From NCBI GenBank assembly GCA_030068145.1, contig JAPJBO010000597.1:1-64000 (forward strand): a stretch of DNA of 64,000 nucleotides. The letters run 5' to 3'. Shown here piece by piece: positions 1 through 64,000 of this stretch. A program made the position numbers and the translations under genes. The notes beneath the pieces were generated by a model. It made no database searches and was not told where the DNA came from. It saw nothing but the letters and a program-made list of their open reading frames with translations. Origin of the DNA: Diplonema papillatum (lineage: Eukaryota > Euglenozoa > Diplonemea > Diplonemida > Diplonemidae). Positions within the stretch are counted from its first letter, which is position 1, and every line of letters starts with the position of its first letter.

Positions 1-94
1 GACGAGTGTCGAGGAGCCGCCTCGCTCTCGCCGGGTCCATCAAGGTCTTCGGCCTGGGGGGACCAAATCCCAGCCGACTGTTCCACGCCCAACT

Positions 95-868
95 TCATTT
101 GCGGCCCCGGCCGCCCTTGCCCCCCTTTCCCGACGGGGAGCGGGAGCGGGCCGAAGCCCCGGAAGAGCCCCGACTGGGGGCGCTCCGTTGGCCGCGCGGT
201 TCGTGGGCGTTCCAGCCTCCGCCCCACCCTCGGGCGTGGCTGTTGGCCGCCTTCTCCGCTTTCTCCCAGTCGGGGTCCTGCTTGCGGCCCCGCATGGTGC
301 GGGCGAACTCGCTCCCCCATCGGGGTCCTCGCCGCGCTCTCCCGTCCAGCTCACGGAGGCGGGTGCCCACTTCGAATACGGCGGCCTCGAGGTCGCCCTT
401 CAGCAACTTGCCCAACAGGGCAAGGAGGCTCTTCGCCTCGTGTCCCATGCTGCCTCTCAGCAGCTCTTCGTGCTCGACCTTCAGTCGAGCCACGAGAAGT
501 TCACGGGCCACCGGGCCCGTCTGACCGAAGTCCAGCCACTTCTTTGGCTGGAGCACGAGCTCGTCGAGCTCGTCGAGGCCTTCGGCCCCGTCGTCGTCGC
601 TCCCCTCCGATGGGGGCGACACGACGGTCGCCCTCGCCGGCCTCCTCGCCTGGCCTGCCTCGAGCCCGGCGACTCTCGAGTTGAGCCGCCGGAGCTCCTT
701 TAACACGGCCGCCAGGCCGGGCTCTACCCCCTCGGTGTGTTCTTCTTCTTCTTCTTTCTCCTCTCTTTCCTCCTCTTCCTCATCTCGTTGCCTTTTCTTG
801 CATGCTTTTTGATGCCCGGTAAGACCTTTCGCATCGAAGGTTCCTCCACAGTGTTCGCAATCAGGCAT
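95..868 (-). CDS. Zinc-finger ORF, probable retroelement ORF1-like protein (257 aa)
   Basis: Intact reading frame on the minus strand starting at an ATG at 868. The N-terminus has a CxxC-x12-HxxxxC zinc-finger-like motif (C4, C7, H19 and C24 by my count). An acidic Glu-rich run follows, then a Leu/Glu-rich stretch likely to be coiled coil. The C-terminus is basic and rich in Ser, Arg and Gly (RSRSPSGKGGKGGRGRK), as expected of a nucleic-acid-binding protein. Zinc finger, coiled coil and basic tail are typical of the first ORF of non-LTR or related retroelements; that assignment is inference. Its upstream sequence (about 940-1045) recurs in inverted orientation at 54118-54210, which supports a repeated element. 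Coding-like sequence continues toward position 1 past the stop, so the element probably runs off the window. An alternative is a host zinc-finger protein. Confidence 0.5.
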   Translation of the reverse strand: MPDCEHCGGTFDAKGLTGHQKACKKRQRDEEEEEREEKEEEEEHTEGVEPGLAAVLKELRRLNSRVAGLEAGQARRPARATVVSPPSEGSDDDGAEGLDELDELVLQPKKWLDFGQTGPVARELLVARLKVEHEELLRGSMGHEAKSLLALLGKLLKGDLEAAVFEVGTRLRELDGRARRGPRWGSEFARTMRGRKQDPDWEKAEKAANSHARGWGGGWNAHEPRGQRSAPSRGSSGASARSRSPSGKGGKGGRGRK

Positions 869-879
869 CGGGAAGAGGG

Positions 880-1044
880 GGTGTGAGTTGTGTATGGAAT
901 AAAAGAGAATGGAAATAAAATGAAAGCGAGAATGTGGGGTAAGCCCTGGTTATTAGATTCACGGTTAAACGAAGCTAGCGCACAAGGTTTGCCTGATCTC
1001 GCACCTACTTTCCGATACCAAATAGATGCTCTATTCAAACTCTC

Positions 1045-1088
<44 letters not shown>

Positions 1089-1621
1089 AACACTTGCACT
1101 CTAAAAAAAAAATCAACTTTTACTTTCTTGGCAAGCACGTACACCACTCCCCAGGTCTCGCCTGTGTTCCCAGAGTGTTCCGTTATGAGGCTGCCTCGTC
1201 ACACCCGTCTGTGCTCCGCAAGGGTGTCCTGAACCAGTCAAACAGGATGCAGATGCTATTCCACGAAAAAAAGAAAACCCTGCAAAATTAAACGCCGAAA
1301 AAAAACACAAGAAACAGTCTGAAAAAAAAAAAAAAAAAAAAAAAAAAAACGACGAAGAAAAATTCCCGTAGCAGACAAAATAATCAATTCGTTTATTAGG
1401 CTACACACTTGAGCTTGGCGCTAGCGCAGAACAAGCCCGTAGATAGTGGTCAAACGCAGGAGTTTGTAGCACTGTAAGAACCCTCGACTCACGGTTTGCA
1501 TCTTGCCCCGCGCGTCGAACTCGTACTTCGTCCTTTGCATCCTCTTTACTATGCGGTCTCCTTTGCCTTTTGTTTTGGTTCGTTCTTCGTCCGAAAGGGA
1601 CCTTCTCATCTCTCTTCATTT
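880..1621. other. Upstream region of the ORF at 95-868, with microsatellites
   Basis: No gene seen. About 940-1045 is the segment repeated in inverted orientation at 54118-54210. A (CT)n tract covers about 1041-1088 and a poly(A) tract about 1321-1349. Nothing recognisable in 1350-1621. Confidence 0.6.
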
Positions 1622-1805
1622 TCTTTTTGTATAATCACCTGCCTTGTGGGAAATACCTGGAGGAAACTGCCAGTTGCGAAATCTCAAGGAGGTAAATGTG
1701 GTGTGAGCCCAGGCAAAATTTCTGGGTTTAGTGGCCGCGAGAACGTATAACAAAAAAGACCCGCTTTTCGACGAAATACGCACCAGGCAGCCCCTCGAGT
1801 ATTTC
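1622..1805 (-). mobile_element. SINE-like family A, copy 1 (diverged)
   Basis: Read on the minus strand, the element starts at a conserved head (AATACTCGAG) and ends in TTATACAAAAAG, an A-rich tail. Internal landmarks are CAACTGGCAGT and a segment reading AGGTAAATGTG on the plus strand. Other copies lie at 5266, 16138, 30901, 32697, 44748, 47375 and 63360, all in this orientation. Confidence 0.7.
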
Positions 1806-2214
1806 TCCCTCGTTTCTGTTCTCCTATTGACCTGCTTTTGTGCGTCTCGGGTGGGAGGGGGCCCAAAAAAGCACGCTGAACAAGCTCAGAGTGCTGAGCG
1901 TCCGCATCAGGAGGGGAAGGGACGATTCGGAAGCTTGAGGGTTCGGGGGTTGGTAGCGTCAAGTGCCTCACCTCCTGATTCCCGATCTCAGCCCGTCGAT
2001 TTGGGGTTTCATTTGTGTTGGCAATCGGTACTAATAAATAGTAATTGGCAGCGTACTAAACGAAACTTACCAAAATGCAGGTAAATTTTACAGAACCAGC
2101 TTTGGATTGGTACGCGGGGGGATCGAGCAAAGCCTGAGAAGGGCACCACACACACAACACAATAGGGGAAGTAGAACCTGTTCGTTACGGGACAAGAACG
2201 CTCAACCGCAGCAT
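1806..2214. other. No feature seen
   Basis: Intergenic sequence with no convincing coding, RNA or repeat signal. Confidence 0.4.
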
Positions 2215-2400
2215 CCAAAGCAGCTCGCGTTTGCAGCGCCACAACTCCGTCCGCCTTGCCCTATGGTTGGTCTCTACGGGCTCGTGTTCAGCGCAAGCGC
2301 CAAACCCCACGGTACGTCCGCGCCTTGATGCTTTTGGTTTGGCATTTGACCCGACGCTTACGCTTGGCTCCCGTGTAGCAGGCTTTCCTCGGCGCACTCA
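2215..2400. repeat. Dispersed repeat family E, copy 1
   Basis: Carries the core GTGTTCAGCGCAAGCGCCAA followed by CCTTGATGCTTT and GTGTAGCAGGC. Related copies are at about 14425-14600, 18107-18215 and 48455-48565. Confidence 0.6.
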
Positions 2401-2696
2401 TGCTCGCATCAAATAGGGAAGTGGCACCACTGCCTACCTGCCACATCCGTCCAGAGATCCAGCACCTGTCCACTGACTTTCACCACGCGGTGAAAAAGAT
2501 GGAAAACGGAAACCTTGTCTAAAAAGAGTCTAAAACAGATCAAAAGACCACCCATCTGTACCACTCGCCACACGAGATCGTAGGAAGCATACAAAGAAGT
2601 ATCCAAGGAAAAGCGGACTTAGCTCTAGAACCACCCTGATGGTTACAGGCCTTACATACGGAGGCTCGCACTCTCCCCCCCCCACCCCACCACCAG

Positions 2697-2846
2697 ACTC
2701 ACACCGCAGTCCTGTCTGCAGACACTCAGGTTCCACGCTGATGATGGTCCGCCTTATGTGTCCGTGGCTTAAAGGACCGAAACACGGCGCGGACGGGACC
2801 AGTGCGGTGTTGAGCACATACCCATTCCAAGCACGTTCTTGCAATC
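2697..2846. repeat. Dispersed repeat family F, copy 1
   Basis: About 150 bp with the core GTGGCTTAAAGGACCGAAAC and ending TTGAGCACATACCCATTCC. Nearly identical to a second copy about 480 bp downstream. Other copies are at 4640, 52345 and 54787. Confidence 0.75.
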
Positions 2847-3092
2847 CCCCCGGTACTTCGCGTAACGCGACTTGCTGCCCTCAGCACGCAGGATTACTTC
2901 CTCGCACTCTTTTCCTTTTGGTACTTCAACCATTGGTGCTGCACACGGCAACCCCATGTCCACTGTGCTCTGCGGAGTTTACTTCGCAGATTGCCACCGT
3001 AAAAAGAAGACAAGTCAGTGCTGCCTAACGAGTCGCAGTCCCAATCAGGGCGAGTGCCCTGAGTTTTTTAACTGATTGCTCAGACACGGTTG

Positions 3093-3318
3093 TAGGGGCC
3101 TTCTCCCCGTGACGGATTCGCCTGTGCTCTAATAGCACGGGTGGTCCTGGCTGTGACGAGCTACGAACAGCCGCCTGACAAACCAGACTCACACCGCAGT
3201 CCTGTCTGCAGACATCCAGGTTCCACGCTGATGATGGTCCGCCTTATGTGTCCGTGGCTTAAAGGACCGAAACACGGCGCGGACGGGACCAGTGCGGTGT
3301 TGAGCACATACCCATTCC
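3093..3318. repeat. Dispersed repeat family F, copy 2 (longest form)
   Basis: Same core as copy 1, preceded by a module (GGGGCCTTCTCCCCGTGACG) that also precedes the copy at 54787. That shared module suggests the true element is about 220 bp and copy 1 is truncated. Confidence 0.7.
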
Positions 3319-4639
3319 CCCCCCCCCCCTCTCTTTTTGTTCGTAGAAGACAGCGCAGCTGCGGACACACAATTGGCAACACCAAATCGGAGTCAGTGTT
3401 CTGGTCCTTTGCCCGTTTCTGCAACCCGTGCACACACACACCCTCCTTGATAACCTCACGTTAACCTTAACCCTCTCACTTCAGCCAGTCCACCTCCATT
3501 TCCTGGACGTGCATCGAATTGCTGCTGCTGTCTATCCAGTCTCATCGCTACAGAATTCTGCATTCCAAAGCACAGGCTACCCCCAGGCTATCAGCAGGGT
3601 GAACTTGCTTGCTCTCACTGTCAACCTCAGGCTACTCTCACTGCCGAAATGGCTGCTGCTTGCATGTGTAGAGCCGCGCCGTCGTGGGACGGCCCTCCCC
3701 TGACCTCCTTTTTCGCTTGAATCACGAGTCGCCAGCACGGTGGGCGATGCAGTGGGACAGTTTGCCTTTCAGCCCGAATCGCGGACCTATACTCCAGCCA
3801 TGGGATGAAGCACCGCTGGTGTGATAGCTGAAGTCTGAGCCGTGCTTGCGGACGACCAATCAACTCCCCGGGGGACTAAAACCTGGGGAGCCAAACGAAC
3901 ACAGAATGCGCAAACAAGCCCTTTTGCGTTTTTGTCCGGATAAGCCTCCGGGTTAAACAATTAAAAAAAAAAAAAAAAAAAAAGCTTAGAAAGAATTGCC
4001 GAGTGCAAGCAAGGGGGATCCGTTCGTTGACAACCAAATCCCACCTGCTCTGCGGCGCGTCCTCTGGGGTATATTACTGAGGGTGGGTGGGAGGAGCAGG
4101 TCTAATAGAAAGAGTCCTTTTGAGAATCCAGGTGTCCGTCAAATTACAACCATTTGCACCCCCTTTATATTCACTTAACCTACCCTCCCGTAAGTAAGAT
4201 GGTAGCGCAGTCTTGGCCATTACCCATGCTCCTCAAGAGGAGTGGGCGATCCATCTCGCGCACGTGGAGGGTAAACCCCCCAAAAGCATGAAATAAAACA
4301 AGCAAGCCGACCGGACCCTCTGAACCCTCAACACACTCGCGAGAAAGTAAACACCCCCATGCAAAAACAATTGTAGTGCCGGGCTGTCCATGATTTACAC
4401 ACGGCAAACCCCATGCGGGAAACGCAACCTACCCACCGAACGAAACGAAAGAGCTTGGTACCACAGCTGGCGAGGCTGGGAGGTAACCCCCAGGGGGCCT
4501 TCGATCGGGACTAAAGAAGGCACCTCCCGTTGGGCTTTCATTCACGCTCTTCGTCTTCGGTAAGAGGCGGTTCCATCACGTTCAGTGAGCTGGAAAACGG
4601 CCACCCGCACCCCGACAGCACATGCAATCGCACATAAAT
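3319..4639. other. Intergenic, low-complexity tracts only
   Basis: Holds a C-run near 3317-3329 and a poly(A) run near 3962-3983. No gene or recognisable repeat otherwise. Confidence 0.4.
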
Positions 4640-4737
4640 ACAGTCAACCTGTGCTGATGATGGTCCATGTGTCCATGGGTTGAAGGGCCGAAATGTTGAG
4701 CACATATCCATTCCAAGCACGCTCTTGCAATCCCTCG
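4640..4737. repeat. Dispersed repeat family F, copy 3 (internally deleted)
   Basis: Keeps GATGATGGTCC and the TTGAGCACATATCCATTCC end, but lacks most of the middle. Confidence 0.5.
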
Positions 4738-5091
4738 CAGAGAAACCGGCAACATTGTCGCACTGAGGCCGGCCTGTGGCTAGCTCGCCCACGACTTTTT
4801 GGGGCTGTTGCAGCTGCGCTACGTTTGTTTGAGAGAACCACTCGTGCTCGTCCTGTGACGAGAACAAACGCATCCATCCACACTGCAACCCCTTAGGACA
4901 CTGGACTCGGGGTGACAGAGGACTCAAAAGTGGGTCATGCTTGTGCGTTGAGTATGCAACTATATCTATGACGTGCCATCATGAGGCTTCTCGGCGGTCC
5001 TGGGCCTCGTCGTAAGGAATGGGCACACAACGCAGGAAATGGCGCCCAGTTTTTTGTCACACGTAGCAATTCCCCAAGTCTGTTCATTTGG

Positions 5092-5258
5092 AGGATCAGC
5101 ATTCTAAACAACAGGCCAAGCAAGTAGTGAGCCAACCTGGCTTATCGAGACTACGGGACTCTCACCCTTTGTGGATACTCCTGGAGACACCCCGACACCA
5201 GATGTGTCTATGCTCTCCAAGCTTGGGGTTTACCCTGTTCACTCACCATTACGAGAAG
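5092..5258 (-). pseudogene. 28S (LSU) rRNA-derived fragment, antisense
   Basis: The plus strand reads as the complement of the D1 part of nuclear LSU rRNA: GACTCTCACCCT, then CCTGGAGAC, then TTCACTCACCATTACG, which corresponds to the complement of the conserved GTAACGGCGAGTGAA. Order and spacing match LSU, but many conserved positions differ, so it is a decayed copy. It directly abuts SINE-like copy A2 at 5266. A related antisense LSU piece is at 21140-21275. Confidence 0.65.
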
Positions 5259-5265
5259 CTGCTGC

Positions 5266-5477
5266 TTTCTTTTTGTATAAGCACCTGATTTGAAGGAAAC
5301 ACTTGAGGAGACTGCCAGTTGCGAAATCTCAAAGGAGGTAAATGTGCTGTAGCCCACGCGAAACACAGGTAAATCTGGGTTTAGTGGCGGGCGTAAGCGT
5401 TCAACAAAAAAGACCCACTTTGTAGTTGTATTGTTTTCTCCCCCCTCTAGCCTCCGTCGCAGTCCCTCGAGTATTTT
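5266..5477 (-). mobile_element. SINE-like family A, copy 2
   Basis: Well-preserved copy with A-tail side at 5266 and head (complement of CGAGTATTTT) at 5477. It abuts an LSU rRNA fragment on its tail side, and a partial family B copy follows on its head side. Confidence 0.75.
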
Positions 5478-5530
5478 CTTGTGCTGTGAGTGACGTGCTT
5501 AAGTTAAGCGCGCAAGTTTTTAGCAGCTTA

Positions 5531-5703
5531 GGGGTTACCCCTACACGACAAATCACACAAACACAACAGGTCAACGTCCTGAGTGAGAAAACAACGCACG
5601 GTGGTGTAAGCGAAGAACAAATCAGATTGTGTTTGTATTGTATTTGCCCCTTACCTCTATATTTCCTTCCATTCGGAGTCGAAGCAGCAACGTCGAGTAT
5701 TTC
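5531..5703 (-). mobile_element. SINE-like family B, partial copy
   Basis: Matches the head two-thirds of the family B element at 11592-11893 (landmarks TGTATTGTATTTGCCCCTTA, then GTCGAAGCAGC) and ends in the shared CGAGTATTT head. The tail side is missing. Confidence 0.6.
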
Positions 5704-6004
5704 CCCCCCGCGTGTGCTTCCACGTGTGGACCCACAGGTAGGTCCACGTGCACGGCAGTCTTTGCCCGGCCACCCGGTTGCCAAGGCTGCACAGCCACGT
5801 GTCAAGTCCAGTAGTGGCGCTGTTGTTTTTGCCGGCCGCACATAGGGGGAAGAGGGGGTTTTTGACGTATTTTCTCTGAGACCGAAAACGGAGCGTAAGC
5901 CCTGCCTCAAACTGATGTCGGCTCCCACCACATGCAGGAAACAAGCTACTATAATCCACCCCAACATTAACCTAAGATCACTTCCCCAACCCCCACAAAA
6001 AACG

Positions 6005-6250
6005 GTACCAAGAAGACAGACAGTCACCTACTGCGCCATACTGAGGGGCCTACCGAAAGTAAGGTATGTGGACAATGGCCGAAACCACCAATGACCAACA
6101 ACGAAGGTACCCACCGATCCCCTTACCTCGTGTAACCACCACTCTTACGACACTCAGAGCACAAAGAATATCTTCCCTTACCGACGAAGGTCACCCGGAG
6201 ACTTTAAAACCCCGGAGTTTCAAGCGAACTTTCACTCTAAAAAAGACACC
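6005..6250 (+). repeat. Dispersed repeat family D ending in 54-bp module C, copy 1
   Basis: Landmarks are AGACAGACAGTCACCTACTG, then CTCGTGTAACCACCACTCTT, then the C module (CACCCGGAGACTTTAAAACC, then CAAGCGAACTTTCACTCTAA) followed by A residues. Close copies are at 9015-9190 and 28672-28880. Confidence 0.7.
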
Positions 6251-6811
6251 TGTGTGGGAAAAGCAGTTGCGGGAAAAGCAAAGGAACCGAACTCGTCTTG
6301 AGTTATTATTGCCAGGCCATTTCTTTTTTGCAAGAGAAAAGTAGAAAATCTTGTCAAGAAAATGAAACCAAAACAAAACTACGCATTTCTTCTTTTCGGA
6401 ATGGTTGCGATGCCATCCTTTGACAAAGAAATACATTCTCGACCATAGATAGTACCTCTGGAGCCACGCTGACGGGTAGATAGGCCGCTTAAGGTAGAAT
6501 CTCGAATGGGTACTTCACGTGCACAAGGGCGCAACTTCGCGCGGATATGCTCACTATTAGCAAGCAAAATTTGTTTGATTTTTTTTTTATGGGGGGCACA
6601 CCTTTCGATGTGCAGGCCCAACCCCTCTTCATCTCTTTTTCCCCTTCGCGCTGCGAGTCGGGGGGCTTCTTTTTCGCAAAATCACCGCGGGCCCAGCGAA
6701 GCGAAGATTAAACAATCTTCCAGACTTTTTCTGGGTGGTCAATTTCTTGTGACACGAATCAATGCCAAGAGCGCTGTCACAGGAAACGATGACCGAGCGT
6801 AGTTCGCCGGA
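6251..6811. other. No gene seen
   Basis: Intergenic sequence without a recognised repeat or credible reading frame. Confidence 0.4.
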
Positions 6812-7032
6812 TACCTGCTCCCTCCCCGTGCATAAGATGGATAACCAAACCCCCTTGATTAAGATGGATAACGGGCGAGAATGCCAATCCATCTTAAACA
6901 CACCCCTGTGTAAGGCGACTACACTGTAGTCTACAGTGCCCCCGGGTTTAAGATGGATACCCCCCTTGATTAAGATGGATACTGCCAAACTCCGATTTTT
7001 CATCCATCTTATGCACGGGGCGGGGGTAGGTA
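6812..7032. mobile_element. MITE-like element with inverted ends and internal AAGATGGAT motifs
   Basis: Ends are inverted: CCCCGTGCATAAGATGGAT on the left and its complement on the right, with imperfect similarity extending to about 34 bp. The interior repeats TTAAGATGGATA-like motifs several times in both directions. No ORF. About 220 bp, within the normal range for a non-autonomous DNA element. Confidence 0.7.
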
Positions 7033-8589
7033 CACGTAAAAAGGGGGAAAACAAAAGGGGGGTAAAACGAAATGCCTGGCGTTAAAACAAAACAATTTTA
7101 CACAAAAAACCCCCCCCACTTGAAAAATGTCACCCTGGAGACTTTAAAATCCTGGAATCTCAAGCGAGCTTTATTTTACAAAAAAATCCTTCCTTAGAGG
7201 AAAAAAAAAAAAAAGTCAAGTTAATAGTGGCAAAAGTAGTTTCCAAAAAATGTTGTTCATGTAGGATCCTGCAGACCTGAGAGCCAAACCTCCTTTTGTG
7301 TAGACTGATTTTTCTCAGACCATTCCTGCAGCGAATGCATGGAAACAGAAAACCGCGCAGCCAACTGCAGTGTCTACAGCAGCACTGCGGACCGCCTGTC
7401 CCATTTGTAAGCGAGCCGTCAGTCTACACCCCAACTACAACCAGAGTTCGTGCTAAGGAAAAAAGCGGCTGACTTCAGCCGGGAAAAAAAAAAATCTTGA
7501 AAAAAACTGACCGGCTGATAATCCGGCTGATTTTCTTCCGAAGGTCTGCCCATCAGAAGGGGTTAACGACAACAACTTGCCGGTGCGTCAAGCTGATTCC
7601 GCTCCATGGGCGGCATAGCCAAAGCTTACATGGTTGAAAATCGGTTGATTTTGTGCGAGTCTGCCGTTTGTACGTGCCGGGGGAGGATTAGCCTGTTAGT
7701 GAGTGATAGTGAGTGAATATGATCGGTAGGCTAATCTTCTCCCAAACACGCTGCCAGCGTTCTCTTTCGTGTTTGCAATTAATTGTTATTACGAAAAAAA
7801 AGGCTCGAAGTTAATCAGCTGGCAAGCCGGCTGATCGCGCGCACACTGACGACAACCGCAAGAGAAAACGTTGGGAGACGCAACAGAACAGAGAGAAGAC
7901 CCGCAAAACCCCCGCGAGCGAACGATGGCAGCAAGAGGGCTCATCGACGTTCTCTGCGTTTTTGTTTTGGTTCCCAGAAGTGTGGAAGAACCCCTTCCCG
8001 AGATTGGGCATGACTCTTCTTCCAACACTGTTACAGTCTAGAAACGAACAGGATCTTATACGAACTGAGCTGTCATGGGAAAAAACAAAGTATGCACTTA
8101 ATACGCAACAAGTCGCCAGACATCAGAACGACCGAAACTAGGCCGCACAAAGAAAAAAAGATAATCGCCGGAAACACAAAAAAAAAAAAAAAACGGTAAA
8201 AAAAAGGTCGAAAGACAGCATGTCACATCCGAGCAGCTCGTCGGAAGCACAACAGAACCTTATGAAAATAATCCAGAAGAGAGCGGCGTGGATCAACATC
8301 CAAGCGTTTTCCCGCTTGCGTGTGCGGGAAAGTCGCAACAAAGACGTCTTGACTCCTCTTGCAGGCAGAAGGGTGGCGTATCTTTGAATCGATGCGCCAA
8401 ACAAACAGACTTCGAGGCAACCACCAGGCATGGCTGGGGCTTTATGCCCGACGGGTCCGTTCGAAAGGCTCCCTGGCACAATCAACAGCGGAAAACATTC
8501 GCTGTCTTTTCTTTTATGTTCTTTGAATACGGGCGGTTTTTACTGAAAACCGAGTGCCACCTGGAAAGCGCGTTCATTGCTGCTGTGTG
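7033..8589. other. Intergenic, one weak family C module and a possible K module
   Basis: A degraded 54-bp C module lies at about 7128-7185. A possible copy of upstream module K (CGCCGGAAACACAAA) lies at about 8128-8190. No gene seen. Confidence 0.4.
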
Positions 8590-8750
8590 CGCTCGGATCG
8601 GCGCCGCCCAGGCGGCTACCTAAAGTCGCTCGTTCGTTTGTAAATGTGAGCACCGTTCTCTTCCAGACTTGCTCTGGACCGAACGACACATGCTACCACT
8701 AGCGGCTTGCGCAGTCTATCGTCACCGATTGTCAAGTTCAAACTACTACT
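8590..8750 (+). repeat. Dispersed repeat family G, copy 1
   Basis: Starts GCTCGGATCGGCGCCG, continues TCGTTCGTTTGTAAA, then GAACGACACATGCTA and GTCTATCGTCACCGATTG. Copies: inverted at 14052-14195, direct at 49505-49642, partial at 35690-35840. Confidence 0.6.
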
Positions 8751-8753
8751 GCT

Positions 8754-8985
8754 GCTCATTGAAATACGCACCTGCTGGTAGCACTCGAGGGTGGCCGCCA
8801 GTTGCTGCAAAATCTCAACGTACGAACGCAACGAGAGTCCACATTTTAAAGGAGAACCGTCACAACGTTTTCAAACGTGTGGCCCACATAAGCGTTCCAC
8901 ACGCACAAAGACCAATCTGTAGTTGTGCTGTTTCTCCCCGCCGCCGTCGACGTACCACCGACGGGCGGCGGCTCCGAGTATTTCA
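8754..8985 (-). mobile_element. SINE-like family A, strongly diverged copy
   Basis: Keeps the order CACCTGCTGGTAG, GCCAGTTGC, CATAAGCGTTC, CTGTAGTTGTG and a final CGAGTATTTC, but with many substitutions. Assignment to family A rests on that order. Confidence 0.4.
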
Positions 8986-9014
8986 GCACTAAAAATGAAA
9001 AGAGACGGTCAGAC

Positions 9015-9190
9015 AGTATCAAGAAGACAGACAGTCACCTACTGCGGCACCAAGGTACCCACCGATCCTCTTACCTCGTGTAACCACCACTCTTACGACA
9101 CTAAGTGCACAAAGGATATCTTCCTATAACGACGAAGGTCATCCGGAGACTTCAAAACCCCGGAGTTTCAAGCGAACTTTCACTCTAAAA
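9015..9190 (+). repeat. Dispersed repeat family D ending in module C, copy 2
   Basis: Same landmarks as the copy at 6005, with an internal deletion of about 55 bp after CACCTACTGCG. Confidence 0.7.
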
Positions 9191-9214
9191 TATCTTGCGG
9201 CAACCGCACAAAGT

Positions 9215-9320
9215 GTGGGGGTAAACAGACATAGACAGCGCGTTCTTGGTGGTTGATCAGCATGCCGGACCTGAAAATGAAACAGGGTAAGAACGAGTGG
9301 GAAAACGATCAAACCGACCA
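9215..9320 (+). repeat. Dispersed repeat family M, copy 1
   Basis: Core CTTGGTGGTTGATCA followed by an AACAGGGTAAGA-type segment and GGGAAAACGATCAA. Copies are inverted at 18525-18640 and direct at 35405-35535. Confidence 0.45.
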
Positions 9321-9329
9321 TAGCAGATT

Positions 9330-11591
9330 GCCCACCTTCTCGTTGGCCACAAGCCGTTTCGAAAGACCACTCATCGACTGCTCTCGTCCTGAGACTCCTG
9401 GAAATGTTTTCTCAACGTGACTTGGTCTTTCGTTAACGTTCCGTCTCAGGATCGAGGAGTTCTTTTCCCCGTTGTCTGTTTTTTTTTTCCCCCTAGCCAC
9501 ATGTGATGCGTTAGGAAACTGAACCGCGCGAGTAGGACCTCCTACCACCATTTGTTGCCACCTGCAGCCACATCCAGGGTTTGGGTTCAGGGTAGCGGTC
9601 AAAGAAACCTCCAGGCTCAAAGCATCTGCAGAATAACACGAAAAGCCACCAGGCAAAACCCCGTTTCACATTTCTCCTATTCTTGCGGCGTTCTTTTCTC
9701 GTGCCAGCAATGCGTTGTTGCACTAAAAAATCACTAGTTGCATGAACCCACCCGAAGCAGGTGCGTTCTGCTTAGTACCGTCCACGCACAATGTTTTTGT
9801 TATTGAAAGTATGCTAATACTGCAGGGAATAGTTGACTAGACCTCTTGAGTTTGTGCTAACCACGAATTGGGGAGTCGGGAGAACCTACGAAGCCAAAAG
9901 CAGGACCGACCCCCCCGTTCGTGAGAAAAAGCGAAGCATAACAACACCTTCTTTTGTTTCCATCTATCTTTGTCAAGAGCTGCAACTCAACTATTCTCAG
10001 TTCCGCGATAAAATGGGCCCACTGCAGAATCCCCGCGCCCGCGGTGCAGGTGTTACGGTCCAGCACACCTTTGGTTTGTAGCTGCTTGAGCAAGCTCGTT
10101 CAAAAGTGCAGTGCCAGCAGTAAGGCCTTATGCTTCCCGGCTTTCTTTCCGAGCTGCCGGCGACTTTTAACCGGCAACACACTGCGTGGAAAGCCGATGT
10201 GTTGCAAGTTACGTTCGAAGCCACAAATACCCACAATGACGCGGATTCATACCTCTCAAGAACACCGCCCACCAAGAGCCCTTAATCGCCGTCTTTAGGC
10301 ATCTATGTCTTGCTAGCGCAAAGCGTCAGTTTCACGCGAAGTCCTCGTACTCTCGTCTAAAAAAGGAGTGGAGTTGTGCTGCAAGGAGTCAGAATGTGTA
10401 GAAAGCGCGCCTCTTCGATTCGCCCCACATTGCAATCCAGCACTGGTTAAAAAGTCCTCATGATTCTGTAAAAGCTATGAAGATTGGAATATCCTCTGGT
10501 GCTTATTAATGAACAGAGCACAAAAAATGCGACCGTCGGGCGAGATCAAAGCTTGCCTTCGCCGATCCGGTCCATTTGAACGAGAATCGAATAAGCTGTA
10601 ACGGGAGGGGGGGGGAAGCTAGTTCAAACAACTTCCGCCGGTAGAGAATACCTGCCTAAATAAATCAACCGCCTTCGGGTGGGCTAGTCGGACACTCGCT
10701 GTGGGGGGGAAGGATCACCCCCCCTGATTGCCAACGCTCTTCTGCAAGTGCACACTCAACTTAAAGGGAGGCAACTTGACACGCTGCCTGAGGGGGTGGA
10801 TTGTTAGATGCGACTGTACCTTCAATGGCAATCACCCTCTGGACGCACGAGTTCAAAGAAGTTCATGGATGCTGTAAACTGTTCACAGACACCCTGCGCG
10901 GAGCTTCAGGTCGAAACAATCGGGGTTTTGATACATGATTGATGTTAGAATCCTACACTGTGTACTGGTCCCTGCTGAGCCTCAAACGGTTCGAAGGGCT
11001 GCCTAAGGATTGAACAAGGCCAAACAACCATAACCTGATATATATGGATGCCGTATCTGCAGCTTACAATCGCAGACACTCTCCGGGGGCTTCCGGATTG
11101 ACGCTAGATGCGGTTTGAACTACACGTGAGTGACACCTGCGGCCCATCGGCAGGTAATCGTCTAACAATTCGAAAGCTGACTGCTTTCGAGTACACGCCA
11201 ACTTCTTTTTCTTTTTCCTTTCCTCCTTGCAGGGTATTTTCCAAACACCAGTTGAGGGCCAAACCCGTGGTGAAAAAAAATGATTTGACGACTTTTCTTT
11301 TCGACTGCACGTGTCACTTGCAGTGTGGCCAGTCAGATCATGCTTGTGCCTATCTGAGTCTGGTCTGCGTTCTCGTGGCTCGCTCCCACGACACTGGAAA
11401 CCCCGAACCTCGCTGCCACAGCTCTCCACACAAAATTCCTTCAGTGAAAAAAACTTTTTCACCAGGCCCGTTTTCAGAATTTTTCTTTTTGTTTTTTAGT
11501 GAAAAAAGATATTTTCACTAAAGAGAAACTACCCTGCCTCCTTGCTGTCCTGCCTGTTTTAATTGCCCGTTTTCCTTCCCATTAACGCCTC
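9330..11591. other. Gene-poor interval
   Basis: A module at 9525-9600 (TTGCCACCTGCAGCCACATC) recurs at 47938-48010. A module at 9600-9690 (CTCAAAGCATCTGCA, then CCAGGCAAAACCCC) recurs at 13410-13495. Nothing convincing in 9700-11591. Confidence 0.4.
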
Positions 11592-11893
11592 TGTTTTTTT
11601 TTTTTTACATAAGCGCCAGCTTGAAAGGAAATGCTCGACGATGCTGCCCGACAAAGAACAGAAGGGATCCCAAGTGGTTCGGTAGTTACAGCGTGTTGAA
11701 CGGACATGAGGTCATGCGGGTCTACCCCCACGACAAATGACACATACACAACGGTCAAAGTCCTGAGTGAGATAGCAACGCACGATGGTGTAAGTGAAGA
11801 ACAATTCAGATTGTTCTTGTATTGTATTTGCCCCTTACCTCTATACTTCCTCCCTTCCATTTGAAGTCGAAGCAGCTACATCGAGTATTTTTT
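11592..11893 (-). mobile_element. SINE-like family B, full-length copy
   Basis: On the minus strand it begins AAATACTCGATGTAGC and ends AAGCTGGCGCTTATGTAAAAA, with a poly(A) tail at about 11593-11605. Head and tail closely resemble family A (AAATACTCGAG and CAGGTGCTTATACAAAAA), whereas the middle differs. Confidence 0.7.
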
Positions 11894-13014
11894 CCCTCGT
11901 CACACACGCACCCACACACACGGCAAACTTGCTTGAGCGCCTTCGGCGCGTTAAGTTGGAATCTTTACGTTTCTGAGCGAGCTCCTCATATCCACTCGCC
12001 AAAAGCGAGGCTGGTGGGGTAAAGCAAAAACCGACAAATGCGGACCCCACTGTTTGCCCCCTTCTTGCACCCCCGTGCTCTGCTGCGTAAGAGCTGCTGG
12101 GAGATGGCGTGTCGGCAGAGAACGGAGCCACGGGCGTGCTTTCGACAACAATAGCGAAGAAACGGAAATAATTCCAACACACACACACACACACACACGC
12201 ACAAAAGACAACTCCTTCTCTGGTTTGCTTCCTGTGTTGTTGCTCCGTTTTTCTTCTTGGTGTACGAGCACCAGGTACACGAACCCCGGGGTGAGGGGAG
12301 AAAAAAGCCCCTTCCCAAACCCGTCCCCCCATCGAACGGAAGAGCTGTTGTCTCCAGTCCTGCGTCGTGGGTTACTTTGTTCAATCCCCTTTGTTTAGAC
12401 CGCAGTAGCCTGCGAAAATCCGACGGCCAACCGCGTGCGTGTCCGCCCCGCAGATGATGAGGAGGTAGCCCTGCCTGGCATGCAGCAGCACCGCGCAAGG
12501 TTTGATGAAATTGGATGGTGTTTGGTCAATGGATCTTGAATGAGAGCGACTGACGATTTCCAAAAAAATTGTCTAGTCTCGTTGAGGTTCACACTTCAAA
12601 GGCATGGACTGGGTTTTTTGGAAAAACAGGTCGTTCGAATGAAACTCCCACCGACCCCAGCTGTTGAAGAGTCTGCGCGCGAGCTTTCAGGTCATGCGCA
12701 GCTGGTGCCAGATTTCCCCCAGTAGCAACCTTATGCCCCGCAAGCAGTAAAGAACCCGTAGTGCCTGACGGAAAGAGTCCGTGCTTTTTGCTCGTGCCGC
12801 CGCACACGATCATCACAGCTCTCCTGCGAGACAGGCTTGGCAGGGATGTGTTCGAGACCGAAGGCAACCTCCTTGTGCCGCGCCATTCGCCCCTTCCAAC
12901 TCCAACAACCACACTATCGCTTAACTGTGCGCGCCATCATCAGCTGCGAACCATCATTAATCAACAATCGTTATTGCGAGCAAGGCGGCAACAAGGATCG
13001 ATTGAACCCGAGAC
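11894..13014. other. No gene seen; short (CA)n tract
   Basis: A (CA)n microsatellite covers about 12177-12199. Several open frames exist on both strands but show no domain and no consistent G/C third-position bias. Confidence 0.4.
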
Positions 13015-13020
13015 AGGAAA

Positions 13021-13090
13021 CGAAAGAAAGTCCGAGAGGCAACAGACGCCACGCCAACCCCGGTTGATAGTCGGGAACACAAAATAATCA
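13021..13090 (+). repeat. Upstream module K (copy before the small ORF at 13116)
   Basis: A purine-rich GAAACGAAAGAAAGTCC segment leads to CGGTTGATAGTCGGGAACAC and A-rich sequence. The same order stands just before the ICMT start codon at 18777. Possible promoter or 5' UTR module, or a transposon end adopted as one. Confidence 0.4.
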
Positions 13091-13115
13091 CACCAACTCA
13101 AAGAGCTTCGCAAAC

Positions 13116-13361
13116 ATGGGCGGAATGAAAATCGAGCCGGCAACGGTCGCGGTGCCGAAGACGTTTTTCGGTCGCTTGGCATACATGTTCCCCAGTGGCG
13201 GGATGGCGGCCCCGCAACTCGGAGCACTCGCTGCACTGTTCGCCATGTGCCACATCGGGCTTAGCGGCGGCAGGTCGCGAGAGACGCGTACCGGACCTGA
13301 CACTGCCCCCTTTTTGTATGTTCTTCTCCTTCGGCGCCGAAGCTTTACCAGCTTCGGCTGA
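13116..13361 (+). CDS. Small candidate protein, function unknown (81 aa)
   Basis: Starts at an ATG in an AAAC-ATG-GG context 25 bp after module K. The first ~52 codons show the strong G/C third-position bias of the window's real genes. Residues from about 17 to 53 contain an FFGRLAYMFP segment and a hydrophobic stretch (QLGALAALFAMCHIGLSGG) that could form one membrane helix. After about residue 53 the bias weakens, so the true exon may end there at a splice donor and the remaining residues may be spurious. I recognise no family. A small mitochondrial or membrane subunit would fit the size, but that is a guess. Confidence 0.35.
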   Translation: MGGMKIEPATVAVPKTFFGRLAYMFPSGGMAAPQLGALAALFAMCHIGLSGGRSRETRTGPDTAPFLYVLLLRRRSFTSFG

Positions 13362-14051
13362 CACCATTTGCGCACTTAACCATGGTTAAGAAGACGACTG
13401 AAAGCACAGACACAAAGATAGCTCAAAGCATTTGCAAAACAACACAAAAAGCCTCTAGGCAAAAAACCCGTTTTCACACTTCTTCTTATACCGGTGGCCG
13501 TGAGATCAGGTAGCACTTTGTCTCACCGAGCAAAAAGCAGGGTTGACCCAACCCCCGGTTTGAGGCTTCAACGGTGTGGTGTCTCACTGAGCAAAAAGCG
13601 GGGTTGACCCTACCCCCGGTTTGAGGCTTCAACGGTCCATGTGCATGTCTGCGTATCTGGAATCGATGCCTACTCAACATGGTAGGCGGCCATTCACTCA
13701 GCTTTGAAGTTGCACATGCGAGCTCCCTTGCCCGAAACCTTTTTGACGAAGCCACGTCGGCTCAGCAAGCGGAAAACGATACGAACGACGTGGAGAGTTG
13801 AGCACAAGAAAAGCAACCCATAATAAAGAAATGACGCGCAAGGTCTCTTCATGCACACGAACGTCACAGTGTGGGTATTTGCCACACATTTTGCCACCCG
13901 CATGACAGATCATGAGCCACCCGAATTTGGTCACCTGGTGATCAATAGACTCGTTGGTGGCGGTGGCGGTGCGCAAAAGTCAGGTGGTGAGTGAAAGGTC
14001 TGGATCCATAATTACCCGCGCGCATTCGTTGTTGTGATGGCTGGGTGGGTT
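13362..14051. other. Intergenic with a two-copy tandem repeat
   Basis: A unit containing GAGCAAAAAGC(A/G)GGGTTGACCC and CCCCCGGTTTGAGGCTTCAACGG-type sequence is present twice in tandem at about 13522-13638. Nothing else seen. Confidence 0.5.
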
Positions 14052-14195
14052 TGGAACACGGAGTAGTAGTAGTATGTGTCATCCTAATCCGGGAACAAGT
14101 CAGGGAGAAGAACGGAGCAATCTTTACAAACAAACGAGTGCCATAAGGTGGCCGCTTGAGCGGCGCCGATCCGAGCGCACACAACAGCAGTGACG
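14052..14195 (-). repeat. Dispersed repeat family G, inverted copy
   Basis: Complement of the copy at 8590: TTTACAAACAAACGAG, then GGCGCCGATCCGAGCGCAC. Confidence 0.55.
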
Positions 14196-14424
14196 TGTCG
14201 GCAGCACTTCAGGATGGGGCTGCCGTCATGAACGTCGACGGCTAGCGAGTGTCGGCAGAGGGTGCAGTGGCCGGAGCAAGCTTGAACGTGGCAAGTCGGT
14301 GCCGCACAAATGAGTTGGTCGAGTTGGAGTGGAACACGGAGAAAAGAAGAAGAAGAAAAAGGCCGCACCAGGTCCAGGAACGTGACGGTCAACCACAGCT
14401 TGCAAAGCTTGAGTCGGAGGCAGC

Positions 14425-14600
14425 ACAGTGCCACAACCCCGTCCGCTCTGCCCTGCGGCTGACCGTCTCGACGAGCTTGTGTTCAGCGCGAGCACCAAGC
14501 CCCAAGGCCTTGATGCTTTAGTTTGGGAAATCGGTAGCCACTTGACCCGTAGTCTGCAGTACCGCCGAACACGTGAAGCTTGTAGCAGGCTTTCTCTGGT
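14425..14600. repeat. Dispersed repeat family E, copy 2
   Basis: Shares GTTCAGCGCGAGCACCAAGC, CCTTGATGCTTTAGTTTGG and GTAGCAGGCTTTC with the copy at 2215. Confidence 0.55.
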
Positions 14601-16137
14601 ACCGGAGAGGAACACGGAGAAAAAAATGAAAGAGGACGAGGCACACAGCAAAGACCAACAATACGCACGTCGTCGCAAGCACGAAACAAACTCGAGAGAG
14701 TACTCCTCAAAATCCCGGATTCTCAAGCGAACTATAACTCTAAACTCGCCCGACAGCTGGTTCTGCCCGTATGCCGCCCCCAACAGAACCCCGGTCTGGT
14801 ACTCGTGGACTGAGGGAGAAGGAATCGGTGTGTTTCAACGTTCTGTTCTATAAAGCAAACTCGATGTTCACCAGGAGTATTGCTGGGCACCACCAGGCTT
14901 CAAGCCGGTACCTTATCGTGGGCCCAGCGTGCACTACGACACAATGCTTGAACTCTAAAATCTAGCAGGGCACGACAAGGAGGAGATTCTTGCACCAGTT
15001 TTGCTACACCGTCCCACACCATGGACATGCCAGTACAAAGAAAATGGCAGCGTTGGAACCTGCCATGTAAAGATACAAAGCAGGTCCTTCGCACACGTGC
15101 TTTTTAGTTGTCTTCGTTTCGAAAACCGAAACTCCGGAAACGTACACCAAAGAGTTCACCACCCATCCATCGATCAATGCTGCAGTCTTCCCAAGAAACC
15201 ACAACGACCACAGGAAACCGAATTCAGTTCTACAAGTACTTGTTCGTCCCTAGCTGTTTCTACCAGTATGCAGCTTTTCAATCTGTATCCGGAAAAAGAG
15301 CTCTTCTCCTGAAGAGGGTTCCAGAAAGAAAACCCGGGTTCTCCAGCGAACTTTCACTCCAAAAGCGTTCCTCGCCGAAGGCGAGAAAACAAGCAGCGAC
15401 AACCCTTGCCCGCCTTTCAGAGCTCCCGGGGCCACATCTGCATCGCAGGCTGAACTCCCAAACATCCCCGATTGAGCTCAAGAGCGTTCCCCCTTCCCGC
15501 CGGGACTACAGTCCACCCCGGACTTCACCAGCCATATACTAAGTCAAGTGCGCACCCAGTGCTAGTTGTAGGGGCAACGGCTGCGGCGATGCTTGGCTCC
15601 GTTCTCGGCGTAACCATTTCGATGGTCCTGACACTGGGTACCTCTACCATCTTTGTTTCGTGTTGTTGAAACCGCTTGCCCGCCAGCAGCCGGTACGCGG
15701 GCACCCCGGCGCAGACGTTTGCCCGTGTAACTGAAGACGTGCTCCCGCATTGAGGGAGTGAGGCCGACGGCACAAACGACCACGAAACCACTCCTGCAAT
15801 CCGGAGTGGGACTACGGGGTGTCAAACGGTTGCAACCCAATAACACGTTTGGCCGCGTACGCCTTCAAAAGCCGCTCAAATCCAGCCTCGCACTTTTTTT
15901 CATTTGTGGCACTCGTACGGCACTCGACGGCCTGACTCAAGTATCCAAAAACCCGTCTCAGCTGGCTTGAGTAGCAGTCGCCGCGAAGGCATGTGGGTTG
16001 ACTCCGTCCGTCGGTCCTTCTTGCAGCCCCCGCGGAAGGAAGGAACATCCGCCTTTCGGCAGCCGAGCTGGCCGCGATGATCGTCCACGTCGAGGGTTAG
16101 TTGACGGCGCTGGGTGGCCGAAGCTAAGCCTGTCTTT
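14601..16137. other. Gene-poor interval with two weak module C copies
   Basis: Degenerate 54-bp C modules at about 14697-14747 and 15322-15365. A reading frame ending at 15669 contains a hydrophobic run (about 15560-15660) that could encode one membrane helix, but there is no further support for a gene. Confidence 0.4.
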
Positions 16138-16295
16138 CCTTTTTTTTCTTCTTGTATGAGCACCGGCTCTGTAGGAAATGCTTGAGGAGACTGCCAGTTG
16201 CGATAGATCAAAGGAGGTAAATGTGCTGTAGCCCACACGAAGCACAGGTAAATCTGGCTCTCGAAATGAGCACAAGGCAGTCCCTCGAGTATTTT
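16138..16295 (-). mobile_element. SINE-like family A, internally deleted copy
   Basis: Both ends are intact, but a block of about 70 bp (the segment containing GTGGCGGGCGTAAGCGTTCA in other copies) is missing between GGTAAATCTGG and TCGAAATGAGC. Confidence 0.7.
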
Positions 16296-16621
16296 CTTGT
16301 ATAAGCACCTTAGCTTTGTAGTGTTCTCGGCAGGTTTTGTTCGTCAGACACAAACGGGAAAGGCTGGGGCACACTACCCCATCGCCCAGTCTCGTGAGGC
16401 TCTGCGGAAATGAAGAAGAAGAAGAGCAAGTTGCTCGAATGAAACTGTCGCCCACCTCAGCTCATCGAAGGTCTTGCATTCGAGGATGACGCCGAAACTA
16501 CAGTGTTTTCTACCACCTCGTTAAACTACCACCACGCAAAGGAAGCCGGAATTGCCGACCCGCTGACCCAGCGACGCATGCGTGCGCACATTCCCGTAAA
16601 TTGCCAGTACAGCGACGCCCG

Positions 16622-16940
16622 TGTGCCGTATGGTACTCTGCGCCGGGGAGGAAAGCAATGTTCACGCTGTGCCGCGCATTTCGTACCTGCGTGGAAGCAA
16701 TATTAATGCTGTGCCGCACATTTCGTACCTGCGTGGAAGCAATATTAACGCTGTGCCGCACATTTCGTACCTGCGTGGAAGCAATATTAACGCTGTGCCG
16801 CACATTTCGTACCTGCGTGGAAGCAATATTAACGCTGTGCCGCACATTTCGTACCTGCGTGGAAGCAATATTAACGCTGTGCCGCACATTTCGTACCTGC
16901 GTGGAAGCAATATTAACGCTGTGCCGCGCATTTCGTACCT
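16622..16940 (+). repeat. 42-bp minisatellite, about 7 copies
   Basis: Unit GTGCCGCACATTTCGTACCT followed by GCGTGGAAGCAATATTAACGCT, six full copies at 16669-16920, a degenerate copy before and a partial copy after. The length is a multiple of three, so long repetitive reading frames open on both strands. The outermost units read GCGCAT where inner units read GCACAT. Confidence 0.9.
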
Positions 16941-17262
16941 GTGTGGAATGTGCACCAGGACGGATTGCCGTGCGGGTGTGTCTGCTGGGTTGGTCACTTC
17001 GTCTTCGTCTTTCTAACATTCATGTCGCCATTTCTTCGTACAGAGAACCAGTCCGTCAAGGAAGGGAGCTTCTTGCCATGGGCTGGAACAAGCATTCCGT
17101 CGGAAGTCTGTCCGGGTTGCTTGTTTTACCCTCTTCGGCGCCGCGCATTCTTCCTTTCGCCGTTCTTTCACATTTCTTTCTCCGCGCCCCTCTGTATTCG
17201 TTCCTTCGTCGTGCAAAGTCCCTTCCTTTTTTTGTTTCTCGTGCTCCGCCCTCGCACGCCCA

Positions 17263-17760
17263 TTGCTAAAAAAGGCGCAGCGGCGCTGGGTCACGCCGCA
17301 GCTCGCAGGGACGCCCAAGACTACACCCTCGAAGGAATGGCAGCGGCGAGAAGTGGAAGGCACGGGCAAGACACGACCGGGCGACGCACCGCCGCGCACG
17401 CGGCGGCGGCAGCCGCCACCTTTGGGACGTCCTAGCGAACGCCGAGAAGAAGAAAGCCGACGCGCAACGGGCGGGGTGCAGACCGGGATCGTCAACCAAC
17501 CGCCCGACAGCGGCTGCAGCGGCAGCAACAGCGGCAGCGACATCGACAGCGGCGACGTCGCGAGGACGCACGGAAGGACCCGCGGCACAGCACCAGTCCA
17601 TTCCCCACGCGGGGGGGGATGGCCGTGGAACCCTCCCCCGGGATGACGAAGGCCGGGGAGAGCCGGGGGCAGTGAAGTAACGAAGCCCGCGAACGGTGGG
17701 TGGTGACCCCTCCGAACAGCCTATCTGGCCCTGGCCCACGCCTGATGCCGCAACCCCTTA
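17263..17760. other. GC-rich block, possible decayed coding or retroelement sequence
   Basis: Composition rises sharply to GC-rich sequence, with open frames on both strands over about 380-570 bp. The plus-strand frame (17263-17646) is Arg-, Pro- and Gly-rich and ends WPWNPPPG. No domain is recognisable. It could be a retroelement 5' part or simple GC-rich repeat. Confidence 0.3.
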
Positions 17761-17997
17761 ACCCGGGCGGCGGCGCTCTGGCATGAGCCAGGAACCTCAA
17801 GGGGAGCAGCGCGAGACACATCATCCACGCTTCAAAGGCCCACACACCCCTCGAAGAAATGGTACTTGGTGTCGGTCAAAAACACTCCCGGACATGGCTA
17901 GCCATAACCCATAACGAAAGCGTGCACTAAATATACAACCCGTAACCACATAGCCCTTTCTTGCTCTGAGAGAACCCATTCACTGAACGGTCACACG

Positions 17998-18043
17998 GAA
18001 ACCCTAAACCCCCGGATTTTCAAGCGAACTTTAACTTTAAAAA
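17998..18043 (+). repeat. Module C copy
   Basis: CCCCGGATTTTCAAGCGAAC followed by TTTAACTTTAAAAA. Confidence 0.55.
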
Positions 18044-18106
18044 CAGTTCCGGACATGGCTAGCCATTACCCATAATGAAAGTGTACACCAAATAAACAAC
18101 CCGCAC

Positions 18107-18215
18107 GCTCTGTGGCTGTCTCGACGGGCTTATGTTCAGCGCAAGCGCCAAGCCCCAAGGTGCGCCACGCCTTGATGCTTTGTGAAACCTGGCTCCCGTG
18201 TAGCAGGCGTTTACC
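18107..18215. repeat. Dispersed repeat family E, copy 3
   Basis: GTTCAGCGCAAGCGCCAAGC, CGCCTTGATGCTTTG, then CTCCCGTGTAGCAGGC. Confidence 0.6.
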
Positions 18216-18524
18216 GGGGAAACGAAGAATCTTTAGTTAAAGACAGCGCGGAGCCGGTGCACCATGGGAGACCTCTCCTGTTGTTCAGATCACGCGATGC
18301 CACAGCGTGGAAGGTGCAAGAACCTTTTACCTGGGTTCCTCAACCTTCCATCCCGCACTCGGGTACCTGGAACAACATCAAAAACCACAAGCGGCAGTAG
18401 TTGCCGCAGATAGCGGGAGTAAAACGGAGCAATGTTTCCATTCAAACGATCCGAGCGCGGTGGCAGCAGAATCTGTCAAAACCGTGACAGCCCGGGGAAG
18501 GAAGAACTAAAACCGACAGGCGCT

Positions 18525-18640
18525 TCGTTTTGTTTGTTTGTGCGTGCCGGTTGATCGTTTTCCCTCGCCCTGTTCTGACCAACCACCAAGACACGCTGCC
18601 TTCGTCTGTTCAGCCTGCACAATACATTGAAGGGCAACCA
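18525..18640 (-). repeat. Dispersed repeat family M, inverted copy upstream of ICMT
   Basis: Complement of CAGCGTGTCTTGGTGGTTGG and of GGGAAAACGATCAACCGGCA, matching 35405-35535. It ends about 135 bp before the ICMT start codon. Confidence 0.5.
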
Positions 18641-18699
18641 GATTTTTAGTGCAAATAAAGAATACCACATTGACAGCAGAACCACCACCCAAAGGAAGG

Positions 18700-18776
18700 A
18701 TAACAAGAAACGTCGAAAGAGACCAGACTGTACATCACCTCCGGTTGATTGTCGGCAAACACACAAAAAAAACATA
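18700..18776 (+). promoter_or_regulatory. Module K directly upstream of the ICMT start codon
   Basis: AAGAAACGTCGAAAGAGACC leads to CCGGTTGATTGTCGGCAAAC, an A-rich run and the ATG at 18777. The same arrangement precedes the small ORF at 13116, and weaker copies lie at about 29790-29880, 46685-46745 and 57725-57805. A shared promoter/5' UTR or a repeat that supplies one is inferred. Confidence 0.35.
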
Positions 18777-19508
18777 ATGTCGGAGGGAACAGGGGACGCC
18801 TCGTACCAGTCCTTGAACAACAGAGACGTGGGCTATGCTTCGCTGGTGTCTAACGTGGTGGGAATCGCGATAGGCCTCGGCCTGGCGTTGGCGGTGGCGG
18901 GGATCCACACCGGCACTGGCTATTGGGTGGCGCTAGGGATGTGGGCGATCGGCATGGGCGTGTTCCACCAGGGCGAGTTCACGGTCGTCGCCTTGGCGCG
19001 GCCGAAGGACATGGCGGTGAAGTCGTTTTTGCTGCCGGGGCTCGGCGCCTCGCGCGAGTACAACATCGCCATGGCGTGCGGGCTGGCCGAGTTCTCCTCC
19101 GAATGCTTCTTCTTCCCGTCGATGAAGGCATACCCGAGCCTCGCGCTCGCCTGCGGCGCGGCCATGACGGCCTTCGCGGTCATCCGCATCGTCGCGATGC
19201 TGCAGTGCGGGAACAACTTCTCGCACTTGATCGAGACCGACCATCGCCCCGACCACCAACTCGTCACAACCGGTCTGTACGCGTACCTGCGCCACCCCGC
19301 CTACTTCGGCTGGTTTTGGTGGTCGATCTTCTCGCAGCTGACCCTCCTCAACCCAATCAGCGCGCTGCTTTACGCCTACGTCGCGCACAGCTTCTTCTCG
19401 AGCCGCATCCCCTTCGAAGAGGACCAACTCGCCAGCGACGAGTTCTTCGGGCACCAGTACTCGAAGTACAAGAAGAGCGTCCCCACCGGAATACCTCTCA
19501 TCCCGTAG
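18777..19508 (+). CDS. Isoprenylcysteine carboxyl methyltransferase-like protein (ICMT/Ste14 type, 243 aa)
   Basis: Predicted to methylate the C-terminal prenylated cysteine of CaaX proteins (Ras, Rho and similar) in the ER membrane, with S-adenosylmethionine as donor. Hydrophobic helices cover most of the chain (about residues 25-45, 47-65, 118-135, 180-210). The family's C-terminal signature is clear: CGNNFSHLIETDHRPDHQLV, the RHPAYFGW motif (R172, H173, P174), then a Glu pair (E214, E215) and YSKYKKSVPTGIPLIP at the end. Length is near the usual 240-290 residues. I chose the ATG at 18777 because the frame upstream of it is lysine-rich and lies in a repeat; an ATG at 18627 is also in frame. 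Single exon, strong G/C third positions. An internally deleted copy follows at once (19561-19711). Confidence 0.85.
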   Translation: MSEGTGDASYQSLNNRDVGYASLVSNVVGIAIGLGLALAVAGIHTGTGYWVALGMWAIGMGVFHQGEFTVVALARPKDMAVKSFLLPGLGASREYNIAMACGLAEFSSECFFFPSMKAYPSLALACGAAMTAFAVIRIVAMLQCGNNFSHLIETDHRPDHQLVTTGLYAYLRHPAYFGWFWWSIFSQLTLLNPISALLYAYVAHSFFSSRIPFEEDQLASDEFFGHQYSKYKKSVPTGIPLIP

Positions 19509-19560
19509 CCGTGGGGCCATGGGGGGGGTGTCGCAACACCCCCGAACCTCTTTCCCCCGC

Positions 19561-19711
19561 ATGATGGGCATGTGGGTGGTCGGTAGGAGCGTGTTCCACC
19601 AGGGCGAGTCCACGATTGTCATCTTGTACTCGAAGTACAAGAAGAGGGTCCCCACCGGACTACTTCTCATCCCGTAGCCGTGGGCACACCCCCGAACCTC
19701 TTTCCCCCGCT
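19561..19711 (+). pseudogene. Internally deleted tandem copy of the ICMT-like gene
   Basis: Repeats the stretch encoding GVFHQGE-type residues, then jumps in frame to YSKYKKRVPTG and the stop, and repeats the 3' flank (CCCCCGAACCTCTTTCCCCC). About 410 bp of the parent is missing, including the RHP motif, so it cannot be an active enzyme. Confidence 0.75.
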
Positions 19712-19806
19712 CGATGCGCGCCGAGGCTTCGCCAGCCGAAACCCGTTTGTCGCTGGACGAAGGCCGTAGCCCTCACGAGGGAACAGCCGCCGCCTTCCCA
19801 CCATTT

Positions 19807-19986
19807 CGAGCCGGTCAGTCCCTATCTCTTGAAACTGCATCGAAGTGCCTGCCGCTGTTTATCACAGTGAATCACGGTCCACCACGGTCTATCAGGGCCA
19901 TCTCTAGTCCCTAGAGCTGCATCGAATTGCCCGGTGCTGTATTCTTCGGCCTATCACGGTCTATCAAGAGGGGATGGACCGGCTCA
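19807..19986. mobile_element. 180-bp MITE family H, copy 1
   Basis: Inverted ends CGAGCCGGTCAGTCCC and GGGATGGACCGGCTCA. The interior contains AAACTGCATCGAAGTGCCTG and a tandem CTATCACGGTCTATCA motif. Copies of the same length lie at 44078 and 45323. Confidence 0.8.
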
Positions 19987-20017
19987 CATTTCGGGGGACG
20001 ACCCGCACCTATAAAGT

Positions 20018-20175
20018 GCACCGGTCCACCCCCTGCTGATACTATGGCAATTGAGGTTTGAATGCAACGAATCCGTGGCGATAATGCTACTGCATCGCCG
20101 ACGTCGCATATCTCTTGTGACAGACAGCAACAGGCAATTCAATGCAGTTCCAGGGGATAGGGGTGGACCGGCTCA
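20018..20175. mobile_element. MITE family H-prime, short copy
   Basis: Ends TGCACCGGTCCACCCC and GGGGTGGACCGGCTCA. The interior shares GCAATTGAGGTTTGAATGCA-type and GCGATAATGCTACTGCATCG-type sequence with 45795-46165. Confidence 0.65.
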
Positions 20176-21139
20176 ATAAGCGCAACAAGAGCAGCGGGGC
20201 TCCGTTTGTTGCGACCCCTCACCCGGCTACATGGCAACCCCTGCGCAACATAGACACGAAGATCGAAGCGATCGCGGCAGGCCGCGAACAACCCGACGCT
20301 CGATCACGAAATAGAATGTCTGACCTCTTCCCCATTGTCGACCCGAAAACAGCCGAAACGGCCCGAAAGACCGCACCGCGAAAGCGAGCGGGAATATGAC
20401 TCGGAAATGACCAGTTTGACCTCATCTTCATCATCGTTGACTCCCGACGGACGACGTCATAAAGTAACACTAGCCCGTGAACAGTGCTCGTCTGCCTTGA
20501 TGGCACTTGCACTTTGAAGAACTCAATGCTCAACACGTATGCACGTGGGGCGGCCCAGGGCCACATTCATTGCGAATGTGTTCGTGGTGTCGGTCGCAGG
20601 AGTCTTTTTGGCAAGCCAAAGAGAGTGAAAGAGTGCTCGGACGGCTAAGGGTAGGAATGAATTGAAAGTAGGGGAGGACCCGCTGCGTGTGTGAGCGCCT
20701 TCGGACAACGTCCTTGCTCCCTCATCGGAAAGGATCACCTGCGAAAGGAAGGGCGCTGGAACCTACGGCGAGTGGCCACATCCCATTCTTGCCCGCGTGC
20801 AACACATGACCGCAGCATTGCGTGTTCATTTCACGGCCATCCGAACCGCAGAACCCTCTTCTCAGGCCGGCGACGATTCTTTGGAAACCATATTTTGCTC
20901 AGGTCTCGGACCACCCCGCGTGTGGTGCCACGAGCCGACCGTGCTAGCGAGAAACGACCTTGCTCTCCCGCCGGGCTCACATCGGTTTAGGCACCGATTC
21001 AGCCCTTCACGGATCGGCGCTATTTCCGTTACTTCTTTCCGATTCATTCACGTCACCACTTCATGCGATCCGAGGACCTGCAAGATCAACTGGACCACGG
21101 AGACCGATGCCGTCTCCTCCTAGATGGTCTCGTCCCCCC
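20176..21139. other. No gene seen
   Basis: Intergenic sequence; short frames only. Confidence 0.4.
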
Positions 21140-21275
21140 ACGAGAATTCCGGGATTAGCTCAGCATTCCCAAGCAGGGCGACTCGTGCTAGCAAGGAGTT
21201 AACCAACAGGGCTCGTCGAGGAAGTACGGGACTCTCACCCTCTGTGGATACCCCATTCCAGGAGACTTACCTCGT
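21140..21275 (-). pseudogene. 28S (LSU) rRNA-derived fragment, antisense, second copy
   Basis: The plus strand shows the complement of LSU D1: AGCTCAGCATTCCCAAGCAG, CGACTCG, TACGGGACTCTCACCCTCTG, then CCCCATTCCAGGAGACTT. Order matches nuclear LSU rRNA with insertions and substitutions. It ends about 170 bp outside the left arm of the large inverted repeat. Confidence 0.65.
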
Positions 21276-22274
21276 CCCCAAGCAGCTTGCGCCACATTCC
21301 GGATATCCGTAGAACACCACCGACACTCGGGGGGTCACCGGCAATCATTCTCGAAGGAAGCGAGGTCTACCTTTTCTGGCGTCACTGCCCAGCGCTTCCA
21401 ACAGACAAGAACCAACACCCGTGGTACCTCCGCCTCGTCGAACCCCCCCAGAGGGGCCGACCGATAGGAAGCTGGGAAGTGTGAAACTTTGCTGGCGCGC
21501 GCTTGTTGTTAAGTACAGGCGAACTAGTCCGCTAGCTGTAGGAATCTTGATGACCAAGATGGAAGGGAGACAGCACATGCTCGCGATGAGTATCAGAGCT
21601 GGAGGCTGAGCATATTCGAGTCATCTCACGTGCACCACACCAAACCAGGTAGTGGGGGGGGACGGAACACAGCTGGAACACGGGGGCCGCGCATCGTGAT
21701 ACCGGGGGGAGAGAGAAGATCCAACACCAGCTGTGCCGCAAACGAAACCTAAGACGAGCTCGCAGATTCCCGTGTCGCAACCCAACGCTGCGAAGTAGTC
21801 GTATCCCCACCTCCAGGCAAAGAGAAGGCCCCCGCCGGCCCTGGAAGAACGATCTCCGCAGCTCGCAAAGAAGTGGCGCTGCCCACCCCCCGCTGCACCT
21901 CACGCGTTTAAGCAGCTTTTCTAGCTGTGACACAAAGCGAGTGCCGCTGCCTCCTCTCCCCCCCCGCCCCGATTCCCGGCGGAAGGTGCTTGCTGCCCCA
22001 TCGCGCCCTGTTTGTTGCTGTGTCGCCCGCGACGCGCACTCAAAACGCGCACGCACGCGGCTTGCCGACCCGAACCGCCAGCCCCCCCTTCGCAACCAAT
22101 ATAATCAACACGTCACGGGGCCGCCCACACGCAAGAGAAGGCGGCTACTCTGAGCGTGCTCAACCGAGCGGTTCTTGGCAGAGCTGAGCCAGCGCCCGCC
22201 GTCGCATCTTCTTTCTTTGTTCTCCTGTTTTGACACATTGGTTCAGCGCCGACCTGCCACACTCAAGCTTACAC

Positions 22275-22525
22275 CGACCATATCATAGGCTATCACAGGC
22301 AAGCATAGTCTATCAGCAGTATATCATAGGCTATCATAGGCTATCACCGGCAAGCTTAGTCTATCAGCAGTACAGGCAAGCATAGTCTATCAGCAGTCTA
22401 TCATAGGCTATTATAGGCTATCACAGGCAAGCATAGTCTATCAGCAGTCTATCATAGGCTATTATAGGCTATCACAGGCAAGCTTAGTCTATCAGCAGTA
22501 CAGGCAAGCATAGTCTATCAGCAAG
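22275..22525. repeat. Minisatellite of CTATCA-type units (left arm)
   Basis: Irregular tandem array built from CAGGCAAGCATAGTCTATCA, GCAGTCTATCATAGGCTAT and TATAGGCTATCA. It borders the MITE-end-like sequence at about 22527-22545. The corresponding right-arm array (39090-39425) is longer. Confidence 0.85.
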
Positions 22526-22529
22526 GGCT

Positions 22530-22749
22530 GGACCGGCTCAGAACCACCCGCAATGGGCAGCATCCAGCAGCAGTACCAGCTGCGCAGCGTGTCGTGCAGG
22601 AAGGCGTCGCCGCCGCCCAGCGAGTGCCGGAGCCGGTCGCTGCCCGGCGAACTTGGGCTCCAGCGGGGCGACGGCGAGCTAGAGGCGGAGGCCGCGGCGG
22701 ACGTCGGGGCCGGCGGCTGCGGCTCCGAAAACGGCGCCTTCGACGACAA
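22530..22749 (-). pseudogene. GC-rich exon-like fragment carried in the inverted repeat
   Basis: On the minus strand this reads as a Ser/Pro/Ala-rich stretch followed by GGGDAFLHDTLRSWYCCWML. Base composition is far more GC-rich than its surroundings and matches real exons of this window. The frame runs straight into the minisatellite, so it is probably a captured, non-functional gene piece. The same sequence is in the right arm (38859-39080). Family unknown. Confidence 0.4.
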
Positions 22750-23071
22750 TTCAGGTGTGCTCCGTCTCCAGATATCGAACTCCCTCTTTCCCCGTTACCC
22801 GTTACAATCAGTCGTTCGGTCGTCACGCGTCAGCTTCGAAGATGAGTTGGGAGTACTAGAGGTGCGAGAGAGTGTCACGTGCAAGCTCTTTCTGATAAGG
22901 GCCGAGGAAGGGTGGCTGTACGGTGGCGAACTACAGCGCTCGCAATGTGTCAGCTGACTCCCGCAGACTTGCGGAGAGCCCAGGGGATCTGGTCTTTGAC
23001 GGTAGTCCACGACACTGCCGCCAAAAGCTGATCGGGCAATAAAACCGTCCAAAGGTATCCAACAGCGAGGC

Positions 23072-23275
23072 GACACGAACCCCCAAGTTCCTCCCAGAGA
23101 CGGTCCCTCTCACTTCGAATATTTCCACCTTACCCAACTCAGGTGATATAGAGTAATGAGGCGACATGACCCCTAAGTTTCTCCAGAGGTGGTCCCCACC
23201 CTCGTCTCTCTCTCTCTCTCTCTCTCCCTCTCACGTCAACTATTTTCTACCCTACCCAACTCAGGTGATATAGAG
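23072..23275 (+). repeat. Two of three tandem copies of the globin-kinase 5' flank
   Basis: Copies at about 23072-23155 and 23158-23275 each read: GAGGCGACA, a CCCCAAGTTCCTCCCAGAG-like segment, GGTCC, a pyrimidine-rich tract (second copy with (CT)n), CACTTCGAATATTT-like sequence, then CCCAACTCAGGTGATATAGA. The third copy is at 23564-23681. CTCAG-G after a pyrimidine tract also resembles a 3' splice site, so a 5' UTR intron is possible. Confidence 0.7.
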
Positions 23276-23278
23276 CGG

Positions 23279-23530
23279 ATGGACCAAAAGGCAGCCCTGC
23301 GGGACGCCTGGGCGCACCTCGGGGGGAAGGACCGGTTGAAAGTGCTGGCTGACGCCATGTTCGGTCGGCTGCTGGCGCGCGACGCGGTGGCGCCGCGGAT
23401 GTTCTCCGACCCGTCGGACCTGGCCGCCCAGAAGCGGACCTTCCCCGCCACCCTGCGCCGGCTGCTGGTGGACCCGAACCCGGCACCAGCAAACGGCCAG
23501 TTTCTGCGTTTGGCAGCCTCGCTGGAATGA
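23279..23530 (+). pseudogene. Truncated globin N-terminal copy (83 aa)
   Basis: Near-duplicate of the first 68 codons of the gene at 23684. After the DPNP residues it departs from the parent and stops after 15 unrelated residues. It therefore has helices A to E but lacks the F helix with the proximal haem histidine, and Phe replaces the Tyr at B10. It follows the second of three 5'-flank copies, so it probably arose by unequal duplication. It cannot bind haem normally; whether it is transcribed is unknown. Confidence 0.7.
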
Positions 23531-23563
23531 AAGAAAGCAGTTCAAAAGCACTTAACATTCCGT

Positions 23564-23681
23564 AGCGAGGCAACGTAAACCCCCCAAATTCGTCCCAGAG
23601 ATGGCCCCCGCACTTTAACTCGTCTCTCTCTCTCTCCATCTCACTTCAAATATCTTTAACCCAACTCAGGTGACGTAGAGC
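23564..23681 (+). promoter_or_regulatory. Third 5'-flank copy, immediately upstream of the globin-kinase start
   Basis: Contains GAGATGGCCCCCGCAC, TTTAACTCGTCTCTCTCTCT, CACTTCAAATATC and ACCCAACTCAGGTGACGTAG just before the ATG at 23684. The segment GAGATGGTCCTGCAC...TAACTCGTCTCTCTC at about 62112-62150 is similar. Position and triplication suggest a core promoter/5' UTR. A 5' UTR intron acceptor at CTCAG is an alternative. Confidence 0.4.
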
Positions 23682-23683
23682 GG

Positions 23684-26512
23684 ATGGACCAAAAGGCAGC
23701 CCTGCGGGACGCCTGGGCGCACCTCGGGGGGAAGGACCGGGTGAAAGTGCTGGCTGACGCCATGTACGGTCGGCTGCTGGCGCGCGACGCGGCGGCGCGG
23801 CGGATGTTCTCCGACCCGTCGGACCTGGCCGCCCAGAAGCGGACCTTCCCCGCTGCCCTGCGCCGGCTGCTGGTGGACCCGAACCCGGCTGCCGTCGCGG
23901 CGCTCGCGGCGCGCCACGCGCACATGAACGTCAGGCCCGAGCAGGTCGACGTGTTCATCGACTGCGCCTCCGCCGCCGTCCTCGAAGCCCTCGGCCAAGA
24001 GGCAACCCCCGCCGTGCGCGGCGCACTGACCGCCGCATTCGACACGCTTTCAGCCGACTTCAAGCGGTGCTTGACCGAAGCGCTTGCAGCTCTCGACCCC
24101 ACCGGGTCAGACAGCCCCAGTTTTCGAGACACCACGAGCAGCGACGACGACGACCGCACAGGCGACGCCTGCCCTCCCGGACCACCCGCCAGTCCGGTGT
24201 CGCGGCCTGTCCCCAGTGACCATGCTGGGTACCTATACGAAGTAACCGTCCGGCACGCGGACGCCGCCGCCGGAGCATGCCCGAAGCCGACGGCCGTTCT
24301 GCCCCCCCCGCGCGCCTCGCGGCAACCCCTCGTTGCCGCCGTCGCAACCACCACCACAGGGGTGTCCTCGGCCGCCCCTTCGCGGACTCTGCACGCGGCG
24401 ACGCGCGCAGTCCTGCACCCCGGCTGCCACACGCGCTGCCGCCGGCGTCTGCCATGCGGGGAGCCTGCCCCGGAACCGCTCCCGTTGGAGCCCAGGGGGG
24501 ACGGAGAGACGCTCGCTCCCGGAAGGCCTGCGGACGACGACGAAGACGAGCTGGCCGCGCTGGCCGCGGCGCCGGAGGGCCACCCGCAGCCGCAGCTGCC
24601 GGCGGGCCTCGACCGGGTTGCGGCGGGCGCCCGCGTCGTGCGGAAGCGGCGGTGGCTGGAGATCAAGGGGCAGTACCTCTTCTACTACACGGCCCTCGGG
24701 CGTACCCCGCTGCGCGTCGTCGACCTCTCGCGTGCCGTCGTCACGGAAAATGACGACGTCGGCTTCAGCTGGGCGCTGCACCTGCTCAGCGAGTCGGAAG
24801 AACACCCGAAAGTGGTGTACACTCTCGGCGCCGACGGCGACCACGACAAGGAATTGTGGGTCGTCCGCCTGAAGCGAGCCTGCGCGCGCTTCAGCTTCGT
24901 CCGGCCCGTCCAGGTGGGCATGCGCGTCACTGTCGACGTGCGAGGCGACGCGGCGGAGATGAAGCCCGGGTGCGTGCTGTGGTCGGGGTCGCTGCAGGGC
25001 ACCACCCTTTCTTGGAAGGGCAAGGGCCTGTGGATCGGCGTCGAGCTTGACGACTGCATCGAAGGCGGCCATTCCGGCACCTTCCGCGGCGTCCGCTTCT
25101 TCGAGTGCTCCCCCGGGCACGGCGTTCTGCTGCCGGCGTACCGCGTCCGCATCCTGCTGCCGGACGAGGAGAAGGACAAGTTGAAGATCACCTCGGGGAG
25201 GCACCGGCTGCAGCACTACGAGCCGCTTGCAGTCCTCGGCTGCGGGTCCTTCGGGTGCGTGTACAAGGTGAGGGACCGGGTTTCGGGCGCGATTTACGCG
25301 TGCAAAGTCTTGCAGAAGGGAGCGCTGGTGCGGGAAGGCCAAGTGTCGAACTTGCACCGAGAACGCAGCATCCTCCTGTCGGTCTCCCACCCGTACATCG
25401 TCAAGCTGCACTCCGCGTTTCAAACCGAAAACCGCGTGCTGCTGCTCTTCGACTTCCTGTCGGGCGGCGAGCTCTGGTTCCACCTCTCCCGAGCGTCGCC
25501 CAGCGACACCGAAAAGGACCTCTCCTCGAGGTACGCTCTGTCGTCGTGCCCGTCGAAGGAGAACGACGAAGGCGCTAGCCCGGAGGGAGCCGGCGGTGGC
25601 GAAGGTGGAGGAGGAGGGAGCTGCGGCGGCGGGGAGCCGCCGAAGACGGGTTTTTTTTCGGAGCGGGTTGCGAGGTTCTACTTCGCCGAGGTGTGCTCCG
25701 CGGTCGCGCACCTCCACCTGGCGGGTGTCATGCATCGCGATTTGAAGCTCGAGAACCTGGTCCTTGATCACGCCGGCCACGTGGTTCTCACCGACTTCGG
25801 GTTTGCCAAGCGGGCCGACCCTGGCGACCCGGGTTCAAACAGCGGGCACCCCCTCGCGACCGCACAGTGCGGGACGCTGCCGTACATGGCGCCGGAGATC
25901 CTCGAAAAAAACGGGTACGGGAAGGAGGTCGACTGCTGGGCCCTCGGAGTCGTGCTGTTCATCATGACCACGGGTTGCTACCCGTTCTGGGCGTCGCAGC
26001 CGGACGGTTCGCTCGACCGGGAGGCGACCATCCGGCAGATCCTCGAGGAGAGGGACATCAAGAAGGGCGAGTTCCCGGACGCGGTTCCGCTTTCGCCGGA
26101 AGCGGTCGACCTGATTTGCAGGCTGCTGGACAAGGACCCGGGCCGGCGGCTGGCCGACTTCGGCGTCCTGCGCCGGCACGCGTGGTTCGCGGGGTTCGAC
26201 TGGCCCGCGTGCGAGAAGCGGCGGCTGGCGCCGCCGTTCGTGCCGGACCTGAAGGGGTCGAACACGAAGTACTTCAGCAAGAGGCAGCAGCTCCGCTCGG
26301 GCTTCGCTGAGCTCGCCCTGGCCTCCAAAGCGGATCCGACCCTCCGCCCGCCGACGGACTTCGCCGGGGCCCAGCCGCGCACCCCCGCGGACTGCCCGTT
26401 CGCGCACTTCAACGCCGTCCGCCACCCTTCCTCGACTCTGTCCGAAGACTTCGCGCGCGACACTCTCTCGCACCTCCAGTACTCCCAGGTCATCTTCGAA
26501 GCTGACGCGTGA
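23684..26512 (+). CDS. Globin-PH-CAP-Gly-AGC-type serine/threonine kinase fusion (942 aa)
   Basis: Single-exon gene. Residues 1-137: globin of the bacterial/flavohaemoglobin (M) type, with W11, B10 Tyr28, CD1 Phe42, likely E7 Gln51 and proximal F8 His78 in LAARHAHMNVRPEQ. Residues ~138-310: Pro/Ala/Asp-rich linker. Residues ~317-405: PH domain (RKRRWLEIKGQYLFYY to ELWVVRLKRA). Residues ~409-491: CAP-Gly domain (GKGLWIGVELDD, then GTFRGVRFFECSPGHGVLLP); its usual GKNDG loop reads EGGHSG. Residues ~512-850: kinase with LGCGSFGCV, Lys541, Glu560, HRDLKLEN (D686), DFG (D704) and APE (737-738 for PE), plus a Gly/Ser-rich insert at ~617-655. The tail has PPFVPDLKG and NTKYF, as in AGC kinases. All catalytic residues are present, so it should be active. 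The inferred role is haem-ligand-controlled phosphorylation at lipid and microtubule surfaces; ligand and substrates are unknown. The gene's 5' and 3' flanks are both multiplied. Confidence 0.88.
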   Translation: MDQKAALRDAWAHLGGKDRVKVLADAMYGRLLARDAAARRMFSDPSDLAAQKRTFPAALRRLLVDPNPAAVAALAARHAHMNVRPEQVDVFIDCASAAVLEALGQEATPAVRGALTAAFDTLSADFKRCLTEALAALDPTGSDSPSFRDTTSSDDDDRTGDACPPGPPASPVSRPVPSDHAGYLYEVTVRHADAAAGACPKPTAVLPPPRASRQPLVAAVATTTTGVSSAAPSRTLHAATRAVLHPGCHTRCRRRLPCGEPAPEPLPLEPRGDGETLAPGRPADDDEDELAALAAAPEGHPQPQLPAGLDRVAAGARVVRKRRWLEIKGQYLFYYTALGRTPLRVVDLSRAVVTENDDVGFSWALHLLSESEEHPKVVYTLGADGDHDKELWVVRLKRACARFSFVRPVQVGMRVTVDVRGDAAEMKPGCVLWSGSLQGTTLSWKGKGLWIGVELDDCIEGGHSGTFRGVRFFECSPGHGVLLPAYRVRILLPDEEKDKLKITSGRHRLQHYEPLAVLGCGSFGCVYKVRDRVSGAIYACKVLQKGALVREGQVSNLHRERSILLSVSHPYIVKLHSAFQTENRVLLLFDFLSGGELWFHLSRASPSDTEKDLSSRYALSSCPSKENDEGASPEGAGGGEGGGGGSCGGGEPPKTGFFSERVARFYFAEVCSAVAHLHLAGVMHRDLKLENLVLDHAGHVVLTDFGFAKRADPGDPGSNSGHPLATAQCGTLPYMAPEILEKNGYGKEVDCWALGVVLFIMTTGCYPFWASQPDGSLDREATIRQILEERDIKKGEFPDAVPLSPEAVDLICRLLDKDPGRRLADFGVLRRHAWFAGFDWPACEKRRLAPPFVPDLKGSNTKYFSKRQQLRSGFAELALASKADPTLRPPTDFAGAQPRTPADCPFAHFNAVRHPSSTLSEDFARDTLSHLQYSQVIFEADA

Positions 26513-26940
26513 CGACCGAACGACTGCGAGAAATCTCGTAGCTTGTGATCCCTCCGTTTTGCTGGCGTTCAAAGACCAGATCCCCTGGGCTCAGTCCGCA
26601 AGTCTGCGGGAGTCAGCTGACACATTGCGAGCGCTGTAGTTCGCCACCGTGCAGCCACCCTTCCTCGGCGCTTATCAGAAAGAGCATGCACGTGACACTC
26701 TCTCGTACTCCCAACCCATCTTCGAAGCTGACGCGTGGCGACCGAACGACGGCAAGAAATCTCGTAGCTTGTTATCCCTCCATTTTGTCCTGGCGTTTAG
26801 AGACGAGACCCCCTGGGCCCAGTCCGCACAGAGAGACGCAGTCTGGGGAGTCAGTTGACACATTGCGCTGTAGTTCGCCAGTGTGCAACGCGACACTCTC
26901 TCGCACCAATGTTCCCAAGTCATCTTCGAAGCTGACGTGA
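26513..26940 (+). repeat. Two degenerate tandem copies of the gene's 3' end
   Basis: The sequence encoding RDTLSHLQYSQVIFEADA with its stop and flank recurs at about 26680-26760 and 26885-26960. Each copy is preceded by the same 3'-flank block (AGACCAGATCCCCTGGGCTC, GAGTCAGCTGACACATTGCG, GCTGTAGTTCGCCA). The same unit sits in both arms of the inverted repeat, giving five copies in the window including the functional gene end. Confidence 0.8.
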
Positions 26941-26960
26941 CGGCCGAACGACTGCGAGCA

Positions 26961-27455
26961 TAATTCGTAGCTTGAGAACCTTCCGTCTTGTTCCGGCGTT
27001 CAAAGCCCCAGACCCAGGGGGGCTCTAGTCTGCGGGAGCCGGCACACACAGCAGCTGCGTCAGCATGCTTCGCCACTCAGGACTTCAACAATTTGACGCT
27101 TTAGTTGAGTACCAAGAATTCCAACACGTCAGTGCTTGAGCTCTTCAGCGCTCCGACACTACGCACGTCAACACACATCAAAGACCTTCAACATTTTGGC
27201 ACACCAACAAGCGGCGCCTACACAACTCTTACCCACACCCGTCCACGCATCTTGAACAGAGGCGACAGTATTGTGCGAGATTGGCTACGATCTTCAGGCA
27301 GAATTCCCGCGTGTTTACGGAGGCGTTCCGCCGGCAGACATCGTTCGACGTCATGCCTTGCGCAGTACCTCAGCTCAACCCCGATTGTTTTGGCGTTCTT
27401 CAATCAACGAAAAGGCTCCCCGTGTCCCCTCCAAACACGGTGCAAGCAAATCCAC
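26961..27455. other. No feature seen
   Basis: Intergenic; frames short and without bias. Confidence 0.35.
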
Positions 27456-27721
27456 TCACGTTTTTCGACATTCACTTTTTCGCGAAGTGATGGAGGCAAC
27501 CGGCTCCGTGAAAACCGGTATCATATCAGATCGTTTCGTGACCTTTTTGGGACGAAGCGAATATGATGTACTCCGTGTGGTAATCATCGGCTCGTCGATG
27601 ACTCCCCACTTTTCAACAAGAGCACGAATATCTGCGATGTTGGTTTGCATTCCACGGCGTACGCATTCTGTCAGGGCACGGCTTATGCCGTAAGGAAGGG
27701 CAACCCGCGTTACAGCCTCCT
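27456..27721 (-). CDS. Possible terminal exon of an unknown gene (minus strand)
   Basis: On the minus strand a frame follows a candidate 3' splice site (TTTGTACCTGTAG at about 27734-27722). It reads EAVTRVALPYGISRALTECV and continues through IADIRALVEKWGVIDEPM to a stop at 27456. Residue composition looks protein-like, with an amphipathic helical middle. No family recognised and no upstream exon identified. It may instead be a retroelement fragment. Confidence 0.25.
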
Positions 27722-27772
27722 ACAGGTACAAAGCAGGTAGTTAATCAACAAACAAGAAAGGTGCTTTGAAAT

Positions 27773-27812
27773 GTGTGAGTGTGAGTGTGAGTGTGAGTGT
27801 GAGTGTGAGTGT
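27773..27812. repeat. (GTGTGA)n microsatellite
   Basis: Six to seven units of GTGTGA/GTGAGT. Confidence 0.9.
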
Positions 27813-28071
27813 ATGCATGTGTGATTCTGCGTACATAGCAAGCCTACTTGTGTCCGGACATATGAAGGCTTTGAACACAGATTCGTCAACTCAGCTCTTC
27901 TCTTCTCAGAACTTAACAGAAAGAGTTCCCGCACTACTCTTTCCCCACAGTAGTTACATCACAAGATCCAGCTCTATTTACTCATATAGGGTGGACGGCC
28001 TTGTACCCCCGCCAAGTGACACCACTGCACCACGTTTTTGTCCATTGCAAACCCTTGGAAAATGCGACTCT

Positions 28072-28235
28072 GCGGCACCCAAACATGCAATGTTGAAGGA
28101 AATAAGAACGCGTCACGGGCCGTTTCCGCCCTGTGCCAAGGAACAAACGTCCAGGGCAAAGCGTTCAACGAAAAGCAATTCCCACCCCTTATCATTTTTC
28201 GGAGAGACGCGTCTTATTTTTTACCTGCAACACTG
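28072..28235. repeat. Dispersed repeat family P, diverged copy
   Basis: ACCCAAACATGCAATGTTGA, GGAAATAAGAA, then AAAGCGTTCAACGAAAA and CTTATTTTTTACCTG, parallel to the copies at 47606 and 53540. No ATC microsatellite in this copy. Confidence 0.5.
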
Positions 28236-28671
28236 CTGGATGGCAAGCCCAATAAATAGACTTTTTCGGTCGCAGAATCCTATATTGGCTGATATATGTG
28301 TATGTTGTGTGGGGAACACAGCATATCTTCCTTCTCGTATATCACAGCGACCGTCTCCTCCGCATTTCCCGCACTCTAATAGACACCCTAACAGGGCGGG
28401 GATGCGTGTTTCCGTGCGCCTAGCGGTCATGGCTTGGCAGACCCAAGGCCGAACCCCGCAATACGCCACAACCCTAGCTGGAAGGTGAGGCGAGAGCAAA
28501 GGACTATTCCGCTTTCCCAAGGCGGGCTGAGTGTCCGTTGAACACCCTCGTCAACACCACCGAACGGCTGTGACGCGAATTGCGCAATGGCAGGCGCCGG
28601 CGTCTGGCAAGAGCAAACATGCCCCAACCGTAGCTGGAACGGTGACGAGCGGCACCGGTTCCGTAGTTCGT

Positions 28672-28880
28672 CAAAAAGGAGGACCTACCGTAAGTTAGGT
28701 ATGCGGATACTGACCGAAACCGCTGATGACCAACAACAAGGTGCACACAGAATCTCTTACGTCGTGTAACCACCACTCTTAAGAACACTCAGAAACACTA
28801 AGGATATCTTCCCATATTGACGAAGATCACCCGGAGACTTTGAACCCCCGGAGTTTCAAGCGAACTTTCACTCTGAAAGA
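28672..28880 (+). repeat. Dispersed repeat family D ending in module C, copy 3
   Basis: GGACCTACCGTAAGTTAGGT, TGATGACCAACAACAAGG, GTGTAACCACCACTCTTA, then ATCACCCGGAGACTTTGAAC and CAAGCGAACTTTCACTCTGA. Confidence 0.7.
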
Positions 28881-30900
28881 AACCGAGCCAGGGCCGTGTA
28901 TTTTTCACCGTAGTAGGCGTTCGACGAAACTGACCGGTCTCGTTCAGCAGACGTACGCACGTAATCACCCCTCTAAATGGGACAGCCTGAAGACTCAAAG
29001 CGCGTTCAGTGCATCGTGGAGTTGCTATTGACTCGCCCTTCGGCGCGCCTTCGGGCGGGTTTACACGACCCACCTATAAATAACCGCTGATGGCACATGT
29101 TCTGCCTACACATATGAAACTTCTTACCGAGTGGGTACGTGAAGTGTGTGCAGATGGCTCCTCTGAGGACTTTCTGCAATCCCCCCGTCATCCTGGAAAG
29201 TCGAGGGTGCGATCATCCTGCGCACTGCTTCTTGTTCTTGTCTACATTCCATTCCAACCTGCTGCACCTTCCTTTATCTAAACCCAGCCCACGCCCCCCC
29301 CCCTCATTGCTTCTTCCTCCTCACACTCACACCGGGCGGCGCCGCGTATATTGTTGGCGCCTGCACGCATCGGATTTCTGCGAAGCTGAAGCGCTGCGAA
29401 AGAGCACTTCCTCTGCCGCGGGTCTGGGTGTGCCACGTCCGGAACTGTCCTCCTTTCTCAGGGAAGGGGCACCCTGCATCAGGGTGCACTCGCCAGAAGT
29501 TAAGTTAGGGTCGGTTTCCCGGGTTTCCAAACCGGTTTTGAGCTAAAACCGGTGTGAAAAAACATAATAAAAAAGTGAGGGTTTTCGCTGCAGCTCGGAA
29601 CTGGCTTGTACACTTCCAGTGCACCTGCTCGCTCCGCACCACCATTCGGCACCGCAAAGAGCCGAGGGATCTGACAGCAAAACCCGGGAATACCAGCTTT
29701 GCAGATAATCCTAACTTAACCCTTGCGAAGGCGGAAAAAAGAAAATGAAAAAATACACCAAACTGATCGTCCCTCGGGATCGACGGTAACCCAATGAGAG
29801 CAGAAAAGAAGGACGAAAAAACACCCATCTGAAGACGCCCGCACGGGATTGTCGGCAACACACAAAAAGAGCCGGGAACGAACACGTTTCCGGCGATAAG
29901 AAAGTCTGTACCGAGAAGGAACCATGTACCCTACACCTCTCCGGAAGAACCTTGAAGAGGAACGAACACAGAAGCCGAGTCTAGTGTGAAAATCGGTGGT
30001 CAACGTCGCCACTTTGTAGGTCGCTCCCGTCTTCCACGTCAATTTTGAAAAAAGGACAGGATCGGGTGCCTGCCTTTTCGTTGTCGCTTTGCTCGTCCGT
30101 TGAAAAGACGACAGCAGCTCCGTCGCGGGGGCTCGCGCACTCGAATCTGTAGTACTTTTTCCCATTTTTAGCCACAAAGCTTCAGCTCGTGAGTCCCCTT
30201 CTGAATACGTCCTTGCCTTTCTTCGTACGGCGAGTACGTGTTGGACCCTGAGAAAGAGCAGATATGGTATTTTCGCCTCCGTTTTCGTGTGGCCCTGCAG
30301 GACACCGACGACATACGTAGTGCATGTGTGTGTATGCCCAATACCTAAGCCCGCAGGAGGACGTAGGTATTGATAAACAACGCGTAGCAGTACTGCACAG
30401 TAGCAACGCGTAGCAGTACTGCACAGTAGCATGTAGTATGTATCACCCCGCTATTGGGTCCAGTACTGGCGGCGTACGAGGATGGATATCCAGACGGGCG
30501 CGACGGTGCCCTCGGTACCTCTTAGGGTGCCATCTGGGACCACATGCTACGTACATAGGTGGAGTGCACGACGTCATTACACGCACTGCAGAGCACCGCG
30601 TGATTGGAATGTTGATGCTACAGAATGTTGATGCTACAGATTGTTGATGCTACACAGATGTAAAGCATATCCGTACGACACCCTGGAAGTTGGCCTCCGA
30701 GTACACTGATGCTGCTCACAGGACATGGGGTTTCGCTGCTTAGCCAACCGGGTTGATGCTGCCGCTCCTTTCACAAAAGAAAGAACGAGAGAGACCGCGA
30801 CAAAATAACCAAGAGAGAGGGGCAAAGGAAGGCCACAGATGCTGCAAACAAGCCCTTTTGCGTTTCTGTCTCGATCATTTTTAAGTCCCTTCGCTTTCGT
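28881..30900. other. Gene-poor interval with short tandem repeats
   Basis: A possible K module at about 29790-29880. Two tandem copies of AACGCGTAGCAGTACTGCAC at about 30379-30428. Three tandem copies of GTTGATGCTACAGA at about 30610-30655. No gene seen. Confidence 0.45.
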
Positions 30901-31125
30901 TTTTCTTTTGTATAAGCACCTGCTTTGTAGGAAATGCTTGAGGAGACTGCCAGTTGCGATAGATCAAAGGAGGTAAATGTGCTGTAGCCCACACGAAACA
31001 CAGGTAAATCTGGGTTTAGTGGCGGGCGTAAGCGTTCAACAAAAAAGACCCACTTTGTAGTTGTATTGTTTTCTCCCCCTGTAGCCTCCTTCGAAATGAG
31101 CACAAGGCAGTCCCTCGAGCATTTT
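30901..31125 (-). mobile_element. SINE-like family A, full-length copy
   Basis: Tail side TTTTCTTTTGTATAAGCACC at 30901 and head CTCGAGCATTTT at 31125. A reference copy for the family. Confidence 0.8.
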
Positions 31126-31794
31126 CCAGCGAGGATCTGAGAACCCGTGCGGCGCTGCGGATCCCGCGTGCTCCGACCGATGCACCCCACGGCTCGACTT
31201 GGGGGGTAAAAAGTCCACACCTTCCCCAAGCCCGCATGCCGTCTCCATCTTGCCCAGGGTCTAGGAGCCGTGGTGATCGGATTTTGGATAGCCCGCAGGC
31301 AACGAGCTGCGAGTGTTACGGTCCAACGACCAGAGTTTTGACGACTGGTACACAACGTCTTTCTGCACCTTGCCCTGCAGGTCCAGAAGAGAGAGAACCG
31401 GCGGTATGTGTGTTCGTTCCAACAAGCAGAGGTTTGGCGACTTTTCTTCTGCATCTTGCCCTATCGATCACAGAGTGCAAGTGAGAGAACGGATAATCCG
31501 CCCTACTAGCTGCGTGTGTGTCCGGTCCAACGCTTGAGTGGAACGGCCATTGCACTCAGGTCTTGGTTTCGCCATCCGAAGTAATCATCCATCATGAAGG
31601 GAAGGAAAGAAAGAAGTCAGACAGAAACCTGATACACTCGAGATCTTAACGAATGGGTTAGAGCGTGCCTGTTGGCCATAGATCGCATCTCATCTTATCC
31701 GTTGCTGGAGGTTCGAGAGGTGTGCTCATCCTGCCGTGCGCTTTGCCCTGGAGATACCCCCATCCACACCCGAGTTTCTCCTGATCCAACCCCA
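31126..31794. other. No gene seen
   Basis: Contains GGTGTGCTCATCCTGC at about 31720, also present near 45270. No coding signal. Confidence 0.35.
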
Positions 31795-32160
31795 CTTTTT
31801 CGAATGGAGCCGAACCAGGAGATAGCCGTAGGAACCGGCCATAAGGCTCAAACCCTCGGAACAACAACTGGATGGATTATGGCTGAACGCCTCCCAGTCT
31901 AGAGGAATGCGTGAGTTACTCAGGGCACATCGGATTTATTGGGCCACGACTAGCTTCGGGCGAACGGCAATTTCCAAATCCACATCCAGATCCCGTGTCT
32001 CCAACCGGGTCTATACGACTCCAAATGGACCGGCGGGCGTAACGTACTGAGGAGCCTGTGGTAGCATCACGGCACTGTCCGATGGAACAACCGTAGATAC
32101 CAGGGACTAGAAACGGGAGTTCCTCTCGCACTACCCCGTATTGCTGTCGGAATGCGCTGG
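31795..32160. repeat. Dispersed repeat family L, copy upstream of the kinesin gene
   Basis: Contains TGGATGGATTATGGCTGAAC, AGAGGAATGCGTGAGTTACT and GTGGTAGCATCACGGC. The same blocks occur rearranged, partly inverted, at 62325-62600. Confidence 0.55.
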
Positions 32161-32311
32161 CCCGATGGGCTCTCTCTTTCTCCATCAGTAGGGTAAACCC
32201 AACCTGTCTCACCCGTTCGCCGAAGCTACCACCAAAGACCAGAACAAAGAGAAGAGAGGCGGTGGTTGGGGCGGGAGCAGCCGGCGAGGGCTTGATCGGG
32301 CCCGTCGGACA

Positions 32312-38197
<5,886 letters not shown>

Positions 38198-38575
38198 TGC
38201 AGCTGGACGATCGCCGGTGTCCGCAGGCACACAGTGTGAGGCTTCGTCTTTCGGGTGTCTTCCGTGCTGTCCACACGGAACTTCTTACCTCGGGCTTATT
38301 GTTGGCAAGGCCGCGTTGCCGCCCTCAAACCTCGCACTTGTGTGCTTGCTAACAAGAACGGCAAAAACGCAAACCAAGCTGGACCACTAGACTGTGCCAC
38401 GAAAGATACGAATCCCGATAACACGCCGTACATAGAACATGAGCCTGCAGAATTGAAGCCGCCCGAATAAGACAGTTTTTCGGGAGGGGGAGTTGCCCAC
38501 ACGCGCTTTTCACACTCAGGTACTTGCAAACACGCGCACGTGTTTCCCAACGGGAATGCTCAGCCGCTTGCAACA

Positions 38576-40257
38576 GTTTTATTGCCCGATCAGCTTTTGG
38601 CGGCAGTGTCGTGGACTACCGTCAAAGACCAGATCCCCTGGGCTCTCCGCAAGTCTGCGGGAGTCAGCTGACACATTGCGAGCGCTGTAGTTCGCCACCG
38701 TACAGCCACCCTTCCTCGGCCCTTATCAGAAAGAGCTTGCACGTGACACTCTCTCGCACCTCCCAACTCATCTTCGAAGCTGACGCGTGACGACCGAACG
38801 ACTGATTGTAACGGGTAACGGGGAAAGAGGGAGTTCGATATCTGGAAACGGAGCACACCTGAATTGTCGTCGAAGGCGCCGTTTTCGGAGCCGCAGCCGC
38901 CGGCCCCGACGTCCGCCGCGGCCTCCGCCTCTAGCTCGCCGTCGCCCCGCTGGAGCCCAAGTTCGCCGGGCAGCGACCGGCTCCGGCACTCGCTGGGCGG
39001 CGGCGACGCCTTCCTGCACGACACGCTGCGCAGCTGGTACTGCTGCTGGATGCTGCCCATTGCGGGTGGTTCTGAGCCGGTCCAGCCCTTGCTGATAGAC
39101 TGCTGATAGACTATGCTTGCCTGTACTGCTGATAGACTAAGCTTGCCTGTGATAGCCTATAATAGCCTATGATAGACTGCTGATAGACTATGCTTGCCTG
39201 TGATAGCCTATAATAGCCTATGATAGACTGCTGATAGACTATGCTTGCCTGTACTGCTGATAGACTAAGCTTGCCTGTGATAGCCTATAATAGCCTATGA
39301 TAGACTGCTGATAGACTATGCTTGCCTGTGATAGCCTATAATAGCCTATGATAGACTGCTGATAGACTATGCTTGCCTGTACTGCTGATAGACTATGCTT
39401 GCCTGTGATAGCCTATGATATGGTCGGTGTAAGCTTGAGTGTGGCAGGTCGGCGCTGAACCAATGTGTCAAAACAGGAGAACAAAGAAAGAAGATGCGAC
39501 GGCGGGCGCTGGCTCAGCTCTGCCAAGAACCGCTCGGTTGAGCACGCTCAGAGTAGCCGCCTTCTCTTGCGTGTGGGCGGCCCCGTGACGTGTTGATTAT
39601 ATTGGTTGCGAAGGGGGGGCTGGCGGTTCGGGTCGGCAAGCCGCGTGCGTGCGCGTTTTGAGTGCGCGTCGCGGGCGACACAGCAACAAACAGGGCGCGA
39701 TGGGGCAGCAAGCACCTTCCGCCGGGAATCGGGGCGGGGGGGGAGAGGAGGCAGCGGCACTCGCTTTGTGTCACAGCTAGAAAAGCTGCTTAAACGCGTG
39801 AGGTGCAGCGGGGGGTGGGCAGCGCCACTTCTTTGCGAGCTGCGGAGATCGTTCTTCCAGGGCCGGCGGGGGCCTTCTCTTTGCCTGGAGGTGGGGATAC
39901 GACTACTTCGCAGCGTTGGGTTGCGACACGGGAATCTGCGAGCTCGTCTTAGGTTTCGTTTGCGGCACAGCTGGTGTTGGATCTTCTCTCTCCCCCCGGT
40001 ATCACGATGCGCGGCCCCCGTGTTCCAGCTGTGTTCCGTCCCCCCCCACTACCTGGTTTGGTGTGGTGCACGTGAGATGACTCGAATATGCTCAGCCTCC
40101 AGCTCTGATACTCATCGCGAGCATGTGCTGTCTCCCTTCCATCTTGGTCATCAAGATTCCTACAGCTAGCGGACTAGTTCGCCTGTACTTAACAACAAGC
40201 GCGCGCCAGCAAAGTTTCACACTTCCCAGCTTCCTATCGGTCGGCCCCTCTGGGGGG
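38576..40257 (+). repeat. Right arm of the large inverted repeat (about 1.7 kb)
   Basis: Inverted copy of 21443-23045. Order from 38576: globin-kinase 3'-end unit (38630-38815), GC-rich exon-like fragment (38859-39080), MITE-end-like TGAGCCGGTCCAGCCC, minisatellite (39090-39425), then the shared region up to CCCCTCTGGGGGG at 40257. Beyond that the two sides are unrelated. Confidence 0.9.
39090..39425. repeat. Minisatellite in the right arm
   Basis: Units CTGATAGACTATGCTTGCCT and GTGATAGCCTATAATAGCCT with GATAGACTGCTGATAGA; longer than the left-arm array. Confidence 0.85.
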
Positions 40258-40869
40258 AGGCGGTCGAATGCCTCAGACTGCGTTGTCGACTCCCGTTTCG
40301 ACTACGTGTGGCTTGCTGACCATTCTCGATTGGGTGGACCATCTTGAAAAGAGAGCAGCAGCAGGAGGAGGAGAAAAAAAATTCCCCCAAAAAACCCCCT
40401 CTCCAATGGGCGTGTGGGAGTCTGTGTTCACCCGACCCTTACCGACCCCAGTTCGACACACGATGCCCTCTTGTCCTCCTCTTGGGCGGAAGGACTTTCG
40501 GCGCCCCGTCTTTCGTTGAATCGAGAATGTCCCGACTTTTCCCTCGTCAAGCTCACTAACCACAGGGGTCCGAAAAGGTTTCTGGGGTACAGGTTGACGT
40601 TGAATGCCACCGGAACACCGGCTTACAGAACAACATGCCGCAGAAAAAGTTGTTGCAGAGAAAAGTAATTGCAACAGTAGCATGTGTGGCCGACCTAGAT
40701 GCGTAACTGCACGGGCAATTCCTGCTGTAGTGCTAGCATCGACACGTCCGGCCACAACATCAGCGATGGAAACTACATCTAAGGATACGCAAATTGCCCA
40801 ATAGCAACACTGCTGAGGCAGCGAAGAGAAATAGCCTCGACACGTACTTAGTACGTTAGAAGCATGAAT
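40258..40869. other. No gene seen
   Basis: Flank of the inverted repeat. A minus-strand frame runs through it into the 18S-derived sequence and is therefore not credible. Confidence 0.4.
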
Positions 40870-41063
40870 GATATCTAAACCTGTCAATGAACACAATTGG
40901 TGGACAAGTCTGGTGCCAGCACCCGCGGTAATTCCAGCACCAATAGCGTATATTAATTTGCTGTTAAAAAGCTCGTAGTTGGATCCAGTGGAATGGCCTG
41001 CCACGCGTGTGCGACCAATCGCACTTCGCCTTTGAATATCGAAAGGGATACTAAAATAGGAGG
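40870..41063 (+). pseudogene. 18S (SSU) rRNA-derived fragment
   Basis: Carries the 530-loop region: CAAGTCTGGTGCCAGCACCC, GCGGTAATTCCAGCACCAAT, AGCGTATATTAATTT, then GTTAAAAAGCTCGTAGTTGG. Two near-universal positions are changed (CAGCACCCGCGG for CAGCAGCCGCGG; CAGCACCAATAG for CAGCTCCAATAG) and bases are missing before GTTAAAAAG. The V4 region is very short, after which ATACTAAAATAGGA resembles the next conserved block. This is a decayed fragment, not a working gene. Confidence 0.8.
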
Positions 41064-42017
41064 ATAAGCGGCTTTCGTTTGCGTGCTCTGGTTTCTTCTC
41101 TCTCTCTCTCCTTCGAGATAGCCGCTGCGCACTCTACTGTCGCTCTGTGGCTCCTTCCGTATAAGAACCGGGCGGCTACGCCCCCCCGATAGACCGAATT
41201 CACCTTTACCTTTCTTTTTTGTGCATGGAGTGCTAACAATGCGGTGTTGGGGCTAAGAATTATTGGCTGGGATACTGCGGGCTGGTATTTGCCGAAAGTC
41301 GGTGAGTTCCGCTTGCGCGCACAAAGAAGAAAAAAGGGGCGTGGCTCCTTTGTTGATCATTTTTGCGAAAGGCACGCAGCATTGATTCGACCTTTTGCGC
41401 GAAAGCGATTGCGCGGAACCAAAATGGAAGCGGGTATCGGCTCGAAACGTGCGCAATGGCTGCCGAACTCGGCTGCAAGGCAAGCGTCTGGTGAACTCAC
41501 CGTGGCGTGGTGTCAAGCGGAAGGCACACTTAGGATCCAGGTGCAATCGCATCGAAATCACAGAAACGAAGAAAGTTGAAGCTCTCTGATTTGACTCAAG
41601 GGGGCGCCTTGTAGGCCCGCCCTTCTCGGGGATGCTTGAGGAAGAGACAGATGTCATATTCGGTAGGCGCGCGTTTTGGCTCCCAGCCGCCTCTTCGTGC
41701 GCGTGTGAACACACTTGAGCGACGTGGCCTTGCCAACTGACGCTTCACCATCGTCCTTGCAGCGACTGCCGCGCAGCCAAGACCACCCAAACTACACTAC
41801 ATCGACGACCTGGGCGACGAACTGGCTGCGATGCCACCCGCTAACACGGGCTCGAAAAGGCGGGGGAACTGGCGAGCTTGTCCACCCGGGCCCAGTTTTA
41901 TTGCTCGGGGTATCGGCCCGAAAGCTCTAACGAAACTGTTATTAAAACATCCTTGGGAACAAAGCACACAACAAGGGGAGCAAAAAGAAAACAAACAACC
42001 AAAACAAAACAAAGCAC

Positions 42018-42061
<44 letters not shown>

Positions 42062-42149
42062 GACTTAAGCGCAAAAAGACTTGACTCTTCGCGCGCACGA
42101 AAAAGGAAAAAAGATAAAGGACAAACCAACCCTCTAGAAAAGGAGCAAA
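41064..42149. other. Upstream region of the kinase gene with one exon-like stretch and a (CA)n tract
   Basis: About 41760-41850 follows a possible acceptor (CCATCGTCCTTGCAG) and reads PKLHYIDDLGDELAAMPP with nearly all G/C third positions, like the real genes, but no gene model could be built. A (CA)n tract lies at about 42019-42057. Confidence 0.35.
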
Positions 42150-43211
42150 ATGGGCTGCACGGAATCGACCGAGTACAAATCAAAGGCGCTCGAGAGATCT
42201 TACGCGAAAACGCCGAGCAAGCAGAAGCTGGTCATCGAGCACCCGGTGAAGCCGTTGTTCCTGGGTTCAACCGTACTCAGCGACAGTACGACGTCACCGG
42301 AGTCCCTGCCGTTGACGCTTACATCGAGCGTGGGTTCGCTGAGTACCACGCTTCCAGGAATGCCCGCGACGGTCACACTTGGCAACCAAACGTTCAACGT
42401 GCATGACTTCCTCGGGCAAGGCACGTATGCTGTCGTCCACAAGGTCACCGACCAGCAAACCGGCACCGAGTACGCGCTCAAGTCTTTCAACAAAGACAAG
42501 ATGACTGACAGCGACCTGAACAACGTCGCCAGGCGCGAGGTGGACCTCCTCAAGAAAATCGCGGGCGCCACGGAAGCGCCGCAGATGTGGCATCCGAACG
42601 TGTGCAACATGCACGCTTCAGGTGAAGACCACCAGTGGCTGCACATGGTCCTCGAGCTCGCGGAGTCGACCGACTTCCAAGACGTTCTCAAGGAGCGCAA
42701 GCTGAGCGAAGACGAGGTTAAGACCTACTTCATGGAGCTCATGGAAACCCTCGACTGGCTGCACTCTTCCCGCGGAGTTTGCCACCGAGACATCAAGCCC
42801 AGCAACCTCCTCCTGTCATTCGACGGGCACCTGATGCTGACTGACTTCGGCCTGGGTGATTCGGTGCTGTCCAGGTCCGGCCACACCGAGCAAAGAGAGT
42901 TGTGCGGAACGCTCGACTTCGTGGCGCCGGAGGTTGGCCAGAGTGCGTACGACGGCAGAAAGGCGGACGTCTGGTCGTGCGGTGTGACGCTCTTCCAGCT
43001 GCTCACCGGGAAAATGCCGTGGTCTTCGAGCAGCAAGACGTACCGCCGCAAGCAGATCAGCGAGGCCAACTACCGGTCGTCGGCGCTCTCGAAGTTCTCA
43101 CCCGAGGTCCAAGACCTCGTCTCCCGGCTCCTGACCGCCGATCCCGAATCCCGCCCGACCGCTTGCGAAGTCAGGCGCCACCCGTGGATCGCCCGCGTGT
43201 CCTCCTTCTGA
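42150..43211 (+). CDS. N-myristoylation-signal serine/threonine protein kinase (353 aa)
   Basis: Begins MGCTES: Gly2 with Ser6 is a typical N-myristoylation signal and Cys3 a likely palmitoylation site, so the kinase is expected at membranes. Residues ~10-80 are Ser/Thr-rich and probably disordered. Kinase domain ~83-350: LGQGTYAVV (88-96), ALK Lys111, an RREVDLL helix, HRDIKPSN (212-219), DFG (232-234), GTLDFVAPE (APE 259-261), DVWSCGVTLFQLLTGKMPW and HPWI at the end. All catalytic residues are present. The fold is closest to CAMK-like or LKB1/CAMKK-like kinases by eye; the subgroup is not certain. It lacks EF-hands or other C-terminal domains. Single exon, and the start codon has an AAAATGG context. 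A MITE begins 60 bp after the stop. Confidence 0.85.
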   Translation: MGCTESTEYKSKALERSYAKTPSKQKLVIEHPVKPLFLGSTVLSDSTTSPESLPLTLTSSVGSLSTTLPGMPATVTLGNQTFNVHDFLGQGTYAVVHKVTDQQTGTEYALKSFNKDKMTDSDLNNVARREVDLLKKIAGATEAPQMWHPNVCNMHASGEDHQWLHMVLELAESTDFQDVLKERKLSEDEVKTYFMELMETLDWLHSSRGVCHRDIKPSNLLLSFDGHLMLTDFGLGDSVLSRSGHTEQRELCGTLDFVAPEVGQSAYDGRKADVWSCGVTLFQLLTGKMPWSSSSKTYRRKQISEANYRSSALSKFSPEVQDLVSRLLTADPESRPTACEVRRHPWIARVSSF

Positions 43212-43270
43212 GCCGTGCGCCCCAGGTTTTGGGTGCACCTAGAACAGAATTAAAGGATATGGACGAAAGG

Positions 43271-43421
43271 AGGGGGTCGAATAATAACATCCTGTGTTAT
43301 TATCCGATTTGTCGAATAATAAAGAAAGTTCCGGGTAGCCGAACAGGAGCAGGATCGAATAGTGGTAGTGTTTTTAGACAGCCAGACGTGTGTCTAATAA
43401 CTGTTATTATTCGACCCCCCT
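43271..43421. mobile_element. MITE family J, copy 1
   Basis: Inverted ends AGGGGGTCGAATAATAACA and TGTTATTATTCGACCCCCC, about 150 bp, no ORF. It sits in the presumed 3' UTR or downstream flank of the kinase gene. A diverged copy is at 59600-59772. Confidence 0.8.
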
Positions 43422-44077
43422 CTTAACGCAAAAAGAGGGGGAAAAAAAAAAGAAGTACTCATCTAGTTGTGGTGTCATGTTATTTCAACAGACCACACCC
43501 AAGTCCTATTTCCATTTTAGTGTCACCACCTTTTTTTTGCTGCCTATCGAGGAAACCCCCCCCCCCCCCCCCCCCCCCCCCCAAACGAAATCGGGGCACC
43601 AACCTGCACAATTCCTGCAGAAGTCGCATGTTTGCGATTTGGATAACGCGAGGTACACTCACAGAATGTGGGTATTTCAATTGCCGAAGGTTACCCGAAA
43701 GGCTCTGGAAGAATTTCGTTCTTTCAGCGAGCCTTCACTCTAAAAACCGGTCCATCGAAAGAACGAAATCCAGTCTGCACTCACACACACGCACTCACGA
43801 GTTCAAAATAGCGACAACAGCTCACACCAATATACGATACCTCAAAGGAACCTTTTCGACAGCGGTCACCCGGAGACTATAAAAACCCCGGATCTCGAAG
43901 TGAACTCACACTCTATTAAGGTGCCGCCTGGACATTGCTGCATTCAACGCAGGGCACTGGCTTGGGGGGATTCGAAAGCCAGTTTCATTGGCAGGAAACG
44001 CGATTGCCAAACCGCAGGGACTGGCCCCGCGGCGCAAACGGATCGCCCAGTGCAAGTCCCCTGCCGTACACCGTCAT
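43422..44077. other. Intergenic with poly(C) tract and module C copies
   Basis: Poly(C) at about 43557-43582; weak C modules at about 43690-43745 and 43861-43917. Confidence 0.5.
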
Positions 44078-44257
44078 TGAGCCGGTCCGTCCCTATGTCT
44101 TAAAACTGCATCGAAGTGCCTGCCGCGGTTTTTCACAGTGAATCACGGTCCACCACGGTCTACCAGGTCCATCCCTAGTCCCTAGAGCTGCATCGCATTG
44201 CCCGGTGCTGTATTCTTCGGTCTATCACGGTCTATCAAGAGGGGATGGACCGGCTCA
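44078..44257. mobile_element. 180-bp MITE family H, copy 2
   Basis: Ends TGAGCCGGTCCGTCCC and GGGATGGACCGGCTCA; interior like 19807-19986. Confidence 0.85.
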
Positions 44258-44747
44258 GCCATAAAACGAAGAGAAAACACGGGCACCGCATTTAGGAGTT
44301 CGATCCTTTCGTGCGCACCCCGTCAACGAACGCCGCCAACAGGCAACTGACTGAGCGAATCCGCCAGATACCCAACAACTTCACTCTACAAACCTCAAAA
44401 AAGTCAAAGCGAACTTTATCTCTTAAAAAAACGCTAAACAGTCCCCCCAGGAGGCTGGCAGCTCCCTGTAAACACCCTCTGAGAGAAACTCGTTTCTCGC
44501 AGTGCTCGCTTCCTTCGAACGCAAACGTGTTACATTGCCAAACTAGCAGCGGGTAGAATCAAGTAAAACCAACACACGGCATAACGGCAAACGCGTTCCA
44601 TTGCTAACAATAAAACCTTCGGCAGCGGGATGTCCGGCATAAAAGCAGCAAAGAATCAGCACAGGAAAGGGAAAATGAGAAGAAAAAAAAAAAAAAAAAA
44701 ACAAGTACAGAGGCCAACACCTCTAAAGCGACGTCGTTCCGTGAGCG
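44258..44747. other. No gene seen; weak module C
   Basis: A weak C module at about 44380-44430 and a poly(A) run at about 44683-44701. Confidence 0.4.
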
Positions 44748-44945
44748 TTTCGATTTTCGTCGGTGGATATGCACCTGTTTTGTCGTTCCGTGAGCGTTTC
44801 GATTTTCGTCGGTGGATATGCACCTGTTTTGTGGGAAATACTAGTGGAGGGCGCCTGTTGCATTCTCAAAAAGGAGCTGCGCCGTGGCCCGCATGAAACC
44901 TAGGTAAAAACATGGGTCCGGTGCCGGGTGCAACGTTCAACAACA
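44748..44945 (-). mobile_element. SINE-like family A, diverged copy with duplicated tail side
   Basis: The segment GAGCGTTTCGATTTTCGTCG with GTGGATATGCACCTGTTTTG occurs twice in tandem (about 44741-44779 and 44792-44832). GGGAAATACTAGTGGAGG, CGCCTGTTGCATTCTC and CAACGTTCAACAACATG follow in family A order. Confidence 0.5.
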
Positions 44946-45322
44946 TGAAACACCTGCAAGACTCGGCAATTGGATTCGTCATTCGCCTGCCTATTTGCAC
45001 GTAAAAAAAAAAAGGGGGCAGGAATGGGGAGGAGTGGAGAAAATGCAGAGGAGTAATTGCCGACCGTTCGTTGCTTGCCACAGTCAGGGTACACACATGG
45101 TACCCGTCGAGTGTGCTTCGATGATCTTACGCCTTTGGGGTTGCTGCCTTTTAGGAGCAGCGCCATGTAGGTTCGGTGTTTTTGTCGACAGTCTGGTGCA
45201 AGAAAAGTTTAGTCTGAGAAGACCCGCCTCGACCCACCCGAATTCTCCTGTTGTAGGCTCGGGCGGTGTGCTCATCCTGCTTGATGCGCTTTTTGCTCCA
45301 GTTCCGACCGATATGCTAAAGT

Positions 45323-45502
45323 TGAGCCGGTCCGTCCCTATCTCTTGAAACTGCATCGAAGTGCCTGCCGCTGTTTATCACAGTGAATCACGGTTCACCA
45401 CGGTATATCAGGTCCATCTTTAGTCCCTAGAGCTGCATCGAATTGCCCGGTGCTGGATTCTTCGGTCTATCACGGTCTATCAAGAATTGATGGACCGTCT
45501 CA
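45323..45502. mobile_element. 180-bp MITE family H, copy 3
   Basis: Left end TGAGCCGGTCCGTCCC; right end TGATGGACCGTCTCA carries substitutions. The interior matches copies 1 and 2. Confidence 0.85.
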
Positions 45503-45519
45503 AAAGTAGCTGCATCGTC

Positions 45520-45570
45520 ATCTTCCCCTCTCGAGCCTCCGTTCGAAATAAAGCAGGCCCCTCCCGAGTA
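45520..45570 (-). mobile_element. SINE-like family A, head fragment
   Basis: GAGCCTCCGTTCGAAATAAA, then CTCCCGAGTATTTCC: only the head part of the element. Confidence 0.45.
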
Positions 45571-45794
45571 TTTCCGATTACGGTTCTCCCCTCCCCAAAA
45601 CAGTAGACGGCGGCGCTCAATTGTCGTCGGACGCCTCTCGTGGCACCGCGGCGCTTTCCCATCAAACTGAGCGCCCCCGTCCTATTCTAAGGGGACTTTT
45701 CGGTTTTTTCTGTGTATTTGTATATTGTGGTGAAAGAACTTGTTGCAACAAGTTCGTGTGATCTGCGTTTCAGGTTTCCACAACTCTCTGTAGT

Positions 45795-46165
45795 TGAGCT
45801 GGTCCGCCCCCTGCTGATAGACTCTTATCGTGGGCTAATTGAGGTTAGAATGCAGAATATCTGTAGCGATGGCCTGCATTAGCCACTGGATGGCTACCTC
45901 TCTGATCGTACCGTGTCGTGCTTCTGCCACTCTGATCGTTTGGGTTAGTTTTGGGTTAGAATGCAAAGAATCTGGCGATAATCTGCATCGCCGGCGTCGC
46001 GGTTATCTTTAGCCATACGTCAACTCTCTCCGCACGTGGTGCGCCATCTTCAGCTCGTCTTGGTCGTCGCACTCAGGCACGCTTGGTGCTTCGCTTCGGT
46101 TATGCTCTGTTTCTTGCGACAGACAGGAGCAGGCGATTCGATTGAAATGGGGGTGGACTGGCTCA
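45795..46165. mobile_element. MITE family H-prime, long copy
   Basis: Ends TGAGCTGGTCCGCCCC and GGGGTGGACTGGCTCA. The interior repeats GGTTAGAATGCA(A)AGAATCT twice. Same family as 20018-20175 with a longer interior. Confidence 0.65.
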
Positions 46166-47310
46166 GCAGTTCTTAGAACGTACGACGAGCATGAGCAAAC
46201 AAAGGACCGGTTGTTGCCGTGTCCGCGAAACTGACCGGTTGAACATGCGGTCTTCCCTGAGAGAGGGTGGAGAAATAGTCGGAAAAGAGCCATTTTCCCA
46301 TAGGTTCTAAAGCAGACTTTTTTCTCTACATATGAGGCCAGCAAGGAGGGAGGTTTGGGCAGTAGAATCCTGACAAGTCGCGTTTCTGTGCGTGTGGGGT
46401 ATGCGGCCTGTGCAACGGACAGGAAGAGAAGCGGCTGTGCTCAGGAGTGCGCGGATCCCTCATTCGGCCTCAGAATACGTCAAATACTCGAGGTTATGTA
46501 CGGCGCGTGCCCCACGTGCACATCGTCATCCTTTGCCAGAATCCTTCTGCCCGCAGCCCCCCTACCCCTGTTGGCATCCTTCCGCATGGAAGCTTCTGCT
46601 AGAACAAAAGTCACATTGAGCGACTCCAACCGCCCCCTTCCCCTCCATTAGACTCAGTGCAGGAACCAAGTCCGACACTTGCTGTCGTCGGCGAGAAGTC
46701 GAAAGACAACGGGCCGACGTTCAGCGGCGGAAACGCAGAAATAGAGCACATTCCCCTAGGAACACGAGACAGTCTTGAACATGCACACTGAAAAGATAAC
46801 AGTAACACCGAAGGAAGCAACCCGTCTTCCTCCCCCCGAACATCTTCTTCACAACGAGAGACGTTTCATACCGAGGAACTGGTCGAAAAATAGACGACGA
46901 GAATACACGATACGTAGAATCCTGAACTGACGAACCGAGTTTTGGATCGAACCGTCACTTGAGAAGAGTGAGCGTCACAACAACAACCATCACACCCATA
47001 CTGATCCAATCGGCAATCCGGTTGATGGCCGACACCGGTGTGTAGACCGTCTAGACTGTCTGCCGGCCGGTTGATTTGACAAAAGCCGCCTCAAGAACAC
47101 GTGAAGGACACCTGTTTTGCCGGAAAAAGGGGGGCCCCCAGCAACCCAAAACTCGAAACCTACCACTCAGGTGGTCCTAGAATGCTCCGGAACTGCAGGA
47201 AAAGTGGTCGGATGCTCGTTTAGGCTGGGAGAACGGCCGCAGAATGCAAAAAACAAGGCAGAATCACCTCCACAAGGCTATTCCTTCAGCATTTAAAGGA
47301 CATTCCTGCT
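46166..47310. other. Gene-poor interval
   Basis: A weak K module at about 46685-46745. No gene seen. Confidence 0.35.
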
Positions 47311-47370
47311 GCGAAAGTCACCCGGAGACTCTAAAGACCGGGAGCTTCAAGCGAGCTTCACCTCTGAAAG
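47311..47370 (+). repeat. Module C copy
   Basis: AAAGTCACCCGGAGACTCTA then GAGCTTCAAGCGAGCTTCAC; directly followed by a SINE-like element. Confidence 0.65.
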
Positions 47371-47374
47371 CATT

Positions 47375-47606
47375 TCTTTTTTTTTTTTGTATAAGCACCT
47401 GCTTTGTAGGAAATGCTTGAGGAGACTGCCAGTTGCGATAGATCAAAGGAGGTAAATGTGCTGTAGCCCACACGAAACACAGGTAACCCTGGGTTTAGTG
47501 GCGGGCGTAAGCGCTCAACAAAAAAGACCCACTTTGTAGTTGTATTGTTTTCTCCCCCTCTAGCCTCCTTCGAAATGAGCACAAGGCAGTCCCTCGAGTA
47601 TTTTTT
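47375..47606 (-). mobile_element. SINE-like family A, full-length copy
   Basis: Poly(T) on the plus strand at 47375-47389 (tail) through to CTCGAGTATTTTTT at 47606 (head). A good reference copy. Confidence 0.8.
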
Positions 47607-47806
47607 ACCAAACATGAAATGTTGGAGGAAATGAGAAGCTCGTCGCCGCAAACCGTGGCGTTTTCACTTGCGTCCTGAATCCAGCTTTACGTAAAAAACG
47701 ATCAGGCACTGCGTTCAACGAAAACAACTCTCTCTTCACATCATCATCATCATCATTAGTTTTGTATCAGCCGCGGTTGTGCGAGTGACGAGCTCTTATT
47801 TTTTAC
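47607..47806. repeat. Dispersed repeat family P with short (ATC)n
   Basis: ACATGAAATGTTGGAGGAAA, GCGTTTTCACTTGCGTCCTG, (ATC) x5-6 at about 47739-47757, then TATCAGCCGCGGTTGTGCGA. Confidence 0.75.
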
Positions 47807-48454
47807 TTTGTCGTATGAGATCGCAGATCACAGATTAACATCAGACGATCTACTAACACTTGGCCGAGGCTAATTTCCCCGACGCTATCCCGAAGGCATC
47901 GTTACAATCGCCACAAATAATACGTGAGAACAGGACCGCCCAAGTAGAGGACCCTCAGGACCATGACCACTTGCCACCTGCAACCACGTCCGGGGTTTGC
48001 GTTGAGAATTTTCTTGCGCTCCTGCACCGCGAGGTGCAGTTTCTGTGCTGCAGGACCCAGGCTTCACACCCGTGGTGCACGAGTTTCTGTGGCTGCAGGA
48101 CCCTGCGGTCGGCGCACGACGATATTGAGTTTGTAACGATTCACGTGCCAAGGAGGCACCGGTCCCAAACGACACACCACTCATAAGCGGCCGCGTCGAC
48201 GAAGCCAGGCGTGCATACCAGCGCGTGTCTGGCGCGGTCAAGCCGCAAAGTCGTTGGCGTGAGCCCCGATGAAGCGTCGAAATGCGCGGATATTGGTTGC
48301 GGCAGCGAAGATCCGACGGAGTAGCGAAATCACTGGGACCACCGGGCGGCCCTGAAAGAGAGCGAAACAACTCGCTCTCGGGGTGCAACCCAGACGCAGA
48401 GCGCACCCCGCAACCGCGGCATGCAAAGCTTTGAAGTCGGGTTAGCACCGTGCA
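47807..48454. other. No gene seen
   Basis: Contains TTGCCACCTGCAACCACGTC at about 47970 (shared with 9552) and two near-repeats of GTTTCTGTGCTGCAGGACCC. A 187-residue minus-strand frame has no recognisable domain. Confidence 0.35.
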
Positions 48455-48565
48455 GCACCCCGTTACGCTGCTGCGCCCCTGTGGCTAACCGTGTTTACGG
48501 GCTTGTGTTCAGCGCAAGCGCCAAGCCTCAGAGTCCGCCACGCCTTGATTTCGCTACCCAGGGTG
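48455..48565. repeat. Dispersed repeat family E, copy 4
   Basis: GGGCTTGTGTTCAGCGCAAG, CGCCAAGCCTCAGAG, then CCACGCCTTGATTTCG. Confidence 0.6.
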
Positions 48566-49504
48566 GCCTACACAAAAATAGTCTAGAAGACAGCCGTCGC
48601 CAGCGCACAAAGGGGAAGCGAGTTCTTAACCCGAAGAAAATGGCTTCTTAAAGCTCGAAACAGTCTTTACTAAAGGGCAAACCTGAAGTTTCGAGGGCCG
48701 ATCCGCATCCGATTACCTCCGAGATTGGCAGAAATTCACACACGAGCCCGTTGAAAGAGGCGAGCCTGCTCCGGTGCAATGAGAACTGCCCAAGCCTCCC
48801 CGTTAACCGGGCCACTGGCTTTCTGTGTGTGTGTGTATCAGAAAACGGAAGAATAGTCGACAAGAGTAGACAACACAATGCACGTCGACACTTGTCGATC
48901 GTCGGCAGCACGCGCAAACTTTATCATTGAGCAGATTCGAAGAAACGAACAACTCCCCAAGCCGCTCCGAAAGGGTGCCGGCATAGTTCCCACTGCAACA
49001 CCGCAACATGTGTCACTTCAGATACCTTACTTCCTCGTGTACAAAAAACACGGTGTCTCCGGATGTTACAGTCGCTGCTCAAAATGGACGGCACAATGGC
49101 AGGCGAAAAAGTCGTACTTTCTCTGATACCTTGCGACCATCACGGATTGTGCGGCGATCGTGTCCTCCCGCCGACTCAGCTCGGCTCTAGAGAACTGGCA
49201 GTTTTGTCGAAGACTTTGATCAAGTGTGGAACAGAGCCTACAGAAAACTTCGGATGGTGCCAGTCCAAATGATCCGTGATGTCGCAACATACCGCCAGAC
49301 TACCACCACTCCATGACACTGTGGTGGGAAGCTAAGTCGCTAAAGTCTACCAGGGCACAACATCCGAGATAGTAGTAAACAGTGTTCACCTTACTGCGTT
49401 TTTACCAAGAAACTGTCTAGAGAGTTACATAGCGCAGGCCCATCTCCTCGTGGGGTACGGAAGTCTTGCTGCTTGCAACGACAGTTATTCTTTTCTTTTT
49501 GCAG
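48566..49504. other. No gene seen
   Basis: Intergenic; a short (GT)n near 48823-48835. Confidence 0.35.
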
Positions 49505-49642
49505 CAGGCTAGCGCGCTCGGATCGGCGCCGGCTAGCTTAAGTCACTCGTTTGTTTGTAAAGACTGCTCCGTTCTTCCCCCTGACTTGTTACCGGACTAG
49601 AACGACACATACTACTGTGCAGTCTATCGTCACAGATTAAGT
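49505..49642 (+). repeat. Dispersed repeat family G, copy interrupted by LINE sequence
   Basis: GCGCTCGGATCGGCGCCG, TCGTTTGTTTGTAAAGAC, GTCTATCGTCACAGATTAAG; the family sequence seems to resume at about 49855 (ATATCAAGTTCGAGCTACTA). Confidence 0.55.
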
Positions 49643-49858
49643 TGCCCCTACCGCAGGAGAAGAAGGAGAGGGTTTACGCTTCGGTCGTGATCCCGAAGGC
49701 GATTTACGGGGTAGAGGTACAGGGGCCGGAGAAGAAGCGGCTCGCACAGTTGACTTCTGCGATTGAAAGGGGACTTGCAGGAAGGGATAGGCGGGGATGT
49801 TGCGCCGCGATTAGCCTCTCGCTCGTGAGGAAGGGTCACTTGGTGGATCCACCAGCAT
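49642..49858 (+). pseudogene. Non-LTR retrotransposon (LINE) reverse-transcriptase fragment
   Basis: About 70 residues resembling the region just after the catalytic core of LINE reverse transcriptases: KERVYASVVIPKAIYGVEVQ, a Leu/Ala-rich helix, GRDRRGCCAAISLSLVRKGH and LVDP. Known LINEs have the same order (VLPKALYG..E, RRGRCPEI, KGHR.DP). Both ends pass into repeat family G, so only a fragment is present. Confidence 0.5.
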
Positions 49859-51029
49859 ATCAAGTTCGAGCTACTACTACTGCATCGGGCTAGCTTCTAC
49901 GAGGGCGCCGAAGTCGAACGCGTATAGCACGCGTTTGACTGAAAGGATTATTGATGCTCTCCCCGCGAGCAAGGGGTTTCCGCCTGCAAGAACTCCACCC
50001 ACATCGCCGTCGCTTCACCGTGCCAGAGCCACGGCCCGCAGCGCGCCTTCGAGACGGCTTGCGCCCGCCGTGGTAGGGGGGAGTGGTGAGGAGATGCCCT
50101 CGGATAGGGTCCCTGCACTCTAGCTCGTCATTGTTTCCAACAAGACTCCGCATTTTCTTTTTCTATTTTCTTCCAAAGCGGCACTGAAGAGAAACTTTCC
50201 CGGCCACACCGTTTGTACTTGAAAACTCAGAACGAACCCAACCACAAGCTGCTACTGCAGGACAACCCCTTCAGAAAAGTTTTGTTCCCTGTACACACGT
50301 CGCGGTGAAGTCAGCCTTCTCTTGAGCGAACGAGTGCATATCGAAAGAAGCTGTCTTCTCAGCCGTTACATGTGTTTCCATCAAGACTGGGTGGTCGGGA
50401 ACGAAAAAAATGAATGAACAACCAATACTACGATTTTCTCTGTTTTACTACCACAGTATGCATTCCGACAAAATCCGCGCAGACGTCATTCGATTACTCG
50501 ATTGCCCGACACACAGAGGACTCACCACAGACACCGCCTGAGACTCTTAAGAAACCCCACCAGCATTTTCAGTATTTTCTGATGGAACCCCTGCCGACCC
50601 ACGCGGATTCACAATCCGTGTGGATGACCGAATCCGTCGGAATGCATTGTGTACGTACAACAGTTCCGGAAGAACGGCTGCACACCAGAACGTTAAACTC
50701 AAAATTGCTGCAGGTCCTCCCCCAGAGCAATCACGGACAACCACCAGTTAACCAATGTGCGCTATCTCCGGAAAGGTTCTCCAGCATTCCTCGGTTCTGT
50801 AGCAAATGCTCTTGGCGGAGCTCGAAGGAGGAGGCGTGCACGGAACGGGCGTGGTGAAGTCCACTTTGGCCTGTCGACGAGGAAAGGCCATGTTTCGCCG
50901 GTTGACACCGCCGGGGGCGTGTGCCAGCAAACAGGGTGACTCTCCCGAGTTAAGCTGTGCCTCTCCACGCCTTGCATACGCGTTCGACTAGCCGGTGTTT
51001 CAATTTGAAACGCCAGACAAGTTTTACTA
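49859..51029. other. Region with retroelement-like and unassigned frames
   Basis: A frame ending at 50123 reads AYSTRLTERIIDALPASKGF and then a Pro/Arg/Ser-rich stretch, which may be retroelement polyprotein debris. At 50757-50991 two overlapping frames are open without a recognisable domain. No gene called. Confidence 0.3.
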
Positions 51030-51248
51030 CACGGTGAGGTCCAGCCTCAGAAGCTGGAGTTAAAGGGGGTGTGCCCGAGTCACACCCGAAAAGCGGGTGT
51101 GCCACAACCAAAACGCGTGTAAATCCACACCCGAAAAGCGGGTGTGCCACAACCAAAACGCGTGTAAATCCACACCCGAAAAGCGGGTGTGACACCCGCT
51201 TTCTATCTCCAGCTTTAACTCCAGCTTCTGAGGCTGGACTTCACCGTG
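51030..51248. mobile_element. MITE family I, best-preserved copy
   Basis: Inverted ends CACGGTGAGGTCCAGCCTCA and its complement near TGAGGCTGGACTTCACCGTG. The interior has three tandem CACACCCGAAAAGCGGGTGT hairpins separated by CCACAACCAAAACGCGTGTA. Confidence 0.85.
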
Positions 51249-52344
51249 AGGCGGTTTCTGCCACGGAGAGAAACGCGGCACCTTAAGCAAAGGCAATTGG
51301 GTTGCCCGGCTAGGAGCACAGGGTAATCACGACTGGAGCTTCTGCACGCTAACCTTTTCTCTCACTTTGTTGTCGCCATTGCCAGCTCGCTTTATGTTGC
51401 ACCCAAAGCGCATAGATGGGACGTTAACTTAGCCGGCCACGCAGGCGTTTCAGTGTCTTTCCCCGCCCGAATGGAACTGCCGACAGGCCCCCCACCCCTC
51501 CGAGAACTGTTGACAACGCAACAAACCGTGTGCCAGGGACATATCCCCACCTGTTAACCACCACTCCTCCGTCGACGTGTGGTTGCACCGCACACTCTTC
51601 TGTTTTTTTCTTCTTCAATTTTTTAAAAGGGACAGCGGCCTCCAGTATTGTACTTCGCTGCTGGACGACAGGTGATTCGCACACTCCCTCCCCAAGTGAG
51701 CGCATCTAGATCTCTCCAGGGTGGCGGATATGCACCCAGTTATGAAGGCGTTCCCAGCACAAGGAGCAACCGTCAACATCTTCGCGTTTCGCTGGTTGAC
51801 AACTCCCGAGCAGGGAGGAGGGAGCGCCGATCCCTAACCCATCCCGTCACATTCATTCTGAAGGCGCGCCGTTTCGAAGCACAGGCCGCATCTCGAATCG
51901 CGGTGCGGAACAATCTGAACCGGTACCTCTCTCCCCTTCCCAAAAGGATCTGCAGACACAGTTTCGTCGAAATTAATGCCTTCGGCACCTTCGGCGCAAA
52001 CGGTTATCGCCCGATCCGCGTACCCCTTCCCCCCTTCATTCATGCCGTGACAGTGCCCGCGCCGAGGATGAAGCCGGTCTTTTAGGACAGAACCCCCAGG
52101 AATCTTGAGCGGTTTCTTTTTCGTTTCAACTCTAAAAAAATGTCTCGAAATGTTGGCCTGAAGCCATTTTGACACGAGGCCGGGACGATCGGCCTTGACA
52201 CGAGCACTGTAGCCGTGCAGATAAAAAAAAAAGAAGAGTCTGCACGCACGCGGTACAACCAAAGACGGCCGCTCGATGACATTCGTTGTGCATCCGTCGA
52301 AGTTACACGACCACCCCGTCCCCCCTCTCCTTCCACGAACAAAC
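51249..52344. other. No gene seen
   Basis: A 145-residue plus frame (51648-52085) and a 142-residue minus frame overlap; neither shows a domain. A weak C module lies at about 52086-52140. Confidence 0.35.
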
Positions 52345-52442
52345 CAGACGCACGTGTCGTCCTGTATGCAGACGCACAGGCTCCGACGCCGAATGATGGT
52401 CCGCTAGTGTAGTCCACGTGCACGCACAACCATTCCGAGCAC
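52345..52442. repeat. Dispersed repeat family F, diverged copy
   Basis: Keeps CCAGACGCAC, GTCGTCCTGTATGCAGACGC, GATGGTCCGC and ACCATTCCGAGCACG. Confidence 0.45.
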
Positions 52443-52617
52443 GTACGGTGGTCCAGCCTCCGAAGCTGGAGTCAAAGCTGGGTTAAAAAAGCGGGTGCCC
52501 AACCCTTTTTCGGGTGTGGATTCGCACGCGTTTTGGATGTGGCACACCCGCTTTTCGGGTGCGACTCAGACGCACCCTCGTTTTCTCCAGATTCTGCGGC
52601 TGGACCTCACCGTGTAC
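52443..52617. mobile_element. MITE family I, copy 3
   Basis: Ends ACGGTGGTCCAGCCTCCGAA and GGCTGGACCTCACCGTG; interior CACCCGCTTTTCGGGTG. Confidence 0.75.
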
Positions 52618-53215
52618 TTGCATCGCACACGGTGGCACCATGCTACGTTTTCGTGGACTTTGAGCACCTGTTTGCTTGAACGCGCTTCCAGCCGATAGCG
52701 CCGGTGTTCTTGACCAGATGTTTTAGACGCAAAAGACTCGGCGGCCAACTGACAGGTTGTGTTGGCCGGCCGGCTGTGGAGGGCAGTGTCGTTCTGGTAC
52801 CTCAGCCGGTGTCTACTAAGACGCGGGTGCACGAACACAGCAAGGTGCCCCACCTCCTCTAGTCACCACCTGAGAAAAAGAGTGAAAGAGTACGTACAGC
52901 AGTGACCTCACCGTGTACTTGCATCGGTGTGAACCGGTGGCACCATGCTACGTTTTCGTGGACTTTGAGCACCTGTTTGCTTGAACGCGCTTCCAGCCGA
53001 TAGCGCCGGTGTTCTTGACCAGATGTTTTAGACGCAAAAGACTCGGCGGCCAACTGACAGGTTGTGTTGCCGGCCCGCTGTGGAGGGCCGTGTCGTTCTG
53101 GTACCTCAGCCGGTGTCTACTAAGACGCGGGTGCACAGACACAGCAAGGTGCCCCAGTTCCATCCACCTCCTCTAGTCACCACGTGAGAAAAAGAGTGAA
53201 AGAGTACGTACAGTG
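52603..53215 (+). repeat. Tandem duplication of an about 300-bp unit
   Basis: Unit 1 about 52603-52902 and unit 2 about 52903-53215, nearly identical (GACCTCACCGTGTACTTGCA to AAAGAGTACGTACAG). Unit 1 overlaps the right end of the MITE before it, so the duplication took place after, or together with, that insertion. Confidence 0.9.
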
Positions 53216-53539
53216 AGTAGAGAAGAGAACGAGTGCAAAAGAAGTTGGCGGTGGCACAAACTACCGGGCCAGCGGAGACCACCGCAAAAAAAATATTTCT
53301 TACTTTTCCTTATCCCTCAAAACCAGCACCAATACCAACGACCCCCGTCACCACGCCTTTTTCCTCTATCATAAAGAGAGTCATACACCTCCATGGCACC
53401 ATAAAAAACAGAAAATCCATGGTAAAGAAAGAAAACTCAGAATACCGTCACTAAAATACACGAGAAGACGCTGAAAGTAAATTGATGTTGTCGACAACGA
53501 AAAGCAGAAGAATATATCCAAACCCACGCATTTCTTATT
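53216..53539. other. No feature seen
   Basis: A-rich intergenic sequence. Confidence 0.4.
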
Positions 53540-53696
53540 ATGAAACATGAAATGTCGAAGGAAATGAGAAGCTCGTCGCCGCAAACCATGGCGTTTTCAC
53601 TTGCGTTCTGAAACCAGCTACGTAAAAACGATCAGGCACCGCGTTCAACGAAAACTACTCTCTCTCTATCCATCATCATCATCATCATCATCATCG

Positions 53697-53745
<49 letters not shown>

Positions 53746-53790
53746 TCGTTTGTTATCAGCCGCGGTTGTGCGAGTGACACGCTCTTACTT
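53540..53790. repeat. Dispersed repeat family P with long (CAT)n
   Basis: Same element as 47607-47806, but the trinucleotide tract (about 53669-53746) holds about 25 units. Confidence 0.8.
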
Positions 53791-53889
53791 TCTTCTGAAT
53801 CGAACCACAAAACGGTGCAGGGGTTCCCAGGAGGCTGGTTTACCGGCTTTTCGGTCGGGGTCGGTGCAGGCCTAGACAGGACCCTTTGT

Positions 53890-54040
53890 TGTTTTCTACA
53901 TAAGCGCCAGCTTGGAAGGAAACGCTCGACAAAGCTGTCAGACAAAGAACCGAAAGGATCCCAAGTGCCGTAACTACCGAACACGCGTTGAACGGACGTG
54001 AGGTCATGCGGGTCTACCCCTACACGACGTCATACACCCC
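53890..54040 (-). mobile_element. SINE-like family B, partial copy (tail part)
   Basis: CTACATAAGCGCCAGCTTGG, AAACGCTCGACAAAGCTG, then GAACGGACGTGAGGTCATGC. The head part is missing. Confidence 0.65.
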
Positions 54041-54786
54041 GCAATCCTACCACAGCAAGATGTACGGATAGTATGATGTATTCATTCGGTCCTCCTGCAT
54101 AGTCCATGGACAGCCGACAGAGTTTGAAGAGAGCATCCATTTGGTATCGGAAGATTAGACAAACCTTGTGCGCTAGCTCCGTTGAACCGTGAATCTAATA
54201 ATCGAAGCCCCCTATTTCTTCCAAGAAACCCTTGCCAGAACCGTCAAGCAAGAAAGAAAAAAAAAAAAAAAAAAAAACAGAAACAGTTAAAAAAAAAAAA
54301 GAAACGCCCATCAGTTTTAAAGCAAAGCAACTATGCCGAGCGGTAGAGACCTACCTGGAAGGAACGAACCGCCCCCGGGTGGGATAATCTGACACAAGCT
54401 GTCATTGGTGGGAGAGAAGGAAAGCGCCCTGCAAGCTAAACAAGAAGGCAAACGGTGCCCTCCCCTGCTTCGACAACATGAAAACCACACAGCCCCCCAC
54501 GTTTAGCTGGCTAGCATCAAATTTGCATGAGAGGCAGAATTCTGCCCAAACACAGCAATCACAACACAACGGTCGCAATACATCAAAACGTCTCGTCTTC
54601 AAGACCATCACAACGAGCCCTAAGTCCCACCCGCTATGACATAGACCTTCGCAGCTAGCGGTAGCGTGCGGAAGAAGCTTTGGGCCGCCATAGTACCCCA
54701 CCCACTTTTCCGCCATCCTTTCATCACGAAAAGCCTCTGTGCGCCCGTTCGTTTCTTCCCTTTTACCTCTTCTTTTACCCCTTCTT
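54041..54786. other. Intergenic with inverted copy of the 940-1045 sequence
   Basis: About 54118-54210 is the complement of 940-1045 (GAGCATCCATTTGGTATCGG, AACCTTGTGCGCTAGCT, GAACCGTGAATCTAATAA). Poly(A) tracts at about 54257-54300. Confidence 0.6.
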
Positions 54787-54960
54787 GAAGGGGCCTTCTC
54801 CCCGTGACGGATGTGCCGGTGCTCTAGTAGCACACGGTGGTTATGGCACTCACGCTCCGCGCTGGTGGTCCGTCTAATGTGTCCGTGGCTTAAAGGACCG
54901 AAACACGGCACAGACGGGCCCAGTGCGGTGTTGAGCACGTGTCCATTCCAGCATGTTGCC
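54787..54960. repeat. Dispersed repeat family F, copy 5 (long form)
   Basis: GGGGCCTTCTCCCCGTGACG, then GTGGCTTAAAGGACCGAAAC, then GTGTTGAGCACGTGTCCATT. Confidence 0.7.
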
Positions 54961-55081
54961 CCTTCCTCCCGACCAGTCTCTGCGAACCGTCCAGGGGCTC
55001 TGATTTTCCGACCCCATCGTTCACCCTCGCAACACACCACAAAATAATTGAATCCGAGCCCATCCCCCCCCCCCCCCCCCC

Positions 55082-56379
55082 CCTAGGGCTAAGTTGGATG
55101 GAAACGCCGTTTCTTTTAGTTTTTTCGAAATATGGAAACGGAAACGGAAACGTTTCCGTTTTTTTTAAAAGAAACGCCGGAAGGCTCCTCATGCTGAGGG
55201 GTCCTATAGGATACCACTTCGCGGGTCCTTCTGTGTGTCCATCCGGTGTCCGTTTCCAGCCAAAGTTTGGCTCTCCTTTCAGAGGGCGGGATCACCTTCT
55301 TCTTTTGATCTACCATCGGGCACTTTCTCTTCCTCCGTCTTCTGGCGGGCTCTTTGACTCTTCAGGGCCCTTCCTGGGCTGTTCTTCGACTTGGCTCGGA
55401 CCCTTCTTGTGTGTCGTCACAGTCTCGTTTGTGCAGAGCAGTCGCTGAAGCTCACCGCTTTCTTTCGTCGGCGATCTGACACGAGCAAATAGGTAACCAC
55501 AAGCTAATGATGCAGAGTGTCGTCACATGTGGATGCTGAGGTTTTCTGATACCAGATTCCGCTCTTCTGTGCCTACCACTTCGTCTTCTGCTGCTTCCAG
55601 CCTACGTTCTCATGTTTACTTGTATCGGCGGCCGTGCCGAGTGGGGCTTTCTGAATCTGTTGTTCTCTTCTGCATTGTCGGTGGGGTTCTTCCTGACGTC
55701 GCTGTGTATGCTCCGACAACACCGCCGATGGTGCCCCTTCCGGTGACGGTTGCCACCCGTCATCGTATACAAGGTGCACTGTGGCAAGCGATGTTTAACG
55801 CACATCGCTTTTCTGGCGGGTTCAACATTGCCCCGGCGTACGTGTGCCCTTCTCATCTCCTGGTGCTGATTGCACTCCCTCTTTGTCTTACGCCGAAAAC
55901 CCCCGGTCTTGTAGCCTGTGGCGCGGCGGTGCTCCCGCCGTCCTGATATAGCCTATTATTGGAAGCGGATGTGCTTTCCCGATCGTCTTCAGCACGTTGG
56001 CCAACGGCCTCGCATAACGGAGCATCGTCGCCACAACAGCCATTGGTAAATAGAGCTTGGCAGACCTCAAAGTCATCACATGCGGATGCAAGTGGTTGTG
56101 CAGGCGAGGCGTGTGGTTGCGTCTGCTCCACACGGTCGCAACCCGTCTGCTTCTTTCCTCCCTCATTTCGGAGCCTCCTTGTCCATGGGTTCCCACTGGA
56201 TTGCGTGGTCCGCCATTCGGAACACATTTCCGGTTGGACCTACAGCCAGTACACTAGTGGCATACCAGCCGTTTCTTTTGAAAAGAAACGGCGTTTCCAT
56301 CCACCGCCAAAAAGAAGGGAACGGAAACGGAAACGGAAACGGAAACGTTTCCAACGTTTCCATCCTACATAGCCCTAGG
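55082..56379. mobile_element. 1.3-kb element with inverted ends and GGAAAC hexamers
   Basis: Ends CCTAGGGCTAAGTTGGATGG and the complement of CCTAGGGCTATGTAGGATGG (two mismatches in 25). Subterminal (GGAAAC)n/(GTTTCC)n arrays and a TTTCTTTTnnAAAAGAAA palindrome near the right end. Open frames inside on both strands show no transposase signature, so it looks non-autonomous. Preceded by a poly(C) run (about 55062-55083). Confidence 0.7.
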
Positions 56380-57620
56380 GGGTGCGACTCCCATTGTAAA
56401 TTTGTCCGTTTTATTATTTTTGCCATTTTTGCATGCTTCGGAGGCACCTCCGGGTACTTTGAGCCCTAAAAGTATGTGTTCACGAGGCTTTTGTGGGTCC
56501 TCAACCCAGGAATCGATCAGAATCTCGCCCAAAAAGGCAGAAATGATGAAAATATTGTGAAAAATAGAGGGACCTGTCCGTGTTGGCAAAGAGATAATCT
56601 TCCCTTCGTCGACCAGAAACTGCCATGCATGGCCCGGAATTCGCCTTTTTGGTCCAGAATTCACCCCCTCTGGCCTTATTTCAACCTCTGCGGCTCAGAT
56701 CCCTGTCACCCGGGTCCAGAATCCACCTCTGTGGTCCAGAATCCACCCTCCCTGGTCCAGAATTCACCCTCCCTGATCCAGGATTCACCCTCCCTGGTCA
56801 GGAGTTCACCCTCCCTGGTCCAGAATCCACCATTCCTGGCCCAGAATCTCCCTTGCCCAGAGCCCGCGGGTGCCGTCCGACGGACAGTTGGCGGATTCCT
56901 ACACGCGGGGGACCTTGTTGCCTCGGTTCCCGGCGCACCTTCTGCTTCCGCGGTCACGTGCCACACCCGATGACTTCTTTTATCTTCTGCAAGAACAGCT
57001 TCGCCTCAGTTGTCGCAGCTTCCATTATGTTTTTCTGTAGCTTTTTTCGAGTATAAATTCGGAAATTTGGGCGTTGTGGTGTGCCCCCTGGGGGTTTCGC
57101 CAGCATTTGACCTTGAACCGGGCCCAGTCCGGTTTGGTCTGGGGTGATCCGGGTTGGTCTGGGCTGATCCGGGTATGGTCCGGGCTGATCCGGGTATGGT
57201 CCGGGCTGATCCGGGTATGGTCTAGGGGCATCCAAACACCAAAAAGCAGCCACAAACGACGGCAGCAGGGTCAGACTGTGACAGGAATGACTCAGGATGT
57301 GGTCATTTGTGCCCCGGAATGCTCCAAAAATTTCTCTACACTATTTTTCATCCAGATTTGAGACTCGTTTTGTAAAGGTTTTAGAAATCGGTTAATTTCG
57401 GACATCTTGTCGAGGTGGCCGAAACCTCCATTTTGCAACATGCTACCCCTTCTTTTCGCACTTTTGGGTGACATTCTGATCAGTTTCTGGCGCGCGCGCC
57501 CTCGACAACCTCATCTGAACCGATTTTGGGGGCGAACGACACCCGCCAGGGCCTCAAAGTATGCAAAAATCGCGAAAATAATAAAACCGACAAGATTTAC
57601 CCCGGCAATCGCACCCCCTA
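56376..57620. mobile_element. 1.25-kb element with long inverted ends and two internal minisatellites
   Basis: Ends TAGGGGGTGCGA and its exact complement. Similarity continues inward over about 150 bp on each side (GTTTTATTATTTT, TTTTTGCATNCTT, CTGATCAGAAT-like sequence). It overlaps or abuts the previous element in a CTAGG sequence. The interior has degenerate GGTCCAGAATTCACCCTCCC units (56640-56850) and GGGCTGATCCGGGTATGGTC units (57117-57222). No transposase recognised. Confidence 0.75.
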
Positions 57621-59126
57621 ACCCCCCTCCCCCCCCCCCCTTCTTTTCTTCGCCGCATCAGAGATCGTTAGATCTAGACGGTACTCATTGGCTCGACTCC
57701 TCACTACTGCACAAGCTTGTCTGTTAGAATGCAAAAAAAAAGACACACAAAAGGTCGAAAGACACCAATCTGTACGCCCATTCGGGATCGCCGGAAACAC
57801 AAAGAGAAGACTCACAAGTCAAACAGAGACTTCAAAAAAACCGACCGATTACTACAAGAAACAAGAAACAGTCTAGAAGAAACAGTCCATAGCACAAAAA
57901 GAAAGACGAAATTGGAGACAAGGCAGTCCCCAGCACGTCCGCCCAGTTTCCAATCATGGAAGACACCAAAGGACCGCGAAAAAAGATGCCTGGGGTGGCG
58001 CAGGGCACATGCGGGCTTGCGGGGGAAATCTGTCACCTATGACGGTTAGAAGATCGACCCAAGGTATCAGTGGATATGCCCACATCGACCCTGTCACGCA
58101 CAACTCAGAATTTGTTGCATTTGTGTGATTGTCAGGCCTTCGACTACCCTGACTACCCCCTGAGCAACGCACTCTGCACGTGTTGCAGAACAATATGTAG
58201 GTGCCCCGACGGTATAGGGTTTAGTAAGGGATTGCGTTAGTACTATCGTCCGTCGGGACTACTGACAGGCCTTCTACTACCCTGAGCAGTTACGTGTTGC
58301 CATTAGCCGGGTTCGTTCGATCTGAGGACAGCATTTTTAATTCGTCAGTGCGCCACATCGGCCTGAGTACGCCAACGGGCAACTCTAAGCACCCCCTGAC
58401 CGGGGAGCCCCCCCCACGGGAATAAGCAGAAATTATAATTAAATAGTCCACATTCGGCCTCCCCTCCCTACAAAAGTCTTCTGACAATACAAGCTTCCAG
58501 GAGACCGCCTTTTAACTTTGAAGACATCCTTCAGAAAAAAGGAGCAAAACGTTTATCTTTTTTAACCCCCCCCACCCTTCAAACCCATGAACTATTTCCC
58601 CCCCGCGCCCCTTTCTCTGCCGTGACGTGAAGCGCCTCGATAAGCCGCAGGCACACGAATGCCATCCATTCGGTTCGTTCTACGTATCTTTTTCTTTTTC
58701 GAGACATTGCAATGTGTTCCAAAAATGTAAGCCTGAACAATGAGCGAACCAACACCAAACTGAAGATCATGTCACTGTCACAGTTCACATGTCCGTGCTT
58801 CACATGAAGATCCCTAACTCAAGACATACCAGGTGAAAAAGAAGAACAACCTGAAGAGAGGGCCTGGAACTCAGCCTGCTCAAAAAAAAAAAAAAAAAAA
58901 AACAGGGGTCTCTGTGTGGATGCGTCAGCGCAACAGTTTTTGAAAGGATAGCGAAAGAGCGAAGGCATATTTTTTTTGCACCGCCGACTCAACGCGAAAT
59001 GCACCACAACAAGGTACTTACCGACGCGTCCCCATTTCTCCTTTTTTCAACGCGTTGCTGCATAAAGGGTTGTCCCTTCACCGAAGGCCATCTGCTTCCC
59101 GATGGGTTTTAAACACCCCGAGCAAG
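57621..59126. other. Gene-poor interval
   Basis: A K module at about 57725-57805; poly(A) at about 58881-58900. No gene seen. Confidence 0.4.
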
Positions 59127-59370
59127 CTTTTACATAAGCGCCAGCTTGGAAAAAGGAAATGCTCGACAAAGCTGCCAGACAAAGAACCGAAGGGATTCCA
59201 AGTGCTGTAGAACACGTGTTGAACGGACGTGAGGCCATGCGGGAGACACACAAACACAACAGGGGAAAAAGTAAGCGAGGAATGAATCAGATTGTGTTTG
59301 TATTGTATTCGCCCCTCTTCCCCTATATTTCCCTTCCATTCGGAGTCAAAGCAGCTACGTCGAGTATTTT
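59127..59370 (-). mobile_element. SINE-like family B, near full-length copy
   Basis: TTTTACATAAGCGCCAGCTT at 59127 to GCTACGTCGAGTATTTT at 59370; about 55 bp shorter in the middle than 11592-11893. Confidence 0.7.
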
Positions 59371-59599
59371 CCATCGAGCACTGAGGGTATTTAGCACCGG
59401 TGCACAGGTCTGGATGCGACTCAGAGGCCGCGCCCGGACACCTGCAGGCTGTGCCCATGCGTGACTTCGGCCGACCATATCCTTCTCGAAGACGACGCCC
59501 ACCGCGCAGTCTCAAGCGTTGCTGAGACTATCCGCATGGGCTGCCCTACTGAAGGGCGTGATGGAGGATTTTAAGCTCTCACAGTTCTCAAGTGAAGGG

Positions 59600-59772
59600 A
59601 CGGGTCGAATGACACCATCTGTTTTATTCTTCGATCTGTCGAACGCTAAAAGGTTTTCCGGGGTGGCATGATGTGTCGAACAGTAGCAGGGTCAAAAACA
59701 AAAACAAAACAAAAAACAGCAAAGATTCTGACAGCCAGACAGGTGTTAAATAACTGTTATTATCCAACCTTT
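59600..59772. mobile_element. MITE family J, diverged copy
   Basis: GGGTCGAATGACACCATCTG, CTGACAGCCAGACAGGTGTT, then AACTGTTATTATCCAACC, parallel to 43271-43421. Confidence 0.6.
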
Positions 59773-61208
59773 GCATTGCGGAACGCATAAAAATGATGCA
59801 AACGTTTACGACGATCCTCTGTACGTCTGAATGCCACCTCAACACAAGATACGTTGTCGACAACGAGCCTCGCGGCGGTTATACGCCGATCACATCAAAC
59901 CCAACGGTAAACGCAACCTTGCCCAGCACCAACCAACAGCCCCCGGGTGGACTAGTCTGGCACGAGCTGCCGACGGAAGTAGAAAGGAAAGCATACCCGC
60001 GGTACTAAGACTTCGTTCCTCCCCCCTGCCCCCCTTACACATTGCACTCGCGCGTTTTCTATACATTACCCGTCCTTTGTCTGCCGCGAGGCGCGCGCCG
60101 CGATAGCCGCAGGCACGCATACCATCCGTTTGGTTCGTTCCATTTTATCTACTTCGTTGAGAGTTCAGGTCCTTGAACTTCGGGATTTCCCCCCTTTTTT
60201 TGTTGCACCCGCCCGGCGCAAAACGCGAAATTCACCGCAACAAGGTGCTCACCGACCTCGTTGTGTCCCATTTCTTGTTTTCCTAAATACAAGATTGTCC
60301 GTTTGCTGAAGGTCATCCGCCCCCACCTGGCTTCAAGAAGTTCCAAGGAAACTGTCAGTCGAACTAAATAGCGTGGGGGACCCAAGACTAAATTCAAAGC
60401 GAATCTCTTCTTGGTGTCGGTCGCAACACTTACAAACCCGGCTAGCCGTAGTTAAAGTGTATAATCATACCCACTTCCCTCATACTACCGCCTCACAGCC
60501 TCAATGGTCAACCGGAGACCCTTAACCACCGAACCTTTAAACCACAATAAACGCTAAAGATTGAAGCGCAGGCCTGGCTGCGTGGGCGCATGAAGCTCAT
60601 TTATGCCGATGAAGCGATTCCTCGCAAGGGCACCCGCGCGGCAGTGCGAAGGGTTTCTGAACTGTCTTTTCGAGAAATGGGGTCAAAAGCTTCCCCAGCA
60701 AAGACTAACTAACGCCAGATACGCAAACCTTTTCGAACGCTGCACACGGGTATCCAGAACTTGACCTCTAACTATCCGGTTGCACTGAGCAGTATCCGGA
60801 TCTGAAAGCTGAAGACGTTGTAACACTTTACCGCGACAAAAGCCACGAACCGGGTTCAGCTTGCACTGCAGTTGCAGTAAAATTGTGTCTTGCGCTCGAC
60901 CCCAAGGCCAAGCACTGCACGCACCCCCCCACTAAAGTGGCTATGCTTCCCAACTGATCTAACTGCGAGCTTTTCTGATAGCTTATCCCGTACGGCGACC
61001 CAGCCGGCCAAGAACACACCCGAATAGCAGGCCCTTCAGTGTGAAAGTAAGCTAGCCCGACACTCCGGGACGAGTGGGGGCAGGTTGCGTTGCCATGAAA
61101 ACGTGAAACGACCGTTTTCAACATCGGACAATCTAGAAGAGTACCGGGGATGGGAGCAAAAAGGGGTCGGAAGTGCGGACCCTTTTCGCGAAGGCTCCCA
61201 GAATGAGG
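59773..61208. other. No gene seen; weak module C
   Basis: A weak C module at about 60505-60560. A frame at about 59831-60106 has no domain. Confidence 0.4.
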
Positions 61209-61878
61209 CTACTGGGGGGGGTCAAATACAATAGGTATAATATTGTATTTGCTGGGGGAGAATAGAGAAAACCGGGTTTTCAAAAAAGTCCGAATTTCGA
61301 CACATAGTCAAATACAATATTATACTGGTTTTGGGTTTTGGGCCACCTTGGGGGTTAACAATGGAGGAAATTTGGCAAAAACGTTGCGGAACGGAAAGAG
61401 CTATCCCTGGCATGTATCGGCACCTTTGCTACACTCGATATAGCCTAAAATCTGACCCCCAGGTGGCACTTCAGACTTTGGAAAACCACTCCGCCAGGAA
61501 TCGAACCAGCACCCTCAGCACCACATGTGGGTGTGGGAACCGCTGGACCACGTGCTAAAAAAAAGCGGGCCATTTCTATTCGGGTTCGGGTGGTTCTCAG
61601 AAATTATTGAATCCGAATCCGAGGAAAATGCCATCGACAGCGAAATCAAGCTGTAAGATTGGACTCCCGGCTTCAGGAGCGTTCCACATTGAACTTCTCT
61701 CGAAAAAGAAGCTGCTCTCGAGTGGGGAAGCCCGTGGAAACCCCTGCAAACCCCCACTGAGGACAAATAATATTGTATTCCAAGACTATGCTCACCAAAA
61801 CCCCCTTTTCAGCGTACCTATTGTATTTGCCAATAATATTGTATTTGACTACCTACAGTATTTGACCCCCCCCAGTAG
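61209..61878. mobile_element. 670-bp TIR element with CAAATACAATA motifs and a tRNA-like segment
   Basis: Perfect inverted ends of 21 bp beginning CTACTGGGGGGGGTCAAATA. AATACAATA/TATTGTATT motifs cluster near both ends. On the minus strand at about 61490-61556 lies TGGTCCAGCGG, 40-45 bp later GGTTCGATTCC: perfect matches to tRNA internal promoter boxes A and B, although the stems do not pair. No protein-coding capacity recognised. Confidence 0.75.
61486..61558 (-). pseudogene. tRNA-like sequence with intact A and B boxes, stems broken
   Basis: Box A TGGTCCAGCGG and box B GGTTCGATTCC on the minus strand. The T stem (GCTGG against CCTGG) has two mismatches and the acceptor ends are not complementary, so it is a decayed tRNA or a tRNA-derived SINE head rather than a functional tRNA gene. 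Confidence 0.4.
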
Positions 61879-62324
61879 TAGAGCACGCTTCTAAAATAAG
61901 GAACTTTTGCACGGGAACTGCGTACGACCGCGGCCGACGGTGCGTGACGACCCCAACGCCCCGGAACGCTCTGCAGCTGCGCCCCTGCCGCACTGACCCT
62001 CTTACGTCGTCAGTCCAGGTACTAGGTTTGCCACAGCTTCAGCTTCCCCCGGCGTTAAGTGGGTCCGCCGATATATATCTTTCCGGTAAGTGAAGAGACC
62101 GGAAACTCCCCGGAGAGATGGTCCTGCACTCTAACTCGTCTCTCTCTCTCTCTCTCTCTCTCTCCTTCCCCCTCTCTCTGCGTCTTCCGCACGTTGCACG
62201 GGACCGACCCTTCCCAGGGAACCGTTCTCTCCTCATCTGTGGCAACGTTGTAGTGTGTGCCTGCGCGAAAAAAACGTTCGCTCTCCCTCGAACTGCTACC
62301 CCTTCCCCCCCGTTCGTGTAGGAA
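61879..62324. other. Intergenic with promoter-like module and (CT)n
   Basis: GAGATGGTCCTGCACTCTAA then CTCGTCTCTCTCTC (about 62112-62165) resembles the third 5'-flank copy of the globin-kinase gene. No gene follows that I can identify. Confidence 0.4.
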
Positions 62325-62600
62325 GAGACACGGGATCTGGATGTGAATATGGAAGTTGCCATTCGCCGAAGCTGGTCAACCGGGCCTGATACACCCGATG
62401 CGCCCTGAGAGTAACTCACGCATTCCTCTAGACTGGGTTCTGGTTTAAAGGCGTGTTCAGCCATAATCCATCCAGTGGTAGCATTACGGCGCTGTCCGAT
62501 CGATCAACCGTAGGCACCAGTGAAGTGAACTGTAGACACCAGGGACTAGCAACAGGAACCCCTCGTATTACCCAACGCAGGTGCTTCAGAAGCAGTTGGA
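62325..62600. repeat. Dispersed repeat family L, rearranged copy
   Basis: GTTCAGCCATAATCCATCCA (complement of 31865-31885) next to GTGGTAGCATTACGGC (same direction as 32080). Confidence 0.5.
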
Positions 62601-63359
62601 AGGGCGAAGGTCGAGCTTGTTGCTGGTGAGCTAAGAACAAAATGCGACGGTAACACAAACCTCCCCGGGAGCCCCCCAGGCCATCTTCAATGGTTCGCGG
62701 CGGAGAAGACTCCTCGAACACCGTCGTGGGTTGCATTTTCTGCGACCAAGACTCGTGTTCCACCGAGTGGCTGTGCACGTTCGGATCTTGACAACCCTCC
62801 CTCCCTGACTCCCGAGTTGACACCGCACGCCAGTGCAGCAACGGGTGCAGCATTAGGGCGCGAAGAGACCAACAAAAACATGTGTGGCCATGATCGTCGG
62901 GCCAATCCTCCTTCTATTCCTTTTTCCACGAAAAAGGACCGTTTTCACGAGTGACAGGTGCGTGCCCACCCCCCTTTGCGAGTTGCGGAGACCATCTTCT
63001 TTATGGTAACAAACGCGTTTGTCGTTATTAAAAAGAGACGGTCGGCAGCGTATCGCGTTGTTCACCTATCAAATAGGAACTACACTTGTCCCAGGAGATT
63101 TTGACCATCCCACCTTAGAAAAAGTCCAAAAGTCCGCCCGCCCAGCCTCCAGCAACTGTTCTGTGAGATGGGGTCAGGGGGGGGGCGAAGTTAGTGCGGT
63201 CACTGGTAGCACTCCCCCTCCTGGCTACTGTTGCGACTTCAATCCATTTTTTTTTTAGAGTGGGCAAAGAGAAACGATGACTGCGCCTGCATAAGCAACC
63301 CGCAACGCGATCTTCTCGGTGCTAAACTTCCTATATATTCCCGCAGTGCGTGCTTGTCT
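62601..63359. other. No gene seen
   Basis: Intergenic; frames overlap on both strands without domain. Confidence 0.35.
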
Positions 63360-63521
63360 CTTTTTTTTTGTATAAGCACCCGCTTTGTAGGAAATGCTTG
63401 AGGAGACTGCCAGTTGCGATGGATCAAAGGAGGTAAATGTGCTGTAGCCCACACGAAACACATGTAAATCTGGGTTTAGTGGCGGGCGTAAGTGTTCAAC
63501 AAAAAAGACCCACTTTGTTGG
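63360..63521 (-). mobile_element. SINE-like family A copy lacking the head
   Basis: Poly(T) at 63360-63369 then TATAAGCACCCGCTTTGTAG through to AAAAAAGACCCACTTTGT; the head third is absent. Confidence 0.75.
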
Positions 63522-63739
63522 TGTGATCGGTATAACCATGGGGTACTACGGGGGAACTACGGGGAACTGGCCTTGGGGTGTCCTTTTTTTTTTTGGTGGT
63601 TCTTGAGGGGCATAGGTCTCATGTTTCCCTCAGACTGCGGGGGCTTTGGAGTTAGTTGAAGGGTTTGGGGCTTTTTGGGGGTGTTGGTGGACAGGGGCGC
63701 CAGGGGTCTTCAAACCGGCGCGTTTAAATTTAGGGAAAA

Positions 63740-64000
63740 CGACAAAGTGGATTCTATATAACTGGATTACGACAAAGTGGATTATAATCCACTTTGTCGC
63801 CAATCCACTTTGTCGCCTAATCCACTTTGTCGCCCCGTATGACGGACCTAAGCTCACTTTTGATGGTTTCAATGAACTCAAACAGCTCAAAATAGTCACT
63901 TTCCCTGTGGGAACTTTTTGTGAAAGGGTCCCCCTATATAATTCATGCCGGTTGTCAGAAGCGACAAAGTGGATTATCAAAAGCGACAAAGTGGATTATT
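63740..64000. repeat. Cluster of CGACAAAGTGGATTA motifs in both orientations, reaching the window end
   Basis: Forward motifs at about 63740, 63770, 63962 and 63983; three inverted motifs at about 63784-63834, one forming a perfect palindrome with the motif before it. Probably the end of a TIR element continuing beyond the window. Confidence 0.7.

Follow-up and report, generated by a model that had tools for sequence, protein, structure and literature searches.

The 64,000-nucleotide stretch of Diplonema papillatum DNA analyzed here (the window) carries a gene whose product, by Pfam search of its open reading frame (ORF), is a single chain in which a globin leads, a PH and then a CAP-Gly domain follow, and a Ser/Thr kinase of AGC type comes last. 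Sequence comparisons indicate a real and conserved architecture that is, as far as we could find, undescribed. On balance, and with modest confidence, they lead us to favor a diplonemid AKT/RSK/SGK-like kinase family in which a haem globin would serve as a built-in sensor.

The ORF at 23684–26512 (+) is genuine, encodes 942 residues, and is identical over its full length (100%) to P0002, a deposited D. papillatum protein of 1,014 aa whose name, "RAC family serine/threonine-protein kinase-like protein," does not include the globin. P0002 has 72 additional N-terminal residues, mostly encoded by 22553–22754: The stretch 22553–22756 matches its residues 1–68 at 100%, and a GT-AG junction from 22754 to 23670 yields the deposited chain. 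The gene model accordingly comprises a probable exon 1 (22553–22754, +; 67 codons plus one base) that encodes a Met-Gly N terminus and is followed directly by the GT donor, a probable GT-AG intron (22755–23669, +) that is the sole GT-AG choice among 12 equivalent junctions yielding P0002, and an exon 2 (23670–26512, +) that, by the ORF and its alignment to P0002, holds the globin, PH, CAP-Gly, kinase, C-tail, and stop codon. The chain therefore probably starts at 22553 rather than at 23684, where an earlier note on this DNA had placed its first residue. We consider it very likely that exon 1 belongs to the gene, because 11 of 12 family members have a Met-Gly start (at residue 13 in P0243; none in P0245). 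The doubt that attaches to this exon arises from an inverted copy, ~97% identical, of 22401–23048 including exon 1 (38573–39223, −; sequence comparison), together with the caution voiced in the cited part of PMC10161547 that gene models can be over-long and that repeats adjoining genes can produce spurious introns. An inverted 100% copy of the sequence for P0002 residues 1–68, at 39060–38857, also speaks against exon 1. Minus-strand ORFs over the gene (e.g., 24233–25780, 515 aa) were taken as overlapping GC-rich frames, and an Rfam search gave no match at the globin–kinase gene.

Several other repeats surround the gene. The globin exon has its first part duplicated in tandem at 23254–23484 (+), with 97% identity (8 differences in 231 bases) and an in-frame stop at 23530; this partial copy was rejected as a second full globin, since it stops short of the F helix and meets that stop codon. 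Genes with a partly tandem-repeated 5′ coding region are described in the consulted part of PMC10161547, and this copy is a piece of that type. By sequence self-comparison, the 3′ end of the gene also recurs in inverted orientation within the intron (22809–22999, −) and as degenerate direct repeats within and beyond the last codons (26421–27050, +). A repeat-derived origin of the C-terminal tail was rejected: The tail aligns with homologue C termini, and the repeats are therefore read as copies of the gene's end.

Profile scores on the ORF bear out the four domains in one chain that had been read from the sequence earlier. Globin (27.6 bits, cut-off 22; ORF residues 28–124), CAP-Gly (50.3 bits, cut-off 26.5), and Pkinase (206.1 bits, cut-off 31.7) pass in Pfam, and PH reaches 21.4 bits at residues 321–400, under its cut-off of 25.1. 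Across the family of 12, Pkinase passes in all, CAP-Gly in 11 (not P0243), PH in 10 (not P0002 or P0005), and Globin in nine; P0243 scores exactly at the Globin cut-off, P0005 falls below it (12.2 bits), and P0006 gives no match. Despite failing the Globin model, P0005 and P0006 align throughout the globin domain and retain the F8 His.

The same order was found in at least 11 further proteins, including a second D. papillatum paralogue (P0242). Two protein searches supplied the set. The first, with 8,000 candidates scored and members drawn from the best 120 of 770 matches, gave P0002–P0006; the second, with the globin to CAP-Gly portion of P0006 as query and 7,615 candidates, added P0239–P0245. 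Its 9 matches include no relative outside the globin–PH–CAP-Gly–kinase family, within the range that it detects (proteins of ~445 to 1,415 aa with shared five-residue words). A profile search built from five members recovered P0002 and missed the other four, so that absence there says little. Besides the two D. papillatum proteins, five members carry EukProt transcript-type names (P0004, P0006, P0241, P0244, and P0245) and five derive from ENA contigs that are 0.67 to 3.3 Mb long (P0003, P0005, P0239, P0240, and P0243). A chance fusion was rejected on the constant order in the 11 homologues, and the fusion is no gene-model accident, because 12 proteins share one order and five of them have transcript-type names. 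In this set, the family is represented only by two named or probable diplonemids and by sequences that cluster with them.

Trees divide the family into eight proteins, including P0242 and Sspe 2 (P0244), and a second set of P0002, P0003, P0004, and P0005. The split is supported at 100/99 by the full chain, 94/93 by PH plus CAP-Gly, 100/99 by the kinase, and 99/97 by the globin, whose tree has long branches flagged by the program. The drawing has a midpoint root only, under which P0004 groups with the eight. D. papillatum and Sspe each have one member on either side; if the root lies at the split, a duplication before these two lineages separated is the simplest reading. At least two paralogous lines are suggested. 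Pairwise identity spans 20–71% in the globin vs. 53–89% in the kinase, showing that the globin evolves much faster. Globin and kinase divergence are correlated (r = 0.94, 66 pairs), which we count in favor of our reading of the family, although shared descent alone would explain much of this value.

The globin occupies residues 1–140 (23684–24103, +; Pfam, profile, and alignments), with Tyr28 at B10, Phe42 at CD1, Gln51 at E7, and His78 at F8. Alone, the D. papillatum domain is a weak query, its strongest match to a single globin reaching E = 0.005. With all 12 globins combined in a profile, the matches to solved globins were far better: 6wk3 (1.4e-11), 3wfw (2.8e-11), the flavohaemoglobin 1cqx (2.2e-10), 7dih (2.5e-9), and 1vhb (4.2e-9). 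Vertebrate haemoglobins match too, and engineered tandem human haemoglobins score high because each matches the profile twice. Among the 140 columns scored, complete conservation is confined to three (Trp11, His78, and Phe91), and ten more, including Gln51, His80, and Cys94, are kept in 11 of 12 members. The F8 His, the proximal haem ligand, is thus retained in all 12 while globin identity drops to 20%. Position E7 is Gln except for Val in P0004, B10 is Tyr in seven members and Phe in five, and CD1 is Phe in 11 and Tyr in P0243 (pattern search, with P0003 read by eye). In the printed profile alignment to 3wfw, B10, CD1, E7, and F8 fall on Tyr, Phe, Gln, and His. E7 and F8 are 27 residues apart in P0002, and the corresponding spacing in VHb is ~5 residues longer; this shorter spacing requires an EF-loop gap relative to F globins and makes the assignment of E7 less certain than that of F8.

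These features argue for an F-type 3/3 globin with a proximal His and a CD1 Phe, and haem binding through the F8 His is, on the same sequence evidence, highly probable. The domain had been called a flavohaemoglobin-type globin with Tyr28, Phe42, Gln51, and His78 in the pocket, a call that holds insofar as F-type globins are the best profile matches and the four residues align. The flavohaemoglobin proximal relay includes a Tyr ten residues after F8; that place holds Val, Leu, or Ala in all 12 members, and no Pfam model of an FAD/NAD reductase domain matches the ORF. The globin is therefore not a flavohaemoglobin. A truncated-globin model passes in D. papillatum at 23.7 bits (cut-off 21), below the 27.6 bits of Globin. 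The comparison with bacterial globin-coupled sensors made in the earlier note does not carry over, as those belong to a different globin family: The Protoglobin model reaches 11.7 bits on the ORF, under its cut-off of 25, and no sensor- or protoglobin-named chain occurs among the best 60 of 91 profile matches.

The PH domain spans residues ~177–402 (24212–24889, +; Pfam and homologue alignment). Its onset near residue 177 is seen from the homologues, and in D. papillatum an insertion of ~130 residues separates strands 1 and 2. As read by eye from the alignment, 10 of 12 members carry a strand-2 [K/R]-x-[R/K] motif. In AKT, Lys14, which we take to be the strand-1 Lys of AKT-type phosphoinositide-binding PH domains, is accompanied by a strand-2 Arg-x-Arg; no member has Lys at that place in the same alignment, and six have Lys or Arg one residue earlier. 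The AKT-type motif is thus partly present, and the lipid binding proposed in the earlier note is at most tentative. The CAP-Gly domain (residues 412–487; 24917–25144, +; Pfam and motif list) is clear by its model, but the microtubule binding once ascribed to it is unsupported, because the GKNDG motif of microtubule-binding CAP-Gly domains is missing in all 12 members. D. papillatum has GGHSG instead; across the family, the second position is Gly in 12, and the third is His in nine and Asn in one. At the N terminus, the PROSITE myristoylation pattern PS00008 fits six of the 11 Met-Gly starts and does not fit P0002. The family is probably membrane-anchored, as judged from these sequences, and there is a reasonable chance that myristoylation and the PH domain together would place the protein at a membrane.

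The kinase domain (residues ~517–835, with an insert at ~604–652; 25232–26188, +; Pfam and solved relatives) retains the catalytic Lys, Glu, HRD Asp, Lys, Asn, and DFG Asp in all 12 members, which confirms across the family the complete catalytic set first noticed in the D. papillatum chain. It is followed by an AGC C-tail (26189–26512, +; family alignment) with PPFVP, an NTKYF-type motif, and an FxxF pair at 26399–26410; the NTKYF-type motif and the pair align in all 12, although the C-tail of P0240 looks mis-modelled. The best solved relatives are RSK, AKT, and SGK, which match almost equally and single out no one family within AGC. Two residues before CGT, which we take to be the place of AKT Thr308, 10 of 12 members have Thr, and P0002 and P0003 have Ala. 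A Ser/Thr follows FxxF in three members, and Asn stands there in P0002. The two residues that mark AKT/RAC kinases, the loop Thr and the Ser/Thr after FxxF, are hence Ala and Asn in P0002.

How the parts might work together can be framed as a gated kinase. We put at roughly even the chance that haem-ligand binding or iron oxidation would alter how the globin packs on the PH–CAP-Gly–kinase unit and so switch the kinase. The proposed ligand would be O2 first, with NO or redox second, and the signal would pass from globin to kinase through the PH–CAP-Gly block. The PH domain of AKT, which holds its kinase off, offers an analogy for gating by the globin. Taken further, and at slightly less than even odds, the scheme would wire O2, NO, or redox directly into AGC-kinase phosphorylation at the membrane within one molecule, with two paralogues kept. 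Under this gated-kinase scheme, we would likewise tentatively expect no cyclic-nucleotide or histidine-kinase step, and the paralogues could perhaps be tuned by Tyr or Phe at B10. An O2-, NO-, or redox-type signal might then directly govern protein phosphorylation in diplonemids. If true, eukaryotes would have a further route leading directly from a gas or redox signal to phosphorylation, and the protein would be the first haem-globin-gated Ser/Thr protein kinase.

Other functions fit parts of the same evidence. Instead of a gas, the globin could read haem supply or redox state, through its loading with haem or the oxidation of its iron, and switch the kinase as HRI does but with a true globin. 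HRI is a known haem-binding kinase of this logic in the cited part of PMC1457004, and 11 of 12 members conserve a Cys close to the G helix. The distal pocket makes this reading unlikely, with Tyr in seven of 12 and Gln in 10–11 of 12. A Tyr/Gln distal pocket is typical of O2-binding globins.

Slightly less plausible still is a haem-free globin fold that acts as a docking or dimerization module and leaves the kinase under membrane lipids and upstream kinases only. Non-haem globin folds occur in bacterial stress proteins, and the rapid divergence of the domain, the failure of the Globin model in P0005 and P0006, and the variable B10 residue would all suit such a module. The universal F8 His and near-universal E7 Gln are, however, hard to explain without haem, and CD1 is Phe in all but one member, which has Tyr. 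That the globin is an NO dioxygenase, brought to the membrane or to kinase targets with no gating of the kinase, we judge improbable: The top profile match, 6wk3, is a nitric oxide dioxygenase and flavohaemoglobins come next, but the chain has no reductase domain and lacks the relay Tyr throughout. A gene-model artefact joining separate genes, which repeats at both ends and the over-long models and spurious introns near repeats noted in part of PMC10161547 might suggest, is extremely improbable, since the four domains lie within one unbroken exon that leaves only exon 1 doubtful, and their order is kept in 11 homologues, five of transcript-type source.

We return to the gated kinase in comparing the family with known systems. 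Its known kind is the globin-coupled signaling enzyme, for which, as far as we found, an AGC-type Ser/Thr phosphorylation output has not been reported. In the open-licence literature searched we found no description of a globin fused to a Ser/Thr kinase (which is no proof of absence), no paper on a globin in diplonemids, and, as the earlier note had anticipated, no protein with this domain order; the word "globin" is absent from the main text of the D. papillatum genome paper (PMC10161547).

Flavohaemoglobins, VHb, and single-domain F globins (1cqx, 1vhb, and 6wk3) share the aligned F8 His with the diplonemid globin. Flavohaemoglobins carry a reductase, whereas the diplonemid globin is partnered by a kinase and has no Tyr ten residues after F8. 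The second-best profile match, 3wfw, is an F-type globin fused to a non-enzyme domain, Roadblock/LC7, with no kinase. AfGcHK, being a globin-coupled sensor, has a globin of the S family. In this protein of Anaeromyxobacter, O2 raises autophosphorylation of the globin-coupled histidine kinase, so that an N-terminal haem globin steers a kinase, as it may in the diplonemid chain; AfGcHK differs in being bacterial and a histidine kinase (PMC8697598, in part). AKT shares an N-terminal PH domain with the diplonemid kinase, and AKT, RSK, and SGK have neither globin nor CAP-Gly. HRI is not an AGC kinase. It is a eukaryotic Ser/Thr kinase with haem at its N terminus, as proposed here, and that N terminus is not recognized as a globin in the cited part of PMC1457004.

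Diplonemids are among the most abundant marine microeukaryotes (PMC10161547, in part). D. papillatum is genetically tractable, as reported in part of PMC8611851, and the globin–kinase is therefore testable in the organism itself. The closest precedent by lineage is HemAC-Lm of Leishmania major, a soluble, globin-coupled, O2-sensing adenylate cyclase (PMC4534343, in part). It is an exception in print, within Euglenozoa, to the 2006 census that listed eukaryotes as without globin-coupled sensors and trypanosomes as without globins (PMC1457004, in part). Its output is cAMP, and the cited part of PMC4534343 names no kinase, PH, or CAP-Gly domain in it. Like the diplonemid kinase, HemAC-Lm is euglenozoan and joins a globin to an output enzyme in one chain; we count it as support for the gated kinase, because it offers an earlier case from Euglenozoa in which an enzyme is linked to a globin that senses O2 (PMC4534343, in part).

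The intervening sequence of the globin–PH–CAP-Gly–kinase gene and its surroundings carry copies of parts of the gene itself. A partial copy of the globin exon (23254–23484) encodes Phe at the haem-pocket position B10 (base 23361), in contrast to the Tyr of the gene, and this is the same change that divides the members of the family. The 3′ end of the gene (26421–26750) recurs in inverted orientation within the intron, at 22809–22999, so the pre-mRNA could fold back on itself. The segment 22401–23048, which holds exon 1 and a stretch of the intron, is repeated in inverted orientation at 38573–39223, 16 kb distant and beyond a kinesin gene; a protein read from this copy would begin with the same 68 residues as that of the gene.

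The kinesin motor fragment (33492–34202, plus strand; 208.5 bits) is likely a single exon of a longer plus-strand gene. A second kinase gene (42150–43211, plus strand; 353 aa; Pkinase, 209.7 bits) begins with MGC, a possible myristoyl/palmitoyl start, and an isoprenylcysteine carboxyl methyltransferase (ICMT) family protein is encoded at 18777–19508 (plus strand; 87.8 bits). The ORF at 16601–17269 (plus strand), built of near-identical repeated units of the TFRTCVEAIL type, is probably a tandem DNA array and not a gene. A plus-strand match to eukaryotic small-subunit rRNA (40773–40946; 100.9 bits) is much shorter than full length, and a long CA/TG simple repeat (34500–35300) shows strong strand skew.

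Within the family of 12 proteins sharing the gene's domain order, a Cys near the globin G helix (ORF residue 94; 23963–23965) is present in 11 members and may have a redox role. Six of the 12 (P0003, P0005, P0241, P0243, P0244, and the second D. papillatum paralogue, P0242) end in Asp-Thr, often preceded by Phe and a hydrophobic residue (corresponding site in the gene, 26498–26512). Such an ending may act as a C-terminal ligand, conceivably one bound by the unusual CAP-Gly domain of the family itself, which lacks the GKNDG motif.
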